Source: Agrococcus lahaulensis DSM 17612 (GTDB taxonomy: Bacteria; Actinomycetota; Actinomycetes; Actinomycetales; Microbacteriaceae). From it: a stretch of 64,000 nt of DNA. The stretch lies in NCBI RefSeq assembly GCF_000425105.1, contig NZ_KE384303.1, positions 248,001-312,000 on the forward strand, read 5' to 3'. The stretch's first letter is position 1. The number at the start of each line of letters is the position of its first letter. The position numbers were made by a program, and so were the translations under genes. The notes beneath the pieces were generated by a model, which was given only the letters and a program-made list of their open reading frames with translations, made no database searches and was not told where the DNA came from. This document shows, piece after piece, positions 1-64,000 of this stretch.

Positions 1-1826
1 CCGCCCGCTCGCTCGCGCTCGCGGCCGAGCACGCGGGGCTCCGCCGCGCCGGCGCGCTCCCCGCCCGGGCCGAGCTCGACGCGCTTCCGGCGGGCGAGCG
101 CGGCCTCGAGGCGGTGTTCCTCGTCGCCGATGCCCCGATCGCGCTCGACCTCGAGCGCGACGGTCCGCACGCGGTCGTGGGCGGCACGACCGGCGCGGGC
201 AAGAGCGAGCTGCTCGTCGCGTGGGTCGCGGCGATGGCGGCGGGCCGCTCGACCGCGGAGGTGTCGTTCCTGCTCGTCGACTTCAAGGGCGGCGCGTCGT
301 TCGCCGCGCTCCACGCGCTCGCGCACGTCGTGGGCGTCATGACCGACCTCGACGAGGCAGGCGCGCGCCGAGCGATCGAGAGCCTGCGCGCCGAGCTGCG
401 CCGGCGCGAGCGCGAGCTCGCCGAGCGCGGCGCGCGCTCGATCGAGGAGGCGACGGGGCTGCCGCGGCTCGTGATCGTCGTCGACGAGTTCGCGGCGATG
501 CTCGACGAGCTGCCCGACCTGCACCGGCTCTTCGTCGACCTCGCGGCGCGCGGCCGCTCGCTCGGCGTGCACCTCGTGCTGTGCACGCAGCGGCCCGCCG
601 ACGCGGTGCGCGACGCGCTGCTCGCCAACTGCGGCATCCGCATCTCGCTGCGCGTCACGTCCGAGGCCGACGCCGTCGCCGTGACGGGGAGCCCCGAGGC
701 GGCGGCGATCCCGCTCGAGGCGCGCGGCCGCTGCGTCGTGCGCGTGAGCGGCGGCGCGACGCGGCTCGCGCAGGCCGCGCTCGCCTCGCCCGCGCTCCTG
801 CAGCGGCTCGTCTCGGCTTCCGCGGCGATGCCGAGGCCACCGCGGCCGTGGCGCGAGCCGCTGCCGGCGCGCGTGCGGCTCGCCGACGTGCCGCTTGCCA
901 GCGGGGCCGTCGACGCGGCGGGCGACGCGGCGGGTGCCGACGGGCGCGGCGACGGGCGCGAAGTGCGGCTCGGCCTCGTCGACCGGCCCGCGCGGCAGGC
1001 CGTCGAGCCCGCGCGGTGGCGGCCGGCGACCGACGGGCCGCTCCTCGCGATCGGGGGCGCGGGCAGCGGTCGCTCGAGCCTCGCCGACCTCCTCGCGGGC
1101 CAGCTCGGCGTCGCCGTCGTCGATCGTGAGGACGCGCTGTGGGACGCGCTCGAGGAGCCCGGCCCGCTCGTCGTCGACGACCTCGACCTGCAGCTCGCGC
1201 GGCTCGGTGAGTCGCAGCAGGCGATCGCGGTGCAGCTGCTGCTGCGCCGCATGCGCGAGGGCGCCCCTGTCGCGCTGACCGCGCGCCGGGTCTCGAGCGC
1301 GATGAGCCAGGTCGCGGCGCTCGCCGAGACGCGCGTGCTGCTGCGGATCGCGAGCCGGCAGGAGCACATCGTCGCGGGCGGCGCGGGCGCGCTGCACGAC
1401 GCCGGGCTGCCGCCCGGCGCCGGGTGGCTCGCCGACGAGCGCATCCAGCTCGCGCTGCCCGACGCGAGGGCCGTGCGGCGCGCACCGGTGTCCGTGCCGA
1501 TGCCGGCCGGGCCCGTCGCGGTCGTGATGGGCGCCGGTGCCGCGCTGCCGCCGGCGCTCGCGAGCGCGGCGCGGCCGGCTTCCGGTGCGAGCGCCGCGGC
1601 GGTCGTCGGCTCGGTCGCCGAGTGGGAGGCGGCGTGGGGCGAGCTCGACCGGCTCCGCGCCGAGCGCCCTGTCGTCGTGCTCGGCGTCGACGAGCGAGCG
1701 CTCCGGCAGGTGCTGCGGCACGCGCCGCCTGCGCCGCCGATGCGCGAAGCGCCCGCCTGGGTGCTCCAGGACGGGCGCTTCGCGAGGCTCCGCTATCCGA
1801 GCAGCGACGCGACCGATGCGGGCTGA
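1..1826 (+). CDS. FtsK/SpoIIIE (EccC/EssC-like) ATPase, 5' truncated by window edge
   Basis: The frame is open from base 3, so the true start lies upstream of the window. The visible part has a canonical FtsK-family P-loop (GGTTGAGKSELL, near nt 177-212), the following motif VDFKGGASFA, a Walker B (LVIVVDEFAAML) and the CTQRPADAV stretch typical of EccC/EssC ATPases of type VII secretion and related FtsK-FHA proteins. A second ATPase-like module follows. Its P-loop (GGAGSGRSS, near nt 1051-1078) has arginine where the catalytic lysine should be, and its Walker B-like stretch is VVDDLDL, so it may bind but probably not hydrolyse ATP. The gene ends convergently with ald and overlaps it by 34 nt. 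I cannot tell whether WXG100 substrates lie upstream. Family confidence is high; the precise role is unknown. Confidence 0.85.
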   Translation, partial: ARSLALAAEHAGLRRAGALPARAELDALPAGERGLEAVFLVADAPIALDLERDGPHAVVGGTTGAGKSELLVAWVAAMAAGRSTAEVSFLLVDFKGGASFAALHALAHVVGVMTDLDEAGARRAIESLRAELRRRERELAERGARSIEEATGLPRLVIVVDEFAAMLDELPDLHRLFVDLAARGRSLGVHLVLCTQRPADAVRDALLANCGIRISLRVTSEADAVAVTGSPEAAAIPLEARGRCVVRVSGGATRLAQAALASPALLQRLVSASAAMPRPPRPWREPLPARVRLADVPLASGAVDAAGDAAGADGRGDGREVRLGLVDRPARQAVEPARWRPATDGPLLAIGGAGSGRSSLADLLAGQLGVAVVDREDALWDALEEPGPLVVDDLDLQLARLGESQQAIAVQLLLRRMREGAPVALTARRVSSAMSQVAALAETRVLLRIASRQEHIVAGGAGALHDAGLPPGAGWLADERIQLALPDARAVRRAPVSVPMPAGPVAVVMGAGAALPPALASAARPASGASAAAVVGSVAEWEAAWGELDRLRAERPVVVLGVDERALRQVLRHAPPAPPMREAPAWVLQDGRFARLRYPSSDATDAG

Positions 1827-2905
1827 AGACCGAGCGCCGAGGCGACGCCCTCGTGCGCCACCCGTCCGCCCGTGGTGTTGAGGCCGGCCGCGAGACCGGC
1901 GTCGGCCTGCAGCGCGTCGCGCCAGCCGAGGTCCGCGAGCTTCAGGGTCGCGGCGAGCGTCGCGTTCGTGAGCGCCTCCGTCGAGGTGCGCGGCACGGCG
2001 CCGGGGAGGTTCGCGACGCACGCGAACACGGTGCCGTGCACGTCGAACGTCGGGTCGCCGTGCGTCGTCGGCCGGGAGTCGGCGAAGCATCCGCCCTGGT
2101 CGATCGCGATGTCGACGAGCACCGAGCCGGGACGCATCCGCTCGACCATGTCGCTCGAGACGAGCTTCGGGGCCTTCGCCCCCGGGATGAGCACCGAGCC
2201 GATGACGAGGTCGGCGTCGACGACCGCCTGCTCGACGGTGACGCGGTTCGAGTGCAGCGTCTGCACCCGGCCGCCGTAGATCGTGTCGAACTGGCGCAGC
2301 CTCGGGAGCGAGACGTCGAGCACCGTGACGCGCGAGCCGAGCCCGACGGCCATCTCGACCGCCGCCGTGCCGGCGACGCCGCCGCCGAGCACGACCGTGT
2401 GGCCCGAGCGCGTGCCCGGCACGCCGCCGAGCAGCAGGCCCGCGCCTCCTTGGGGCGCCGTGAGGAGCGAGGCGCCCTGCACGACCGAGAGCCGGCCGGC
2501 GACCTCGCTCATGGGGGCGAGCATCGGCAGCGAGCCGTCGGGCGCTCGCACCGTCTCGTACGCGATCGCGGTCGTGCCGCGGTCGAGCAGCGCCTGCGCG
2601 AGCTCGGGTGCCGCCGCGAGGTGCAGGTAGGCGAAGAGCGTCAGGTCGTCGCGCAGGAGGTCGAGCTCCGGCCCGACGGGCTCCTTGACCTTGAGCACGA
2701 GCTGCGCGCTCCAGGCCTCCTCGGCCGTCGCGACGATGCGCGCCCCCGCCGCCTCGAACGCCTCGTCCGTGATGCCGCTGCCGACGCCCGCGCCCGACTC
2801 GACGAGCACCTCGTGGCCGTGCGCGACGAGCTCCGTCGCGCCCGTCGCGGTGAGCGCGACCCGCGCCTCGTCGGTCTTGATCTCGCGCGGGACGCCGATC
2901 AGCAT
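1793..2905 (-). CDS. ald: Alanine dehydrogenase
   Basis: NAD-dependent oxidative deamination of L-alanine to pyruvate and ammonium, in the cytoplasm. The 370-residue product matches the family length (about 371). It begins [10 protein letters not shown] and has the substrate/catalytic residues K74 (LKVKEP) and H95 (YLHLA). The Rossmann motif VLGGGVAGTAA lies near residue 172, followed by VDIAIDQGG and VANLPGAVPRTST. The start codon overlaps the stop of the upstream gabT (TGATG), so the two are probably translated together. With gabT this suggests amino-acid nitrogen catabolism. The 3' end runs 34 nt antisense into the convergent FtsK-like gene, so the last residues of both genes share DNA. 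Confidence 0.96.
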   Translation of the reverse strand: MLIGVPREIKTDEARVALTATGATELVAHGHEVLVESGAGVGSGITDEAFEAAGARIVATAEEAWSAQLVLKVKEPVGPELDLLRDDLTLFAYLHLAAAPELAQALLDRGTTAIAYETVRAPDGSLPMLAPMSEVAGRLSVVQGASLLTAPQGGAGLLLGGVPGTRSGHTVVLGGGVAGTAAVEMAVGLGSRVTVLDVSLPRLRQFDTIYGGRVQTLHSNRVTVEQAVVDADLVIGSVLIPGAKAPKLVSSDMVERMRPGSVLVDIAIDQGGCFADSRPTTHGDPTFDVHGTVFACVANLPGAVPRTSTEALTNATLAATLKLADLGWRDALQADAGLAAGLNTTGGRVAHEGVASALGLQPASVASLLG

Positions 2906-4236
2906 CAGGCCGCCTTCGTGCTCGCGATCGCGCGATCGATCACGTCGACCGCCTCGCGCAGCTGGTCGTCGGTGATCGCGAGGCTCGGGAGGAACCGCAG
3001 CACGTTGTAGTCGGTGCCGGCGGTGAGCACGAGCACGCCGTCCTCGCCGCACGCCTTCGAGATGGGCGCGGCGGGCACCGGGGCGCCCGTCGCGGGGTCG
3101 ACGAGCTCGATCGCGAGCATCGCGCCGCGCCCGCGCACCTCGATGATCTCCTCGTGGCGCTCGGCGAGCTCGTCGAGCAGCGGCCGCAGCACGCGCTCGA
3201 CCCGCTGCGCCTGGGCGTTGAGGTCGTGCTCCTCGATCTGCTCGAAGACGGCGACGGCCGCGGCGCACGAGACCGGGTTGCCGCCGAAGGTGCCGCCGAT
3301 GCCGCCCGTGTGCACGGAGTCCATGATCTCGGCGCGGCCGGTGACGCCCGCGAGCGGCATGCCGCCCGCGATGCCCTTGGCCGAGAGCACCATGTCGGGC
3401 TCCCAGCCGAACAGCGACGAGGCGAAGGTCGCGCCCGTGCGGGAGATGCCCGACTGCACCTCGTCGGCGATCATCACGACGCCGTGCTCGGTGCACCACT
3501 CCTGCATCGCGGGCAGGTAGCCGTCGGCGGGCACGATGAAGCCGCCCTCGCCCTGGATCGGCTCGATCACGAGGCACGCGAGGTCGGAGACGCCGACGTG
3601 CTTCTCGAGGTAGTACTGGGTGCGCTCGGCCGCCTCGGCGCCGTCGAGGCCGTCGTGCAGCGGGTAGGAGCCCGGCGCGTGGAAGATGTCGGAGGCGAGC
3701 GGGCCCATGCCGGTCGCGTACGGCGCCGGCTTGAAGTTCATCGTCATCGTGAGGTTCGTGCGGCCGTGGTAGCCGTGCTCGACAACGGCGACCGCGCGGC
3801 GGCCCGTGAACTTGCGCGCGATCTTCACGCCGTTCTCGACGGCCTCGGAGCCGGAGTTGACGAAGAAGGTCTTCTTCGCGAAGTCGCCGGGCGTGTGCTT
3901 CGCGAGGTACTCGGCGACGCGCACGTAGGGCTCGTAGGGCGTCGTGCCGAAGAGCGAGTGGGTGAGCTTCCCGACCTGCTCGCGCACCGCGGCGACGACC
4001 GCCTCGTTCGTGTGGCCGATCGTGGTGACGCCGATGCCGCAGCCGAGGTCGATGAAGCGGTTGCCGTCGACGTCGGTGATGATCGCGTCATGCGCCTCGG
4101 CGATGAACACGGGCAGCTGGTGCGGGATGCCCTGGGGCACGGCGGCTGCCTTCCGCTCGAGCAGCGCGCGGCTGTTCGGGCCGGGGATCTCCGTGACGAT
4201 CGAGCGGGAGGGCGCGGTGGCGACGGTGTCAGTCAT
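2905..4236 (-). CDS. gabT: 4-aminobutyrate aminotransferase
   Basis: PLP-dependent class III aminotransferase that moves the amino group of GABA (or a related omega-amino acid) to 2-oxoglutarate. It has 443 residues. The PLP-binding lysine is K287 in SAKGIAGG, the ring-contacting aspartate is D258 in IADEVQSG, and the phosphate-binding loop [10 protein letters not shown] is near residues 127-136. A -10 box TAGGAT (4243-4248, complement) lies 6 nt before the ATG, so the mRNA is probably leaderless. It is the first gene of a gabT-ald operon, divergent from the osmC-like gene. No succinate-semialdehyde dehydrogenase is adjacent. GABA specificity is by family resemblance; a related omega-amino substrate is possible. 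Confidence 0.93.
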
Positions 4237-4302
4237 GCCGCGATCCTACGCCCGACCGCGCTCCAGCGGGCGCTCCCGGCGGGCCGCGCCTACGCTGGGG
4301 CC
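4237..4302. promoter_or_regulatory. Divergent promoter region gabT / osmC-like
   Basis: This is a 66-bp gap between divergent start codons. On the minus strand TAGGAT (4243-4248) is 6 nt from the gabT ATG. On the plus strand TACGCT (4291-4296) is 6 nt from the osmC-like ATG. Both have the spacing expected for leaderless transcripts. No Shine-Dalgarno sequence is visible. Confidence 0.6.
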
Positions 4303-4821
4303 ATGCCGATGCGACACGCCTATGCCGTCGAGGTCGAGTGGACGGGGGCGGGAGCCGAGGGCACCGCGACGCACCGCTCCTATGCGCGCGACCACGTCGT
4401 GCGCGTCGAGGGCCTGCCCGACATCCTCGGCTCCGCCGACCCGACGTTCCGCGGCGACCGCGAGCGCCACAACCCCGAGCAGCTGCTCCTCGCCGCGCTC
4501 GCGCAGTGCCACATGCTCAGCTACCTCCACCAGGCGGCGAGTCGCGGCATCGTCGTGACCGCCTACCGCGACGCGGCGACGGGCGAGATGGAGACGAGCG
4601 GCACGGGCGGCCGCTTCACGCGCGCGGTGCTGCGCCCGGTCGTGACGATCGCCGACGCGACGCGAGCGGCGGATGCGCTCGACGCGCACGGGCAAGCGGG
4701 TCGCGATTGCTTCATCGCATCCTCCGTCGCCTTCCCGGTGCTGCACGAGCCGACGATCGTCGCGGGCGGCGAGGTCGTCGCGCAGCACGAGCGGGCTGCC
4801 GACGCCGAGGAGGTGCGCTGA
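4303..4821 (+). CDS. OsmC/Ohr family peroxidase-like protein
   Basis: OsmC-like proteins reduce organic hydroperoxides with a pair of cysteines. This 172-residue protein has both at the expected positions: C69 in [12 protein letters not shown] and C136 in GRDCFIASS. The pattern of an N-terminal beta domain with [13 protein letters not shown] before the first Cys helix also fits. The ATG at 4303 is chosen because the -10 box TACGCT ends 6 nt upstream and because the protein then has normal family length. The stop overlaps the dxr start (TGATG), so it leads the dxr operon. The reductant partner is not in the window. Confidence 0.9.
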
Positions 4822-5903
4822 TGCGCCGGCGCGTGATCGTGCTCGGCTCGACCGGTTCGATCGGCACGCAGACGCTCGAGGTCATCCGCGCGAACCCGGG
4901 CCGCTTCGAGGTCGTCGGGCTCGTCGCGGGCACCGACCGCGCGGGCCTCGAGGCGCAGCAGGCGGAGTTCGGCGGCGAGGCCGCGCTCGGGGCCGACGCG
5001 GCGGTGACGATGATCGAGTCGGTCGAGTGCGACGTCGTGGTCAACGGCATCACCGGCTCCGTCGGCCTCGCGCCGACGCTCGCCGCGCTCGACGCGGGCC
5101 GGGTGCTCGCGCTCGCGAACAAGGAGTCGCTCATCGCGGGCGGCGACCTCGTCATGCAGCGCGCGGAGCCCGGCCAGATCGTGCCGGTCGACTCCGAGCA
5201 CTCGGCGATCGCGCAGTGCTTGCTCGCGGGCGACGCGCGCGAGGTTCGCAGGCTCGTGCTCACCGCATCCGGGGGTCCGTTCCGAGGCTGGTCGCGCGAG
5301 CGGATGGCGGCGGTGAGCCCCGCGGATGCGCTCGCGCACCCCACGTGGGACATGGGCCCGATGGTGACGACGAACTCGGCGACGCTCGTGAACAAGGGTC
5401 TCGAGGTCATCGAGGCGCACTTGCTGTTCGACGTGCCCTTCGATCGCATCGACGTGACGGTGCACCCGCAGTCGATCGTGCACTCGATGGTCGAGTTCGT
5501 CGACGGCTCGACGATCGCGCAGGCCTCGCCGCCCGACATGCGGCTCCCGATCTCGCTCGGCCTCGACTGGCCGCACCGCGTCGAGGGCGTCGGCGCGCCG
5601 CTCGACTGGACGCGCGCGGCGACGTGGACGTTCGAGCCGCTCGACGAGGATGCGTTCCCGTCGGTCGCGCTCGCGAAGCGCGTCGGGCGGGCCGGCTCGA
5701 CGTTCCCGGCCGTCTTCAACGCCGCGAACGAGCAGGCGGTGCAGGCCTTCCACCTCGGCGAGATCGGCTTCCTCGACATCCTGCCGGCGGTCGAGCGCGT
5801 GCTCGAGCAGCACGAGCCGGGCGAGCTGACGGTCGAGCACGTGCTGCAGGCGGAGCGCTGGGCGCGCCGGGCCGCGGACGAGATCTGCGGCGTCGGCCGG
5901 TGA
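4821..5903 (+). CDS. dxr: 1-deoxy-D-xylulose 5-phosphate reductoisomerase
   Basis: Second step of the MEP isoprenoid pathway: NADPH- and metal-dependent conversion of DXP to MEP. The 360-residue protein carries the NADPH loop GSTGSIG (residues 9-15), the family motifs [11 protein letters not shown] and VDSEHSA (metal-binding Asp and Glu), and the substrate motifs [24 protein letters not shown] and [12 protein letters not shown]. At 360 residues it is slightly shorter than the usual 385-400. The start overlaps the upstream stop by one base and the 3' end overlaps the GNAT gene by 4 nt (GTGA). The later MEP gene ispG lies about 3.7 kb downstream, as in many actinobacteria. Confidence 0.97.
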
Positions 5904-6364
5904 CGGTCGAGGTCCGACGAGCGACGGCGGCGGATGCGTCGAGGCTCGCGGCGTCGGAGCCTCCCGGCGCCGCTGTGGCCGCGTCGCACCTGCGCCGGCA
6001 GGAGGCGGGCGAGGTGCTCTTCCTCGTCGCGCTCGAGGACGGCGAGCCGCTCGGCTCTGGCGTGCTCGTGCTCGGCGACGTGCCCGAGCTGCGCCACCTC
6101 TTCGTCGACGAGGTCGCGCGCGGCCGTGGCATCGGCGCCTCGCTCATCGGCGCTGCCGAGCGGGAGGCGGCGGCGATGGGGGCGACGCTCGTCGAGCTCG
6201 GCGTGGGCGTCGACAACCCGAGAGCGGCCGCGCTCTACCGCCGCCTGGGCTACGTCGAGACGGGAGAGCGCTCGACGACGACGTACGAGTACGTCGACCG
6301 CGATGGCGTGCGCCGCACCGCGACGGAGACGGACGTGCACATGCGGAAGCGACTGCGAGGCTGA
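5900..6364 (+). CDS. GNAT family N-acetyltransferase
   Basis: Acetyl-CoA-dependent N-acyltransferase fold of 154 residues. The acetyl-CoA pyrophosphate loop is visible as [13 protein letters not shown], preceded by the beta-4 strand ELRHLFVDE and followed by [19 protein letters not shown], a standard GNAT C-terminal half. The GTG start overlaps the dxr stop (GTGA), so it is read from the dxr transcript. The substrate cannot be deduced. Confidence 0.88.
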
Positions 6365-6370
6365 CGCGGC

Positions 6371-6432
6371 GCACGGGGCGGGCGTCAGCCCGAGCGGTCG
6401 AGCACGGGGCGGGCGTCAGCCCGAGCGGTCGA
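6371..6432. repeat. Two perfect 31-bp tandem copies
   Basis: A 31-bp unit starting GCACGGGGCG is present at 6371-6401 and repeated exactly at 6402-6432. The second copy contains the stop codon and last codons of the minus-strand lysozyme-like gene. The first copy is a duplicate of that tail just beyond its stop. It also fills the gap between two convergent genes. Confidence 0.9.
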
Positions 6433-7021
6433 GCACGACGCGCACGTCGGCGGCGTCGATCGCCGCGATGACCTCGCCGGCGTCGTCCCACCAGCGCGCG
6501 TAGTGGTCGGGGTCGCGGTTGATCTGCACCGCGTGCGCGACGCGCGTCGGCGCCATCGCGTCGCGGCCCTCGACGCGCGCGAGCGCCCGGTAGAAGAGCA
6601 CGGCCGAGCCGTACGCATCCATGCGCACCTCGTAGGGCCCCCAGCCGTCGCGCTGCTGGAAGAGGCCGCGCGAGTCGGGCCCCGCCTCGTCGCCGCGATC
6701 GAGCACGCGCAGGCTCGACTCGCCCATCGCCGTCATGACCGCGAGCTGCACGTCGCGCTCGCCGAGGCTCAGGTCGCGGCCCGCGCGCATGACGATCGCG
6801 GCGCTCTCGAGCTGCGCGCCGCGCCACTCGCCGACCCGGGCGGGGAGCTCTCCTTCGACGCGCGCCGACTGCGGGGGCGGCACCGGCCCGGCGGGCGGCC
6901 GAGTCGCGACGAAGACGAGCAGCACCAGGAGGGCGACGCCCACGAGGCCCGCGATGAGGCCGAGCGCGTCGCCGCCGGGCGCGACGCGCTCGGCGACCGC
7001 GCGGCGGGCTCGAGCTGGCAT
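6416..7021 (-). CDS. Membrane-anchored lysozyme/transglycosylase-like protein
   Basis: A 201-residue protein with one N-terminal membrane segment (about residues 18-40), a Pro-rich linker and an extracytoplasmic domain. That domain has the pattern of actinobacterial lysozyme-like modules: AVMTAMGESSL with the candidate catalytic E101, then SRGLFQQRDGWGPYE near 118-131, then a YGSAVLFYRAL helix and AVQINRDPDHYARW. Inferred role: peptidoglycan turnover at the cell surface. The ATG at 7021 is preferred because TAGCGT (7029-7034, complement) sits 7 nt upstream. A start at 7072 in the same frame is possible but would put charged sequence before the membrane segment. The 3' end is duplicated (see the 31-bp repeat). 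Confidence 0.72.
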   Translation of the reverse strand: MPARARRAVAERVAPGGDALGLIAGLVGVALLVLLVFVATRPPAGPVPPPQSARVEGELPARVGEWRGAQLESAAIVMRAGRDLSLGERDVQLAVMTAMGESSLRVLDRGDEAGPDSRGLFQQRDGWGPYEVRMDAYGSAVLFYRALARVEGRDAMAPTRVAHAVQINRDPDHYARWWDDAGEVIAAIDAADVRVVLDRSG

Positions 7022-7107
7022 GCGAGTGACGCTAGCCGCGTCGCCTATGCGCGCCACCGCATCCGCGTGCACGGCTGATAGGCGCCGGCAGTAGCCTGGC
7101 GGGCGAT
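7022..7107. promoter_or_regulatory. Divergent promoter region, lysozyme-like gene / rseP
   Basis: On the minus strand TAGCGT (7029-7034) is 7 nt before the lysozyme-like start. On the plus strand TAGCCT (7092-7097) is 10 nt before the rseP ATG, implying no leader or one of only a few bases. No Shine-Dalgarno sequence is seen for rseP. Confidence 0.5.
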
Positions 7108-8436
7108 ATGGAAGCCGTGCTGCTGTACGCCGTCGGCGTGCTCGTCGTCGTGATCGGCCTGGCCGTCTCGATCGGGCTGCACGAGATCGGCCACCTCGTG
7201 CCCGCGAAGCTCTTCGGCGTGCGCGTCGGCCAGTGGATGATCGGCTTCGGCCCGACGCTGTTCTCGAAGCGCTTCGGCGAGACCGAGTACGGCGTGAAGG
7301 CGATCCCGCTCGGCGGCTACATCTCGATGTCTGGCATGTTCCCGCCGCTCAAGGTCGGCGGCGAGTCGAGGGATGCGTCGACGGGCTTCTTCGACACCCT
7401 CGTCCAGGACGCGCGCGACTCGAGCGCTGAGACGATCCACGAGGGCGAGGAGGAGCGGGCGTTCTGGCGCCTCGCGACGTGGAAGCGCATCGCGATCATG
7501 CTCGGCGGGCCGCTCATGAACCTCGTGCTCGCGGTCGTGCTCTACGCGATCGTGCTGTGCGGCTTCGGCATCGCGGTGCCCTCGACGACCGTCGCGAGCG
7601 TCTCGGAGTGCGTCATCGCGGCCTCGGAGGAGCGGGCGGAGTGCGAGCCCGGCGACCCGCTCGCGCCCGCCGCCGAGGCTGGCGTGCAGCCCGGCGACAC
7701 GATCGTCTCGATCGACGGGCAGCCCGCGGGCAGCTGGGATGACGTGCAGGCCGCGATCCGCGACCTCGCGGGGCAGCGGGTCGAGCTCGTCGTCGAGCGC
7801 GACGGCGCCCGGCAGGCGCTGCAGCTCACGCCGCTCGCGACCGAGCGCTACGTCTTCGACGACCGCGGCGATCCCGTCGAGGTCGACGGTCGGCAGCTCA
7901 CCGAGACGGTCGGCTTCGCGGGCGTCGGCCCGCAGTACGAGGTCGCGCAGCAGCCCGCATCGGCGGTGCTGCCGGCGGTCGGCGACAACGTCTGGCGCGT
8001 CGGGCAGCTCATCGTCAACCTGCCGCAGCGGCTCGTCGACGTCGCCGCGGCGGCGTTCGGGCCGGGGGAGCGCGACCCGAACGGCCCGATGTCGGTCGTC
8101 GGCGTCGGCCGCATGGCTGGCGAGATCGCGGCGCTCGACCAGGTGCCGGTGCTCGAGCGCATCAGCGCGATGGTGCAGCTGCTCGCGAGCCTCAACGTCG
8201 CGCTGTTCGTCTTCAACCTCATCCCGCTCATGCCGCTCGACGGCGGCCACATCCTCGGCGCGGTCGTCGACGCGGTGCGGCGCGGCTGGGCGAGGCTGCG
8301 CGGCACGGTCGTGGCCCCGCTCGACACCGCGAAGTGGGTGCCGGTGACGCTCGTCGTCACGGGGCTGCTCGGCATCATGAGCGCGCTGCTCATCTACGCC
8401 GACATCGTGAAGCCCATCGCCCTGTTCGGGGGATAG
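7108..8436 (+). CDS. rseP: RseP-like M50 site-2 intramembrane metalloprotease
   Basis: Membrane-embedded zinc protease that cleaves anti-sigma factors or other single-pass proteins within the membrane. The 442-residue protein has the zinc motif HEIGH (residues 25-29) in the first membrane segment, a PDZ domain (about 185-260, AEAGVQPGDTIVSIDGQPAG) and the C-terminal motif NLIPLMPLDGGH. It is the Rip1/RseP type, with the charged insert after the first domain (about 90-115) common in actinobacteria. Its position between dxr and ispG is the conserved neighbourhood. No cognate sigma/anti-sigma pair is in this window. Confidence 0.95.
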   Translation: MEAVLLYAVGVLVVVIGLAVSIGLHEIGHLVPAKLFGVRVGQWMIGFGPTLFSKRFGETEYGVKAIPLGGYISMSGMFPPLKVGGESRDASTGFFDTLVQDARDSSAETIHEGEEERAFWRLATWKRIAIMLGGPLMNLVLAVVLYAIVLCGFGIAVPSTTVASVSECVIAASEERAECEPGDPLAPAAEAGVQPGDTIVSIDGQPAGSWDDVQAAIRDLAGQRVELVVERDGARQALQLTPLATERYVFDDRGDPVEVDGRQLTETVGFAGVGPQYEVAQQPASAVLPAVGDNVWRVGQLIVNLPQRLVDVAAAAFGPGERDPNGPMSVVGVGRMAGEIAALDQVPVLERISAMVQLLASLNVALFVFNLIPLMPLDGGHILGAVVDAVRRGWARLRGTVVAPLDTAKWVPVTLVVTGLLGIMSALLIYADIVKPIALFGG

Positions 8437-8457
8437 CCGCTCACCGATGATCGAGTA

Positions 8458-8523
8458 GTCGCACGCAGTGCGACGCATCGAGATCCTCAGCAGCGGATCC
8501 GTCTCGATGCGGCCCTGCGGGCC
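8458..8523. terminator. Cluster of three hairpins between convergent rseP and rnhA
   Basis: The 109-bp gap holds three inverted repeats: GTCGCA/TGCGAC (8458-8474), GCATCGAGA/TCTCGATGC (8475-8483 with 8502-8510) and GGCCC/GGGCC (8511-8523). There is no T-run, as is usual in high-GC terminators. The likely role is bidirectional termination. The sequence also resembles dispersed intergenic palindromes. Confidence 0.5.
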
Positions 8524-8545
8524 TACTTGACGGGCGGAGGGAAGA

Positions 8546-9487
8546 TCACGCCTCCGGCGTCGCCTGGTGGAAGCGCTGCCGCCAGCGCCCGCCGGCCCGC
8601 ACCCACAGCGAGCTGCGGAGCGCGCTCGACCCGTCGCTCACCGAGCGCCACACCAGCAGCAGCGCGTCGTCGCCGAGCTCGTGCGTCGCGAGCACCTCGA
8701 GGTCGGTCGGCGCCGGCAGCGGCGCGATCTCGGCGAGCAGCTCGTCGCGGCTCCAGCGGCGGCCCGAGGCGCCGATCTCCTCCCACTCGGGGTGCAGCAG
8801 CGCCGCGACGCTCGCGGCATCCGCGCGCACCTCGTCGCTCAGCAGCGAGCGCTCGAGCCGCACGACCTCGGCCTCGGCGGGCGTGTCGGTGAGGAAGTCG
8901 AAGCCGTCGAAGAGGTCGGGAGACGCGGAGGCCTCGGCGGTGGCGGATGCGTCGGCGGGCGCTCGCGCGCCGGTCGCCTCCGCGGCGCGCGGCGTGGGCA
9001 CCGCTGCCGGGGTCACGCCCCCGAACCCCGGTCCCGCATCCGGCACCGCCCCCCGCTGGTAGGCCGCCGCCGCGCCGTTCGCGAGCCGGTCGGCCGCCTC
9101 GTTGAGCGGATGGCCGGCGTGACCGCGCACCCACTCGAAGCGCACCGTGCCGCCCTCGGCCTTCCGCTCGGCCATCAGCCGATCGAGCTCCTCGAGCAGC
9201 TCGCGGTTCATGACCGGCTTGCCGTCGGCCTTCCGCCAGCCCTTCCGCTTCCAGCCCGCCATCCACTTCGTCACCGAGTTGATGACGTACTGGCTGTCGC
9301 ACAGGATGAGCAGCTCGTCGACGCCGCGCGTCTGCCGCAGCAGGTCGACGACCGCCGAGAGCTCGCCGATGTTGTTCGTGCCGGTGCGCTGACCGCCCGC
9401 GGCCCATCGCGCGTCGTCGATGTACCAGCCCCAGCCGGTCGGGCCGGGGTTGCCGAGGGAGGAGCCGTCTGCCGCTGCCGTGATCAC
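8546..9487 (-). CDS. rnhA: Ribonuclease HI fused to a DUF4440/NTF2-like domain
   Basis: RNase HI cleaves the RNA strand of RNA-DNA hybrids. Residues 1-140 hold the complete active site: D7 (AADGSSLGNPG), E42 (NNIGELSAVV), D64 (ILCDSQYVIN), H123 and D133 (RGHAGHPLNEAADRLA). After an Ala/Pro-rich linker (about 145-200), residues 205-313 look like a DUF4440/SnoaL-type NTF2-like domain (LLHPEWEEIGASGRRWSRDELL ending in WVRAGGRWRQ). The total is 313 residues, about twice a normal RNase HI. The GTG at 9487 follows CAGGAT (9494-9499, complement) by 6 nt. The role of the C-terminal domain is unknown. Confidence 0.9.
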   Translation of the reverse strand: MITAAADGSSLGNPGPTGWGWYIDDARWAAGGQRTGTNNIGELSAVVDLLRQTRGVDELLILCDSQYVINSVTKWMAGWKRKGWRKADGKPVMNRELLEELDRLMAERKAEGGTVRFEWVRGHAGHPLNEAADRLANGAAAAYQRGAVPDAGPGFGGVTPAAVPTPRAAEATGARAPADASATAEASASPDLFDGFDFLTDTPAEAEVVRLERSLLSDEVRADAASVAALLHPEWEEIGASGRRWSRDELLAEIAPLPAPTDLEVLATHELGDDALLLVWRSVSDGSSALRSSLWVRAGGRWRQRFHQATPEA

Positions 9488-9634
9488 CCGACGATCCTGC
9501 CAGCCGCGCGCGCCGCGCTCCGCCGCACCCGCCCCTGCCCGCCCATGATCGGTTGACGGATGCGCTCGGCCACCCGACAGGACGCGTGCGCGCGGCAGGC
9601 GATCGTCATAGCCCCGCCGCGTAGGCTGGGGCGC
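9488..9634. promoter_or_regulatory. Divergent promoter region rnhA / ispG
   Basis: On the minus strand CAGGAT (9494-9499) is 6 nt from the rnhA GTG. On the plus strand TAGGCT (9622-9627) is 7 nt from the ispG ATG. Neither gene has a visible ribosome-binding site, so both messages are probably leaderless. Nothing else was recognised in the 147 bp. Confidence 0.5.
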
Positions 9635-10777
9635 ATGGCAGCCATCAACCTCGGGAGCCCCGCGCCGCTCACGCTCGCGCCCCGACGCAAGACCCGGCAG
9701 ATCAAGGTCGGCAAGGTGCTCGTCGGCGGCGATGCGCCCGTCTCGGTGCAGTCGATGACCACGACGAAGACGACCGACATCAACGCGACGCTCCAGCAGA
9801 TCGCCGAGCTCACCGCGACCGGCTGCGACATCGTGCGCGTCGCCGTGCCGAGCCAGGACGACGCGGATGTGCTGCACATCATCGCGAAGAAGAGCCAGAT
9901 CCCGGTCATCGCCGACATCCACTTCCAGCCGAAGTACGTCTACCAGGCGATCGACGCCGGCTGCGCCGCCGTGCGCGTCAACCCCGGCAACATCCGCAAG
10001 TTCGACGACCAAGTGGGCGAGATCGCCAAGCGCGCGAAGGCCGCGGGCGTGAGCCTCCGCATCGGCGTCAACGCCGGCTCGCTCGACCCGCGGCTGCTCG
10101 AGAAGTACGGCAAGGCGACGCCCGAGGCGCTCGTCGAGTCGGCGGTGTGGGAGGCGAGCCTGTTCGAGGAGCACGACTTCCACGACTTCAAGATCTCGGT
10201 CAAGCACAACGACCCCGTCGTGATGGTCAAGGCCTACCGCCTGCTCGCCGAGCGCGGCGACTGGCCCCTGCACCTCGGCGTCACCGAGGCCGGCCCCGCG
10301 TTCCAGGGCACGATCAAGTCGGCGACCGCGTTCGGCATCCTGCTGTCCGAGGGCATCGGCGACACGATCCGGGTCTCGCTCTCGGCGCCGCCGGTGGAGG
10401 AGATCAAGGTCGGCATGCAGATCCTGCAGTCGCTCAACCTCCGCGAGCGCAAGCTCGAGATCGTCTCGTGCCCCTCGTGCGGCCGCGCCCAGGTCGACGT
10501 CTACTCGCTCGCCGACTCGGTGACCGAGGGCCTCAAGGACGTGCAGGTGCCGCTGCGCGTCGCGGTCATGGGATGCGTCGTGAACGGCCCGGGCGAGGCG
10601 CGCGAGGCCGACCTCGGGGTCGCCTCGGGCAACGGCAAGGGGCAGATCTTCATCAAGGGCGAGGTCGTCAAGACCGTGCCCGAGGCGGAGATCGTGGCCA
10701 CGCTCATCGAGGAGGCTCGCCGCATCGCCGACGAGCAGGGCCTGCCCGCGGGCGAGGCCCAGGTCGTCACCGCCTGA
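9635..10777 (+). CDS. ispG: 4-hydroxy-3-methylbut-2-enyl diphosphate synthase (flavodoxin)
   Basis: Iron-sulfur enzyme of the MEP pathway that converts MEcPP to HMBPP. It has 380 residues, a TIM-barrel N-terminal part ([27 protein letters not shown]) and the [4Fe-4S] cysteines C279 and C282 (SCPSCGR) and C314 ([11 protein letters not shown]). The ATG at 9635 is preferred over an earlier in-frame ATG at 9560 because TAGGCT lies 7 nt before it and the family N-terminus begins here. Together with dxr it covers two steps of the same pathway in one locus. Confidence 0.97.
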
Positions 10778-10778
10778 C

Positions 10779-12023
10779 GTGAGCGCGACCCCAGCGGTCG
10801 ACGAGCCGGGGCAGCCAGAGCGGCAGCACCCGGCGCAGCGCCGCACGCTCGCCGTCCTCTCGCTCGCGCAGGCGCTCGGCGGGCTCTCGAACGGCGTCGC
10901 GCTCGGCGTCGGCTCGCTGCTCGTCGCGCAGGTCACCGGTCGCGACGAGCTCGCGGGGCTCGCGGCGACGCTCCTCACGCTCGGCGGCGCGGCGCTCGCG
11001 GTGCCGCTCGCGCGGCTCGCGCAGCGCCGCGGCCGCCGCGTGGCGCTCACGAGCGGCGCGCTGCTCGCGCTCGCGGGCGCGCTCACGCTCGCGGTCGGCG
11101 GCACGATCGGCGCAGCCGCGGTCGTGCTGCCCGGGTTCCTCGTGCTCGGCGGCGCGATGGCCGTCAACCTGCAGTCGCGCTTCGCCGCGACCGACCTCTC
11201 GACCCCGCGGCATCGCGGCCGCGACCTCTCGCTCGTCGTCTGGATGACGACGATCGGCGTCGTCGTCGGGCCGAACCTCATCGGCCCCGGCGACGCGCTC
11301 GGCGTCGCGCTCGGCCTGCCGCCGCTCGTGGGCGCCTACCTCATCAGCGCCGCCGCGATGGCGGTCGTCGCGATCGTGCTGTGGACGCTGCTCCGGCCCG
11401 ACCCGCTGCTCGAGAGCCGCATCGGCGTGCCCATGCCCGGCAGGCCGCCGCGGCTGCGGCTCGCCGAGCACCCGCGCGCCCTCGCCGCGGTGATCGCGGT
11501 CGCCGCCGCGCACGCGACGATGGTCGGCGTCATGGCGCTCACCCCGGTGCACCTCGACCACGCGGGCCAGCACCTCGGCGTCATCGGCTTCACGATGAGC
11601 GCGCACACCGCCGGGATGTACGCGCTCTCGCCCGTCTTCGGCTGGCTCACCGACCGCGTGGGCGCGCGCGCGACCGTGCTCGTCGGCGCCGGCATCCTGC
11701 TGCTCTCGATCGCCTCGAACCTCGCGCTGCCCGTCGACCTCGCGCCCGTCGGCCTCGCGCTGCTCGGCCTCGGCTGGAGCGCCGCGACCGTCGCCGGCTC
11801 GACCCTCGTCGCCGCCGCGGTCGAGCCGCCGCTGCGGCCGGCGCTGCAGGGCCGCTCCGACCTCGTGATGGGGCTCGCGGGAGCCGCGGCAGGCGCGACA
11901 GCCGGGCCCATCCTCGGGCTCGTCGGCTACGCGGGCCTCAACCTCGCGATGCTGCCGCTCATCGCCGCGATCGCGATCGCGGCGATCGCAGCGACCCGGG
12001 CACGCGTGCCGCAGCCCGCGTGA
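10779..12023 (+). CDS. MFS transporter
   Basis: A 414-residue protein with about twelve hydrophobic segments, arranged 6+6 around a charged central loop (about residues 200-230, LLRPDPLLESR). The loop between helices 2 and 3 has the MFS signature-like ARLAQRRGRRVAL. The GTG start is 1 nt after the ispG stop, so it is read from the ispG transcript. The family fits drug or metabolite exporters, but the substrate is not predictable. Confidence 0.9.
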   Translation: MSATPAVDEPGQPERQHPAQRRTLAVLSLAQALGGLSNGVALGVGSLLVAQVTGRDELAGLAATLLTLGGAALAVPLARLAQRRGRRVALTSGALLALAGALTLAVGGTIGAAAVVLPGFLVLGGAMAVNLQSRFAATDLSTPRHRGRDLSLVVWMTTIGVVVGPNLIGPGDALGVALGLPPLVGAYLISAAAMAVVAIVLWTLLRPDPLLESRIGVPMPGRPPRLRLAEHPRALAAVIAVAAAHATMVGVMALTPVHLDHAGQHLGVIGFTMSAHTAGMYALSPVFGWLTDRVGARATVLVGAGILLLSIASNLALPVDLAPVGLALLGLGWSAATVAGSTLVAAAVEPPLRPALQGRSDLVMGLAGAAAGATAGPILGLVGYAGLNLAMLPLIAAIAIAAIAATRARVPQPA

Positions 12024-12062
12024 GGCACGGCGCCGTCATCGGCGCCGCACGGCATGAGCCGG

Positions 12063-12068
12063 TAGCGT
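12063..12068 (+). promoter_or_regulatory. -10 box of the moxR operon
   Basis: TAGCGT at 12063-12068 lies 63 nt before the moxR GTG. Unlike most genes here, this operon would have a real 5' leader; GATAGGAGCGCGC before the GTG holds a Shine-Dalgarno AGGAG (12122-12126). Confidence 0.45.
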
Positions 12069-12131
12069 GACCGAGGCGGCACCGCCGGCCGCCGACGGCC
12101 CACCCACCGACCGCCACCGATAGGAGCGCGC

Positions 12132-13139
<1,008 letters not shown>

Positions 13140-13147
13140 GACCGGTC

Positions 13148-14035
13148 ATGGAACGACGGCTGCGCAAGGTGAAGACGACCATGTCGATCCACGCGCACCG
13201 CCGCACCCTCGAGCTGCTCGAGGGGGAGTACCGGTCGATCCACCACGGCCGCAGCCACGACTTCGACGACCTGCGCGAGTACCAGCCGGGCGACGACGTC
13301 AAGGACATCGACTGGAAGGCGACCGCGCGCAGCCACGTGCCGCTCATCAAGCGCTACATCGCCTCCCGGCAGCACAACGTGCTCCTCGTCGTCGACTCGG
13401 GCCGCAACATGGCGGCGATCGCCGAATCGGGGGAGTCGAAGCGCGAGATCGCGATCCTCGTCGCCGGCGCGCTCGGCTACCTCGCCACCCGGCACGGCGA
13501 CCGCGTCGCGCTGCTCATGGGCGACGCGGAGCGCACCGAGAGCATGCCGGAGGGCGGCTCGGAGGCGCACCTCGAGCGCATGCTGCGGCGCATCGACGAG
13601 GCGGTCTCGATCGACGGGCCGCTCTCGCGGCTCGAGGGCGTGCTCGAGCACGCCGTGCGGCGGATGCGCCGGCGCTCGCTCATCGTCGTGATCGCCGACG
13701 ACCTCGCCTACACGCACGACCTCGACGTGCACCTCGGCCGGCTCCACACGCGCCACGAGGTGCTGTGGATCTCGATCGGCGACGCCGACCTCATGGCGCG
13801 CGCCGGCGACCACCGCGAGCTCGTCGGGGTCGACACCGGGCTCGGGCTCCCGTCGTTCCTGCGCCGCGACCGGGGCCTGCGCCGCGCCTTCGACGAGCAG
13901 TCGACGCTGCGCCGCGAGCGGCTCGAGGCCGGGCTCCGCTCGCTCGGCATCGCCTCGGTGCGCATCGGCGGGAGCGCGACCGCGATCGGCGGGCTCTTCC
14001 GCCTGCTCGAGAGGCACCGGCGTGCGCGTCGCTGA
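13148..14035 (+). CDS. DUF58 domain protein
   Basis: A 295-residue soluble protein with the DUF58 hallmark YQPGDDVKDIDWKATARS (about residues 40-57). It is followed by a VWA-like fold (LLVVDSGRNM, VVIADDL) whose metal site is degenerate. DUF58 proteins are regular partners of MoxR ATPases. The ATG at 13148 is 8 nt after the moxR stop. The 3' end overlaps the next gene by 14 nt, indicating coupling. Confidence 0.9.
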   Translation: MERRLRKVKTTMSIHAHRRTLELLEGEYRSIHHGRSHDFDDLREYQPGDDVKDIDWKATARSHVPLIKRYIASRQHNVLLVVDSGRNMAAIAESGESKREIAILVAGALGYLATRHGDRVALLMGDAERTESMPEGGSEAHLERMLRRIDEAVSIDGPLSRLEGVLEHAVRRMRRRSLIVVIADDLAYTHDLDVHLGRLHTRHEVLWISIGDADLMARAGDHRELVGVDTGLGLPSFLRRDRGLRRAFDEQSTLRRERLEAGLRSLGIASVRIGGSATAIGGLFRLLERHRRARR

Positions 14036-14510
14036 GCTCGGCGGCCTGCCCGCGCCCGACACCTACGGCCCGTTCGGCTACGGCCCGTGGTGGCTGCTCG
14101 GCGCGCTCGCGCTCGCCGCCGTGGTCGCGGCCTATGCCTTCGCGTGGCTCTTCACGCGTCCGCGCGGCATCCTCGAGCCGCCGCCGCCTCCCGCCGTGCC
14201 GATCGACGTGCGCAGCGTCAAGGAGAAGTACCTCGCGATGATCGACGAGGTCGCCGCGGAGCACGAGGCGGGCGAGATCGGCCCGCGCGAGCTCGCGCAG
14301 CGGCTGAGCCTCGTGCTGCGCTTCTTCGCGCACGAGTCGACCGGCGTCGTCGCCGAGGTCATGACGCTCCGCGACCTGCGGGACGCCGACCTCCCGGCGG
14401 TCGAGGGCGCCGTCGCCCAGTACTATCCCGCGTCCTTCCGGCGAGCGGCGAAGCACGAGCCCGAAGCGGCGATCGGCGCGGCGCGGCAGGTGGTGGCGAC
14501 GTGGATGTGA
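14022..14510 (+). CDS. Bat-operon small membrane protein (DUF4381-like)
   Basis: A 162-residue protein with one membrane segment (about 24-46, WWLLGALALAAVVAAYAF), a Pro-rich stretch (EPPPPPAVP) and a helical cytoplasmic domain (KEKYLAMIDEVAAEHEAGEI). The position between the DUF58 gene and the first VWA gene, together with this layout, matches the small membrane component seen in MoxR/Bat operons. It overlaps both neighbours. No catalytic motif is visible. Confidence 0.75.
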   Translation: MRVAELGGLPAPDTYGPFGYGPWWLLGALALAAVVAAYAFAWLFTRPRGILEPPPPPAVPIDVRSVKEKYLAMIDEVAAEHEAGEIGPRELAQRLSLVLRFFAHESTGVVAEVMTLRDLRDADLPAVEGAVAQYYPASFRRAAKHEPEAAIGAARQVVATWM

Positions 14511-15490
14511 GCCTGCTCTGGCCGTGGCTGCTCCCGATCGTCGTGGTGGTCGGGATCGCGCTCGCGATCGTCGGCCTGCTGCTGCCGAAGCGCCGCCGCG
14601 ACCGCGGCCTGCCCGTCGCGCACGTCGACCGCATGACGTCGCTGCCCGCGTTCCGCGGCGCGCTCGCGCGCTACCGGCTCTGGATCGGCGCGGCGCTCGT
14701 CGCAGCGCTCGCCGGCCTCACCGTCGCCGGTGCAGTCGCCTCCCGCCCCTCCGGCATCCACGCGAACCAGGAGGAGGACTACAAGCGCGACATCGTGCTG
14801 TGCCTCGACGTCTCGGGCTCCATGGTCGACGTCGACGCCGAGATCCTCGGCGTCTACCAGGACATCGCGGCCTCGCTCGACGGCGAGCGCATCGGCATGC
14901 GGATCTTCGACGCCTCGAGCGTCATGGCGTTCCCGCTCACGAGCGACTACGACTACATCCAGGAGCAGCTCGGCCGCTACGTGCGCGCGCTCACCGGCAC
15001 CCTCGGCCCCGACGAGCAGTTCAACTACCTCGCGGGCACCGCGAGCGGCCTCGGCGCCTCGCTCGTCGGCGACGGACTCGCGTCCTGCGTGCTCGACTTC
15101 GCCGACCTCGAGGAGAGCGAACGGCCCCGCTCGATCATCCTCGCGACCGACAACGTCGTGAACGGGCAGCAGATCTTCACCCTCCCGCAAGCCGGCCAGC
15201 TCGCGGTCGACAACGAGGTGCGCGTGTACGCGATCAACCCCTTCGACTGGGGCGGCGACATGGCATCCCAGGAGCTGCGCGAGATCGCCGAGGGCACGGG
15301 CGGCGCCTACTTCGCGCTCGACTTCGCGCAGACCGTGCCGCAGATCGTCGACCGCGTGAACGCGATCGAGGCCGGCTACATCGAGACGCCGCCGCAGATC
15401 CAGGTCGTCGACCGGCCCGGAGCGCTGCCGCTCGTCGTGCTGCTGCTCGTCGCGGCCGTCGTCGCGATGGCATGGAGGGCGCGGCTGTGA
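14501..15490 (+). CDS. VWA-domain membrane protein (BatA-like), first copy
   Basis: A 329-residue protein with two N-terminal membrane segments (about 6-27 and 60-80), a von Willebrand A domain with an intact MIDAS motif DVSGS (D103-S107), and a C-terminal membrane segment (LPLVVLLLVAAVVAMAW). VWA domains bind a divalent metal and partner proteins. Here they probably receive or present the MoxR client at the membrane. The GTG at 14501 has AGGTGG 7 nt upstream. GTG 14507, which forms a GTGA overlap with the previous stop, is the alternative. Confidence 0.88.
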   Translation: MDVSLLWPWLLPIVVVVGIALAIVGLLLPKRRRDRGLPVAHVDRMTSLPAFRGALARYRLWIGAALVAALAGLTVAGAVASRPSGIHANQEEDYKRDIVLCLDVSGSMVDVDAEILGVYQDIAASLDGERIGMRIFDASSVMAFPLTSDYDYIQEQLGRYVRALTGTLGPDEQFNYLAGTASGLGASLVGDGLASCVLDFADLEESERPRSIILATDNVVNGQQIFTLPQAGQLAVDNEVRVYAINPFDWGGDMASQELREIAEGTGGAYFALDFAQTVPQIVDRVNAIEAGYIETPPQIQVVDRPGALPLVVLLLVAAVVAMAWRARL

Positions 15491-16473
15491 TCACGTTCCA
15501 CCCCACGCTCCCCGTGCTCGTCGCGGTCGTCGGCGCGCTCGCGCTCGCGCTGTGCGTGTGGCAGCTCGTCGCGGCGCGCGGCCGGAGGATCGCGTGGCTG
15601 CGCCGCTCCCTGCTCGTCGCGCTCGCGATCGCCATGGCGTTCCGCCCGGCGCTGCCCGGCGGCGAGGTGCCCACCGCATCCATCTCCGCCCGCGTCTTCG
15701 TCGTCGTCGACACCTCGCAATCGGTCGCCGCCGAGGACTGGGGTGGCGAGCCGCGCCTCGCCGGCATGCAGGAGGACGTCGTCGAGATCGCTCGCTCGTT
15801 CGCGGGCGCCGACATCTCGGTCATCTCGTTCGACTCGCAAGCGCTGCTGCGCGTGCCGCTCACCGACGACGGCTCCGCGGTCATCGAGATGGTGCGCGCG
15901 CTGCGCCCCGAGATCGCGCAGCAGTCGCGCGGCACGTCGGTCGCGGCGGCGCGCGACCTGCTGCGCACCGAGCTCGAGCGCTCCGCGGCGGCCGACCCGG
16001 CCTCGCCCGCGATCGTCTTCTACCTCGGCGACGGCGAGCACACGGCCGAGGAGCCGCCGCAGTCGTTCGCCGACGTCGGCGGGCTCGTCGACCGCGGGCT
16101 CGTGCTCGGCTACGGCACGGAGCAGGGCGGGCGCATGCGCATCTCGAGCTTCAACCCCAACGAGGACCGCTACCTGCAGGACCCCGCCGGCGGCGACGCG
16201 ATCAGCCGCATCGACGAGGGCCGGCTGCAGTCGATCGCGAGCGAGCTCGGCGTCAGCTACCTCCACCGGCAGCCGGGCCTGCCGCTCTCCGACGCCCTCG
16301 GCCCCATGGCCGCGCTCGACGGCGCCGCGAACCTCGACCGCACCGAGGAGGCGCGGCTCGAGGTCGCGTGGGTCCTCGGCCTGCCGATCGCGCTCCTGCT
16401 CGCGTGGGAGGGGCTGAGCCTCGCGCGCTCGCTGCGCTCGACCCGCGGCATCCTGCGGACGGAGGCGCCGTGA
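15487..16473 (+). CDS. VWA-domain membrane protein (BatB-like), second copy
   Basis: A 328-residue protein with N-terminal membrane segments (about 8-30 and 38-56), a VWA domain with MIDAS motif DTSQS (D75-S79) and a C-terminal membrane segment (LEVAWVLGLPIALLLAW). The layout is like the preceding VWA protein but sequence similarity looks low, so these are an old pair rather than a recent duplicate. The GTG at 15487 has GGAGGG 7 nt upstream and overlaps the previous stop (GTGA). An ATG at 15472 is a weaker alternative. Confidence 0.87.
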   Translation: MITFHPTLPVLVAVVGALALALCVWQLVAARGRRIAWLRRSLLVALAIAMAFRPALPGGEVPTASISARVFVVVDTSQSVAAEDWGGEPRLAGMQEDVVEIARSFAGADISVISFDSQALLRVPLTDDGSAVIEMVRALRPEIAQQSRGTSVAAARDLLRTELERSAAADPASPAIVFYLGDGEHTAEEPPQSFADVGGLVDRGLVLGYGTEQGGRMRISSFNPNEDRYLQDPAGGDAISRIDEGRLQSIASELGVSYLHRQPGLPLSDALGPMAALDGAANLDRTEEARLEVAWVLGLPIALLLAWEGLSLARSLRSTRGILRTEAP

Positions 16474-17252
16474 CCGTCCCGATCCCGCCGCGCCCGCGTC
16501 GCGTGCTCACCGACCGGCAGCGCCGGAGGCTCCGCTGGTGGCTCATGCTCGGCCTCATCCCCGTCGCGCTCGCCGTGCTCGTCGTCTCGACGAAGCTCAT
16601 CAGCGTCAGCGCGCTCTCCGCGACCGCGATCGACCGCTTCGAGGGCCGAGCGTACGGCCAGGCGGCCGAGGCGGCGCGCGGGCTCGAGCTGTGGAACTGG
16701 GTCGAGCCGTGGAAGGCGCCCTTCGACCTCGGCGTCTCGCTCGCGATGGGCGGCGAGCTCGAGGAGGGCAGGGCGAAGCTCGAGGAGTCGCTGCGGCTCC
16801 ACGGTGAGCCCGTCACCGCGGGCCAGGTGCACGAGCACTGCATCATCGTCGCGTCCCTCGCGACGACGATCGAGAAGCAGGGCGACGCGGCCCGCGAGGG
16901 TGACGACCGGGAGGGCGCGAACGCGTTCTACACCGAGGCGCTCGCGCTCATCGGCGCGACCCCGGGGGGATGCTACGACGAGCCGCGGGAGGGTGAGGCC
17001 GACACCGCCGCGCAGCTCGAGGCCGCCGTGCCGCGCATCGAGGAGAAGCTCGAGGAGTCGTCCTCCGGGGAGGGCGACGGCGAGGGCGAGGGCGAGGGCG
17101 ACGCGGACGGCGAGGACGGGGAGCCGCAATCGCCCGAGGAGCGGCTCGAGGAGCAGAACCAGGGCGCCCAGACCGAGCAGCAGCAGCAGGACCAGTACGA
17201 CCAGGACGGCGGCGAGCAGGGCGGCGGCTCGGGGGTCGAGCGGCCCTGGTGA
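16470..17252 (+). CDS. TPR-like membrane protein with acidic, Gln-rich tail (BatC-like position)
   Basis: A 260-residue protein with one N-terminal membrane segment (about 24-43) and a helical-repeat region (FEGRAYGQAAEAARGLELWNW, FDLGVSLAMGGELEEGRAKLEE) that reads as a short TPR array. The C-terminal third is low-complexity, rich in Glu/Asp/Gly and then Gln (about 190-255). The last position in the operon and the TPR character match BatC/BatE of the Bat system. The start overlaps the upstream stop (GTGA) with GGAGG before it. The tail may bind a basic partner; that is inference. Confidence 0.78.
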   Translation: MTVPIPPRPRRVLTDRQRRRLRWWLMLGLIPVALAVLVVSTKLISVSALSATAIDRFEGRAYGQAAEAARGLELWNWVEPWKAPFDLGVSLAMGGELEEGRAKLEESLRLHGEPVTAGQVHEHCIIVASLATTIEKQGDAAREGDDREGANAFYTEALALIGATPGGCYDEPREGEADTAAQLEAAVPRIEEKLEESSSGEGDGEGEGEGDADGEDGEPQSPEERLEEQNQGAQTEQQQQDQYDQDGGEQGGGSGVERPW

Positions 17253-17277
17253 GTCGGCCGGCATCGCCGGTCGCGCA

Positions 17278-17283
17278 TAGGAT
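17278..17283 (+). promoter_or_regulatory. -10 box of proS, leaderless
   Basis: TAGGAT at 17278-17283, then six bases, then the GTG start at 17290. There is no Shine-Dalgarno. Confidence 0.55.
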
Positions 17284-17289
17284 CGCTGG

Positions 17290-19053
17290 GTGATCCGCCT
17301 CTCCGAGCTCTTCTTCACCACGCTTCGCGAGGACCCGGCCGAGGCCGAGGTCGCGAGCCACCGACTGCTGCTGCGCGCCGGCTACATCCGCCGCGCCGGG
17401 GCGGGTCTGTACTCGTGGCTCCCGCTCGGCCTGCGCGTGCGGCGCAACATCGAGCGCATCATCCGCGAGGAGATGGAGGCGGCGGGCGCGCAGGAGGTGC
17501 TCTTCCCGGGGCTCCTGCCGCGCGAGCCCTACGAGCGCACCGGCCGCTGGACCGAGTACGGCGACAGCCTCTTCCGGCTCCAGGACCGCAAGGGCGCCGA
17601 CCATCTGCTCGCCCCGACGCACGAGGAGGTCTTCACGCTCCTCGTGCAGGACCTCGTCTCGAGCTACAAGTCGCTGCCGCTCACGATCTACCAGATCCAG
17701 GACAAGTACCGCGACGAGGCCCGGCCGCGCGCGGGCCTGCTGCGCGCGCGCGAGTTCACGATGAAGGACGCCTACTCCTTCGACGTCGACGACGCGGGGC
17801 TCGAGGCGAGCTACCAGCGCCAGCGCGCCGCCTACGAGCGCATCTTCGCCCGCCTCGGCCTCGAGCACGTCATCGTCTCGGCCGACGCGGGCGCGATGGG
17901 CGGCTCGAAGTCGGAGGAGTTCCTGCACCCGACGCCCGTCGGCGAGGACACGATCGTGCGCTCCGCGGGCGGCTACGCGGCCAACGTCGAGGCCTTCGAG
18001 ACGCTCGCGCCCGAGCCGCAGCCGATCGAGGGTCTGCCTGAGGCGATCGTGCGCGACACCCCCGACACCCCGACGATCGAGACGCTCGTCGCCGACGCGA
18101 ACGCGCGCTTCCCGCGCGAAGACGGCCGCGAGTGGACGGCCGCCGACACGCTCAAGAACGTCGTGCTGCGCCTCACGCACCTCGACGGCGCGAAGGAGCT
18201 CGTCGTCGTCGGCATCCCGGGCGACCGCGACGTCGACGAGAAGCGCGTCGAGGTCGCCTTCCAGCCGGCCGAGGTCTCGGCGGCCGAGGAGGACGACTTC
18301 ACGGCCAACCCCGGCCTCGTGAAGGGCTACATCGGCCCGTGGTCGCCCTCGGGCGCCGTGCTGGGGGAGGAGGGTGCCACGCGCATCCGCTACCTCCTCG
18401 ACAAGCGGGTCGTCGACGGCACGAGCTGGATCACCGGAGCGAACGAGCCCGGCAAGCACGTCTTCGGGCTCGTCGCCGGGCGCGACTTCGTCGGCGACGG
18501 GTGGGTCGAGGCGGCGAACGTGCGCGAGGGCGACCCCGCACCGGATGGGTCGGGTCCCGTCACGCTCGAGCGCGGCATGGAGATCGGCCACGTCTTCCAG
18601 CTCGGCCGCAAGTACGCCGAGGCGCTCGGCCTCAAGGTGCTCGACCAGAACGGCAAGCTCGTCACCGTCACGATGGGCTCGTACGGCATCGGCGTGACGC
18701 GCAACCTCGCCGCGATCGTCGAGAAGTCGCGCGACGAGCGCGGCATCGTCTGGCCGCGCGAGGTCGCGCCGTTCGACGTGCACGTCGTCGCGACCGGCAA
18801 GGACGCGGGCGTGTTCGAGATCGCCGAGGGCGTCGTCGCGAGCCTCGAGGCGCGCGGCCTCGAGGTGCTCTACGACGACCGGCCGAAGGTCTCGCCCGGC
18901 GTGAAGTTCGGCGACGCCGAGATCATCGGCGTGCCGCAGATCGTGGTCGTCGGCCGCGACGCGCCCGAGGGCCTCGTCGAGGTGTGGGACCGCGCGACCG
19001 GGGAGCGGCAGCAGGCGCGCATCGATGAGCTCGAGGCGGCGCTCGGGCGCTAG
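17290..19053 (+). CDS. proS: Prolyl-tRNA synthetase
   Basis: Class II aminoacyl-tRNA synthetase that charges tRNA-Pro. The 587-residue product has the bacterial-type layout: motif 1 ([16 protein letters not shown]), motif 2 ([25 protein letters not shown]), an insertion editing domain (about residues 230-390), motif 3 ([14 protein letters not shown]) and an anticodon-binding C-terminus. The GTG start has a -10 box 6 nt upstream, so the message is probably leaderless. The stop TAG shares the palindrome CTAG with the stop of the convergent membrane-protein gene. Confidence 0.97.
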
Positions 19054-19457
19054 GCGTCGAGCGCCGCGCCCTCGGCGCCGCGGTGCCGGCGCGCGCCGAG
19101 GATGACCATGAGCACCGCAGCGACGCTCACGGCGGCGAGCACCGCGTCCGGGATCCACGTGCCGAGCGCCGCGACGTGCCACGCGAAGAAGAGCGGCATC
19201 GCCACGAGCGACAGTCGAGCGGCGAGGGATGTTGGTGCGGCCAGCACGGCGCCGACGCCCAGCGCGGCGGCCAGGCACGCGAACGACGCGATCATGATCG
19301 TCGCCTCCGGTGCGAAGGGATCGTCGACGAAGATCGTGCTCAGCCCGATGACGGCGCACATGGCGCACAGGACGATGAGGGTGCCCTGACCGGTTCGCAC
19401 GAGGCGCGTGCGGCGGACGTCGCTCGCGGTGCCGCGGTCGCGGGTGTTCACGCTCAT
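19050..19457 (-). CDS. Small four-helix membrane protein, function unknown
   Basis: A 135-residue protein with four hydrophobic segments (starting [15 protein letters not shown], then [32 protein letters not shown] and [15 protein letters not shown]). The N-terminus is basic and the C-terminal tail is arginine-rich. I do not recognise a family. It is divergent from the LuxR-type regulator gene and could be its regulatory partner. No clear -10 box is seen before the ATG. It ends convergently with proS, sharing the four bases CTAG for both stops. Confidence 0.7.
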
Positions 19458-19625
19458 GATGGATCCGTTCCGCGGCCGACCCTCGGCCGCTCGACGCGAC
19501 GGTAGGCGCCTCGCGCGGGCGAACGGGATGCGGCTGCCCTCAAGCTCGTTGCGGGCAGCCGCACGATCGACGTCCCGGTCTCGCGCGGGCTCGCCGCGCG
19601 GGCGGCGCGGTGGCAGGATGCCGAC
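19458..19625. promoter_or_regulatory. Divergent control region with an 11-bp perfect inverted repeat
   Basis: Between the small membrane protein and the LuxR-type gene lie the arms TGCGGCTGCCC (19529-19539) and GGGCAGCCGCA (19553-19563), a perfect 11-bp inverted repeat with a 13-nt spacer. The length and symmetry suit an operator or a terminator. On the plus strand CAGGAT (19614-19619) is 6 nt before the regulator ATG. Confidence 0.45.
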
Positions 19626-20711
19626 ATGGCAGCGACGCCTCCAGCGCGGCCGGCGGTGACCGGCGTGCTCGTCGGCGCGCTCGCCGTCGCCATCGTCGCG
19701 AGCGCCGCCACCCTCGGGCTGCCCGCCGTGCCGGCGATGGAGGCGCTTCCGGTGATGCTCGTGCCGTGGATGCTCCTGCTCGCGGGCGCGCTCGGCAGCC
19801 GCTGGCGCGCCACCGGGTTCGTGTGCTCCCTGCTCGTCGCGATCGGGGTCGGGCAGCTCACGGCGGTCGCTCTCTCGGCGGGCGCGATCGTGCTGCAGCC
19901 AGGGATGCCGGGGACGGTGCTGCACCTGCTCTCCCAGCTGCTCTTCATCGCGAGCTTCGCGGCGCTCGTGCCGCTCGCCGCCGGCTACCCGGGCCCCCGC
20001 GCGCCGCGGTGGTCGTGGCTCGCCGCCGCGCCCCTCGTGCTGCCGCTCGTCGCGGCGCTCTCCGGTCCCACTCCCGCGGTGCTCGGCGGTCGCCCGCTCG
20101 AGCCGCTCGCGGAGACCCTCCCCGCCGCGATCGCCGACTGGGCCGCCGCCGTCTTCGCGCTGCCGATCGCGGCGGTCGCCGTCGGCCTCGCCCGCCTGCT
20201 CGCAGGTGACGCGGAGCTGCGCTCGCGGCTGCGCTGGCCGCTCGCGGCGCTCGCCGTCCTCGCCGCGGTCGTCGCCCTCGGGGCGGTCACCCCGGAGGAG
20301 TCGCGCATCGTCACGGATGCCCTCTTCCTCGTCACTGCGCCGCTGCTGCCGGTCGCGCTCGTCGCGGGCGCGATCGTCCGCACCGAGCCGGATGCCGAGC
20401 GCATGCACCGGGAGCTCGCGGAGATCGCCGCGCACGTCGCCGCCATCGGCGGCCGCCTCGAGCGGGCGGCGCCGACGGCCGCCGCCCCCGTCCCCGGATT
20501 GGACTCACTCACCCAGCGGGAGCGCGACGTGCTCGAGCGCATCGCCCAGGGCCGCTCCAACGCCTCGATCGCTCGCGACCTGCACCTGTCGGTCTCGGCG
20601 GTCGAGAAGCACACGAGCGCGGTGTTCGCGAAGCTCGCCATCGAGCCGTCGCCGGACGTGCACCGGCGGGTCGCTGCGGCGGCGGCGTGGCATCGCGCCG
20701 CCGGCGGCTGA
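19626..20711 (+). CDS. Membrane-bound LuxR-type HTH regulator
   Basis: A 361-residue protein with roughly seven or eight hydrophobic segments over residues 10-255, a short linker (ERMHRELAEIAAHVAAIGG) and a C-terminal LuxR/GerE helix-turn-helix (LTQRERDVLERIAQGRSNAS, then LHLSVSAVEKHTSAVFAKL) near residues 298-345. It is therefore a one-component regulator whose sensor is in the membrane. No receiver domain or kinase partner is adjacent. The likely target is its own divergent control region. The recognition helix is intact. The signal is unknown. Confidence 0.85.
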   Translation: MAATPPARPAVTGVLVGALAVAIVASAATLGLPAVPAMEALPVMLVPWMLLLAGALGSRWRATGFVCSLLVAIGVGQLTAVALSAGAIVLQPGMPGTVLHLLSQLLFIASFAALVPLAAGYPGPRAPRWSWLAAAPLVLPLVAALSGPTPAVLGGRPLEPLAETLPAAIADWAAAVFALPIAAVAVGLARLLAGDAELRSRLRWPLAALAVLAAVVALGAVTPEESRIVTDALFLVTAPLLPVALVAGAIVRTEPDAERMHRELAEIAAHVAAIGGRLERAAPTAAAPVPGLDSLTQRERDVLERIAQGRSNASIARDLHLSVSAVEKHTSAVFAKLAIEPSPDVHRRVAAAAAWHRAAGG

Positions 20712-20733
20712 TGGGCGCCTCGATGCCACCTCC

Positions 20734-22215
20734 TCAGCGGCCGGTGCGGCGCTCCTCCTGCGGCGGCGCGACGGTCGTCCACTGGCCCGTGACCGACTCG
20801 ACGTCCTGCCACACCTCGACCCCGCGGAGCTCCGGCAGCATGTCGCGCGTGAACACGGGGTCCTTGCCCGCCCGGCGCTGCTCGTCGAAGTTCTTCAGCA
20901 GCTTGAACGCGACGCCCGAGAGCAGGCCGATCGCGACGAGGTTGACGATCGCCATGATGCCCATGAGCAGGTCGGCGGTGTTCCAGACGGTCGCAGTCGC
21001 GACGACCGAGCCCGCGAACACCGCGACGACCGCGAGCGCGCGGTAGACGGTGAGCACGGTGCGGCTCTCGGTGATGAACTCGATGTTCGACTCGCCGTAG
21101 TAATAGTTGCCGATGATCGACGAGAACGCGAGCAGGAACACGATGACGGAGAGGGCGATGCCCGCCCACGCGCCGAGCTCGCCCGTGACGGCCTGGAACG
21201 TCAGGTCGATGCCGCCCTCGGCGCCCGCGAGGTCGGGCGTCGAGACGAGGATGATGAACGCGGTGATCGAGCAGACGAGGAACGTGTCGAAGTAGACGCC
21301 GAGCGTCTGCACGAGGCCCTGCTTCGCGGGGTGGGTGACGGCGGCCGAGGCGCCCGCGTTCGGGGCGGAGCCGAGGCCCGCCTCGTTCGAGAACATGCCG
21401 CGCTTGACGCCCTGCATGATGATCGTGCCGATCGCGCCGCCGGCGACCTGCTGGAAGCCGAACGCACCGGCGTAGATCTCGCCGAGCACGCGCGGCACCT
21501 CGGTGATGTTCATCCCGACGATGACGAGTCCGAGCACGAGGTAGAGCACCGCCATCGCCGGCACGAGCGACTGCGTCACCTTCGCGATGCGGCGCACACC
21601 GCCGAAGACGATGAGGGCCGTGAGCACGGCGACGACGGCGCCGATCATCCAGGGCAGCCAGGCGGCGTCGGTGCCGACGGTCGAGGTGACCGTCGCGACG
21701 ATGGTGTTGGCCTGCAGCGACGAGAACGCGAACGGGAAGCAGACGATGAGGATGATCGCGAAGAGGATGCCCATCCAGCGCGCGCCGAGGCCGCGCTGCA
21801 TGTAGTACGCGGGCCCGCCGCGGAAGCCGTCAGCGTCGCGGTGCTTGTAGAGCTGCGCGAGCGTCGACTCGATGAACGACGAGGCGCCGCCGACGAAGGC
21901 CATCGTCCACATCCAGAACACCGCGCCGGGGCCGCCGATCGCGATCGCCGTCGCGACGCCCGCGATGTTGCCCACGCCCACGCGGCTCGCCGCCGAGATC
22001 GTGAACGCCTGAAACGCCGAGACCGACTGGGTGCTGCCGTCGCGAGCCCGCGGCGTCTTGTCGGTGAGCACGCGGAGCATCGCCGGGACGAGGCGCAGCT
22101 GCACGACGCCCGAGCGGACCGTGAAGTAGATGCCGAGCAGGGCGAGCACCGGCAGGACGACCCACGTCCACCAGAAGTCGCCGGTCGCCAGGATCGCCTC
22201 GTCGAGAGCTGCCAT
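20734..22215 (-). CDS. AGCS family sodium:alanine symporter
   Basis: A 493-residue membrane protein with about eleven hydrophobic segments. Family motifs are visible: TISAASRVGVGNIAGVATAI near residues 73-92, the RGGPAYYMQRGLG loop and GMFSNEAGLGSAPNA. It imports alanine or glycine with Na+ and could feed the alanine dehydrogenase encoded at the left of the window. The ATG at 22215 has TATGCT (22223-22228, complement) 7 nt upstream. It lies on the opposite strand immediately before nusA, where many actinobacteria carry rimP. Confidence 0.93.
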   Translation of the reverse strand: MAALDEAILATGDFWWTWVVLPVLALLGIYFTVRSGVVQLRLVPAMLRVLTDKTPRARDGSTQSVSAFQAFTISAASRVGVGNIAGVATAIAIGGPGAVFWMWTMAFVGGASSFIESTLAQLYKHRDADGFRGGPAYYMQRGLGARWMGILFAIILIVCFPFAFSSLQANTIVATVTSTVGTDAAWLPWMIGAVVAVLTALIVFGGVRRIAKVTQSLVPAMAVLYLVLGLVIVGMNITEVPRVLGEIYAGAFGFQQVAGGAIGTIIMQGVKRGMFSNEAGLGSAPNAGASAAVTHPAKQGLVQTLGVYFDTFLVCSITAFIILVSTPDLAGAEGGIDLTFQAVTGELGAWAGIALSVIVFLLAFSSIIGNYYYGESNIEFITESRTVLTVYRALAVVAVFAGSVVATATVWNTADLLMGIMAIVNLVAIGLLSGVAFKLLKNFDEQRRAGKDPVFTRDMLPELRGVEVWQDVESVTGQWTTVAPPQEERRTGR

Positions 22216-22314
22216 GGCGCAGAGCATACGGGGGCGGTGCTCGGAGCCGGCCGGGCGGTAGACTGCTGGGTCGGCATCGCATGCCGGATGAGTCGTGACC
22301 CAAGGAGCCCACAA
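22216..22314. promoter_or_regulatory. Divergent promoter region, symporter / nusA
   Basis: On the minus strand TATGCT (22223-22228) serves the symporter. On the plus strand TAGACT (22259-22264) lies 50 nt before the nusA GTG, so nusA has a true leader with Shine-Dalgarno AAGGAG (22302-22307). A GGCATCGCATGCC inverted repeat (22273-22285) sits in the leader. Confidence 0.5.
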
Positions 22315-23307
22315 GTGAAGATCGATCTGACCGTGCTGAAGACCGTCGAGCGCGAGCGGGAGATCTCCTCGGACGAGCTGATCCGCATCATCGAGCAGGC
22401 GATCCTGCAGGCCCACGTCCGCTCGAGCGAGGGCAAGCCCGACCCGGCGGCCCCGCAGCCGCGCGTCGAGGTCGACCGCCGCACAGGCGAGGTGACCCTC
22501 TTCGAGCCGGAGCTCGACGAGGACGGCAACCGCATCGGCGAGTCGGTCGCGACGACCGACGACTTCAGCCGCATCGCCGCGACGGCCGCGAAGCAGGTGA
22601 TCTTCCAGGCGCTGCGCGACAAGAGCGACGAGTCGGTGCTCGGCGCCTACAAGGACCGGGAGGGCGACATCATCGCCGGCGTCGTGCAGCAGGGCACGAA
22701 CCCGCGCATGGTGCACGTGAAGCTCGGCGACGACATGGAGGCGCTGCTGCCGCCCGAGGAGCAGGTGCCGGGCGCCGAGTACAAGCACGGCCAGCGCCTG
22801 CGCGTGTACATCACGAAGGTCGAGCGGGGCCCGCGCGGACCCCAGGTGACGGTGAGCCGCACCCACCCCTCGCTCGTGCGCCGGCTGTTCGCGCTCGAGG
22901 TGCCCGAGATCGCCTCGGGCGCGGTCGAGATCGTCGCGATCGCTCGCGAGGCGGGCCACCGCACGAAGATCGCCGTGCGGGCGACGCAGCCCGGCATCAA
23001 CGCGAAGGGCGCGTGCATCGGCGAGCTCGGCGCGCGCGTGCGGGCCGTGCAGGCCGAGCTCGGCGACGAGAAGATCGACATCGTCGACTACTCCGACGAC
23101 CTCCCGGCGTTCGTCGCGAGCGCGCTGAGCCCGGCACGGGTGTCGGATGCGTTCATGCTCGACGCGAAGACGAAGGCCGTCCGGGCGCTCGTGCCCGACT
23201 TCCAGCTCTCGCTCGCGATCGGCCGCGAGGGCCAGAACGCCCGCCTCGCCGCGAAGCTGACGGGCGCGAAGATCGACATCCAGCCGGATTCGGTCATGGA
23301 TGACTGA
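22315..23307 (+). CDS. nusA: Transcription termination/antitermination factor NusA
   Basis: RNA polymerase-associated factor controlling pausing, termination and antitermination. The 330-residue product has the N-terminal polymerase-binding domain (1-105), an S1 domain (about 108-185, IIAGVVQQGTNPRMVHVKLG) and two KH domains ending with LAIGREGQNARLAAKLTGAKI. It has the short actinobacterial form, without the C-terminal acidic repeats of E. coli. The GTG has AAGGAG 7 nt upstream. The protein ends ...SVMDD, but a second copy of the tail ending ...SVMDED lies 102 bp downstream, so the annotated end may be a rearranged one. Confidence 0.95.
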   Translation: MKIDLTVLKTVEREREISSDELIRIIEQAILQAHVRSSEGKPDPAAPQPRVEVDRRTGEVTLFEPELDEDGNRIGESVATTDDFSRIAATAAKQVIFQALRDKSDESVLGAYKDREGDIIAGVVQQGTNPRMVHVKLGDDMEALLPPEEQVPGAEYKHGQRLRVYITKVERGPRGPQVTVSRTHPSLVRRLFALEVPEIASGAVEIVAIAREAGHRTKIAVRATQPGINAKGACIGELGARVRAVQAELGDEKIDIVDYSDDLPAFVASALSPARVSDAFMLDAKTKAVRALVPDFQLSLAIGREGQNARLAAKLTGAKIDIQPDSVMDD

Positions 23308-23402
23308 ATCCGGCCGGATGGCGCTCTGAGCGGTCGGGAGCGGAAGGCCCGGTGGGCCTTCCGCGAGCGAGAGATCGACATCCAGCCGGATTCGGTCATG
23401 GA
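23271..23402. repeat. Duplicated nusA 3' end (30-bp direct repeat, 102 bp apart)
   Basis: The 30 bases at 23271-23300 (last codons of nusA) recur exactly at 23373-23402, in the same reading frame (offset 102). The second copy continues GACGAGGACTGA, giving the tail VMDED and a stop. Around the first copy the arms CATCCAGCCGGATTC (23277-23291) and GAATCCGGCCGGATG (23306-23320) form an inverted repeat (14 of 15 pairs) that includes the nusA stop codon. Confidence 0.85.
23341..23363 (+). terminator. Perfect 10-bp hairpin after nusA
   Basis: Arms CGGAAGGCCC (23341-23350) and GGGCCTTCCG (23354-23363), 3-nt loop, no T-run. It sits between the two copies of the nusA tail. It may be an attenuator before ylxR-infB, or part of an inserted palindromic element. 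Confidence 0.55.
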
Positions 23403-23459
23403 CGAGGACTGACGGAGGCTCACGCTTGACTCCAGCGCCCGGGCGTGTCGTCCTGTAGA

Positions 23460-23702
23460 GTGGAACCCATCCGAACGTGTCTTGGCTGTCGCGCGCGCAC
23501 CGAACCCGCACATCTCGTGCGGATCGCTGCTCAGGGCGGCACCGCGGTCGTCGACGAGGGTCGACGGCTCCCGGGCCGAGGCGCGTGGGTGCATCCGACG
23601 CAGCAGTGCGCGGAGCGCGCGATTCGCTCGCTCCCGCGGGCACTGCGCCAGCGGCACCTTGATACCTCGCCCATCGCACGGTGGGCGGACGGGCTCGCGT
23701 GA
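23460..23702 (+). CDS. ylxR: YlxR family RNA-binding protein (DUF448)
   Basis: An 80-residue basic protein with the family signature PIRTCLGCRAR near its N-terminus, then GRGAWVHPTQQCAERAI. YlxR binds nucleic acid and affects transcription, and it is nearly always between nusA and infB, as here. The GTG at 23460 is chosen because family members start M/V-E-P-x-R-T-C. An in-frame GTG at 23445 would add five residues. There is no good ribosome-binding site. A TTGACT (23426-23431) and TAGAGT (23456-23461) lie upstream, but their spacing (24 bp) is too long for an ordinary promoter. Confidence 0.85.
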   Translation: MEPIRTCLGCRARTEPAHLVRIAAQGGTAVVDEGRRLPGRGAWVHPTQQCAERAIRSLPRALRQRHLDTSPIARWADGLA

Positions 23703-23775
23703 GTCCTGAACGAAGGAATGAACGGCACATGGACAACTGATGAGCAGCTCGAAATGAGACCCGTCAGCGATTGAC

Positions 23776-23797
23776 GTCCGCCCTGTCCTGGGCGGAC
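23776..23797 (+). terminator. Hairpin in the infB leader
   Basis: Arms GTCCGCCC (23776-23783) and GGGCGGAC (23790-23797) with a 6-nt loop, about 15 nt before the infB start. It is close enough to affect the ribosome-binding site GGAG (23805-23808), so translational control is as likely as termination. Confidence 0.4.
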
Positions 23798-23812
23798 CAG
23801 GACAGGAGAGAA

Positions 23813-26518
<2,706 letters not shown>

Positions 26519-26526
26519 CGCGCACC

Positions 26527-26558
26527 GACTGTGGGGCGGCCTCGGCCGCCCCACAGTC
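26527..26558 (+). terminator. Strong hairpin after infB
   Basis: Arms GACTGTGGGGCGGCC (26527-26541) and GGCCGCCCCACAGTC (26544-26558) with a 2-nt gap, a perfect 15-bp stem just after the infB stop. It may reduce read-through into rbfA. No long T-run follows. Confidence 0.7.
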
Positions 26559-26595
26559 GTCTCATCCAGACTCGTCTCATCGACAGGAGGAAGCC

Positions 26596-27045
26596 ATGGC
26601 AGAGAACCCCCGGGCGAGGAAGATCGCCGACCGCATCCGCGAGATCACGGTGCGCGCCCTCGAGCGCGAGGTGCGCGACCCGCGGCTCGGCTTCGTCACC
26701 ATCACGGATGTGCGGGTGACGGGCGACCTGCAGCACGCGTCGATCTTCTACACGGTGTACGGCACCGACGAGGAGCGCGACGAGACGGCGAAGGCGCTCT
26801 CGAGCGCCAAGGGCGTCGTGCGGCGCGAGATCGGCAAGGGCCTCTCGCTGCGCCTCACGCCGTCGATCGAGTTCCACCTCGACGCGCTGCCCGAGAGCGC
26901 GGCGTCGATCGAGCACCTGCTCGACGAGGCGCGGCAGCGCGACCTCGCGGCGCAGCGGGCGGCGGAGGCTGCCGAGTACGCCGGCGAGGCCGACCCGTAC
27001 CGCAAGCCGAAGGACCAGGACGAGGACGAGACGGCCGCGAGCTGA
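26596..27045 (+). CDS. rbfA: 30S ribosome-binding factor A
   Basis: Cold-shock-linked assembly factor for the 30S subunit. The 149-residue protein begins MAENPRARKIADRIREI, carries the KH-like core (VRDPRLGFVTITDVRVTGDL, RREIGKGLSLRLTPSIEFHLD) and has an acidic Lys/Asp/Glu tail (about 120-149) typical of actinobacterial RbfA. A strong Shine-Dalgarno AGGAGG (26585-26590) precedes the ATG. It is downstream of infB beyond a strong hairpin, so part of its transcription may be separate. Confidence 0.95.
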   Translation: MAENPRARKIADRIREITVRALEREVRDPRLGFVTITDVRVTGDLQHASIFYTVYGTDEERDETAKALSSAKGVVRREIGKGLSLRLTPSIEFHLDALPESAASIEHLLDEARQRDLAAQRAAEAAEYAGEADPYRKPKDQDEDETAAS

Positions 27046-27051
27046 GCCCCT

Positions 27052-27085
27052 CGGCGGGCTGAGCCGCGACAGGCTCAGCCCGCCG
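27052..27085. terminator. Bidirectional terminator between rbfA and the RNB gene
   Basis: Perfect 14-bp stem: CGGCGGGCTGAGCC (27052-27065) and GGCTCAGCCCGCCG (27072-27085) with a 6-nt loop. It lies between convergent genes and includes the stop codon of the RNB gene in its right arm. Confidence 0.75.
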
Positions 27086-28496
27086 CGACGTCCGCGAAGC
27101 GGAGGCTGCGCGTCGCGAGGTCGGCCTCGGTCAGCCGCGCGCGGATGCGCTCGCCCGGCGACGCCTCCGTCTCGCACATCGCCTCGGTCGGCGGGTCGAT
27201 GAGCTGGATCGTCGCGCCCTCCTTCCGCGACTCGACGACGACCGCGTCGAACTCCTCGCCGACCCGGTGCCGCAGCACCGCGATCTCCACCGCGTCGACC
27301 GACTCGCGCTCGAGCGCACCCGCGATGCGGCTCGAGTCCTGCATGATCTCCGGCAGCCCCTCGAGGCCCTCCGCCGCCCAGCCGGGCACCTCCCGGCCGT
27401 TCGCGATCGCCTCGCAGTGCGCGAGCACGTAGCGGTCGACGAGCCGCCGCAGCGGCGCGGTCGCGTGCGCGTACGGGGCGCCGATCGCCGCTTGCACCCA
27501 GTCGGACGCATCCGCCGCTCCGTCGATCACGCGATAGGAAGCACCGCGGAAGAGCCGCCTCGCGGCCTGCAGGATCGCGAGCGTCGACGGCGCCGAGCGG
27601 TCGAGCCGCCGCAGGAAGTCGCCGTAGTGCTCGTCCTCGCGCCACGGCTCGCCGATCGCGGCGACCTCGGCGCGGAAGGCGCGCACATCCGCTTCGGGCG
27701 GGCGCGGCATCGTGCGGAGGATCCCCGCGCCCGCGCCGAGCATGAGGCTCGCGGCCTCCATGCCGGTCATGAGCGAGAGCTGCGCGTTCCAGCGCTCGAC
27801 GGGCAGCAGCTCGCGGCGCACGAGGCGGTACTCGTCGCCGTCGCGCTCGATCTCCTCCTCGGGCATGTCGAGGCTCGCACCGCCCCGCTCCGCCTCGAGC
27901 GCGATGCGCAGCTCACCGACCTCGCGCAGCAGCCCGAGCATCGCGTCGCCCTCCTCGAGGAGCCGCTGCGCCTCGGCGTAGCTGCGCTGCGCGCGCGAGC
28001 GCACCCGCGCGCGCTCGAGGCCGACCTGCCGGGCGCGACCCGACGCATCCAGCCGGAACGACCACACGTAGGCCGCGCGCACCTCGCCCGCGAGCAGGCT
28101 CGCCGCGCCCTCGCTCACGACCGGCGGGTGCAGCGGCACGCGACCGTCGGGCGCGTACATCGTCTGCCCGCGGCGGCGCGCCTCGGCGTCGATCGCGCCG
28201 CCGGGCTCCACGAACGCGGCGACGTCGGCGATCGCGTAGTGCACGACGAAGCCGTCGCCGTCGCGCTCGACGTGGAGCGCCTGATCGAGGTCGGTCGAGC
28301 CCTCCGGGTCGATCGTGATGAACGGGATGCCCGTGCGATCGGCATCCGGCAGCCGCGGCGCGGCGGCGAAGGCCTCCGCCTCGGCGATCGCGGCGGGCGG
28401 GAAGGCCGCGTCGAGCCCGAGCTCGTCGCGGATCGCCTCGAGGGCGGCGGCGAGGTCGTCGCTCGGGGCGGTGACGCGCTGGTGTCGAGCCGGCAT
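27075..28496 (-). CDS. RNB-domain (RNase II/R family) exoribonuclease
   Basis: 3'-5' hydrolytic exoribonuclease fold of 473 residues. The catalytic aspartate cluster is present in TIDPEGSTDLDQAL (D63, D69, D71), with the downstream RNB motif YAHATAPLRRLVDRYVLA near residue 360. It lacks the N-terminal cold-shock domains of E. coli RNase II (644 residues) and so is a minimal actinobacterial form, with a possible S1-like C-terminus. The ATG at 28496 follows TAGGTT (28504-28509, complement) by 7 nt. It is probably transcribed separately from mutY, which lies upstream on the same strand. Confidence 0.9.
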   Translation of the reverse strand: MPARHQRVTAPSDDLAAALEAIRDELGLDAAFPPAAIAEAEAFAAAPRLPDADRTGIPFITIDPEGSTDLDQALHVERDGDGFVVHYAIADVAAFVEPGGAIDAEARRRGQTMYAPDGRVPLHPPVVSEGAASLLAGEVRAAYVWSFRLDASGRARQVGLERARVRSRAQRSYAEAQRLLEEGDAMLGLLREVGELRIALEAERGGASLDMPEEEIERDGDEYRLVRRELLPVERWNAQLSLMTGMEAASLMLGAGAGILRTMPRPPEADVRAFRAEVAAIGEPWREDEHYGDFLRRLDRSAPSTLAILQAARRLFRGASYRVIDGAADASDWVQAAIGAPYAHATAPLRRLVDRYVLAHCEAIANGREVPGWAAEGLEGLPEIMQDSSRIAGALERESVDAVEIAVLRHRVGEEFDAVVVESRKEGATIQLIDPPTEAMCETEASPGERIRARLTEADLATRSLRFADVAAG

Positions 28497-28503
28497 GCCG
28501 CTC

Positions 28504-28509
28504 AACCTA
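28504..28509 (-). promoter_or_regulatory. -10 box of the RNB gene
   Basis: TAGGTT on the minus strand at 28504-28509, 7 nt before the ATG at 28496, inside the 31-bp gap after mutY. The spacing implies a leaderless transcript. Confidence 0.5.
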
Positions 28510-28527
28510 TCCAGCGCGGCCCGAGCG

Positions 28528-29400
28528 TCAGTCGGGCAGCCGCACCGCGTCGCCCTCGCGCACGACGAGGCCGTCGGCGGCGAGCGAGGCGAGCGCGCGC
28601 TCGAGCTGATCGGCGTCGTGCCACAGCGCGTGCAGCTCCGCGGGGGAGAGCGGCACGTCGACGGCGCGGAGCGCGCGCAGCACCGTGCCGCGCGCCTGCC
28701 GGTCGCTGCCCTCGAACCGCGATTGCCTCGGCGCCCGCTTGCCCTCGAAGGGCGGGTAGCCCGCGGCCCGCCACGCGCACGCGTCGGCGATGGGGCACTC
28801 GTCGCACCGGGGTGCGCGAGCGGTGCAGACGAGCGCGCCGAGCTCCATGAGCGCGATGGAGACGACGGATGCGTCGGCAGGGGCCTCGGGCAGCAGCCCC
28901 TCGACGTCGGCGAGGTCGCGCTTCGCGGCGGGCCCCGCCGCGCCCCGACCGTGCACGGCGCGCGCGACGACGCGGCGCACGTTCGTGTCGACGACCGGGT
29001 GCCGGTCGCCGAAGTGGAAGACCGCGACCGCGCGCGCCGTGTAGTCGCCCACACCGGGCAGCGCGAGCAGCGACGCGACGTCGCGCGGCACCTCGCCGCC
29101 GTGCCGCTCGACGATCGCGCGTGCCGTGTCCTGCAGGCGCAGCGCTCGCCGCGGGTAGCCGAGCGTGCCCCACTGCCGCAGCACCTCGTGGGTCGGCGCG
29201 TCGGCGAGGTCGGCGGGCGTCGGCCAGCGCGCGAGCCAGCGGTCGATCTCGACCGCGACGCGCGCGGCTTGCGTCTGCTGCAGCATGACCTCGCTCACGA
29301 GCGTGCCCCACGCGTCGAAGTCGGGCCGCCGCCACGGCAGGTCGCGGGCACTCGACCGGTACCAGTCCGCGAGCGCGGTCGTGGAGCGGTCGCCGAGCAT
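28528..29400 (-). CDS. mutY: A/G-specific adenine glycosylase
   Basis: Removes adenine mispaired with 8-oxoguanine in base-excision repair. The 290-residue protein has the catalytic E37 (LVSEVMLQQTQ), the helix-hairpin-helix LPGVGDYTARAV (near 114-125), the catalytic D138 (VVDTNVRRV) and the [4Fe-4S] cysteines C192, C199, C202 and C208 (C-x6-C-x2-C-x5-C). The C-terminal Nudix-like domain of E. coli MutY is absent; instead there is a short tail, as in many actinobacteria. The ATG has TACGCT (29407-29412, complement) 6 nt upstream. Confidence 0.95.
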   Translation of the reverse strand: MLGDRSTTALADWYRSSARDLPWRRPDFDAWGTLVSEVMLQQTQAARVAVEIDRWLARWPTPADLADAPTHEVLRQWGTLGYPRRALRLQDTARAIVERHGGEVPRDVASLLALPGVGDYTARAVAVFHFGDRHPVVDTNVRRVVARAVHGRGAAGPAAKRDLADVEGLLPEAPADASVVSIALMELGALVCTARAPRCDECPIADACAWRAAGYPPFEGKRAPRQSRFEGSDRQARGTVLRALRAVDVPLSPAELHALWHDADQLERALASLAADGLVVREGDAVRLPD

Positions 29401-29464
29401 CCCGCCAGCGTAGACGCGCGGCGCGGTCCTGCCCTGCCGACGGGCGCCTCGATAGCGTCGAGGC
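29401..29464. promoter_or_regulatory. Divergent promoter region mutY / DUF418 gene
   Basis: On the minus strand TACGCT (29407-29412) is 6 nt from the mutY ATG. On the plus strand TAGCGT (29453-29458) is 6 nt from the DUF418 ATG. The 64-bp gap has no ribosome-binding sites, so both are likely leaderless. Confidence 0.55.
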
Positions 29465-30769
29465 ATGACCCACGCTGAGCCGACGCCGCCCGCCCAGCCG
29501 CCGCAGCCGCATCCGCCGATGTGGCACGCGGCGCCGCCCGCGGTCGACCTCGCGGCGGCCGCGACCGCTGCGCGCGGTCGCAGCCTCGCGCCCGATCTCG
29601 CGCGCGGGCTCATGCTCCTGCTCATCGCGCTCGCGAACGTCCCGTGGCTGCTCCACGGCCGCGAGCACGGGCTGACGAACGCGCACCAGGTGGGCCACGA
29701 CGGCGCCGACCTCGGCTACCAGCTCTTCTCGCTCGTCGCGATCGACGGGCGCTCCTACCCGCTGTTCGCGTTCCTGTTCGGCTACGGCATCTGGCAGCTC
29801 TACAGCCGCCAGTCCGCGGCCGGCACGCCGTGGCGCGATGCGCGGCGCATCCTGCAGCGGCGGCACGCGTGGATGGTCGCGATCGGCGCGGTGCACGCGC
29901 TGCTGCTGTGGTTCGGCGACATCGTCGGCGCCTACGGGCTCACGGGGCTCATCGTCGTCGCGCTGCTGCTGCGCCGCTCCGACCGGGTGCTGCGGATCGT
30001 CGCGTGGGTGCTCGCGGGCCTGCTCGCGGTCTTCGCGCTCTTCAGCCTCGCGAGCGGGCTGCTGCTCGGCTCGGGCATCGCGGGCGACGTCTCGGCCTTC
30101 GCCGGCGGCGCCCTCCCGACGCCCGCGGGGGAGCCGAGCTACCCGTGGTTCGCGCTGCAGAGCCTCGGCCTGTGGTTGCTCGCGACCCCCGGGCAGCTGC
30201 TCTCGCTCACCGTGCCGCTCGCGATCGTGCTCGGCATGCTCGCGGCTCGTCGGGGCCTGCTCGACCGTCCGCGCGAGCACCGCCGCGCGCTCTTGGGGCT
30301 CGCCGTCGCCGGCATCCCGATCGGCTGGGCCGGCGGCGCGCTCGCCGCGGCGCAGCACGCGGGTCTCGTGCTCGAGCCGGCCCTCTCGTGGGGCACCATG
30401 GGGGTCTCGACCCTCACGGGCGTCGCGGGCGGCGTCGGCTACGCGGCGCTCTTCGCGCTCGCCGCGGCTGCCATCGGCGAGCGGCGCGGCATCGTCGTGC
30501 GCGCGCTCACGGCTGTCGGCAAGCGCTCGCTCTCGAGCTACCTGCTGCAGTCGGTGCTGCTCGTGCCGGCGCTCGCCGCGTGGGGCTTCGGTCTCGGCGC
30601 GACCCTCACTCCGCTCGCGGCGGCCGGTGTCGCGATCGCCGCGTGGCTCGTGAGCGTCGTCGTCGCGCTCGTGCTCGAGGCGCGCGGCGAGCGCGGCCCC
30701 GCCGAGGCGCTGCTCCGGCGCCTCGCCTACGGCTCGCGGCCCGTCGCGCCGCCGACGCCCGTCGCGTGA
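29465..30769 (+). CDS. DUF418 family membrane protein
   Basis: A 434-residue polytopic protein. After a Pro/His-rich N-terminus (about 1-35) come roughly ten hydrophobic segments. Family features include LAPDLARGLMLLLIALANVP, DGRSYPLFAFLFGYGIWQL and the C-terminal VGKRSLSSYLLQSVL block. DUF418 proteins resemble membrane acyltransferases but their substrate is not established. It stands alone with its own leaderless promoter; udk-like follows 17 nt later with its own -10 box. Confidence 0.85.
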   Translation: MTHAEPTPPAQPPQPHPPMWHAAPPAVDLAAAATAARGRSLAPDLARGLMLLLIALANVPWLLHGREHGLTNAHQVGHDGADLGYQLFSLVAIDGRSYPLFAFLFGYGIWQLYSRQSAAGTPWRDARRILQRRHAWMVAIGAVHALLLWFGDIVGAYGLTGLIVVALLLRRSDRVLRIVAWVLAGLLAVFALFSLASGLLLGSGIAGDVSAFAGGALPTPAGEPSYPWFALQSLGLWLLATPGQLLSLTVPLAIVLGMLAARRGLLDRPREHRRALLGLAVAGIPIGWAGGALAAAQHAGLVLEPALSWGTMGVSTLTGVAGGVGYAALFALAAAAIGERRGIVVRALTAVGKRSLSSYLLQSVLLVPALAAWGFGLGATLTPLAAAGVAIAAWLVSVVVALVLEARGERGPAEALLRRLAYGSRPVAPPTPVA

Positions 30770-30774
30770 GCGCC

Positions 30775-30780
30775 TAGGCT
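30775..30780 (+). promoter_or_regulatory. -10 box of the uridine-kinase-like gene
   Basis: TAGGCT (30775-30780), six bases, then the ATG at 30787. It begins 5 nt after the DUF418 stop. Confidence 0.5.
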
Positions 30781-30786
30781 GACGCC

Positions 30787-31488
30787 ATGATCGACCGCTC
30801 GCTGCTCATGAAGGCCGCCTCCTGGACGCCCGAGCAGAAGGCGCTCTACACCGACCTCGTCGACCAGCTGCTGCGCCGCAATCCGCGCGGTCGCCGGCTC
30901 GTCGCGGTCGAGGGGCGCGACGGCGTCGGGAAGACGCACTTCGCGGATGCCCTGCAGGTCGCGTTCGCGCGCGCGGGCGTCGAGGCGTTCCGGGCGAGCG
31001 CCGACGACTTCCACCGGCCGCAGGCGTTCCGCTACCGGCAGGGACGCGATTCGCCGAAGGGCTACTACGAGGACGCGTTCGACGTCGAGCTGCTCGACCG
31101 CGTGCTGCTGCACCCGTTCCGGATGGGCGGCTCGACCGGCTTCGTGACGCGCGCCTTCGACCTTCGCGCCGATCGCGCCGTCGAGATGGAGTGGGAGACG
31201 GCGGGCCCCGACGTCGTGCTCATCGTCGACGGCGTCTTCCTGCAGCGGCCGGCGCTCGCGGGCAAGTGGCACGCGGTCGTCTACCTCGACGCGGACGAGC
31301 GGACGAGGGGCGAGCGGATGCGGGCTCGGGACGGCGCGCATCCCGACCCGCGCCACGAGTCGCACCGCCGCTACCGGGAGGCGCACGACCTGTACGAGCG
31401 GGCGGTGAACCCGCGTCGGAAGGCGGCCTTCATCGTCGACAACAGCGACTGGCGCCGCCCGGTGCAGGTGTTCGCCGACTCCTGCTGA
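30787..31488 (+). CDS. Uridine kinase-like P-loop kinase
   Basis: A 233-residue protein with a P-loop EGRDGVGKT (residues 42-50), the substrate-site motif ASADDFHRPQAFRYRQGRDS (typical of the nucleoside kinase DDFH motif) and the acidic strand VVLIVDGVFL. These features place it in the uridine kinase/phosphoribulokinase-like group, which phosphorylates uridine or cytidine with ATP or GTP. Substrate choice is by resemblance only. It is convergent with panE, with stops directly adjacent (31488/31489). Confidence 0.8.
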   Translation: MIDRSLLMKAASWTPEQKALYTDLVDQLLRRNPRGRRLVAVEGRDGVGKTHFADALQVAFARAGVEAFRASADDFHRPQAFRYRQGRDSPKGYYEDAFDVELLDRVLLHPFRMGGSTGFVTRAFDLRADRAVEMEWETAGPDVVLIVDGVFLQRPALAGKWHAVVYLDADERTRGERMRARDGAHPDPRHESHRRYREAHDLYERAVNPRRKAAFIVDNSDWRRPVQVFADSC

Positions 31489-32490
31489 CTAGGCGAGCTG
31501 CCGCACGACCGACGCGGGCAGGAAGCGGCCGGAGCGCTCGACCTCGTGCACGAGCTCGACGAGCGCCGCGTTCACGGGCGCCTGCCGGCCCGCGCGCGCC
31601 GCCGCGTCGACGACGGCGCCGTTGATCATGTCGACCTCGGTCGGCTGGCCCCGCCGGATCGACTGCTGCGTCGAGCCGAGGTTCGGCACCTCGCCGAGCC
31701 GCTCGCGGATGCGCAGCGGCACCTGCTGCGCGACGCGGTGCGGCGCCCACGCGAGCAGTCGCACGAGCAGCGGCGAGAGTCCCTGCATGGGCTGGAAGCG
31801 CACGCCGCTCGCGAGCCCGACGCGCGCGCACTCCCGCATCGAGGCAACCATGACGCGCCGCAGCCCCGGGTCGCCGATGACGTCCTGCACCGAGTGGCCG
31901 ACGATCGCGGGGATCGCGTTCACCATGTTGATGAGCAGCTTCGTCCACTGCGAGCCCTCGAGGTCGGCGGTCGGCTCGATCGGCATCACCTCGCCGAGCA
32001 GCGCCGCGAAGCGCTCGCCCTCCGGCCCGCCGACGATCGTCGCGTTCGCGGCCGTGACGGTCACGACGCCCGGCTCGAGCGAGTTCGCGGCGATGAGCGA
32101 GAGCGCGCCGGCGACGCGCTCGTGCCCGAGCAGCCGCCCGGCGGTGCGCTCGCCGTAGAGCCCGTTCTGGGCGACGAGCATGGGCACGTCGCTCAGGTGC
32201 TCGAGGTTCGCCTCGAGCGCGTCTGCGGTGCCGGTCGCCTTGACGGCGAGGATCGCGACGTCGGGCGCCTCCCGGAGCCGCTCGAGCGCCGTCACGGCGG
32301 CGGTGTGCGTGCCGAAGCCGCCGCGGAGCCGCAGCCCGTGCTCGCGCATCGCCTCGAGGTTCGCGCCGCGCGCGGTGACGGTGACGTCGTGCCCTGCGGC
32401 CTGCAGCAGCGCCGCCATCGTGCCGCCGATCGCGCCGGCGCCGATCACGGCGACGCGCTGCCGTGCGGGCGGGGCCTCGTCGATCGCCAT
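31489..32490 (-). CDS. panE: 2-dehydropantoate 2-reductase-like protein (ketopantoate reductase)
   Basis: NADPH-dependent reduction of ketopantoate to pantoate in pantothenate synthesis. The 333-residue protein has the Rossmann motif IGAGAIGG (residues 16-23), the family lysine in ILAVKATGT, and the C-terminal helices with KLLINMVNAIPAIVG and STQQSIRRGQPTEVDMING. The ATG has TAGCCT (32497-32502, complement) 6 nt upstream. Family members act on other 2-keto acids too. No panB or panC is nearby, so the pantothenate role is probable, not certain. Confidence 0.87.
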   Translation of the reverse strand: MAIDEAPPARQRVAVIGAGAIGGTMAALLQAAGHDVTVTARGANLEAMREHGLRLRGGFGTHTAAVTALERLREAPDVAILAVKATGTADALEANLEHLSDVPMLVAQNGLYGERTAGRLLGHERVAGALSLIAANSLEPGVVTVTAANATIVGGPEGERFAALLGEVMPIEPTADLEGSQWTKLLINMVNAIPAIVGHSVQDVIGDPGLRRVMVASMRECARVGLASGVRFQPMQGLSPLLVRLLAWAPHRVAQQVPLRIRERLGEVPNLGSTQQSIRRGQPTEVDMINGAVVDAAARAGRQAPVNAALVELVHEVERSGRFLPASVVRQLA

Positions 32491-32577
32491 GCCGAGAGGC
32501 TATCGCCGCGCGGGGCGCTCGCCGTCAGGGGTGGCGGACGTGACGGCGATCGGGCACGGTGGAGCGGAGGGGGAGCG
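32491..32577. promoter_or_regulatory. Divergent region panE / PCD-VOC gene
   Basis: On the minus strand TAGCCT (32497-32502) serves panE. The plus-strand gene has a strong Shine-Dalgarno (GGAGGGGGAG, 32564-32573) and so has a leader, but I cannot pick its -10 box with confidence. Confidence 0.4.
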
Positions 32578-33282
32578 ATGACGGGGTCCAGCGGGGCGCG
32601 GCGGCTGACCGCGAAGCGCTTCCACCAGCACGAGGGCGTCGAGGACTGGCGCGTGCTCTACCTCGGCGCGCACGCCCACTACGCGTGCGACTCGTTCGCG
32701 CACGCGGTGCGGCTCGTCCGCGCGATCGGCGACGTCGCCCAGGCCGTCGGCCACGAGCCGGACGTCGACATGCGGCCCGACGGCGTCACCGTGCGCACCG
32801 CGACCGGGCGCGACGGCAGCCTCGGACCGCTCGACGTGCAGCTCGCGCAGGGCGTCGCGAAGGCCGCGAGGCGAGAGGGCTGCCGCCCAGTCCCGTCGCG
32901 GCTCATGGCCATCGGCATCGCCGTCGCGCAGGATCGCGGCGCCGACGTGCGCCCCTTCTGGTCCGCGGTGCTCGGCTACGAGCCGATCGGCGCCGATGAC
33001 GCGGTCGATCCGCAGCGGCGGAGCCCGCACGTGTGGTTCCACGAGCTCGACCCGCCGAGGCCCGGCCGCGGGCGCGTGCACATCGATGTCTCGGTGCCCG
33101 CCGACGCGGTCGAGCGTCGCGTCGCGGCGGCGCTCGCGGCCGGCGGCAGGCTCGTCGAGCGCTCGCCGCGCGGCTGGTGGACGATCGCGTCGCCCGAGAA
33201 CCACGGCGTCGACATCACCGCGTGGCCCGACGTCGAGGACGAGGATGGCGGCGCCCAGGAGTCGACCGGGACGAGCGTCTAA
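32578..33282 (+). CDS. Fusion of pterin-4a-carbinolamine dehydratase-like and VOC/glyoxalase-like domains
   Basis: A 234-residue protein. Residues 10-105 follow the pterin carbinolamine dehydratase pattern ([21 protein letters not shown], then [22 protein letters not shown]). The family motif GHHPDVD has become GHEPDVD, and the later T-H pair is T-G, so dehydratase activity is doubtful. Residues 109-225 are a glyoxalase/VOC half ([47 protein letters not shown]). The ATG has a strong Shine-Dalgarno. It may bind a small ligand rather than catalyse. Its stop codon overlaps the truB -10 box. Confidence 0.82.
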
Positions 33283-33285
33283 ACT
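33280..33285 (+). promoter_or_regulatory. -10 box of truB
   Basis: TAAACT at 33280-33285 overlaps the stop of the upstream gene and is followed by 6 nt and the GTG at 33292. It is among the best -10 matches in the window and implies a leaderless message. Confidence 0.55.
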
Positions 33286-33291
33286 CTCCTG

Positions 33292-34191
33292 GTGCCCTCC
33301 GATCCCGACGCCCCCGACGGCATCCTGCTCGTCGACAAGCCGCAGGGCATCACGAGCCACACCGCGGTGGGCCGCGCGCGCCGCGCGCTCGGCACCCGCA
33401 AGGTCGGCCACGCGGGCACGCTCGACCCGATGGCGACGGGCCTGCTCATCCTCGGCGTCGGCCCCTCGACGCGGCTCCTGACGCACATCGTGGGGCTCGA
33501 CAAGACCTACACGGCCACGATCGCGCTCGGCACGGCGACGACGACCGACGACGCCGAGGGCGAGGAGACGACGACCGCGGATGCGTCGCACCTGACGCGC
33601 GACGACCTCACGGCCCCGATGGCGGCCCTCAAGGGCGAGATCGAGCAGGTGCCCTCCTCGGTGAGCGCGATCAAGGTCGACGGCGAGCGCGCCTACGCGC
33701 GCGTCCGCGCGGGGGAGGAGGTCGAGCTCGCCGCCCGGCCCGTGACGGTCTCGCGCTTCGAGGTGCTCGGATTCCGGCCCGGCGTGCGCGCCGAGGTCGA
33801 CGTCGTCGTCGACTGCTCGAGCGGCACCTACATCCGCGCGCTCGCGCGCGACCTCGGCGCGGCGCTCGGCGTCGGCGGGCACCTCACCGCGCTCCGCCGC
33901 TCGCGCATCGGCCCGTTCGACGTCGAGGGCGCGCCGCTCGCGGACGCGCTGCCCGACGGCGCCCGCGCGCTGCTCGAGCCGCCCGCCCGGGCCGCCTCCC
34001 GCATTCTGCCCGTCGCCCTGCTCGACGACGAGCGCGCCGCGAACCTCGCGCACGGCCGCCGCACCGTCGCGCTCGAGGGCGAGCGCGGTCTCGTCGCGGC
34101 CGTGCACGGCGACCGGCTCGTCGGCATCGCGCGCGCCGAGGGTCGGCGGCTGCTGCCCGTGACGAACTTCCCGACCGGGGGCGCCTCGTGA
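33292..34191 (+). CDS. truB: tRNA pseudouridine(55) synthase
   Basis: Makes pseudouridine-55 in the T-loop of tRNAs. The 299-residue protein starts with [12 protein letters not shown], has the catalytic D45 in [11 protein letters not shown], then [17 protein letters not shown] and [20 protein letters not shown], and a PUA-like C-terminal region. The GTG start has a -10 box 6 nt upstream. The stop overlaps the next gene (GTGA). In many actinobacteria truB directly follows rbfA; here 6.2 kb of accessory genes separate them. Confidence 0.96.
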
Positions 34192-34559
34192 TCAGCTGGC
34201 TCATGCTCGCCCAGGCGATCGCCTTCGCGGTCATCGGCGCGACCGTCGCGATCATCGGGCTCATGAAGCGCCCGTTCAACGACTTCGTGCTCGGCGCCGC
34301 GGCGCTCACGCTGCTCGCGCTCGTCGTGCAGGCGATCGCGTCGATCGTCGCGCCGTTCACGGGCGCGGGCCCGACGGGCGACCTGCTCGAGTACTGGACC
34401 TACCTGCTCACCGCCCTCGTCATCCCGCCCGGCGCGGTGCTGTGGGCGCTCGTCGACAAGAAGGGGCAGTGGTCGACCCTCATCGTCGGCATCGGCATCC
34501 TCGCGTGCGCCGTGATGGTCTACCGCATGCACCAGATCTGGTTCGTGCAGATCGCGTGA
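34188..34559 (+). CDS. Small membrane protein, function unknown
   Basis: A 123-residue protein of four hydrophobic segments (about 4-26, 34-57, 72-92, 97-115) with the conserved-looking loop GLMKRPFNDFVLGAAA and WALVDKKGQWSTL. It is common as a small hypothetical between truB and ribF in Microbacteriaceae-type loci (context inference). It overlaps the truB stop by 4 nt (GTGA). No motif suggests a function. Confidence 0.75.
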   Translation: MISWLMLAQAIAFAVIGATVAIIGLMKRPFNDFVLGAAALTLLALVVQAIASIVAPFTGAGPTGDLLEYWTYLLTALVIPPGAVLWALVDKKGQWSTLIVGIGILACAVMVYRMHQIWFVQIA

Positions 34560-34594
34560 GCCGCCGAGCGGGCGGGACGGCGGCGCGGGATCGC

Positions 34595-34600
34595 TAGACT
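34595..34600 (+). promoter_or_regulatory. -10 box before the second small membrane gene and ribF
   Basis: TAGACT at 34595-34600, 7 nt, then GTG at 34608. It would also transcribe ribF, which is coupled to this gene. Confidence 0.5.
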
Positions 34601-34607
34601 CGACCGA

Positions 34608-35009
34608 GTGAATGAGCGCAAGCACGCCGGCATCGGACGAGTCCTCATCGCGGTGTACGCGGTGCTCGCGATGGCCGCGACCGGACGCTCGTTCGTGCAG
34701 ATCGTCCAGCGCTTCGACGAGGCACCGCTCGCGTACTCGCTGAGCGCCGTCGCCGCCGTCGTCTACATCGTCGCGACCGTGGCGCTCGCGAGCCCGAGGG
34801 ATGCGTGGCGTCGCGTCGCGCTCGCGGCCGTCTGCTTCGAGCTCGTCGGCGTGCTCGTGGTCGGCACGCTCTCGCTCGTCGCGCCCGAGCTCTTCGCGCA
34901 CGACACCGTGTGGAGCCGCTTCGGCATGGGCTACCTCTTCATCCCGGCCGTGCTGCCGTTCCTCGGTCTGTGGTGGCTGCGCGCGAGCAGCGAGCGGGTG
35001 CCGGCGTGA
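34608..35009 (+). CDS. Small four-helix membrane protein coupled to ribF
   Basis: A 133-residue protein with four hydrophobic segments, starting after NERKHAGIG (VLIAVYAVLAMAATGRSFV, YSLSAVAAVVYIVATVALAS, VALAAVCFELVGVLVVGTLS, FIPAVLPFLGLWWLRA). Its stop overlaps the ribF start (GTGA), so the two are translated together. That could link it to riboflavin metabolism, but no flavin-transporter motif is visible. Confidence 0.75.
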   Translation: MNERKHAGIGRVLIAVYAVLAMAATGRSFVQIVQRFDEAPLAYSLSAVAAVVYIVATVALASPRDAWRRVALAAVCFELVGVLVVGTLSLVAPELFAHDTVWSRFGMGYLFIPAVLPFLGLWWLRASSERVPA

Positions 35010-35956
35010 GCGACCTCGTCGAGCGCGGGCTCGGCTGGGTCGAGCAGCTCGAGGCGGTGCCGAGCGCCGTCACGATCGGCAAGTTCGACGGCGTGCACAT
35101 CGGGCACCGGCGCATCCTGCAGCAGCTCCGCTCGATCGCCGAGGCCGAGGGCCTCGTGCCGACCGTCGTCACCTTCGACCGCAACCCGCTCGAGGTCGTG
35201 CGGCCCGACCGCGCGCCGCTGCCGCTCGTGTCGCTGCGCCACAAGGTCGAGCTGCTGCGCGATGCGGGAGCCGACCGCGTCATCGTCATCCCCTTCACCG
35301 CCGAGACGGCCGCGCAGCCGGCCGAGGAGTTCTCGCAGCGAGTGCTCTTCGACGGGCTCGGCGCGCGCGTGCTGCTCGTCGGCGAGGACTTCCGCTTCGG
35401 GCACCGCGGTGCGGGTGACGCGGCGATGCTGCGCGCGCACGCCGAGCCGCGCGGCGCTCGCGTCGAGTCGATCGACGACATCTGCTTCGCCGACGGCCGC
35501 CGGGTCTCGTCGACCTGGATCCGCGAGGCGCTCAGCCTCGGCCGCATCCAGGAGGCGAACTCGATGCTCGGCCGCCGGCACGTGCTCCGCGGCGACGTCG
35601 TGCGCGGCTTCCAGCGCGGCCGCGCGCTCGGCTACCCGACCGCCAACCTCGGCACGCCCGTCGAGGGCTTCGTGCCCGCCGACGGCGTCTACGCCGCGAT
35701 CGCCCGCGTCGACGCGGGCGCCTTCCCCGCGGCGGTCTCGATCGGCGACAACCCGACGTTCGACGGCGTCGCCGCGAAGACGGTCGAGGCCTACCTGCTC
35801 GACGTCGACCTCGACCTCTACGACCGGCCGATCGAGCTGGAGCTCATCGACTTCGTGCGCTCGATGCATCGCTTCGAGAGCCTCGACGAGCTCGTCGCGC
35901 AGATGGGCCGGGACGTCGAGCGCACGCGCGAGCTCGTCACGGCCGCGACCGCCTGA
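35006..35956 (+). CDS. ribF: Bifunctional riboflavin kinase/FAD synthetase
   Basis: Converts riboflavin to FMN and FMN to FAD. The N-terminal adenylyltransferase half has TIGKFDGVHIGH (residues 23-34) and VLLVGEDFRFGHRGAG. The C-terminal flavokinase half has RGRALGYPTANL (about 208-219), DGVYAAI and SIGDNPTF. The length of 316 residues is normal. The start overlaps the upstream membrane gene (GTGA). It is in the conserved truB-ribF neighbourhood, but rpsO, usually next, is 13 kb away. Confidence 0.96.
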   Translation: MSDLVERGLGWVEQLEAVPSAVTIGKFDGVHIGHRRILQQLRSIAEAEGLVPTVVTFDRNPLEVVRPDRAPLPLVSLRHKVELLRDAGADRVIVIPFTAETAAQPAEEFSQRVLFDGLGARVLLVGEDFRFGHRGAGDAAMLRAHAEPRGARVESIDDICFADGRRVSSTWIREALSLGRIQEANSMLGRRHVLRGDVVRGFQRGRALGYPTANLGTPVEGFVPADGVYAAIARVDAGAFPAAVSIGDNPTFDGVAAKTVEAYLLDVDLDLYDRPIELELIDFVRSMHRFESLDELVAQMGRDVERTRELVTAATA

Positions 35957-36000
35957 CGAGCGGTGGCGACCGCGCCGGAGCGGCGCGGGGCCCCGGTCGG

Positions 36001-36006
36001 TAGACT
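36001..36006 (+). promoter_or_regulatory. -10 box of the deoC operon
   Basis: TAGACT at 36001-36006, 62 nt before the deoC GTG. The leader carries GAAGGA (36058-36063) as ribosome-binding site. The rest of the 112-bp gap shows nothing recognisable. Confidence 0.45.
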
Positions 36007-36068
36007 GCCGTGACCCATCCGCCGCCCCGATCCGCGGGCGCGGCCCGGCCAGGGCAAGAAGGAACAGC

Positions 36069-37079
36069 GTGACATCGACCAGCGCAGCGCTCGCGCCCGC
36101 AGAGCGCGCCGTCCAGCTGCTCGGCAGCGACCTCTCCGAGGTGGCGCTCCGGCAGCACCTCGAGGGGCTCCCCGCCGTCGACGCGGTCGGCCTCGAGGCC
36201 CGCGCGGCACGCTTCGGCACCCGCTCGATCAAGACGACGTCGAAGGCGCAGGCCCTCGACCTCGCCATCCGCATGATCGACCTCACGACCCTGCAGGGCG
36301 CCGACACGCGCGGCAAGGTGCGCTCCCTCGTCGCGAAGGCGCTCGTGCCCGACGCGAGCGACCCCTCGACGCCCCGACCGGCGGCCGTGTGCGTCTACGG
36401 CGACATGGTGGGCCACGCCGTCGAGGCGCTCGGGCCCGCGTGGAGCGCCGGCAAGGACGACGGCATCAACGTCGCCGCGGTCGCGACCGCGTTCCCCGCC
36501 GGCCGCGCGAGCATCGAGGTCAAGCTGCAGGACACCCGCGACGCCGTCGCCGCGGGCGCCGACGAGATCGACATGGTGATCGACCGCGGCGCGTTCCTCG
36601 AGGGCAACTACGGCAAGGTCTTCGACGAGATCGTGCTGACGAAGGAGGCGTGCCGCCGCGCCGACGGCTCCTACGCGCACCTCAAGGTCATCCTCGAGAC
36701 CGGCGAGCTCTTCACCTACGACAACGTGCGCCGCGCCTCGTGGCTTTCGATCCTCGCGGGCGGCGACTTCATCAAGACCTCGACCGGCAAGGTGCAGCCC
36801 GCGGCGACGCTCCCGGTGACGCTCCTCATGCTGCAGGTCGTGCGCGACTGGGAGCGGCTCACGGGGGAGCGCATCGGCGTGAAGCCCGCGGGCGGCATCT
36901 CGACCGCGAAGGACGCGATCAAGCACCTCGTCGCGGTCGCCGAGACGTGCGGCGAGGCGTGGCTCGACCCGAAGCTCTACCGCTTCGGCGCCTCGAGCCT
37001 GCTCAACGACGTGCTGCTCCAGCGTCAGAAGCTCACCACCGGCCGCTACTCCGGCCCCGACTACGTCACGATCGACTGA
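36069..37079 (+). CDS. deoC: Deoxyribose-phosphate aldolase
   Basis: Cleaves 2-deoxyribose-5-phosphate into glyceraldehyde-3-phosphate and acetaldehyde. This is the long form (336 residues). The Schiff-base lysine is K236 in GGDFIKTSTGK, the second active-site lysine is in GIGVKPAGGIS (about 280), with IDMVIDRGAFLEGNYG before them. It is first of a deoC-ALDH-ALDH unit (7-nt gap to the next gene). The acetaldehyde product is the natural substrate of an aldehyde dehydrogenase, so the cluster reads as deoxynucleoside catabolism to acetate. Confidence 0.95.
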   Translation: MTSTSAALAPAERAVQLLGSDLSEVALRQHLEGLPAVDAVGLEARAARFGTRSIKTTSKAQALDLAIRMIDLTTLQGADTRGKVRSLVAKALVPDASDPSTPRPAAVCVYGDMVGHAVEALGPAWSAGKDDGINVAAVATAFPAGRASIEVKLQDTRDAVAAGADEIDMVIDRGAFLEGNYGKVFDEIVLTKEACRRADGSYAHLKVILETGELFTYDNVRRASWLSILAGGDFIKTSTGKVQPAATLPVTLLMLQVVRDWERLTGERIGVKPAGGISTAKDAIKHLVAVAETCGEAWLDPKLYRFGASSLLNDVLLQRQKLTTGRYSGPDYVTID

Positions 37080-37086
37080 AGGCACC

Positions 37087-38529
37087 ATGGCATTCCTCGA
37101 CTACGCGCCGGCTCCCGAGTCGACGTCCATCCTCTCGCTGCGCGAGGACTACCGCCTCTGGATCGGCGGCGAGTGGGTGACGGGCGGCGGCGAGCCGTTC
37201 GCCTCCGTCTCCCCGAGCACCGAGCGGCAGATCGCGACCTTCGCGTACGCCGACGAGGGCGACGTCGATGCTGCGGTGCGCGCCGCACGTGCCGCCTTCC
37301 GCGACACGTGGGGCCCCATGTCCGGCCGCGACCGCGGCAAGTTCCTCTTCCGCATCGCGCGCATCCTGCAGGAGCGCGCCCGCGAGCTCGCGGTCGCCGA
37401 ATCGCTCGACAACGGCAAGCCCATCCGCGAGACGCGCGACGCCGACATCCCGCTCGTCGCGCAGTGGTTCTTCCACTGCGCCGGCTGGGCCGACAAGCTC
37501 GACCACCTCGGGCTCGGCGCCGCGCCGCAGCCGCACGGCGTCGCCGCGCAGGTCATCCCGTGGAACTTCCCGCTGCTCATGCTCGCGTGGAAGGTCGCTC
37601 CGGCCCTCGCCGCGGGCAACACCGTCGTGCTGAAGCCCGCCGAGACGACGCCGCTCACCGCCATGCTCTTCGCCGAGGTGTGCGAGCAGGCCGGGCTCCC
37701 GGCCGGCGTCGTCAACCTCGTGACGGGCGACGGCGCGACGGGCGCCGCGCTCGTGCGCCACCCCGACGTCGACAAGGTCGCCTTCACGGGCTCGACCGCC
37801 GTCGGCCGCGAGATCGCGAAGGCGCTCGCGGGCACGAGCAAGAAGCTCACGCTCGAGCTCGGCGGGAAGGGCGCGAACATCGTCTTCGACGACGCGCCGC
37901 TCGACCAGGCGATCGAGGGCATCGTCGACGGCATCTTCTTCAACCAGGGGCAGGTGTGCTGCGCCGGCAGCCGGCTGCTCGTGCAGGAGAACGTGCACGA
38001 CGCCGTGATGGACCGCCTCAAGGAGCGCATGGCGACGCTCCGGGTGGGTGACCCGCTCGACAAGAACACCGACGTCGGCGCGATCAACTCGAGCGAGCAG
38101 CTCGAGCGCATCACGCGGCTCGTCGACCGCGGCGTCGCCGAGGGCGGCGAGGCCTGGAGCCCCGCGTGCGAGCTGCCGCAGGAGGGCTACTGGTTCGCGC
38201 CCACCGTCATCACCGGCGTCGAGGCGTCGTCGACGATCGCGCGCGAGGAGATCTTCGGGCCGGTGCTCTCGGTGCTGACCTTCCGCACGCCCGACGAGGC
38301 GATCGCGAAGGCCAACAACACGCCCTACGGCCTCTCGGCCGGCATCTGGAGCGACAAGGGCTCGCGCGTGCTCGCGATCGCCGACAAGCTCCGCGCGGGC
38401 GTCGTGTGGACGAACACGTTCAACAAGTTCGACCCCGCGAGCCCCTTCGGCGGCTACAAGGAGTCGGGCTACGGCCGCGAGGGCGGCGTGCAGGGCATGC
38501 AGGCGTACCTGAAGGCAGGCGAGCGATGA
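37087..38529 (+). CDS. Aldehyde dehydrogenase (NAD-dependent), catalytically complete
   Basis: A 480-residue ALDH with the general base E near 258 (LTLELGGKGANIV), the nucleophilic Cys near 291 (FNQGQVCCAGSR), the NAD-site VIPWNFPLL and FTGSTAVGREI, and the C-terminal EEIFGPVLSV. It likely oxidises the acetaldehyde released by DeoC. The ATG is 7 nt after the deoC stop, so they share a message. The stop overlaps the start of the second, incomplete ALDH. Confidence 0.94.
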   Translation: MAFLDYAPAPESTSILSLREDYRLWIGGEWVTGGGEPFASVSPSTERQIATFAYADEGDVDAAVRAARAAFRDTWGPMSGRDRGKFLFRIARILQERARELAVAESLDNGKPIRETRDADIPLVAQWFFHCAGWADKLDHLGLGAAPQPHGVAAQVIPWNFPLLMLAWKVAPALAAGNTVVLKPAETTPLTAMLFAEVCEQAGLPAGVVNLVTGDGATGAALVRHPDVDKVAFTGSTAVGREIAKALAGTSKKLTLELGGKGANIVFDDAPLDQAIEGIVDGIFFNQGQVCCAGSRLLVQENVHDAVMDRLKERMATLRVGDPLDKNTDVGAINSSEQLERITRLVDRGVAEGGEAWSPACELPQEGYWFAPTVITGVEASSTIAREEIFGPVLSVLTFRTPDEAIAKANNTPYGLSAGIWSDKGSRVLAIADKLRAGVVWTNTFNKFDPASPFGGYKESGYGREGGVQGMQAYLKAGER

Positions 38530-39401
38530 CCACGACGACGAAGACCACCACGCGCCTCGACGTGCCGAAGACCTACAAGCTCTTCATCGGCGGCGGCTTC
38601 CCGCGCAGCGAGTCCGGACGCGTCACCGAGGTGCGCGACGGCGAGGGCCGCTTCGTCGCGAACGTCGCGAAGGCGTCCCGCAAGGATGCGCGAGAGGCCG
38701 TGCGCGCGGCCCGCAAGGCCCAGCCGGGCTGGGCGGGCGCGACCGCGTACAACCGCGGGCAGGTGCTCTACCGCGTCGCCGAGGTGCTCGAGGGCAGGAA
38801 GGCGCAGTTCGTCGACGAGCTGCAGCGCACGGAGGGCCTCTCGGCCGCGCGCGCTCGCGCGCAGGTCGAGGAGGCGATCGACCTGTGGGTGTGGCACGCC
38901 GGCTGGACCGACAAGATCGCGCAGGTCGCGGGCTCCGCGAACCCCGTCGCCGGCCCGTACTTCAACATCTCGGTGCCCGAGCCGACGGGCGTCGTCGCGA
39001 TCGTCGCGCCGCAGTCGCAGGGCCTGCTCGGCCTCACGTCGGTCGTCGCGCCCGCGCTCGTGATGGGCAACGCGGTCGTCGTCGTCCCCGCGGCGTCGTC
39101 GCCGCTCGTGGCGATCTCGCTCGCCGAGGTGCTCGCGACGAGCGACCTGCCCGGCGGCGTCGTCAACGTGCTCACGGGCGACCCGGCCGAGCTCGCGCCG
39201 TGGCTCGCGAGCCACGCCGACGTCAACGCGCTCGACCTCACGGGCGCGGGCGACCTCGACTGGGTCGCGCTCGAGGTCGCCGCGGCCGACACGCTCAAGC
39301 GCGTCATCCGCCCCGAGCCCGGAATCGCGCCCGAGACGCCGCAGCGCATCCTCGCCCTGACGGAGACGAAGACCGTCTGGCACACCAAGTCGCGCATGTA
39401 G
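38526..39401 (+). CDS. Truncated aldehyde dehydrogenase paralogue (coenzyme-binding half only)
   Basis: A 291-residue ALDH-family protein with a recognisable N-terminal half (YKLFIGGGFPRSESGR, AYNRGQVLYRVAEVL, then VAIVAPQSQGLLGLTSVVAP in place of the usual I-x-P-W-N-F). It lacks the region with the catalytic Cys and general base, ending instead with the unrelated-looking TPQRILALTETKTVWHTKSRM-type tail. The frame is intact, the start overlaps the upstream ALDH stop (ATGA), and the codon use is normal. It is therefore a maintained protein, perhaps a structural partner of the complete ALDH, and not a recent pseudogene. Confidence 0.85.
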   Translation: MTTTTKTTTRLDVPKTYKLFIGGGFPRSESGRVTEVRDGEGRFVANVAKASRKDAREAVRAARKAQPGWAGATAYNRGQVLYRVAEVLEGRKAQFVDELQRTEGLSAARARAQVEEAIDLWVWHAGWTDKIAQVAGSANPVAGPYFNISVPEPTGVVAIVAPQSQGLLGLTSVVAPALVMGNAVVVVPAASSPLVAISLAEVLATSDLPGGVVNVLTGDPAELAPWLASHADVNALDLTGAGDLDWVALEVAAADTLKRVIRPEPGIAPETPQRILALTETKTVWHTKSRM

Positions 39402-39409
39402 CGGCGGGC

Positions 39410-40339
39410 ATGTCGGTCTCGCACGAGCACGGTCACGGTGCTCACCACGGGGCCGCGGCCGGCTCGCGCCGGCTCGCGGTCGCGTTCGGCATCACGGCCG
39501 CGCTCTTCGCCGCGCAGGTCGTCGGCTCGATCGTCACGGGATCGCTCGCGCTGCTCGTCGACACCGTGCACATGCTCACCGACGTCGTGGGGCTCGGCAT
39601 CGCCCTCGGCGCGCAGCGGCTGCTGCAGCGGCCGGCGAGCGGTCGCCGCACGTGGGGGCTCGTGCGCGTCGAGGTGCTCGCCGCGGCCGCGCAAGCTGCG
39701 GCGCTGCTCATCGTCGCGCTCGTCGTGGTCGTCGAGGGCGTGCGACGCATCGCCGAGCCGACCGAGGTGCCGGGGCCGCTGCTGCTCGTCTTCGGCGCGG
39801 TCGGCCTCGCGGGCAACCTCGTCGCGCTCGCGGTGCTCGCGGGCGGCCGCGGCTCGAGCCTCAACCTGCGGGCGGCGTTCCTCGAGGTCGTGAACGACGC
39901 GATCGGCTCGGTCGCGGTCATCGCGGCGGCCGTCGCTATCTGGCTGTGGGGCTTCCAGCAGGCCGACCTCATCGCGAGCGCGCTCGTCGCCGTGCTCATC
40001 GTGCCGCGCTCGATCGCGCTGCTGCGCGACAGCGGGCGGATCCTGCTCGAGTCGACGCCGCAGGAGCTCGACCTCGACGACGTGCGAGCCCACCTCATGG
40101 AGGTCGAGCACGTCATCTCGGTGCACGACCTGCACGCGTCGACGCTCGGCACGGGACTGCACCAGCTCACGGCGCACGTCGTGGTCGAGGAGTCGTGCTT
40201 CGCCGACGGGCACGCGCCGCGCGTGCTCGATCTCCTGCAGGAGTGCGCCGCGGAGCACTTCCCGCTCTCGCTCGAGCACGCGACGTTCCAGCTCGAGCCG
40301 CCCGGCCACGCCGACCACGAGCCGCACCTCCACGCCTGA
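39410..40339 (+). CDS. Cation diffusion facilitator (CzcD/ZitB-like)
   Basis: A 309-residue metal exporter of six hydrophobic segments with His-rich ends (HEHGHGAHHG at residues 5-14, HADHEPHLHA at the C-terminus). The metal site in helix 2 is normal (VDTVHMLTDV, H54 and D58). In helix 5 the usual H-x3-D is E159-x3-D163 (AAFLEVVNDAIGS), a histidine-to-glutamate change that may alter metal preference. Its start is 8 nt after the ALDH stop. Zn or a similar divalent cation is likely. Confidence 0.9.
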   Translation: MSVSHEHGHGAHHGAAAGSRRLAVAFGITAALFAAQVVGSIVTGSLALLVDTVHMLTDVVGLGIALGAQRLLQRPASGRRTWGLVRVEVLAAAAQAAALLIVALVVVVEGVRRIAEPTEVPGPLLLVFGAVGLAGNLVALAVLAGGRGSSLNLRAAFLEVVNDAIGSVAVIAAAVAIWLWGFQQADLIASALVAVLIVPRSIALLRDSGRILLESTPQELDLDDVRAHLMEVEHVISVHDLHASTLGTGLHQLTAHVVVEESCFADGHAPRVLDLLQECAAEHFPLSLEHATFQLEPPGHADHEPHLHA

Positions 40340-40345
40340 GCGCCG

Positions 40346-40520
40346 TCGCGGCTGGGTGGTACCGATGTGTCGCTCGCCGCGGGCGCAGGCGACGATTCGG
40401 TACCACCATCGCGGCTGGGTGGTACCGGTGTGTCGCTCGGCGCGGGCGAAGGCGACGATTCGGTACCACCGTCGCGACTGGGTGGTAGGCATGCGTCGGC
40501 CGGCGACGCGTCGTACCGTC
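40346..40520. repeat. 63-bp palindromic tandem repeat, two and a half copies
   Basis: Unit 1 (40346-40408) and unit 2 (40409-40471) start TCGCGGCTGGGTGGTACC and differ at only a few bases. A diverged third unit starts at 40472 and fades near 40520. Each full unit can fold: GGTACCGATGTGTCGC pairs with GCGACGATTCGGTACC (13 of 16). It fills the gap between the convergent CDF and PIN genes. Confidence 0.85.
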
Positions 40521-40935
40521 AGCGCTCGGGTGCCGGGAGCGCGCTCGCGAAGTCGACCCACCGCATCCGCTCGACGACGCCGTCGGCAGCCGCCGCGAGC
40601 CGCTCGTCGTCGGTCACGAGCACGTCGGCCTGCAGCGATGCGACGGCGAGCAGCTCGGCCGGCCCGATCTCGGCCCAGTCGAGCCGCGCGGCGATGCGCC
40701 ACGCGACCGACCGCGAGACGCGGTCGGCGAGCAGCCGCACCTTGAGCGCTGCGATCGCCTCGAGCTGCGCACGGCCCTCGGCCTCGTCGAGCGTGCCCGC
40801 GCGCACCTCGTCGTAGAGCAGCTGCATCGCCTGCGAGCGCAACGCCCCGGTGCTGACGAGGGAGTGCTCGCCGACGTCGACGCGCTCGCGCACGATCCGC
40901 AGGGCCGTCGGTGCGTCGATCGCGAAGCGGGTCAT
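40519..40935 (-). CDS. PIN-domain protein (VapC-like), no antitoxin
   Basis: A 138-residue protein with the acidic layout of PIN ribonucleases: FAIDAPTAL (D7), a central helical part (SQAMQLLYDEV, WRIAARLDWAEIGPAELLAVA) and the C-terminal LQADVLVTDDERLAAAA. Active VapC toxins cut tRNA or rRNA and are paired with a small antitoxin just upstream. Here the upstream gene is an M20 peptidase whose stop overlaps this start (TGATG), and I see no antitoxin. It may be an orphan or housekeeping PIN nuclease. Confidence 0.75.
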   Translation of the reverse strand: MTRFAIDAPTALRIVRERVDVGEHSLVSTGALRSQAMQLLYDEVRAGTLDEAEGRAQLEAIAALKVRLLADRVSRSVAWRIAARLDWAEIGPAELLAVASLQADVLVTDDERLAAAADGVVERMRWVDFASALPAPER

Positions 40936-42230
40936 CAGCAGCTCGACTCGATGAGGTCGGCGTACCAGCGGCAGCCGGCGAGCCACGTGTCGACCCGGAT
41001 GCGCTCGTCGCGCGCGTGCAGCGTCAGCCGCTCCTCGCGCGTCATCTCGAACGGCGCGAAGCGGTAGACGCGGTCGGTCACGCGGTGCGCGTGGCGGCCG
41101 TCGGTGCCGCCGAGCATGACGTACGGCACGGTCTGCACATCGGGCCGAGCGCGAGCGATCGCGGCCTCGATCGCGTCCCAGCCGGGACCGTCGGAGGGGC
41201 TCTCGGGGCTCGGCCCGTGCCCGTGCAGCACTTCGAGCTCGACGCCCGGGTCGGCGATCGCGCGCCGCACGTGCTCGAGCGTCTCGTCGACCGAGGAACC
41301 GAGCGCGATGCGCGCGTTCACGACCGCGGTCGCCTCCTCGGCGAGCGCGTTCGGCGCCGCCGCGCCCTGCAGCTGCGTCACGACCGCGGTGGTCGCGAGC
41401 ATCGCCCGCGTCTCGTCGCCACGCGCGAGGATCCGCTCGACGAGCGGCCGAGCCCGCCGCACCCGCCGCAGCACCGCGCCCTGCGCGCCCGGCGCATCCG
41501 CCCCGAGCAGCTCGAGCATGCGGAGCGCCGGCTCGGGCAGCGAGCGGGGGAAGGGGGAGCGGTCGAGCCGCCGGATGGCGCGCGCGAGCCGCGACGTCGC
41601 CGGCAGCCGCGGCGGCGTCGACGCGTGCCCGCCCACCTGGGCCACGCGCATCCGGATGTTCGCGAAGCCCTTCTCGGCCACTCCGACGACCGCGACGTCG
41701 CGCGAGAGCCCCGTGATCGGCGGCTCGATGATCGCGCCGCCCTCGTCGAGCGCCCACGCGGGCCGCACGCCGCGCGCGTCGAGCTCGGCGATCGCCGTCG
41801 CGGCGCCCGTACCCATCGTCTCCTCGTCCTCGCCGAAGACGAGCCACACGTCGCGCGCCGGCGCGAAGCCGGCCTCGAGCAGCGCGTCGATCGCGACGCA
41901 GATCGCGACGAGCGAGCCCTTGTCGTCGAGCGTGCCGCGCCCCCACACGTGCGTGCCGTCGCGGTGGCCGGAGTAGGGCGGATGCGTCCAGCCGGCTTCC
42001 GGGGCGGGCACGACGTCCTGGTGGGCCATGAGCAGCGCCGAGCGGCCCTCGCCGCGGCCCGGCCAGCGCGCGAGGATCGTGTCGCCGACGAGCTCGAGCT
42101 CGAGCGCGGCGAAGAGCCGCGGGAAGCGCTCCTCGAGCGCGGCCCGGAACGCGGGCAGCTGCTCGGGGCGCTCGGTAGGCACGCGCACGAGCGCGACGAG
42201 GTGGTCGACGGCGTCATCGGCGATCAGCAC
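40935..42230 (-). CDS. M20 family metallopeptidase
   Basis: A 431-residue di-zinc peptidase of the ArgE/DapE/carboxypeptidase type. Metal ligands are visible: H70 (LLMAHQDVV), D102 (GRGTLDDKG), E136/E137 (VFGEDEETMG) and a later Asp and His, with the dimerisation-domain GGHAST. The GTG start has TAGCCT (42237-42242, complement) 6 nt upstream. It is translationally coupled to the downstream PIN gene. The substrate is unknown; dipeptide or acyl-amino-acid cleavage is usual. Confidence 0.92.
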   Translation of the reverse strand: MLIADDAVDHLVALVRVPTERPEQLPAFRAALEERFPRLFAALELELVGDTILARWPGRGEGRSALLMAHQDVVPAPEAGWTHPPYSGHRDGTHVWGRGTLDDKGSLVAICVAIDALLEAGFAPARDVWLVFGEDEETMGTGAATAIAELDARGVRPAWALDEGGAIIEPPITGLSRDVAVVGVAEKGFANIRMRVAQVGGHASTPPRLPATSRLARAIRRLDRSPFPRSLPEPALRMLELLGADAPGAQGAVLRRVRRARPLVERILARGDETRAMLATTAVVTQLQGAAAPNALAEEATAVVNARIALGSSVDETLEHVRRAIADPGVELEVLHGHGPSPESPSDGPGWDAIEAAIARARPDVQTVPYVMLGGTDGRHAHRVTDRVYRFAPFEMTREERLTLHARDERIRVDTWLAGCRWYADLIESSC

Positions 42231-42303
42231 GTCGGCAGGCTATCGCCGCGACCGACGCCGCCGCGTGCCACTACCGTGGAGGCCGAGCCGAAGGAGGCCG
42301 GAA
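42231..42303. promoter_or_regulatory. Divergent promoter region M20 peptidase / kyn operon
   Basis: On the minus strand TAGCCT (42237-42242) is 6 nt from the peptidase GTG. On the plus strand TACCGT (42272-42277) is 26 nt from the kynA GTG, which has GAAGGAGG (42290-42297) as a strong Shine-Dalgarno. Confidence 0.5.
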
Positions 42304-43170
42304 GTGTCCGTCGAGCACAACACCCGCGAGATCGAGGACGGGGTCGTCACCGACCTGCGCCAGCGGATGACCTACGGCTCCTACCTGGGCCTCGACACGC
42401 TGCTCGCGTCGCAGCACCCGCGCAGCCGCCCCGAGCACCACGACGAGATGCTCTTCATCATCCAGCACCAGACGACCGAGCTGTGGCTGAAGCTCGTCAT
42501 CCACGAGCTCGACGACGCGCGCCGGCTGCTCGCGGCCGACGACCTCGGCGCGGCGCTCAAGCGCATCGCGCGCGTCAAGCACATCCAGGAGGTGCTGACG
42601 CAGCAGTGGTCGGTGCTCGCGACCCTCACGCCCACCGAGTACGCGCAGTTCCGCGGCGCGCTCGAGGGCGCGTCCGGCTTCCAGAGCGCGCAGTACCGCA
42701 TGGTCGAGTTCGCGCTCGGCAACAAGCACGAGCGGATGCTGCAGGTCTTCGAGTCGAGCCCCGAGGAGCACGCGGCGCTCGCGGCCGAGCTCGAGCGCCC
42801 GAGCCTCTACGACGAGTTCCTGCGCTTCCTCGCGCGCCACGGCCACGACGTGCCGGCCGAGGTGCTCGAGCGCGACGTCACGAGGGCGCACGTCTACACC
42901 GAGTCGCTCGTGCCGGTCCTCCAGCGCATCTACGAGGGCGCGGCCGAGCCCGGCGCGGCCGACTGGCGCGCCTACGAGACGTGCGAGGAGCTCGTCGACC
43001 TCGAGGACAACTTCCAGTTCTGGCGCTTCCGGCACCTCCGCACCGTGACTCGCACGATCGGCCGCAAGACCGGCACGGGCGGCTCGAGCGGCGTCGACTT
43101 CCTCGCCCGCGCGCTCGACCTGACGTTCTTCCCCGAGCTCTACGCCGTCCGCACGCGGATCGGCGCGTGA
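42304..43170 (+). CDS. kynA: Tryptophan 2,3-dioxygenase
   Basis: Heme enzyme that opens the indole ring of L-tryptophan to N-formylkynurenine. The 288-residue protein has TYGSYLGLDTLL, the substrate-site EMLFIIQHQTTELWLKL (about 50-66), LEGASGFQSAQYR and the C-terminal RTIGRKTGTGGSSGVDFL with the TGGSSG loop. The GTG start is supported by GAAGGAGG 6 nt upstream. It is the first of three coupled genes, kynA-amidohydrolase-kynU, and overlaps the next start by 4 nt. Confidence 0.96.
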   Translation: MSVEHNTREIEDGVVTDLRQRMTYGSYLGLDTLLASQHPRSRPEHHDEMLFIIQHQTTELWLKLVIHELDDARRLLAADDLGAALKRIARVKHIQEVLTQQWSVLATLTPTEYAQFRGALEGASGFQSAQYRMVEFALGNKHERMLQVFESSPEEHAALAAELERPSLYDEFLRFLARHGHDVPAEVLERDVTRAHVYTESLVPVLQRIYEGAAEPGAADWRAYETCEELVDLEDNFQFWRFRHLRTVTRTIGRKTGTGGSSGVDFLARALDLTFFPELYAVRTRIGA

Positions 43171-44198
43171 CCGCACCGGTCGTCGCCCGAGTCGCGCACG
43201 CGCGCATCGGCGGTCGGTGGGTGACGGATGCGGTGGTCGAGCTGAGCGCGACCGGCATGCGGCTCGTGCCGGAAGACAGGGCGCCGCGGCGCATCGCGCG
43301 CATCGAGGGTGCGCTGCTGCCGCCGCTCACCGACGCGCACGTGCACGTCGGGCTCTGCGCGGCGACGCGAGGCGAGCCGACCGCGCTCGGTCGCGTGCTC
43401 GACCTCGGCTGGGCGCCGAGCGAGCTGCCGGGGCTCAAGCGCGCCGTCGAGACCGCGCACCGGGGCGTCGAGGTGCGATTCGCCGGGCCGTTCCACGCGG
43501 CCGTCGGCGGCTATCCGTCGGATCGCTCCTGGGCACCGCCGGGATCCGTCGTCGAGCTCTCGACCCCGACCGAGGCAGTGCGCGCGGTGCGCGCCCAGGT
43601 GCAGGCTGGCGCAGCGGCGATCAAGATCACGCTCAGCAGCGACGACGGGCCCGTCCTCGGCGACGAAGCGCTGGCCGCGCTCGTCGCCGAGGCGCGCGCG
43701 GCCGGGCTCCCGGTCGTCGCCCACGCGCGCGGCGCGGGGCAGGTGGAGCGAGCGATCGCAGCCGGCGTCGACGTGCTCGCCCACGCGCCGTGGACCGAGC
43801 GCCTCGACGAGGCGGTGATCCGCGAGGCCGCGACCCGGCAGACGTGGATCTCGACGCTCGCGATGCACGAGCGCGACGGCGACGGACGAGCCCTGGCTCG
43901 CGCGACCGACAACCTGGCCCGCTTCGCTGCGGCGGGCGGGTCCGTCGCGTACGGCACAGACCTCGGCAACGGGCTCGACCGCTTCGACCTCGACCCGGCC
44001 GAGGTCGCCGCGCTCCGCCGGGCCGGCATCGACGGCAGCGCGCTCGTCGACGCGCTGCTCGCGGAGCGGCTGCTCCCGCCCGGCCCGATGATCGGCATCG
44101 TCGCGGCCGACGTCGTCGACGACGAGTCGCTGCTGGCCAGCCTGCACCGCGCTCGATCGCTGCCCTACACCTGGTTCGACCTGGAGGCATCCGCATGA
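43167..44198 (+). CDS. Amidohydrolase-superfamily protein, candidate non-KynB formylkynurenine formamidase
   Basis: A 343-residue amidohydrolase with a complete binuclear metal site: H58 and H60 (LTDAHVHVG), K153 (AIKITLSS, possible carboxylated lysine), H186 (VVAHARG), H206 (LAHAPW) and D265 (YGTDLGN). It lies between kynA and kynU with 4-nt overlaps on both sides. This is the place where the pathway needs N-formylkynurenine formamidase, and neither KynB nor an alpha/beta-hydrolase formamidase is present here. What is seen: fold, metals, context. Inferred: hydrolysis of the N-formyl amide. Alternative: a different amide or imide hydrolase. Confidence 0.83.
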   Translation: MTAPVVARVAHARIGGRWVTDAVVELSATGMRLVPEDRAPRRIARIEGALLPPLTDAHVHVGLCAATRGEPTALGRVLDLGWAPSELPGLKRAVETAHRGVEVRFAGPFHAAVGGYPSDRSWAPPGSVVELSTPTEAVRAVRAQVQAGAAAIKITLSSDDGPVLGDEALAALVAEARAAGLPVVAHARGAGQVERAIAAGVDVLAHAPWTERLDEAVIREAATRQTWISTLAMHERDGDGRALARATDNLARFAAAGGSVAYGTDLGNGLDRFDLDPAEVAALRRAGIDGSALVDALLAERLLPPGPMIGIVAADVVDDESLLASLHRARSLPYTWFDLEASA

Positions 44199-45439
44199 CC
44201 GACCTCGCCCGACGCGCCGCCGAGCTCGACGCCGCCGACCCGCTCGCCGAGCACGCCGACCGCTTCGTCCGCGGCGGCGACGTCCTCGCCTACCTCGACG
44301 GCAACTCGCTCGGACGGCCGCTCGCGTCGCTCCCCGAGCGCTTCGGCGACTTCATCGCCCGCGACTGGGGCGAGCGGCTCATCCGCTCGTGGGACGAGCA
44401 GTGGATGCGTCGGCCGTACGACCTCGGGGACCGCATCGGCGCGCTCGTGGGCGCGGGCCCCGGGCAGGCGTTCGTCGGCGACTCGACGACCGTGCTGCTC
44501 TACAAGCTCGCGCGCGCGGCCGTCGACGCGCAAGCGCAGCACGGCCGCACCGAGATCGTCATCGACGACGACAACTTCCCGAGCGACCGCTTCATCGTCG
44601 AGGGCATCGCCGCCGAGCGAGGCTGCACGATCCGCTGGATCGAGGCGGACCCCGCCGCCGGCGTCTCGCTCGAGCAGGTCGAGGCGGCGGTGGGTGAGCG
44701 AACGGCGCTCGTGCTGCTGAGCCACGTCGCCTACCGCTCGGGCTTCGTCGCCGACGTCGCCGGCATCACGCGCGCCGCGCACGACGCGGGCGCGCTCGTG
44801 CTGTGGGACCTGTGCCACTCGGCAGGCGTCATCCCCGTCGGCCTCGACGAGCACGGCGTCGACCTCGCGGTCGGCTGCACCTACAAGTACCTGAACGGCG
44901 GGCCGGGCGCGCCCGCCTTCGGCTACGTGCGCGCCGACCTGCACGAGCGGCTCGAGCAGCCGATCCAGGGCTGGATGGGCGCGGCCGACGTGTTCGCGAT
45001 GGGGCCTCGCTTCGAGCCCGCCGCCGGGCTCGGCCGCTTCCTGAGCGGCACGCCGCCGGTGCTCGCGACCGTCGCGCTCGAGGCGATGGTCGAGCTCGTC
45101 GAGGCGGTCGGCATCGACGCCGTCCGGGCGAAGTCCGTCGCGCTCACCGACTTCGCCGAGGCCGCGCTCGCCGAGCACGTGCTGCCGCTCGGCGCGCGGC
45201 TCGCGAGCCCGCCCGCCGGGCCGCACCGCGGCAGCCACCTGACGGTGACGCATCCGTCGTTCCGGGAGGTCAACGCGAGGCTGTGGGAGCGGGGCGTGAT
45301 CGGCGACTTCCGCGCGCCCGACGGCATCCGCATCGGGCTCTCGCCGCTCTCGACGACGTTCGCGGAGGTCGAGGTGGGCGTCGCCGCCCTTGGGGAGGAG
45401 CTGCGCCGGGCGCTGCAGCGGTCGGGGGAGGGCCGCTAG
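44195..45439 (+). CDS. kynU: Kynureninase
   Basis: PLP enzyme that splits kynurenine to anthranilate and alanine. The 414-residue protein has the family start YLDGNSLGRPL, VGDSTTVLLYKLA, DLCHSAGVIPVGL and the PLP lysine in GCTYKYLNGGPGAPAF (about 230), then IQGWMGAADVFAMG. The ATG overlaps the upstream stop (ATGA). Alanine released here could be used by the alanine dehydrogenase encoded at the start of the window. The stop shares CTAG with the convergent lipoprotein gene. Confidence 0.96.
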   Translation: MTDLARRAAELDAADPLAEHADRFVRGGDVLAYLDGNSLGRPLASLPERFGDFIARDWGERLIRSWDEQWMRRPYDLGDRIGALVGAGPGQAFVGDSTTVLLYKLARAAVDAQAQHGRTEIVIDDDNFPSDRFIVEGIAAERGCTIRWIEADPAAGVSLEQVEAAVGERTALVLLSHVAYRSGFVADVAGITRAAHDAGALVLWDLCHSAGVIPVGLDEHGVDLAVGCTYKYLNGGPGAPAFGYVRADLHERLEQPIQGWMGAADVFAMGPRFEPAAGLGRFLSGTPPVLATVALEAMVELVEAVGIDAVRAKSVALTDFAEAALAEHVLPLGARLASPPAGPHRGSHLTVTHPSFREVNARLWERGVIGDFRAPDGIRIGLSPLSTTFAEVEVGVAALGEELRRALQRSGEGR

Positions 45440-46056
45440 CCGCGGATGACCTCGTGCACCGCGACGGCGGCGTCGACGGCCTGCTGGCCCGTGAACGCCG
45501 CGTCGCCGCCGTCCCAGCCGACCGAGACGGTCTCGAACTGGTCGAACAGGTTGACGGTGCCCGAGAACGGCTCGCTCAGCACGGGCGGCTCGCCGACGCC
45601 CATCACGAACAGGCCGCGCTCGTTCGCACCCGCGTCGGGCACCATGAGGCGCGAGCCCGAGAGCGCGACGAGCTCGTCGGGGGAGAAGGTGATGCCGCTC
45701 AGCGTGAGCCGGAGCGTGTCGTCGCCCGCCGTCCACGCGCACTGCCGCTCGACCGCGACGTCCTCCTGATCCTGCGCGTCGCTCGCCGCCTGGTCGAACG
45801 AGAGGCCGCTCGTGAGCTCGGCAACCGCGCCCTCGATCTCGGCGCACTCGGGGAACTCGGTCGGCGGCGCGATGGGGTAGCCCTCGGGCGCGTCGGGATC
45901 GCCCTCGGCCGTGACCGGCGACTCGCTCGCTCCCGGGAGCGGCCCGAGCGCGGTCGGTGCCGGCGTGGGCTCGGCGCTCGGCTCCGGCGCGGTCGACGAG
46001 CAGCCGACGAGCGCGAGCGCGGCGAGGGCGGCGAGGGGGAGGGTCAGGCGATGCAC
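45436..46056 (-). CDS. Lipoprotein, function unknown
   Basis: A 206-residue secreted lipoprotein: a short basic start, a hydrophobic core (LTLPLAALAALA) and lipobox LVGCSS near residue 18, then a Pro/Thr/Glu-rich linker and a globular domain with TEFPECAEIEGAVAEL and VAVERQCAWTAGDDTLRLT. The GTG at 46056 is preferred over an upstream in-frame start at 46128 because it puts the signal peptide at the true N-terminus and TATCGT (46063-46068, complement) is 6 nt before it. I recognise no family. Confidence 0.78.
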   Translation of the reverse strand: MHRLTLPLAALAALALVGCSSTAPEPSAEPTPAPTALGPLPGASESPVTAEGDPDAPEGYPIAPPTEFPECAEIEGAVAELTSGLSFDQAASDAQDQEDVAVERQCAWTAGDDTLRLTLSGITFSPDELVALSGSRLMVPDAGANERGLFVMGVGEPPVLSEPFSGTVNLFDQFETVSVGWDGGDAAFTGQQAVDAAVAVHEVIRG

Positions 46057-46172
46057 CCCAGCACGATACCCGCGTCGCCCATGCGCGCGGGCTAGGCTCG
46101 GGGTCGGGAGAACCCCGCCCCCACGCACGCCACCGCGCCCGATCGGCGCGCCGCCACGGCAAAGGAGCCACC
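46057..46172. promoter_or_regulatory. Divergent promoter region lipoprotein / aspA
   Basis: On the minus strand TATCGT (46063-46068) is 6 nt from the lipoprotein GTG. On the plus strand TAGGCT (46093-46098) lies 74 nt before the aspA GTG, whose ribosome-binding site is AAAGGAG (46161-46167). Nothing else was recognised. Confidence 0.5.
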
Positions 46173-47669
46173 GTGACCGACACGCCCCTGTACAAGCTCG
46201 ATCCCGCTCCGCAGGGCGAGCACCACTACGCCGGCCCGACCCGCCTCGAGCGCGACTCGCTCGGCGAGCTGCCGGTGCCCGCCGAGGCGTACTGGGGCAT
46301 CCACACCGAGCGCGCGCTCATCAACTTCCCGATCACGGGCCGCTCCATCTCGGTCTACTCCGACCTCGTGAACGCGCTCGCGGTCGTCAAGCAGGCGTGC
46401 GCGCGCGCCAACCGCGAGATCGGCGTGCTCGACCCCGACAAGGCGGAGCTCATCGACCGCGTCTGCATCCGCATCCGCGGCGGAGAGCTGCACGACCAGT
46501 TCAAGGTCGGCGTCATCCAGGGCGGCGCGGGCACCTCGACGAACATGAACACGAACGAGGTGATCGCGAACGCGTGCCTCGTCGAGCTCGGCCGCAAGAA
46601 GGGCGAGTACGAGCACTTCCACCCGATCGACGACGTCAACCGCTCGCAGTCGACGAACGACACCTACCCGACGTCGATCAAGGTCGCGATGGCGTTCACG
46701 CTCCGGCGCCTGCTCGACGAGCTCGCGAGGCTCGCGGATGCGTTCGACCGCAAGGCGGTCGAGTTCCGGGACGTGCTCAAGGTCGGCCGCACGCAGCTGC
46801 AGGACGCGGTGCCGATGACGCTCGGGCAGGAGTTCCGCGGCTTCGCCGTGACGCTGCGCGAGGACCACGACCGCCTCGAGGAGACGATCAAGTGGCTCGG
46901 CGAGGTCAACCTCGGCGCCACCGCGATCGGCACCGGCATCACCGCCGACCCGCGCTACGCCGAGGCCGCCTCCCGCCACCTCGCCGAGCTCACGGGGCTC
47001 CCGATCGTGCCGGCCGCCGACCTCATCGAGGCGACGAGCGACACGGGCGTGTTCATGCTCGTCTCCGGCACGCTCAAGCGCGCCGCGGTCAAGCTCTCGA
47101 AGATCTGCAACGACCTCCGACTGCTCTCCTCGGGCCCGCAGGCGGGCTTCGGCGAGATCTTCCTGCCCGCGAAGCAGGCCGGGTCGTCGATCATGCCCGG
47201 CAAGGTCAACCCCGTCATCCCCGAGGTCGTCAACCAGGTCGCGTTCGCCGTCATCGGCTCCGACGCGACCGTGACCGCCGCCTCCGAGGGCGGGCAGCTG
47301 CAGCTCAACGCGTTCGAGCCCGTCATCGCGCACTCGATCCTGCAGAGCCTGCACTGGATGACGCAGGCGTGCCTCACGCTCCGCGTCAACTGCGTCGACG
47401 GCATCGAGGCGAACCGCGAGCGGCTCGACCTCATGGTCGGCAGCTCCGTCGGCGTCGTCACCGCGCTCACCCCCTACCTCGGCTACGCGGCCTCCGCGCA
47501 GCTCGCCAAGGAGGCGCTCACGGGCCACAAGTCGATCGCCGACCTCGTGGTCGAGGCGGGCCTCATGGAGCGCGAGCGCGTCGAGAAGCTGCTCGAGCCC
47601 GCGCGACTGTCGGGACTGCACCCGGCGACGGCGGCGATCCCGGTGATCCTGCCCGACGACGAGGGCTGA
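46173..47669 (+). CDS. aspA: Aspartate ammonia-lyase
   Basis: Reversible deamination of L-aspartate to fumarate. The 498-residue protein belongs to the fumarase/aspartase superfamily, with the signature GSSIMPGKVNP (about residue 343), the substrate motif GGAGTSTNMNTNEVIAN and VGRTQLQDAVPMTLGQEF. The TNMNTNEV form and HPIDDVNRSQSTNDTYP suit aspartase rather than fumarase. The GTG is set by AAAGGAG 5 nt upstream. It fits the amino-acid catabolic character of this part of the window. Confidence 0.94.
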   Translation: MTDTPLYKLDPAPQGEHHYAGPTRLERDSLGELPVPAEAYWGIHTERALINFPITGRSISVYSDLVNALAVVKQACARANREIGVLDPDKAELIDRVCIRIRGGELHDQFKVGVIQGGAGTSTNMNTNEVIANACLVELGRKKGEYEHFHPIDDVNRSQSTNDTYPTSIKVAMAFTLRRLLDELARLADAFDRKAVEFRDVLKVGRTQLQDAVPMTLGQEFRGFAVTLREDHDRLEETIKWLGEVNLGATAIGTGITADPRYAEAASRHLAELTGLPIVPAADLIEATSDTGVFMLVSGTLKRAAVKLSKICNDLRLLSSGPQAGFGEIFLPAKQAGSSIMPGKVNPVIPEVVNQVAFAVIGSDATVTAASEGGQLQLNAFEPVIAHSILQSLHWMTQACLTLRVNCVDGIEANRERLDLMVGSSVGVVTALTPYLGYAASAQLAKEALTGHKSIADLVVEAGLMERERVEKLLEPARLSGLHPATAAIPVILPDDEG

Positions 47670-47705
47670 TCGCCAGGGTCGCTCCTCGTCAGCAGCAGCG
47701 CTCGG

Positions 47706-47711
47706 TACGCT
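47706..47711 (+). promoter_or_regulatory. -10 box of the PrsW gene
   Basis: TACGCT (47706-47711), six bases, then GTG at 47718. Confidence 0.5.
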
Positions 47712-47717
47712 CGCCGG

Positions 47718-48968
47718 GTGAACGCCACCACGTCGTCGCTCTCGCCCCTGCGACGCAAGCAGGGCCCGAGCGCCGGGCTCGTGCTCGGCCTGGTCGGGAT
47801 CGGCGTGCTCGCGCTCGCCTCCTTCGTCGTCATCTGGTTCCTCGGCGGCGCGATCGGCAGCCCGCTGCTCGTCGCGGTGTCGGGCGTCATGGCGCTCGTG
47901 CCGCTCGGCTTCGTGCTGTGGGCGGTGCTGGCGATCGACCGCTGGGAGCCCGAGCCGCGCGTGGCGCTGTGGTTCGCTGCGCTGTGGGGCGGCATCGCCG
48001 CGGTGCTGCTGACCCTCGCGCTCAACGGCTTCGTGCTCGAGCCGCTCGTCGCGCCCCTCCTGCGGACCGCCGAGCAGTACGAGCTCTACGCGACGGTCAT
48101 CCAGGCGCCGGTGACGGAGGAGCTGTGGAAGGGCGTGCCGGTCGCGATCATGTTCCTCTTCTTCCGGCGCAGCTTCGACGGCCCGGTCGACGGCGTCGTG
48201 ATCGCGGCGCTGTCGGCGGCGGGCTTCGCCTTCACCGAGAACATCCTCTACTTCGGCACCTCGCTCGCCGAGAGCGGCGACGGCTCCTTCATCTTCTTCC
48301 TGCGTGGCATCATGAGCCCGCTCACGCACGCGATCTTCACCGCGGTCGGCATCGGGCTCGCGCTCGGCTTCGCCGCGCGGCTGCGCTCGCGCTGGTGGAT
48401 CCTCGTCGCGGGGCCCGCCGGCTGGTTCGTCTCCGCGGCGCTCCACGCGCTCTGGAACTCCGCGAGCTGGTGGGTGCCGGGCGGCACCGTGGGCTTCTTC
48501 GTCTACTACCTCGTCGTGCAGGTGCCGCTGTGCGTGCTCGCGGCGGTCGCGGTGTGGCTGCTGCTGCGGCAGGAGATCAAGCTCACGAGGCTGCGCCTCG
48601 ACGACTACGGCCGCGCCGGCTGGTTCTCGAGCGAGGAGGTCGACCGGCTCGCCTCGAGCGAGGGCCGCGCGGCGCTCAGGGAGTGGGCGCGCTCGCGCGG
48701 CCTGCGCAGGTCGATGCGGGACTACATCCAGACGGCCACGCGGCTCGCCAACCACCGGCAGCACGCGCTGCTCGGCCGCGAGCGCGCCCGATCGCGGCTC
48801 GTCGCGGACGAGGCGACGCTGCTCGCCGACCTCATGCACCACCGCCGCACCATGGCGAGCGCGGCGGTCGGCCGACCGGTGCCGCTCGCGTCGGGCGAGC
48901 GGATGCCCGTCGGGCAGGGGCCCGTGCAGCGCTACGGCGCCATGCCGCCTCGACCGCCGCGCCCCTGA
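47718..48968 (+). CDS. PrsW family intramembrane metalloprotease
   Basis: A 416-residue protein with about eight hydrophobic segments and the PrsW/CPBP-like motifs: APVTEELWKG (glutamate pair), AGFAFTENILYF, the histidine in SPLTHAIF, and HALWNSASW. PrsW-type proteases cleave anti-sigma factors, but no such partner is adjacent. The C-terminal 120 residues are soluble and basic. The GTG start has a leaderless -10 box. It lies upstream of rpsO, which has its own promoter. Confidence 0.9.
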   Translation: MNATTSSLSPLRRKQGPSAGLVLGLVGIGVLALASFVVIWFLGGAIGSPLLVAVSGVMALVPLGFVLWAVLAIDRWEPEPRVALWFAALWGGIAAVLLTLALNGFVLEPLVAPLLRTAEQYELYATVIQAPVTEELWKGVPVAIMFLFFRRSFDGPVDGVVIAALSAAGFAFTENILYFGTSLAESGDGSFIFFLRGIMSPLTHAIFTAVGIGLALGFAARLRSRWWILVAGPAGWFVSAALHALWNSASWWVPGGTVGFFVYYLVVQVPLCVLAAVAVWLLLRQEIKLTRLRLDDYGRAGWFSSEEVDRLASSEGRAALREWARSRGLRRSMRDYIQTATRLANHRQHALLGRERARSRLVADEATLLADLMHHRRTMASAAVGRPVPLASGERMPVGQGPVQRYGAMPPRPPRP

Positions 48969-48973
48969 CCTGG

Positions 48974-48979
48974 TAGCAT
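48974..48979 (+). promoter_or_regulatory. -10 box of rpsO
   Basis: TAGCAT at 48974-48979, 86 nt before the rpsO ATG. The leader contains GAGGAGAGAGG (49047-49057) as ribosome-binding site and an imperfect GCGCTCATGC/GCATGGGC palindrome. Autogenous control by S15 is known in other bacteria but not shown here. Confidence 0.45.
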
Positions 48980-49065
48980 CGTGAGGTTGCCGTTGACCGG
49001 CCGCGGATCCAGAGCGCTCATGCATCGGGCATGGGCACCGCGCTGCGAGGAGAGAGGGGTTCCGC

Positions 49066-49335
49066 ATGGGCCTGAATGCAGAGATCAAGAAGTCCATCAT
49101 CGAGGAGTTCGCCACCCACGAGGGTGACACCGGGAGCCCCGAGGTGCAGGTCGCGATGCTGTCGCGCCGCATCAAGGACCTCACCGAGCACCTGAAGACG
49201 CACAAGCACGACCACCACTCGCGTCGTGGCCTGCTGCTGCTCGTGGGTCAGCGCCGTCGCCTGCTCGGCTACCTCCAGGACGTCGACATCGAGCGCTACC
49301 GCTCGCTGATCGAGCGACTGGGCCTCCGCCGCTAG
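49066..49335 (+). CDS. rpsO: 30S ribosomal protein S15
   Basis: An 89-residue primary 16S rRNA-binding protein with the family pattern [42 protein letters not shown] and [16 protein letters not shown]. Its length is exactly that of the family. It is next to pnp, as in most bacteria, with a terminator between them and separate -10 boxes. Confidence 0.98.
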
Positions 49336-49353
49336 TCCGGCTTCGAGCGCTTC

Positions 49354-49395
49354 ACGACAGGGCCGTCCCCACCGGGGGCGGCCCTTCGTCGTGCG
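49354..49395 (+). terminator. Terminator after rpsO
   Basis: A long hairpin: ACGAC, GGGCCG and CCCC on the left arm pair with GGGG, CGGCCC and GTCGT on the right, with small bulges (49354-49395). It ends rpsO transcription before the pnp -10 box at 49422. Confidence 0.65.
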
Positions 49396-49421
49396 TCCTG
49401 CCGTTCGGGGGTTGCGTGCGG

Positions 49422-49603
49422 TAGCCTTGGCGAGACCGCGAGTCGCGGTCGTCGTGCGCCCATTCGCACCCGCTCAGAGCTGGTCGTTGGTGGAGGGCGG
49501 CGAAGCATCCTTCGACGCTCTCCACTGATGACCACTCCGCGCAAGGCGAAGCGCACGACTGACATGTCGTGCCCCCGCAGGGCACAGGAGAGGAGAGGCC
49601 TTC
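49422..49603 (+). promoter_or_regulatory. pnp promoter and long structured leader
   Basis: TAGCCT (49422-49427) is followed by about 170 nt of leader before the pnp ATG, the longest leader in the window. It contains several short palindromes (GCGAGTCGCGG, GTCGTGCCC..GGGCAC) and a purine-rich ribosome-binding site GGAGAGGAGAGG (49587-49598). pnp mRNA is autoregulated through its leader in E. coli; a comparable role here is inference. Confidence 0.5.
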
Positions 49604-51895
49604 ATGGAAGGTCCTGAGATCACATTCGCCGAGGCCGTCATCGACAACGGCCGCTTCGGAACCCGCACCGTCCGCTTCGAGACCGGCCGCCTCGCGCAGC
49701 AGGCGCAGGGCTCGGCCGTCGCGTACATCGACGAGGAGACGATGCTGCTGAGCGCCACGAGCGTCTCGAAGCACCCCAAGGACTCGTTCGACTTCTTCCC
49801 GCTCACGGTGGACGTCGAGGAGCGCATGTACGCAGCGGGCCGCATCCCCGGCTCGTTCTTCCGTCGCGAGGGCCGCCCCTCGACCGACGCGATCCTCACG
49901 TGCCGCCTCATCGACCGGCCGCTGCGCCCCTCGTTCGTCGAGGGCCTCCGCAACGAGGTGCAGGTCGTCATCACGGTGCTCTCGATCGAGCCCGACGAGC
50001 TCTACGACGTGCTCGCCATCAACGCCGCATCCATGTCGACGCAGCTCTCCGGCCTGCCGTTCGACGGCCCGATCGGCGGCGTGCGCGTCGCGCTCATCGA
50101 CGGCCAGTGGGTCGCGTTCCCGAAGCACTCGCAGCTCGAGCAGGCCGTGTTCAACATGGTCGTCGCCGGTCGCGTCGTCACCGCTGCCGACGGCAGCGAG
50201 GACGTCGCGATCATGATGGTCGAGGCCGAGGCGACCGACAGCGCCTGGAGCCTCATCGAGGGCGGCGCGCAGAAGCCGACCGAGGAGGTCGTCGCCGAGG
50301 GCCTCGAGGCCTCGAAGCCGTTCATCAAGCAGCTCGTCGCCGCCCAGGAGGAGGTCGCGAAGACCGCCGCCAAGGAGACGCAGCAGTACCCGCTGTTCCC
50401 GCCGTACTCGGACGAGGCCCTCGCGGCGGTCCGCGAGCTCGCGATCGAGCGCCTCGCGGAGGTGTACCGCATCGCCGACAAGCTCGAGCGCCAGGCGGCC
50501 GACGACCAGCTCAAGGAGCAGGTCAAGCAGCAGATCAACGAGCGCATCGAGCGCGGCGAGCTCGAGGCCGTCATCGCGACGCAGGTCTCGGGCGCCTACA
50601 AGGCGGTCACGAAGGAGGTCGTCCGCGGACGCATCCTCACCGATGGCATCCGCATCGACGGTCGCGGCCCTGCCGACATCCGTCCGCTCGACGCCGAGGT
50701 CGCGGTCGTGCCGCGCGTGCACGGCTCCGCGATCTTCCAGCGCGGCGAGACGCAGATCATGGGCATCACGACGCTGAACATGCTCAAGCTCGAGCAGCAG
50801 ATCGACTCGCTGAGCCCGGTGACGAGCAAGCGCTACATGCACAACTACAACTTCCCGCCGTACTCGACGGGCGAGACGGGCCGCGTCGGCAGCCCGAAGC
50901 GCCGCGAGATCGGCCACGGCGCGCTCGCCGAGCGGGCGATCGTGCCCGTGCTGCCGAGCCGCGAGGAGTTCCCCTACGCGATCCGCCAGGTCTCCGAGGC
51001 GCTCGGCTCGAACGGCTCGACGTCGATGGGCTCGGTGTGCGCCTCGACGCTCTCGCTGCTCAACGCCGGCGTGCCGCTCAAGGCGCCCGTCGCGGGCATC
51101 GCGATGGGCCTCGTGACCGACGAGGTCGACGGCGAGACGCGCTACGCGGCGCTCACGGACATCCTCGGCGCCGAGGACGCGCTCGGCGACATGGACTTCA
51201 AGGTCGCCGGCACGCCCGACTTCATCACCGCGATCCAGCTCGACACGAAGCTCTCGGGCATCCCCGCCTCGGTGCTGGCCGGCGCGCTCACGCAGGCGAA
51301 GGAGGCGCGCACGAAGATCCTCGAGGTCCTGGGCGCCGCCATCGACGCTCCCGACGAGATGGCGCCCACGGCGCCGCGCGTCATCAGCGTGCAGATCCCG
51401 ATCGACAAGATCGGCGAGCTCATCGGCCCCAAGGGCAAGACGATCAACCAGATCCAGGACGACACGGGCGCCCAGATCTCGATCGAGGACACCGGCATCG
51501 TCTACATCGGCGCGGTCGACGGTCCCTCGGCGGAGGCCGCGCGCGCCGCGGTCAACGCGATCGCCAACCCGCTCAACCCCGAGCTCGGCGAGCGCTACCT
51601 CGGCACGGTCGTGAAGACCGCGTCGTTCGGCGCGTTCGTCTCGCTGCTGCCGGGTCGCGACGGCCTGCTGCACGTGACCGCCATGCGGGCGCTCAACGGC
51701 GGCAAGCGCATCGAGAACGTCGACGACGTGGTCTCGATCGGCCAGAAGATCCAGGTGGAGATCACCAAGATCGACGACCGCGGCAAGCTCTCGCTCGAGG
51801 TCGTCGACGACTCGGAGCCCGTGGCCCCGGTCGCGGCGAAGAGCGACGACGCCGACTCGTCCGTCTCGTCGGTCTCCTCGGTCTCGGCCGAGTAG
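49604..51895 (+). CDS. pnp: Polyribonucleotide nucleotidyltransferase (PNPase)
   Basis: Phosphorolytic 3'-5' exoribonuclease and polymerase. The 763-residue product has two RNase PH domains (about 10-230 and 330-560, with [22 protein letters not shown] and [19 protein letters not shown]), a KH domain ([20 protein letters not shown], about 604) and a C-terminal S1 domain ([21 protein letters not shown]). The tail is Ser/Val/Asp-rich. It is likely the core of the RNA-decay machinery, together with RNase J encoded 6 kb away. Confidence 0.98.
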
Positions 51896-51906
51896 TCACC
51901 GCTCCC

Positions 51907-51943
51907 GAGAAGCCCTCGCCCCTTGCCGGGGCGGGGGCTTCTC
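51907..51943 (+). terminator. Terminator after pnp
   Basis: GAGAAGCCC and CGCCCC pair with GGGGCG and GGGCTTCTC around a short loop (51907-51943), 12 nt after the pnp stop. The stem is about 15 bp with one bulge. Confidence 0.75.
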
Positions 51944-51957
51944 GCATGCCGCGGCCG

Positions 51958-51963
51958 TAGACT
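51958..51963 (+). promoter_or_regulatory. -10 box of the M16 peptidase gene
   Basis: TAGACT (51958-51963), six bases, then ATG at 51970. Confidence 0.55.
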
Positions 51964-51969
51964 GGCCGG

Positions 51970-53343
51970 ATGCCTGCTGTCCCCCTCCCGCTCGACGTCC
52001 CCGAGATCGCCGTCGCCGCGGCAGGCGGCGCGGTCGTGCGCCGCAGCGTGCTGCCGAGCGGCGTGCGCGTGCTCACCGAGCAGATGCCGGGCGCGCTGAG
52101 CGCGACGGTCGGGTACTGGGTGCCGGTGGGCTCGCGCGACGAGACGGGCGATGCGCGCGGCTCGACCCACTTCCTCGAGCACCTGCTCTTCAAGGGCACC
52201 CGCTCGCGCTCCGCCTTCGACATCGCGGTCGCGTTCGACGAGGTCGGCGGCGAGCACAACGCGCTCACCGCCAAGGAGCACACGTGCTACTACGCGAAGG
52301 TGCGCGACGTCGACCTGCCGATGGCGATCGACGTGCTCGCCGACATGCTCACGTCGTCGCTGCTCGACGCCGACGAGTTCGAGCACGAGCGCGAGGTCAT
52401 CCTCGAGGAGCTCGCGATGGCCGACGACGACCCCGCGGACGTCGCGGGGGAGCGGCTGAGCGAGCTCGTCCACGGCGCCGAGACGCCGCTCGGCCGCCCG
52501 ATCGGCGGCACGCCCGACTCGATCCGCGCCGTCTCGCGCGACCGGGTCGCCGAGCACTACGCCGAGCACTACGCCCCGCGCGACCTCGTCGTCACGATCG
52601 CCGGCGCCGTCGACCACGACACGGCCGTCGAGCAGCTGCAGGAGGCGCTCTCCCGCTACGGCTGGTCGCTCGACGCAGCCGCGCCGCGCGAGCGCCGCAG
52701 CCGCGAGCTCGCCGCGCCCGGCACCGGCGGGCTCACGGTCGTCGCCCGGCCGCTCGAGCAGGTCAACCTCATGATCGGCATGCCCGGGCTCACCGCATCC
52801 GACCCCCGCCGCAGCACGATGGCCGTGCTCAACGCGGTGCTCGGTGCGGGGATGTCGTCGCGACTGTTCCAGGAGATCCGCGAGAAGCGCGGCCTCGCCT
52901 ACTCCGTCTACTCGTTCGCCTCGGGCTACGCCGACGCTGGGCTCGTCGGCCTCGCCGCGGCGTGCGCGCCCCGGAAGACGCTCGAGGTCGCCTCGCTCAT
53001 GGTGGGCGAGCTCGAGCGGCTCGCCGACGGCGCGAGCGACGACGAGCTGCGCCGCGCGAAGGGCCAGCTCGCCGGCGGCTCGGCGCTCGCGCTCGAGGAC
53101 ACCGACACGCGGATGTCGCGGCTCGGCCGCGCGGAGCTCACGCTCGGCGAGTTCCTCGACATCGACGCGACGCTCGAGCGCATCGAGCGCGTGACCGACG
53201 CCGACGTGCGTGCGCTCGCCGCCGAGCTCGCCGGCGGACCGCGCTCGATCTCGGCGGTCGGACAGGCTCCGGAAGGGCTCGAGCGGCTCGTCGTGTCCCC
53301 CGATGGCGCTACGGTGGGAGTGGCGGACCCCACCGCCCGCTGA
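51970..53343 (+). CDS. M16 family zinc peptidase
   Basis: A 457-residue peptidase with the inverted zinc motif HFLEH (H67, E70, H71) and the distal ligand in EREVILEELAMADDDP (about 147). The C-terminal domain has REKRGLAYSVYSF. It follows pnp, a conserved pairing in actinobacteria and firmicutes. Family members degrade small peptides or process precursors. The message is probably leaderless. Confidence 0.94.
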   Translation: MPAVPLPLDVPEIAVAAAGGAVVRRSVLPSGVRVLTEQMPGALSATVGYWVPVGSRDETGDARGSTHFLEHLLFKGTRSRSAFDIAVAFDEVGGEHNALTAKEHTCYYAKVRDVDLPMAIDVLADMLTSSLLDADEFEHEREVILEELAMADDDPADVAGERLSELVHGAETPLGRPIGGTPDSIRAVSRDRVAEHYAEHYAPRDLVVTIAGAVDHDTAVEQLQEALSRYGWSLDAAAPRERRSRELAAPGTGGLTVVARPLEQVNLMIGMPGLTASDPRRSTMAVLNAVLGAGMSSRLFQEIREKRGLAYSVYSFASGYADAGLVGLAAACAPRKTLEVASLMVGELERLADGASDDELRRAKGQLAGGSALALEDTDTRMSRLGRAELTLGEFLDIDATLERIERVTDADVRALAAELAGGPRSISAVGQAPEGLERLVVSPDGATVGVADPTAR

Positions 53344-53410
53344 TCACGAAGGGCGCTCCAGCGCGCCCGCGCACGACCTGGGCGCGACGCTGCGCCCGCG
53401 GAAGGACCCC

Positions 53411-54013
53411 ATGGCGCACCTGCTCTACCTCGTCCGGCACGGAGAGCAGCTCGACGCGGAGCACGGCGTCGAGGACGGCCGGCTCTCGGGCCGGGGGGTG
53501 CGGCAGGCGCACGCGATCGCGCAGCGGCTGTCGGGCGTCGTCTTCGACCAGGCGTGGACGTCGCCGCTGCAACGCGCGACCGAGACGGCCGCGATCATGC
53601 AGGAGCGGCTGCCGGCGGTGGAGTTCGAGAAGTCGGCGCTCCTGCTCGACTGCATCCCCTCGGGGCTCGAGGAGGACACGCCCGTCGGCTTCCACGGCTT
53701 CCTCAAGGCCGTCCGGCCCGCGGAGGTCGAGGCGGGCTCGGCGCAGATGCAGGATGCGATGGCGCAGTGGCTGCGCCCGTCGCGCGGCGACGTCAACGAG
53801 CTGCTCGTCACCCACAACTTCGTCATCGGCTGGTTCGTGCGCGAGGTCATGCAGTCGCCGAACTGGCAGTGGATGGCGCTCAACCAGGCGAACTGCGGGC
53901 TCACGATCATCCGCCGCCGCACCGGCAAGCCGCCGCAGCTGCTCGTGCACAACGACCTCGGCCACCTGCCGCCCGAGGACCGCACGGGCCTCCCGATCCC
54001 GCAGCCGTACTAG
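53411..54013 (+). CDS. Histidine phosphatase (phosphoglycerate mutase-like) protein
   Basis: A 200-residue member of the histidine phosphatase family: the phospho-acceptor H10 in YLVRHGE, the arginine in TSPLQRATETA, and the second His in LLVTHNFVIGWFV (about 139). It could be a phosphatase on a small metabolite or a phosphoprotein. A phosphoglycerate mutase role is less likely given its length and lack of the mutase-specific inserts. Spacing to the M16 stop is 67 nt, and AAGGACCCC before the ATG is a weak ribosome-binding site. Confidence 0.85.
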   Translation: MAHLLYLVRHGEQLDAEHGVEDGRLSGRGVRQAHAIAQRLSGVVFDQAWTSPLQRATETAAIMQERLPAVEFEKSALLLDCIPSGLEEDTPVGFHGFLKAVRPAEVEAGSAQMQDAMAQWLRPSRGDVNELLVTHNFVIGWFVREVMQSPNWQWMALNQANCGLTIIRRRTGKPPQLLVHNDLGHLPPEDRTGLPIPQPY

Positions 54014-54019
54014 CCGCCA

Positions 54020-54159
54020 CCGCTGGCTGAGCCGGTCCGCGCTCTCTCCGCTGGCTGAGCCGCTGCGCGCCGAAGGCGCACAGCGTGTCGAAGCCTCGCC
54101 GCGCAGCAGTCGGCTTCGACACGGTCAGCGCGCTCACGCGCGCGGACCGGCTCAGCCGG
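54020..54159. repeat. Nested intergenic palindrome (about 140 bp)
   Basis: Outer arms CTGGCTGAGCCGGTCCGCGC (54023-54042) and GCGCGGACCGGCTCAGCCGG (54140-54159) pair at 19 of 20 positions. Inner arms GTGTCGAAGCC (54085-54095) and GGCTTCGACAC (54112-54122) pair perfectly. A direct repeat CCGCTGGCTGAGCCG occurs at 54020-54034 and 54049-54063. The right outer arm includes the stop codon of the GNAT gene. It looks like a dispersed BOX/ERIC-type element and could also terminate both convergent genes. Confidence 0.8.
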
Positions 54160-54625
54160 CCTGTGGGGCGACAACCGCCTTGCGGAACCAGGTCGTCGCG
54201 TTCGGGTTGTCGTTGTAGGCGGGGATCGACTCGTAGCCGCGCGTCACGTAGAGGCGGTTCGCCGGCCCGAGGGCCGCGTTCGTGTCGAGCACGACCTCGC
54301 TCGCGCCGAGCTCGACCGCGCGCGCCTCGAGCGCCTGGAGCAGCGCGGCGCCGGTGCCGCGGCCGCGGCCGGCCGGGGCGACGTAGAGGTGCTTGACCTC
54401 GAAGCGCGACGGGCTCAGCCGACGCAGGGCACCGCATCCGATCGCCCGGTCGCCGTCCCACGCGACGAGGAACGCGCCCTCGGGCGCGCGGAGCGTCGCC
54501 GGGTCGGCGGGCTTCGGCGTGTAGGCGCCGCCGACGAACGTGATCGCGCGATCGGCGAAGTAGGCCTGCAGGAGCGACTGGGCGAGCTCGGACGCGGGGT
54601 CCTCGAGGCGGATGTCGGCGTGCAC
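54152..54625 (-). CDS. GNAT family N-acetyltransferase
   Basis: A 157-residue GNAT protein. The acetyl-CoA loop is VAPAGRGRGTGAALLQ, preceded by RFEVKHLYV and followed by LDTNAALGPANRLYVTRGY and a C-terminal YNDNPNATTWFRK. The GTG at 54625 is chosen because TACAGT (54632-54637, complement) is 6 nt upstream and a longer start would add a low-complexity stretch. The stop lies inside the intergenic palindrome. The substrate is unknown. Confidence 0.87.
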   Translation of the reverse strand: MHADIRLEDPASELAQSLLQAYFADRAITFVGGAYTPKPADPATLRAPEGAFLVAWDGDRAIGCGALRRLSPSRFEVKHLYVAPAGRGRGTGAALLQALEARAVELGASEVVLDTNAALGPANRLYVTRGYESIPAYNDNPNATTWFRKAVVAPQAG

Positions 54626-54690
54626 CGGTCCACTGTACGGGCGCGCGGCGAGCGCGCTGCGGCCATCGCCCGAGCCGTAGGCTGGAGGGC
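54626..54690. promoter_or_regulatory. Divergent promoter region GNAT / dapB
   Basis: On the minus strand TACAGT (54632-54637) is 6 nt from the GNAT GTG. On the plus strand TAGGCT (54678-54683) is 7 nt from the dapB ATG. Both are leaderless by spacing, though GGAGGG falls just before the dapB ATG. Confidence 0.5.
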
Positions 54691-55395
54691 ATGGCATCGA
54701 CGAGGCGCATCGGGATCGCGGGCGCGACCGGCAGGCTCGGATCGCTCGCGCTGCGGCTCGTGCGCGACGCCGGCGACCTCGAGCCGGTCGAGCTCGACGT
54801 GCGCGAAGGGCTCGAGCTCGACGGGATCGACGTCGTCTTCGACGCGACCGTGCTGGGCGCGAGCCAGCAGCTCGTCGACGCCGCGCTCGACGCGAGCGTG
54901 CCCGTCGTCGTCGCGACGAGCGGCTGGACGGAGGAGCGCATCGAGGCGCTCCGCGCCCGAGGCGCCGAGCGCATCCGCATCGTCCCCAACTTCTCGCTCG
55001 GGAGCGTGCTCGAGACGCACCTCGCGACGATCGCCGCGCGCCACTTCACCGCCGTCGAGGTCGTCGAGGCGCACCACGACCGCAAGCGCGACGCGCCGAG
55101 CGGCACCGCGACGCGCACCGCAGAGGCGATCGGCGCCGTGCGCGGCTTCGCGCCCGCGACCCCCGACGAGCCGGGCCGCGGCACCGTGATCGCGGGCGTG
55201 CCGGTGCACGCGCTGCGGCTGCCCGGTGTCGTCGCGCGCCAGGAGGTCATCTTCGGCGGTACGGGGGAGACGCTGACGATCCGCCACGACACGACGTCGA
55301 GCGACTCGTACGCCGCCGGCATCCTGCTCGCGCTCCGCGCCGAGGCGCAGCCGGGCGTGACGGTCGGCATCGGCGACCTGCTGGGGCTCTCGTGA
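54691..55395 (+). CDS. dapB: 4-hydroxy-tetrahydrodipicolinate reductase
   Basis: NAD(P)H-dependent step of lysine/diaminopimelate synthesis. The 234-residue protein has the nucleotide-binding [10 protein letters not shown] (residues 8-17) and the catalytic-site motif [15 protein letters not shown] (about 128-142). It opens a tight run dapB-membrane protein-thyA-folA-dapA with overlaps at every junction. Diaminopimelate also feeds peptidoglycan. It is shorter than E. coli DapB (273), as in many actinobacteria (about 245). Confidence 0.95.
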
Positions 55396-55871
55396 CCGAC
55401 CGGCCCGCGGCGCGCTCGAGCGCGCGGAAGGGCTTCGCCCTCGCGATGGCGGCCGTGCTCGCGCTCTACGTCGTGCTCGCCGGCAGCCGCGCCGTGCAGT
55501 TCATCGCGACCGGGCAGCCGCTCGCGATCGCCGTCGGCGTCGCGCTCATCGTCTTCTTCCTCATCGGCGCGTGGGCGCTCGCGCGCGAGGTCGTCTTCGG
55601 CGTCCAGCTCGACCGCGCCGTGCGCGAGCTCGCGGCCGCGGGCGGCATGCCGCAGCCCCTGCCCGGCACGCCCTCGGGCCGCGCCGACCGGGAGGCCGCC
55701 GAGGGCGCGTTCCCGGTCGCGAAGGCCGACGTCGAGGCGCACCCCGAGTCGTGGCAGTCGTGGCTGCGGCTGTCGATGGCCTACGACGCGGCGCGCGACC
55801 GTCGGCGCGCGCGCATGGCGGCGCGCACGGCGCTCTCGCTCCGCAGGACGGCACCCCAGGAGGCACCATGA
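55392..55871 (+). CDS. Small membrane protein with a TPR-like tail
   Basis: A 159-residue protein with two membrane segments (about 14-33 and 43-64) and a helical C-terminal part ([40 protein letters not shown]) that reads as a single TPR-like unit. The start overlaps the dapB stop (GTGA) and the stop overlaps the thyA start (ATGA). It is part of the conserved dap-thyA run in related actinobacteria (context inference). The function is unknown. Confidence 0.75.
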
Positions 55872-56683
55872 GTGGAGGCACCGTGACCGCGCACCCCTAC
55901 GAGGAGCTGCTCGCCGACGTGATGGCGAACGGGCGGCACAAGGGCGATCGCACCGGCACCGGCACCCGGTCGGTGTTCGGCCGGCAGCTGCGCTTCGACC
56001 TCGCCGAGGGGTTCCCGCTCATCACCACGAAGCGCGTGCACTTCAAGTCGCTCGCGCTCGAGCTGCTGTGGTTCCTGCGCGGCGAGTCGAACGTGCGCTG
56101 GCTGCAGGAGCGCGGCGTCACGATCTGGGACGAGTGGGCGGACGCGGATGGGGAGCTCGGCCCGGTCTACGGGGTGCAGTGGCGCTCGTGGCCGGCGCGA
56201 GACGGCGGCACGATCGACCAGATCGCGCAGGTCGTCGAGTCGATCCGCTCGAACCCCGACTCGCGCCGGCACATCGTGTCGGCGTGGAACCCCGCCGACA
56301 TCCCCGACATGGCGCTCGCCCCGTGCCACGCGCTCTTCCAGTTCGACGTCACCGACGGCCGGCTCTCGTGCCAGCTCTACCAGCGCTCGGCCGACATGTT
56401 CCTCGGGGTGCCGTTCAACATCGCGAGCTACGCGCTCCTGACGCACATGATCGCGCAGCAGACGGGTCTCGAGGTGGGCGACTTCATCTGGACCGGCGGC
56501 GACTGCCACGTCTACGACAACCACGTCGAGCAGGTCGAGCGGCAGCTCTCCCGCGAGCCGTACCCGCTCCCGACGCTGCGCATCCGCCGACGGCCCGAGG
56601 GCATCCTCGACTACGAGCTCGACGACTTCCAGGTCGTCGACTACCGGCACCACCCGGGCATCAAGGCGCCGGTCGCGGTCTAG
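55868..56683 (+). CDS. thyA: Thymidylate synthase
   Basis: Folate-dependent methylation of dUMP to dTMP. The 271-residue enzyme has [18 protein letters not shown], the catalytic Cys in [10 protein letters not shown] (about 153), [20 protein letters not shown] and [12 protein letters not shown]. Two starts are possible: ATG 55868 (AGGAGG upstream, overlapping the previous stop) and GTG 55883 (GGAGGCACC upstream); the two share an 8-nt duplicated leader. I list the ATG. The directly following folA regenerates its folate cofactor. Confidence 0.97.
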
Positions 56684-57220
56684 ATGATCGGCATGATCTG
56701 GGCCCAGGCCCGCGGCGGCGTGATCGGCGACGCGGGGGACATGCCGTGGTCGCTCCCCGAGGACATGGCGCGCTTCAAGGCGATCACGATGGGCCACCCG
56801 GTCGTCATGGGCCGGCGCACCTGGGAGTCGTTCCCGCCGCGCTACCGGCCCCTGCCGGGGCGCGAGAACATCGTCATCACCTCGAGCGACGACTTCGTCG
56901 CACCCGGCGCCCGCGTCGTCTCGAGCCTCGACGAGGCGCTCGCCGCGGCGCTCGCGATCGACGACGAGGTGTGGATCGTCGGCGGCGGTCGCGTCTACCG
57001 CGACGCGATGACGCGCGCCGACCGGCTCGAGATCACCGACATCGAGCTCGACGCGAGCGGCGACACGACGGCGCCCGTGCCGGATGCGTCGTGGCGCGTG
57101 GTGATGCGCGACCCGGCCGAGGGATGGCACGCGAGCCGCACCGGGCTGCGATTCGCGTATCGCACCCTCGAGCGACGGGCGGAGAGGCCGCGCGAGCGGC
57201 ACGGTAGCCTGGTCGAGTGA
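56684..57220 (+). CDS. folA: Dihydrofolate reductase
   Basis: Reduces dihydrofolate made by ThyA back to tetrahydrofolate. The 178-residue protein has MIGMIWAQARGGVIGDAGDMPWSLPEDM (Met20-loop region and active-site acid), VVMGRRTWES and WIVGGGRVYRDAM. The ATG follows the thyA TAG with no spacer, and the stop overlaps the dapA GTG. It has a typical pairing with thyA. The C-terminal tail (about 160-178) is basic and longer than usual. Confidence 0.96.
   Translation: MIGMIWAQARGGVIGDAGDMPWSLPEDMARFKAITMGHPVVMGRRTWESFPPRYRPLPGRENIVITSSDDFVAPGARVVSSLDEALAAALAIDDEVWIVGGGRVYRDAMTRADRLEITDIELDASGDTTAPVPDASWRVVMRDPAEGWHASRTGLRFAYRTLERRAERPRERHGSLVE
57205..57210 (+). promoter_or_regulatory. Internal -10 box before dapA
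   Basis: TAGCCT (57205-57210) inside the folA 3' end, six bases, then the dapA GTG at 57217. It could allow dapA-rnj transcription independent of dapB-thyA. Confidence 0.5.
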
Positions 57221-58188
57221 ACCCCAATCCCTTCGGCCAGGTGCTCGTCGCGCTCGTGACGCCGTTCTCGGCCGACGGCGAGGTCGCCTGGGACGACGTC
57301 GAGCGGCTCATCGACGACGTCGTGACGCACGGCGCCGACGGCATCGTCGTCTCCGGCACGACCGGCGAGACGTCGACGCTCACCGACCCGGAGAAGATCC
57401 GGCTCGTCGAGGTCGCGAAGGCGGTCGCGGGCGACCGCGCGAAGGTCATCCAGGGCGGCGGCTCGAACGAGACCGCGCACGCGATCGACCTCTACCGCCA
57501 GGCGGAGCGGGCCGGCGCCGACGGCGTCATGATCGTCACGCCGTACTACAACAAGCCGACGCAGGCTGGCGTGCTGACGCACTTCCGGCTCATCGCCGAC
57601 GCGACCGACCTGCCGGTGATCCTCTACGACATCCCGGGCCGCTCGGGCATCCCGATCCGCTACGAGACGCTCCTGCGCGCCGCGAAGCACCCGAACATCC
57701 TCGCCGTGAAGGACGCCAAGGGCGACTTCGCCGAGGTGAGCCGCGTGCTCAACCAGACCGACCTGCTCTATTTCTCCGGCGACGACGCGAACGTGCTCCC
57801 GCACCTCGCGATCGGCGCCGCCGGCCTCATCGGCGTCACGGCGAACATCGCACCGAAGCCCTACCGGACGATGGTCGACGCGGTGAACGCGGGCGACCTC
57901 CGCACCGCGATGGCGCAGCACCAGGCGCTCGAGCCGCTCGTCCGCGCGACGATGACGCACGTGCCCGGCACCGTCTCGACGAAGTACATCCTGCACGGCC
58001 TCGGCCGCATCGGCAGCCCGCGCGTGCGCCTGCCGCTCGTGGGTCCCGAGGACGCCGAGGCGGCCCTCATCGAGGACGAGCTCGCGCTCGTCGCGGGCGT
58101 CGACGGGCTCGACCTGAGCCGCTTCCGCCCCGACCGCAACGCCGCCGCGGGCGGCGCCCTGCCGAAGGTGCACGGCACGACGCGCTGA
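57217..58188 (+). CDS. dapA: 4-hydroxy-tetrahydrodipicolinate synthase
   Basis: Condenses pyruvate with aspartate semialdehyde, the first committed step to lysine. The 323-residue protein has the TIM-barrel motifs VSGTTGETSTL, VTPYYNKPTQAGVL, LYDIPGRSG (Tyr of the catalytic triad) and the Schiff-base lysine in ILAVKDAKGD (about 165). The GTG overlaps the folA stop and has an internal -10 box. It precedes rnj, the usual actinobacterial order. Confidence 0.96.
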   Translation: MNPNPFGQVLVALVTPFSADGEVAWDDVERLIDDVVTHGADGIVVSGTTGETSTLTDPEKIRLVEVAKAVAGDRAKVIQGGGSNETAHAIDLYRQAERAGADGVMIVTPYYNKPTQAGVLTHFRLIADATDLPVILYDIPGRSGIPIRYETLLRAAKHPNILAVKDAKGDFAEVSRVLNQTDLLYFSGDDANVLPHLAIGAAGLIGVTANIAPKPYRTMVDAVNAGDLRTAMAQHQALEPLVRATMTHVPGTVSTKYILHGLGRIGSPRVRLPLVGPEDAEAALIEDELALVAGVDGLDLSRFRPDRNAAAGGALPKVHGTTR

Positions 58189-58291
58189 GCGCGAGAGCCC
58201 GTGGTCGCATCCACCCCAGATCTTCCCGCGCGCGAGGAGCGCGCACCCCACATCCGCTCGCCCCGTGCGAGCCGCATATGAAGGAGGCCCA

Positions 58292-59965
58292 TTGACGGCC
58301 ATCACCCAGCCCCCCGCGCTCGCGGCGGGCACCCTCCGCTTCTTCCCGCTCGGCGGCCTCGGCGAGGTCGGCCGCAACATGACGGTGTACGAGCAGGACG
58401 GCAAGCTGCTCATCGTCGACTGCGGCGTGCTCTTCCCCGAGGAGCACCAGCCCGGCGTCGACCTCGTGCTGCCCGACTTCGGTCCGATCCGCGATCGCCT
58501 CGACGACGTCGTCGCCGTCGTGCTCACGCACGGCCACGAGGACCACATCGGCGCCGTGCCCTACCTCCTGCGGCTCAAGGCCGACATCCCCCTGCTCGGC
58601 TCGCAGCTCACGCTCGCGCTCGTCGAGGCGAAGCTCAAGGAGCACCGCATCCGCCCCTTCACCCACACGGTGAAGGAGGGCCAGGTCGAGCAGCTCGGCC
58701 CGTTCGAGACCGAGTTCGTCGCGGTCAACCACTCCATCCCCGACGCGCTCGCCGTCGCGATCCGCACGAGCGCGGGCCTCGTGCTCCACACGGGCGACTT
58801 CAAGATGGACCAGCTTCCGCTCGACGACCGCATCACCGACCTCCGCGCGTTCGCGCGGCTCGGCGAGGAGGGCGTGGATGCGTTCCTGGTCGACTCCACG
58901 AACGCCGACGTCCCCGGGTTCACGGCTCCCGAGCGCGAGATCGGCCCCGTCATCTCGCAGGTGATCGCGAAGACCTCCGGGCTCGTCGTCGTCGCCTCCT
59001 TCTCGAGCCACGTGCACCGCGTGCAGCAAGTGCTCGACGCGGCGCACGAGAACGGCCGCAAGGTCGCCTTCGTCGGCCGCTCGATGGTGCGCAACATGGG
59101 CATCGCGGCCGAGCTCGGCTACCTCAAGGTGCCCGACGGCGTCGTGGTGAGCCAGAAGGAGGCCGAGAACATGCCGCGCGAGCAGGTCGTCTTCATGTCG
59201 ACCGGCTCGCAGGGCGAGCCGATGGCGGTGCTCAGCCGCATCGTCAACGGCGAGCACCGCATCGAGGTCGGCGAGGGCGACACCGTCATCCTCGCCTCGA
59301 GCCTCATCCCCGGCAACGAGAACGCCGTCTTCCGCGTCATCAACGGGCTCATGCAGCTCGGCGCGAAGGTCGTGCACAAGGGCTCGGCGAAGGTGCACGT
59401 CTCGGGCCACGCCTCGGCGGGCGAGCTGCTCTACTGCTACAACATCCTCAAGCCGCGGAACGTCGTGCCGGTGCACGGCGAGTACCGCCACCTGCACGCC
59501 GCGGCCTCGCTCGCGATCGACACGGGCGTGCCGCGCGAGCGCGCGTTCGTCGGCGAGAACGGCACCGTGTGGGACCTCGCGGACGGCGAGGTGACGGTCG
59601 CGGGCCAGCTCGAGATCGGCTTCGTCTACGTCGACGGCTCGTCCGTCGGCCGCATCGACGAGGCCGACCTCAAGGACCGCCGCATCCTCGCCGAGGAGGG
59701 CTTCATCTCGATCTTCGTCGCGGTCGAGCCGCAGACCGGCAAGGTGATCGTCGGCCCCGAGATCCACGCGCGCGGCTTCGCCGAGGACGACAAGGTCTTC
59801 GACGACATCCGCCCGAAGATCGTGAAGGCGCTCGCCGAGGCGGGCGAGCAGGGCGTGCGCGACCAGCACCAGTACCAGCAGGTCGTCCGCCGCACGGTGG
59901 GCCGCTGGGTGGGCACGCGCATCCGCCGCCGCCCGATGATCGTGCCGGTCGTCATCGAGGCGTAG
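58292..59965 (+). CDS. rnj: Ribonuclease J
   Basis: Zinc metallo-beta-lactamase/CASP nuclease with endo- and 5'-3' exoribonuclease activity. The 557-residue protein has the metal motif LTHGHEDHIG (about 80-89), HTGDFKMD, the beta-CASP motifs VASFSSHVHR and VGRSMVRN, and VHVSGHASAGE. The TTG at 58292 is chosen because a strong AAGGAGG (58281-58287) sits just upstream. A GTG at 58265 in frame lacks one and would add nine residues. The 103-bp gap before it shows no other feature. Confidence 0.94.
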   Translation: MTAITQPPALAAGTLRFFPLGGLGEVGRNMTVYEQDGKLLIVDCGVLFPEEHQPGVDLVLPDFGPIRDRLDDVVAVVLTHGHEDHIGAVPYLLRLKADIPLLGSQLTLALVEAKLKEHRIRPFTHTVKEGQVEQLGPFETEFVAVNHSIPDALAVAIRTSAGLVLHTGDFKMDQLPLDDRITDLRAFARLGEEGVDAFLVDSTNADVPGFTAPEREIGPVISQVIAKTSGLVVVASFSSHVHRVQQVLDAAHENGRKVAFVGRSMVRNMGIAAELGYLKVPDGVVVSQKEAENMPREQVVFMSTGSQGEPMAVLSRIVNGEHRIEVGEGDTVILASSLIPGNENAVFRVINGLMQLGAKVVHKGSAKVHVSGHASAGELLYCYNILKPRNVVPVHGEYRHLHAAASLAIDTGVPRERAFVGENGTVWDLADGEVTVAGQLEIGFVYVDGSSVGRIDEADLKDRRILAEEGFISIFVAVEPQTGKVIVGPEIHARGFAEDDKVFDDIRPKIVKALAEAGEQGVRDQHQYQQVVRRTVGRWVGTRIRRRPMIVPVVIEA

Positions 59966-60018
59966 CCGACACGTCGAGATCATCCTCGCGGGGGAGGGGC
60001 GAGCGCGCTCGCGTGCTC

Positions 60019-60024
60019 TAGCGT
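60019..60024 (+). promoter_or_regulatory. -10 box of the efflux gene set
   Basis: TAGCGT at 60019-60024, 54 nt before the adaptor GTG. AGAGGACGCC upstream of the GTG gives a modest ribosome-binding site. Confidence 0.4.
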
Positions 60025-60078
60025 GACGAGCGAGGGCACGCAACGGATGCGCGCCGCCCCGCCCGAGAGGACGCCGCC

Positions 60079-61257
60079 GTGCCCGAGCAGGACCACACCG
60101 CCCCCGTCGAGCCGCCCGTCGTCGAGGCAGGGGGAGCGGCCGCCGTCCCGGCGCCGCTGCACGCCGAGCAGTCGGCGCACCGCCAGGCCCCGCCGCGCGA
60201 GGCGCGCGCGGCCGCGAAGCGGCAGGCGAAGCTCGAGCAGCTCGAGCGCTCGCGGCTGCGGAAGGCCGAGCGCGCCGCGCGCGGGCCCGGCGCGTGGCGC
60301 ACGTGGGTGCTGCCCGTGCTCAAGCTCGCCGTGGGCGCGGCGATCGCGATCGCGCTCGTGAAGCTCGCGTTCTTCCCCGACGTCGAGGCGGTGAGCGCCG
60401 AGGACGGCCTCGTGCCCGGCGCCGCGTTCGAGGAGCCGCTCGCGACCGTCGAGCGCGGCTCGGTCGAGAACGCCGTCTCGATCGAGGGCATGATCGTGCC
60501 GGTCGAGGCGGTGCCGGTGCGCTCGACCCACGCGGGCACCGTCGCGCGCGTGAGCGCCGCCGACGGCGCGCAGGTCGCCGAGGGCGACGTGCTCTACACC
60601 GTGCGCGTCGAGACGCAGGGCGCGCCCGCGGCGGACGGCACCGTGCCGCCGCCCACCGCGCGCGTGCACAGCATCGTCGCGCCCGCCGCCGGCACCCTCA
60701 CGGGCTTCGCCGTGCTCGTCGGCCAGAGCGTCGACGTCGCGGGGGAGACCGGCGCGGTGCAGCCGCCCGAGCACGTCGTGCGCGCGAGCCTCGGCGCTGC
60801 CGAGCAGTACCGGCTGACGACGCAGCCCGAGTCGGCGACCGTCACGATCGACGGCGGTCCGGCGCCCTTCGAGTGCGGCGCGGTCGCGATCGCCCAGCCG
60901 GTGGGCGAGCAGATCACGACGGGCGCGAGCGCGACCCTCACGTGCGCGGTGCCGGGCGACGTGCGCGTCTTCGTCGGCCTCGCCGCGAAGGTCGAGCTGA
61001 GCGCCGGCTCGGCGAGCGACGTGCTGCTGCTGCCGACGACCGCCGTGCTCGGGAGCGCCGAGACCGGCATCGCGTACCGGCCCGGCGCCGACGGCGCGCC
61101 GGAGGAGGTGCCGGTCGAGCTCGGGCTGAGCGACGGCCGCATGGTCGAGGTGCGCGCGGGGCTCTCGGAGGGGGATGCCGTGCTGCAGTTCGTGCCGGGC
61201 GCCGCCGACCCGTGCGCCGACCCGATGACGGCCGATCCCATGCTGTGCGGGTTCTGA
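60079..61257 (+). CDS. Efflux adaptor-like (membrane fusion) protein
   Basis: A 392-residue protein: cytoplasmic Ala/Arg-rich N-terminus with a short helical segment (1-70), one membrane segment (about 76-98), then an external domain with split lipoyl-like halves (VPVRSTHAGTVARVSAADGAQ and HSIVAPAAGTLTGFAVLVGQ) and a C-terminal beta domain (LPTTAVLGSAETGIAYR). It resembles MacA/HlyD-type adaptors of MacB-like ABC exporters. Together with the following ATPase and permease it forms a tripartite-like set, without an outer-membrane part, as expected for a Gram-positive envelope. The stop overlaps the next start (TGATG). Confidence 0.8.
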   Translation: MPEQDHTAPVEPPVVEAGGAAAVPAPLHAEQSAHRQAPPREARAAAKRQAKLEQLERSRLRKAERAARGPGAWRTWVLPVLKLAVGAAIAIALVKLAFFPDVEAVSAEDGLVPGAAFEEPLATVERGSVENAVSIEGMIVPVEAVPVRSTHAGTVARVSAADGAQVAEGDVLYTVRVETQGAPAADGTVPPPTARVHSIVAPAAGTLTGFAVLVGQSVDVAGETGAVQPPEHVVRASLGAAEQYRLTTQPESATVTIDGGPAPFECGAVAIAQPVGEQITTGASATLTCAVPGDVRVFVGLAAKVELSAGSASDVLLLPTTAVLGSAETGIAYRPGADGAPEEVPVELGLSDGRMVEVRAGLSEGDAVLQFVPGAADPCADPMTADPMLCGF

Positions 61258-61967
61258 TGGTGCCGCTCCTGCGCCTGCGCGGCGTGACCCGCCAGTTCGC
61301 GACGATCGACGGCCCGGCCCTGCAGATCCTGCGCGGCATCGACCTCGACGTCGCGCCGGGGGACCGCGTCTCGATCGTCGGCCGCTCGGGCTCGGGGAAG
61401 TCGACGCTGCTCAACATCCTCGGACTCGTCGACCAGCCGACGACCGGGGCCGTCGAGCTCGACGGCGAGCCGGTCGCGCTCATGGGCGCCCGCGCTCGCG
61501 ATCGGCTGCGGGGCGCGAGCGTCGGCTTCGTCTTCCAGCAGTTCAACCTCATCGAGGGGCTCACGGCGGCCGAGAACGTCGCCGTGCCGCTCCACTACGG
61601 CGCGGGCCGCCGCTACTGGCAGCGCGCCCACCTCGCGCGCGAGATGCTGCACCGCGTGGGGCTCGGGCACCGGCTCGACACGAGGGCGACGAACCTCTCG
61701 GGCGGCGAGCAGCAGCGCGTCGCGATCGCCAGGGCGCTCGTGCGCCGGCCGCGGCTCATCCTCGCCGACGAGCCGACGGGCGCGCTCGACATCGAGACGG
61801 GCTCGCGCACGATGGACCTGCTCGACGAGGTCGCGACCGAGGCCGGCGCCGCGCTCGTCACCATCACGCACGACCTCGCCGTCGCGGCCCGCGCGCGGCG
61901 CGTGCTGCGGCTCGCCGACGGGCGGCTCCGCGCGCTCGAGCCGAGCGCGGCGGGAGCGCTCTCGTGA
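61257..61967 (+). CDS. ABC transporter ATPase (MacB/LolD-like)
   Basis: A 236-residue ATPase with Walker A VGRSGSGKSTLL (about 42-53), Q-loop VFQQFNLIEGLTAAENV, signature LSGGEQQRVAIARAL, Walker B LILADEPTGALD and a switch His in TITHDL. The LIEGLTA and TGALDIETG features place it with the MacB/LolD/FtsE group that drives peptide or lipid export with a MacB-like permease. It overlaps both neighbours. Confidence 0.92.
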   Translation: MVPLLRLRGVTRQFATIDGPALQILRGIDLDVAPGDRVSIVGRSGSGKSTLLNILGLVDQPTTGAVELDGEPVALMGARARDRLRGASVGFVFQQFNLIEGLTAAENVAVPLHYGAGRRYWQRAHLAREMLHRVGLGHRLDTRATNLSGGEQQRVAIARALVRRPRLILADEPTGALDIETGSRTMDLLDEVATEAGAALVTITHDLAVAARARRVLRLADGRLRALEPSAAGALS

Positions 61968-63169
61968 CCGACGTCGTCGCCGCGATCCAGGACGCGTGGA
62001 CCGAGCTGCGCATCCACCGCGGCCGCGTGCTCATGAGCCTCATTGGCGTGACGGTCGCGATCGCCGCGCTCACCGCATCCGTCGCCGTCGGCGACCTCGC
62101 CCGATCGACGCTCGTCTCGTCGATGGAGGCCAACGGCGGCCGGGCCGCGACCATCAGCCTGTGGGTCGAGACGTCGTCGGCCGACGGCACGCCGGGCGAC
62201 CCCGTCGCCGCGCTCGACGCGATCGAGACGGCCGTCGACCGCTACCGCATCGACTACGCGAGCGCGCGCATGAGCACGGGCCTCGCGCTCGGCGGCGCGG
62301 GCGCATCGGTGCAGATCGAGGCGGTCGACCCCGACTTCGCCGTCATGCGGCACCTCCGCGTCGCCGATGGGCGCTTCCTCAACGAGAGCGACCGCGCGCG
62401 GCTCGCGCCCGCAGTCGTCGTGAACCGCGGCACGCTCGAGCTGCTCGGCGGCGGCGGGCTCGACGCGCACCGCACGATCGAGCTCGGCGGCACGACGGCC
62501 GTCGTCGTCGGCCTCGTCGACCGCGGCCTCGGCGACGAGTGGCCGCAGGCGTGGATGCTGCCGCGCGACGTGCTGCGCATCGCCGGGGACGATCCGTCCG
62601 CGATGCACTCCTCCCTCTCCCTCGAGGCGTGGGTCCCCGCGGAGGCGGCTGACGAGGGGCTGCGGATGCTGCGCCAGGACCTGCGCGGCGCGCTCCCGGG
62701 CGCGATGGTCGACGGTAACCGCAGCGACTGGCAGGCGTTCGAGGGCTACGATCCGCTGCTGCCGCTGCAGCTCACGCTCGTCGGCACCGCCGTCGTCATC
62801 CTGCTGCTCGGCGCGCTCGGGCTCGTGACCGTCGCCGTCGTCTCGATCCGGCAGCGCGTGCGCGAGCTGGGCATCCGCCGCGCCTTCGGAGCGTCACGCT
62901 CCCGCATCTTCGTCGCCGTCATGCTCGAGTCGGTCGTCGGCACGGTCGTCGCCGGCACGATCGGCATCGCGCTGTGCATCTTCGCCTACCGGCTGCCGAT
63001 CGTGCAGGACGCGCTCACCCAGGGCATCGGCGGCATGGTGCTGCCCGGCTTCCCGATGTCGGCCGCCGTGACCGGGCTCATCGTCGCGGCTGCCGTCGGC
63101 GCGCTCGCCGGCAGCGTGCCCGCGACGATCGCCGTCCGCTCGAAGGTGATCGAGGCCATCCGCTTCTGA
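61964..63169 (+). CDS. MacB-like ABC permease
   Basis: A 401-residue permease with the MacB topology: one N-terminal membrane segment (about 25-44), a large external MacB-PCD-like domain (about 50-260) and three C-terminal segments (about 267-292, 320-345, 360-385). The cytoplasmic coupling motif RQRVRELGIRRAFGASRSRIF is strongly conserved. With the adaptor and ATPase it likely exports a peptide, lipid or antibiotic. The substrate is unknown. Confidence 0.9.
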   Translation: MTDVVAAIQDAWTELRIHRGRVLMSLIGVTVAIAALTASVAVGDLARSTLVSSMEANGGRAATISLWVETSSADGTPGDPVAALDAIETAVDRYRIDYASARMSTGLALGGAGASVQIEAVDPDFAVMRHLRVADGRFLNESDRARLAPAVVVNRGTLELLGGGGLDAHRTIELGGTTAVVVGLVDRGLGDEWPQAWMLPRDVLRIAGDDPSAMHSSLSLEAWVPAEAADEGLRMLRQDLRGALPGAMVDGNRSDWQAFEGYDPLLPLQLTLVGTAVVILLLGALGLVTVAVVSIRQRVRELGIRRAFGASRSRIFVAVMLESVVGTVVAGTIGIALCIFAYRLPIVQDALTQGIGGMVLPGFPMSAAVTGLIVAAAVGALAGSVPATIAVRSKVIEAIRF

Positions 63170-63205
63170 GCGGAGCGCCTCCGGCCGCTCGTGGGCGCCG
63201 GCATC

Positions 63206-63211
63206 TAGGGT
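63206..63211 (+). promoter_or_regulatory. -10 box of ftsK, leaderless
   Basis: TAGGGT (63206-63211), seven bases, then ATG at 63219. The efflux genes and ftsK are therefore likely transcribed separately. Confidence 0.5.
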
Positions 63212-63218
63212 GTCGGCC

Positions 63219-64000
63219 ATGGCCACGAGCACCAAGTCGACCAAGCCGTCCCCGCGCGGGCGCTCGACCGGCACGTCGACCTCCGCGACGACGAAGGTGC
63301 AGCGCGCGACCCGGCAGCCGAAGGCCCAGCCGGTGTTCGAGGACGACGGCCCCGGCCTCGCGCAGCGCGCGTGGATGGGCCTCGCGCACGCGACGGGCGG
63401 CGCGGCGCGCGTCTTCGGGCGCGAGTCGCTCGCGAAGGAGGAGCGCCGCGACGGCGTGCCCTTCCTGCTGACGATCCTCGCGGTGCTCGGCGCCGTCGTC
63501 GAGTGGATCCTGCCCGCGAACCAGGTCGCGCAGGCCATCTCCGCCTACACGTGGGGCGGGCTGTTCGGCCAGGTCGCGATCGCGCTCCCGGTCGTCTTCG
63601 TGCTCCTCGCGCTGTGGATGTTCCGCCACCCGGCCTCGGTGAGCGACAACGGCCGCGTCGGCGTGGGCATCGCGCTGCTGCTGATCTTCGTCGCGGGCCT
63701 GTGCCACGTCGTGCTGGGCATGCCGGATGCGTCGCTCGGCATGCCCGCGCTCGCCGACGCGGGCGGGATCCTCGGCTGGGTCGCCGCCGCGCCGCTCGCC
63801 GCGCTCCTCACCCCGATCGGCGCGGGCATCGTGTGCGGCCTCGTCGCCGCGCTCGCGGTGCTCATCATCACCCGCACGCCGCCGACCCGCATCCCCGAGC
63901 GGCTCGCCGACCTCTACGGCTACCTCTTCGGCGTCGAGACCGGCACCCCTGAGGAGCGCGAGGAGGCCCGCCGCGCCCGCCGCGAGGCCAAGGAGCTCGC
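63219..64000 (+). CDS. ftsK: FtsK DNA translocase, N-terminal part (cut by window end)
   Basis: The open frame runs off the window. The visible 260 residues have a basic Ser/Thr-rich start, about four membrane segments (VPFLLTILAVLGAVVEWIL, AIALPVVFVLLALWMF, VGIALLLIFVAGLCHVV, and a pair between LGWVAAAPLAALL and LVAALAVLII) and then the charged linker (TPEEREEARRARREAKEL). That is the FtsK N-terminal domain that anchors the translocase at the septum. The P-loop motor lies beyond base 64000. The rnj-ftsK neighbourhood supports it. Confidence 0.85.
   Translation, partial: MATSTKSTKPSPRGRSTGTSTSATTKVQRATRQPKAQPVFEDDGPGLAQRAWMGLAHATGGAARVFGRESLAKEERRDGVPFLLTILAVLGAVVEWILPANQVAQAISAYTWGGLFGQVAIALPVVFVLLALWMFRHPASVSDNGRVGVGIALLLIFVAGLCHVVLGMPDASLGMPALADAGGILGWVAAAPLAALLTPIGAGIVCGLVAALAVLIITRTPPTRIPERLADLYGYLFGVETGTPEEREEARRARREAKEL

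Follow-up and report, generated by a model that had tools for sequence, protein, structure and literature searches.

Two types of kynurenine formamidase were counted in a 2014 paper. KynB (TIGR03035, PF04199) is a binuclear metal hydrolase whose zinc site resembles those of amidohydrolase-superfamily enzymes but whose fold differs (PMC4243253). The alpha/beta-hydrolase formamidase (AFMID/KFA type; PF20434, our profile A3) has a serine hydrolase fold and no metal site. An amidohydrolase also appears in the mycemycin clusters, where the authors propose that MymD/MyeD cleaves N-formylkynurenine; the mym cluster also contains dioxygenase and kynureninase genes, and a strain lacking myeD no longer made mycemycins A and B (PMC5867642). 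No assay of the N-formylkynurenine step by MymD/MyeD is given in the relevant sections of that paper. In benzoxazole clusters, the amidohydrolases act as condensing enzymes (PMC12118335).

Here we analyze a three-gene operon in a 64,000-nucleotide stretch of the Agrococcus lahaulensis DSM 17612 genome (the window), in which a gene for an amidohydrolase-superfamily protein, here called amd, lies between the tryptophan dioxygenase and kynureninase genes. The reaction proposed for amd is that of KynB, and both are binuclear metal hydrolases, in the case of amd as inferred from its ligands, but they differ in fold and sequence family. The alpha/beta hydrolases resemble amd in their setting, being found in the kyn loci of Streptomyces-like genomes, six family members, and three genus-mates, but differ in fold, in the lack of a metal site, and in an order that is often kynA-kynU-hydrolase. 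MymD/MyeD, at 513 amino acids, is longer than amd, and its relation to amd rests on no sequence comparison.

RESULTS AND DISCUSSION

The kynA-amd-kynU operon

Three open frames lie head to tail (Table 1). The kynA product matches PF03301 at 213.3 bits, above the cut-off, and falls slightly short of the TIGR03036 cut-off (375.9 versus 390.7 bits); the kynU product is above the cut-off for the KYNU_C domain (PF22580; 83 bits) and below that for TIGR01814 (214.2 versus 246.4 bits). The sequence-only reading had described a kynA-amidohydrolase-kynU array joined by 4-nucleotide overlaps, and sequence, frames, and domain scores all bear this out; its term "fused" can refer only to overlapping stop and start codons, as there is no fused protein.

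Table 1. Features of the operon, in window coordinates
Feature	Coordinates	Strand	Details
kynA, tryptophan 2,3-dioxygenase	42304..43170	+	288 aa; GTG start, GGAGG ahead; TGA stop
GTGA overlap, kynA stop / amd start	43167..43170	+	4 nt, read from sequence
amd, amidohydrolase-superfamily protein, proposed N-formylkynurenine formamidase	43167..44198	+	343 aa; GTG start, TGA stop
ATGA overlap, amd stop / kynU start	44195..44198	+	4 nt, read from sequence
kynU, kynureninase	44195..45439	+	414 aa; ATG start, TAG stop

Across 24 genomes of the genus, kynA-amd-kynU is found in 17 (with one amd frame broken) and kynA-kynU-hydrolase in 3; in the remaining 4, neither kynA nor a close amd was detected. 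The order is kept in all 16 intact copies (L002 to L017, the first being the window's own), and at each of the two junctions 14 of the 16 have a 4-nucleotide overlap, showing that the arrangement is not due to chance. In genus-mates G003, G013, and G015, an alpha/beta hydrolase gene lies directly 3' of kynU.

The amd product as an amidohydrolase

The amd protein matches PF01979 at 29.7 bits, above the gathering cut-off of 25, and thereby meets the standard for membership in the amidohydrolase superfamily; Pfam and NCBIfam gave no above-cut-off match more specific than the amidohydrolase family. It had no match at an E value of ≤0.01 to PF04199 or TIGR03035, nor to alpha/beta-hydrolase Pfam families, and thus does not qualify as a member of either known formamidase type. 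KynB is defined here by a PF04199 domain bearing the motif HxGTHxDxPxH, and the other type by an alpha/beta-hydrolase domain with HGG.W and G.S.G motifs. Its score against the Xaa-Pro dipeptidase family NF051886 (46.9 bits, cut-off 500) likewise fails to establish membership.

The six metal ligands named in the sequence-only reading (H58, H60, K153, H186, H206, and D265) are all present at those positions. They are invariant in an alignment of 21 close relatives and in the 40-row alignment A2, which comprises the window and 39 of 80 named loci, the other 41 being omitted by choice as mostly near-duplicates or of uncertain start. The residues satisfy the subtype-I pattern (HxH, a carboxylatable lysine, two histidines, and an aspartate), with metal binding itself inferred. 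In subtype I, the ligands lie where barrel strands 1, 4, 5, 6, and 8 end; an AlphaFold2 model (pLDDT 95.9) places H58, K153, and H186 in strands 54-59, 152-157, and 183-188, respectively, and predicts a (beta/alpha)8-barrel amidohydrolase, as expected for this superfamily.

The folds nearest to the model are amide-, urea-, or carbamate-type hydrolases. The best match is the Lys/Arg carboxypeptidase Cc2672 (3mtw; Foldseek E value 7e-20, Z 29.9, 3.7 A over 324 residues, 23% identity), and at the sequence level K153, H186, and H206 align with the Cc2672/Xaa-Pro dipeptidase group of PF01979. That group acts on peptide substrates, whereas amd has its own GGYP/W/GTDLGNG signature; the active-site elements GGYP, W122, and GTDLGN are kept within the amd clade and, as a whole, are absent from the other amidohydrolases compared. 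Two ochratoxin-cleaving amidohydrolases (4c65 and 8ihq; Z 28.1 for each) and phenylurea hydrolase B (4whb; Z 25.5) share the fold but have 15 to 24% identity and different substrates. As their names imply, these enzymes cleave amides or ureas bearing aromatic groups.

Search for known formamidases

The sequence-only reading had proposed amd as a possible new type of formamidase and had called for a genome search for the known types and a survey of kynA-kynU loci. Both were run, and both support it, with the enzyme activity remaining an inference. No KynB above the curated TIGR03035 cut-off was detected in the window's genome, where the sole PF04199 protein (C2:80810-81430) scores 74.5 bits against a cut-off of 223. 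The reading frame adjoining this protein resembles an NCS1-type permease, judging by its translation. Nor was a KFA-like alpha/beta hydrolase found in this genome at an E value of ≤1e-5 with a Streptomyces-type query; the best match to the alpha/beta-hydrolase profile had 42 bits and lay in a 671-residue frame. Of the 16 genus genomes that carry the operon, counting that of the window, 7 gave no TIGR03035 match at all (E ≤ 0.001), no KynB above the cut-off was present in any of 79 kynA genomes, and a crude regular expression for the KynB motif had no matches in 65 kynA stretches (L140 to L164 and L195 to L234, some sharing a genome).

Distribution of amd across kyn loci

The survey showed that the same amidohydrolase recurs beside kynA or kynU across actinobacteria. 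Among 80 named loci with amd, the gene adjoins one or both in 77 (58 with kynA and kynU, 14 with kynA only, and 5 with kynU only); the other 3 have neither. Microbacteriaceae make up the majority, and the association is also seen, with differing gene orders, in Nesterenkonia, Mumia, Rhodococcus, Nocardia, Isoptericola, Saccharopolyspora, Actinoplanes, Cellulosimicrobium, Nocardioides, and Embleya. Because the genomes are related, these counts are not independent.

Within the family, amd lies beside kynA in all of the 30 best-scoring kynA loci fetched. Of the 102 family genomes with kynA, we searched 80 (another 16 were covered by other searches, and 6 low-scoring ones were left out), recovering amd in 54, directly downstream of kynA in every case. 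Sixteen small-genome members with a divergent kynA lack amd, as judged by a search for amd only that did not include the hydrolase. The kyn loci read in genomes of the class-wide A1 search had no amd; in each genome this search scored just 6 candidates out of tens, and its negative results are therefore weaker.

Exceptions to the standard arrangement were of several kinds. Six amd genomes lack a detected PF03301 dioxygenase: three Clavibacter genomes and G057 have amd only, and G027 and G058 have amd with kynU. Clavibacter amd has ABC-transporter genes nearby, which may hint at kynurenine uptake. In five others (G508, L056, L076, L086, and L109), amd accompanies kynU and the detected kynA lies elsewhere. 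The amd frame is broken in G017 and in Frigoribacterium L065 (an in-frame stop; the same match as L273 of G199), and in G201 only its first half is left between kynA and kynU.

Mutual exclusion with the alpha/beta hydrolase

A strong alpha/beta-hydrolase match was present in none of 62 amd genomes (best score, ≤93 bits) versus 16 of 18 kynA genomes without amd (127 to 336 bits), with the dividing line between 93 and 127 bits chosen after the scores were known. Many kynA genomes lacking amd have the hydrolase, some in the order kynA-kynU-hydrolase, and in six family members without amd (G049, G154, G215, G264, G177, and G127) it lies inside the kyn locus. The two genes rarely coexist, and their mutual exclusion is near complete. 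Neither enzyme was found in kynA-bearing G145, G320, G443, and G503, and G494 has kynA, only a distant amidohydrolase match, and no hydrolase match. PF04199-type matches in G443, G503, and G494 (99, 55, and 101 bits) are all below the cut-off. G198 has only a weak hydrolase match.

A phylogeny of kynA requires at least 11 switches of partner between amd and the hydrolase and points to a swap of the complete operon type, rather than of amd alone, in Agrococcus. This was a quick tree with some weak branches, built on chosen rows (68 amd and 32 hydrolase) and leaving out genomes with neither gene. A sign test on it was discarded as circular, because each row was labelled with one enzyme only, and we use only the minimum number of changes. 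That the alpha/beta hydrolase acts as a formamidase in these species is likewise an inference; profile A3 matches the Drosophila kynurenine formamidase 4e11 at 74 bits, seventh in the list, with several esterases ahead of it.

Separately, a Pfam scan of 10 proteins included 8 kynA neighbours from lineages without amd; 7 fell into unrelated families (carboxyltransferase, EAL/GGDEF, amylase, patatin, RibF, methyltransferase, and carbohydrate kinase), and 1 matched nothing. Several of the genomes concerned have the hydrolase at another site.

Relation to the Streptomyces formamidase

Zummo et al. (2012) reportedly describe a Streptomyces formamidase, SCO3644; no paper was found under this locus tag in the literature searched. 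As far as the evidence goes, we reject the possibility that amd is this enzyme on the basis of eight Streptomyces-like loci (genus code g134, with genomes of 6 to 11 Mb; Streptomyces is inferred), which carry kynA-kynU followed by an alpha/beta hydrolase and no amd (in L198 the hydrolase is in two pieces). The genes orf3245-orf3244-orf3243 of S. roseosporus have the same order (PMC9058172). That SCO3644 corresponds to the g134 hydrolase is an inference.

Alternative explanations

One alternative is that amd acts after KynU, which would cleave N-formylkynurenine to N-formylanthranilate, leaving amd as an N-formylanthranilate amidohydrolase (an activity classified as EC 3.5.1.68). The chemistry (an aryl formamide) and the operon would be the same, and L-kynureninase is stated to convert N-formylkynurenine to formylanthranilate (PMC9058172). 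However, in 14 of the 80 named loci kynA and amd are present but no kynU was found, and 11 of these extend 4.8 to 5 kb beyond amd, though kynU could still be elsewhere in the genome. Moreover, the replacement gene in sister operons encodes an alpha/beta hydrolase, the class to which the animal kynurenine formamidases belong. We regard this alternative as very unlikely.

Equally hard to sustain is a side role for amd, in the clean-up of acylated or damaged kynurenine or as a dipeptidase, with N-formylkynurenine hydrolysed spontaneously or by a different enzyme, for example the PF04199 protein (C2:80810-81430). In its favor, the window's genome does contain that protein, the closest named relatives that NCBIfam and the PDB offer for amd are dipeptidases or carboxypeptidases, and amd persists in Clavibacter and G057 without a detected kynA. 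Against it stand the 7 of 16 amd-bearing genus genomes devoid of any TIGR03035 match, the poor NF051886 dipeptidase score, and the exclusion between amd and the alpha/beta hydrolase, which a side role does not predict.

That amd merely hitch-hikes in an operon structure inherited within one clade draws support from the predominance of Microbacteriaceae and from the apparent whole-operon swap in Agrococcus but is all but excluded by the association in ten genera with differing gene orders and by the at least 11 partner switches.

Proposed function and implications

In many actinobacteria, amd occupies the position between kynA and kynU, at the point where the pathway's known second-step enzyme is absent, and it is therefore very probably a third enzyme for this reaction, one that evolved independently. 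We consider it very likely that amd is the kynurenine formamidase of this operon, a nonorthologous replacement of KynB and KFA. The operon, the conservation, the metal ligands, and the near-complete mutual exclusion are shown, as is the fold as a prediction; substrate, metals, and mechanism are inferred. In the proposed pathway, KynA would open the indole ring of tryptophan to give N-formyl-L-kynurenine, amd would remove the formyl group to yield L-kynurenine and formate, and KynU would split kynurenine into anthranilate and alanine. The putative subtype-I binuclear site would have His58, His60, and Asp265 on one side and His186 and His206 on the other, joined by carboxylated Lys153; a hydroxide bridging the two metal ions would attack the formamide carbon, and Asp265 may hand a proton to the leaving aniline nitrogen. 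A bolder reading, which we consider likely with the activity again inferred, is that Microbacteriaceae ordinarily rely on this third, independently evolved formamidase of the amidohydrolase superfamily in converting tryptophan to anthranilate, that it is present in many other actinobacteria, and that it exchanges with the alpha/beta-hydrolase class even within one genus.

Between tryptophan dioxygenase and kynureninase, these actinobacterial genomes seem to lack a step, and naming amd would fill that gap across a large group. The signature GGYP, W, and GTDLGNG could be used to annotate one branch of a very large superfamily, and the swap within one genus offers ready matched pairs for genetics. 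If the proposed function is true, a single reaction, that of kynurenine formamidase, would be served by three unrelated folds, of which two rely on a pair of metal ions.

The amidohydrolase between kynA and kynU

The genes for tryptophan 2,3-dioxygenase (kynA, PF03301) and kynureninase (kynU) enclose an amidohydrolase gene (amd), with overlaps of GTGA at kynA/amd and ATGA at amd/kynU in the window sequence. The sequence-only reading had placed the three genes and named six metal ligands in the Amd protein; the gene positions held against the sequence, Pfam, and NCBIfam, as did the ligands (H58, H60, K153, H186, H206, and D265), which are invariant both in 21 close relatives and in a 40-row alignment of the window protein with 39 named loci. 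Neither flanking gene is likely to belong to the kyn pathway. Comparison with named genomes assigns the window to Agrococcus: the Agrococcus pavilionensis copies of amd and kynA have 86% and 98% identity, respectively, to those of the window.

Features of the kyn locus and its neighbors (window positions)
Feature	Positions	Assignment	Orientation
M20 peptidase gene	40935-42230	M20 peptidase	Divergent from kyn genes
kynA	42304-43170	Tryptophan 2,3-dioxygenase by Pfam/NCBIfam; TIGR03036 375.9 bits, under strict cut-off 390.7	
amd	43167-44198	Amidohydro_1 (Pfam), 29.7 bits, above cut-off 25	
kynU	44195-45439	Kynureninase by Pfam/NCBIfam; TIGR01814 214.2 bits, under strict cut-off 246.4	
DUF3558-like frame	45436-46128	DUF3558 match, score below cut-off	Convergent to kyn genes

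An AlphaFold2 model of Amd (mean pLDDT, 95.9) is closest among solved structures to the Lys/Arg carboxypeptidase Cc2672 (3mtw; Z, 29.9), with an arginine carboxypeptidase (3be7), Xaa-Pro dipeptidases, and ochratoxin-cleaving amidohydrolases also near and molinate hydrolase and phenylurea hydrolase B ranked lower; the ligand layout is that of binuclear subtype I of the amidohydrolases. The kyn-linked copies are marked by a signature (GGYP at 114-117, W122, P208, and GTDLGNG at 263-269) that is at most partly kept in the other amidohydrolases compared (loci L024-L026, L028, L188-L190, L193, and L194).

Distribution and linkage to the kyn genes

A survey of 84,980 species, one genome each, gave 424 pattern matches, 372 of them encoding a relative, and the best 80 were kept. 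The fetched stretches contained both kynA and kynU in 58 of these loci, kynA only in 14 (with 4.8 to 5 kb of sequence past amd in 11), kynU only in 5, and neither in 3, all Clavibacter. The sequence-only reading had called for a survey of kynA-kynU loci, and the same amidohydrolase indeed recurs beside these genes across many genera, including Microbacterium, Leifsonia, Cryobacterium, Agromyces, Nesterenkonia, Mumia, Rhodococcus, Nocardia, Isoptericola, Cellulosimicrobium, Saccharopolyspora, Actinoplanes, and Nocardioides; an Embleya plasmid record carries one more kynA-amd-kynU. Gene order is not fixed (kynA-kynU-amd in Actinoplanes, L090), and amd adjoins kynU with kynA detected elsewhere in G508, L056, L076, L086, and L109. 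The last of these (Nocardioides sp. Soil797, 4941-8562) encodes amd, a divergent kynU (36% identity), and then an FAD-binding monooxygenase-type gene, as though the route might continue to 3-hydroxyanthranilate.

Within the Microbacteriaceae, kynA is present in 102 of 299 genomes, and amd adjoins it in all 30 fetched kynA loci, which are the best-scoring loci only. A profile search of 80 of the 102 genomes found amd in 54, in every case directly after kynA (50 scored by script, plus G137, G174, G206, and G336, whose overlapping ends were scripted as "far"); the 26 without it comprise 16 small genomes with divergent kynA and 10 others.

Other candidate formamidases

The same reading had also called for a genome search for KynB, the cyclase-type formamidase (TIGR03035, PF04199). 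No protein scored above the TIGR03035 cut-off in any of 79 kynA genomes, with or without amd, and matches below it occurred in 39. The window's own genome gave one match, a 223-amino-acid protein at 74.5 bits against a cut-off of 223, and of the 16 amd-bearing genomes of the genus, a set that includes the window's own, 7 lacked any match at an E value of ≤0.001. The protein of the window's genome, its only PF04199 cyclase-family member, lies at C2:80810-81430 (L001 1324-1995), adjoining a permease-like frame.

An alpha/beta hydrolase gene follows kynA-kynU in eight Streptomyces-like loci; the one such protein scanned matches PF20434 and has HGGAW and the serine motif GHSAGG. With the Streptomyces-like hydrolase as the query against 43 kynA genomes, no match below 2e-6 was obtained in any of the 17 amd-bearing genomes, and of the 26 that lack a kyn-type amd, 20 had one at 3.3e-14 or lower. 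This single-sequence query found no match in the other six (G032, G145, G378, G443, G494, and G503); amidohydrolases that match more distantly are present in G378 and G494. Seven of the nine Microbacteriaceae among the 26 had a match, inside the kyn locus in six (G049, G154, G215, G264, G177, and G127). A profile of 14 such sequences, run on 80 kynA genomes, reached at most 93 bits in the 62 genomes with amd and 127 to 336 bits in 16 of 18 without it (in G032 as two overlapping pieces); 3 of these 16 had contributed sequences. The remaining two were G145 (59 bits) and G320 (74 bits; genome 86% complete). Fisher's exact test for this mutual exclusion gives 6e-15, an overstatement because the genomes are related and the score cut was chosen after the scores were seen.

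PDB entry 9x6a, deposited as a "carboxylesterase," scores 333 bits against a profile (A3) of actinobacterial kyn-linked alpha/beta hydrolases and therefore could be a kynurenine formamidase. Two other loci were observed: in L283 (G198), which lacks a clear formamidase, a PaaX-family regulator (5833-6759) follows kynA-kynU, and in L230 (G064, 2794-6050) kynA-kynU is directly preceded by ribF (riboflavin kinase/FAD synthetase).

In 24 Agrococcus genomes, the window's own included, a close amd lies between kynA and kynU in 17 (frame broken in G017). Three (G003, G013, and G015) have kynA-kynU with the hydrolase immediately 3' of kynU (234 to 256 bits), and neither a dioxygenase nor a close amd was detected in G009, G010 (only 65% complete), G021, and G023. 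A quick tree built from 100 chosen kynA rows shows at least 11 switches of partner between amd and hydrolase; the three hydrolase-type Agrococcus kynA genes cluster with other hydrolase-type operons, some branches being weak, and the entire operon was therefore probably exchanged there.

Exceptions and broken copies

No PF03301 dioxygenase was detected in six amd-bearing genomes: G027 and G058, where kynU is present, and three Clavibacter and G057, which also lack a nearby kynU. The Clavibacter copies (L046 4926-5945, L079 4950-5924, and L085 4947-5930) and that of G057 (L287) lie near ABC-transporter ATPase genes and keep the full active-site signature; they are possibly formamidases acting on imported formylkynurenine. 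Distant relatives with most of the signature (GGYP, W, and GTDLGN) occur in L181-L186 (G433, G461, G383, G378, G397, and G364), where the fetched stretches contain no kynA or kynU; the host genomes, from three other families, do have kynA, and these proteins might be their unlinked formamidase.

One unbroken match spans most of the model in 73 of the 80 named loci; the other seven comprise L051, which runs off its contig, the broken L065, and five in which a single frame was scored as two pieces. The gene is split into two frames in G017 (L289), carries an in-frame stop in Frigoribacterium (L065/G199, L273), and lacks its second half in G201 (L187), where the first half remains between kynA and kynU; with the other kyn genes kept, either decay or sequencing error is possible. 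In-frame stops were also flagged by the profile search in G206 and G103, and Saccharopolyspora elongata (L328) has an amd fragment in a second kyn locus.

Proposed activity

Analogy with characterized relatives suggests that carboxylated Lys153 would bridge two divalent metals holding a hydroxide, which would attack the formamide carbon, and that Asp265 would handle the proton. KynB uses two zinc ions for this reaction, on a different fold from that of Amd (PMC4243253). A 2014 paper recognized two nonorthologous enzymes for the reaction, an alpha/beta hydrolase and a cyclase (PMC4217691), and the kynurenine formamidases of animals are alpha/beta hydrolases (PMC5171882). Among amidohydrolases of biosynthetic clusters, the 513-amino-acid MymD/MyeD was proposed to cleave N-formylkynurenine on the basis of gene content, a product-abolishing deletion, and a feeding experiment (PMC5867642), and those of benzoxazole clusters are condensing enzymes (PMC12118335). 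No description of the Amd family as a formamidase was found in the open-access literature searched, a scope that mostly excludes subscription journals and wholly excludes bioRxiv preprints.

The proposal of the sequence-only reading, that Amd is a third type of N-formylkynurenine formamidase, is thus well supported by genomic context, with no enzymology and the activity inferred. On that context, Amd is very likely a kynurenine formamidase; the reaction and the amidohydrolase superfamily were both already known, and it is their pairing that, if the inferred activity holds, is in all likelihood new.
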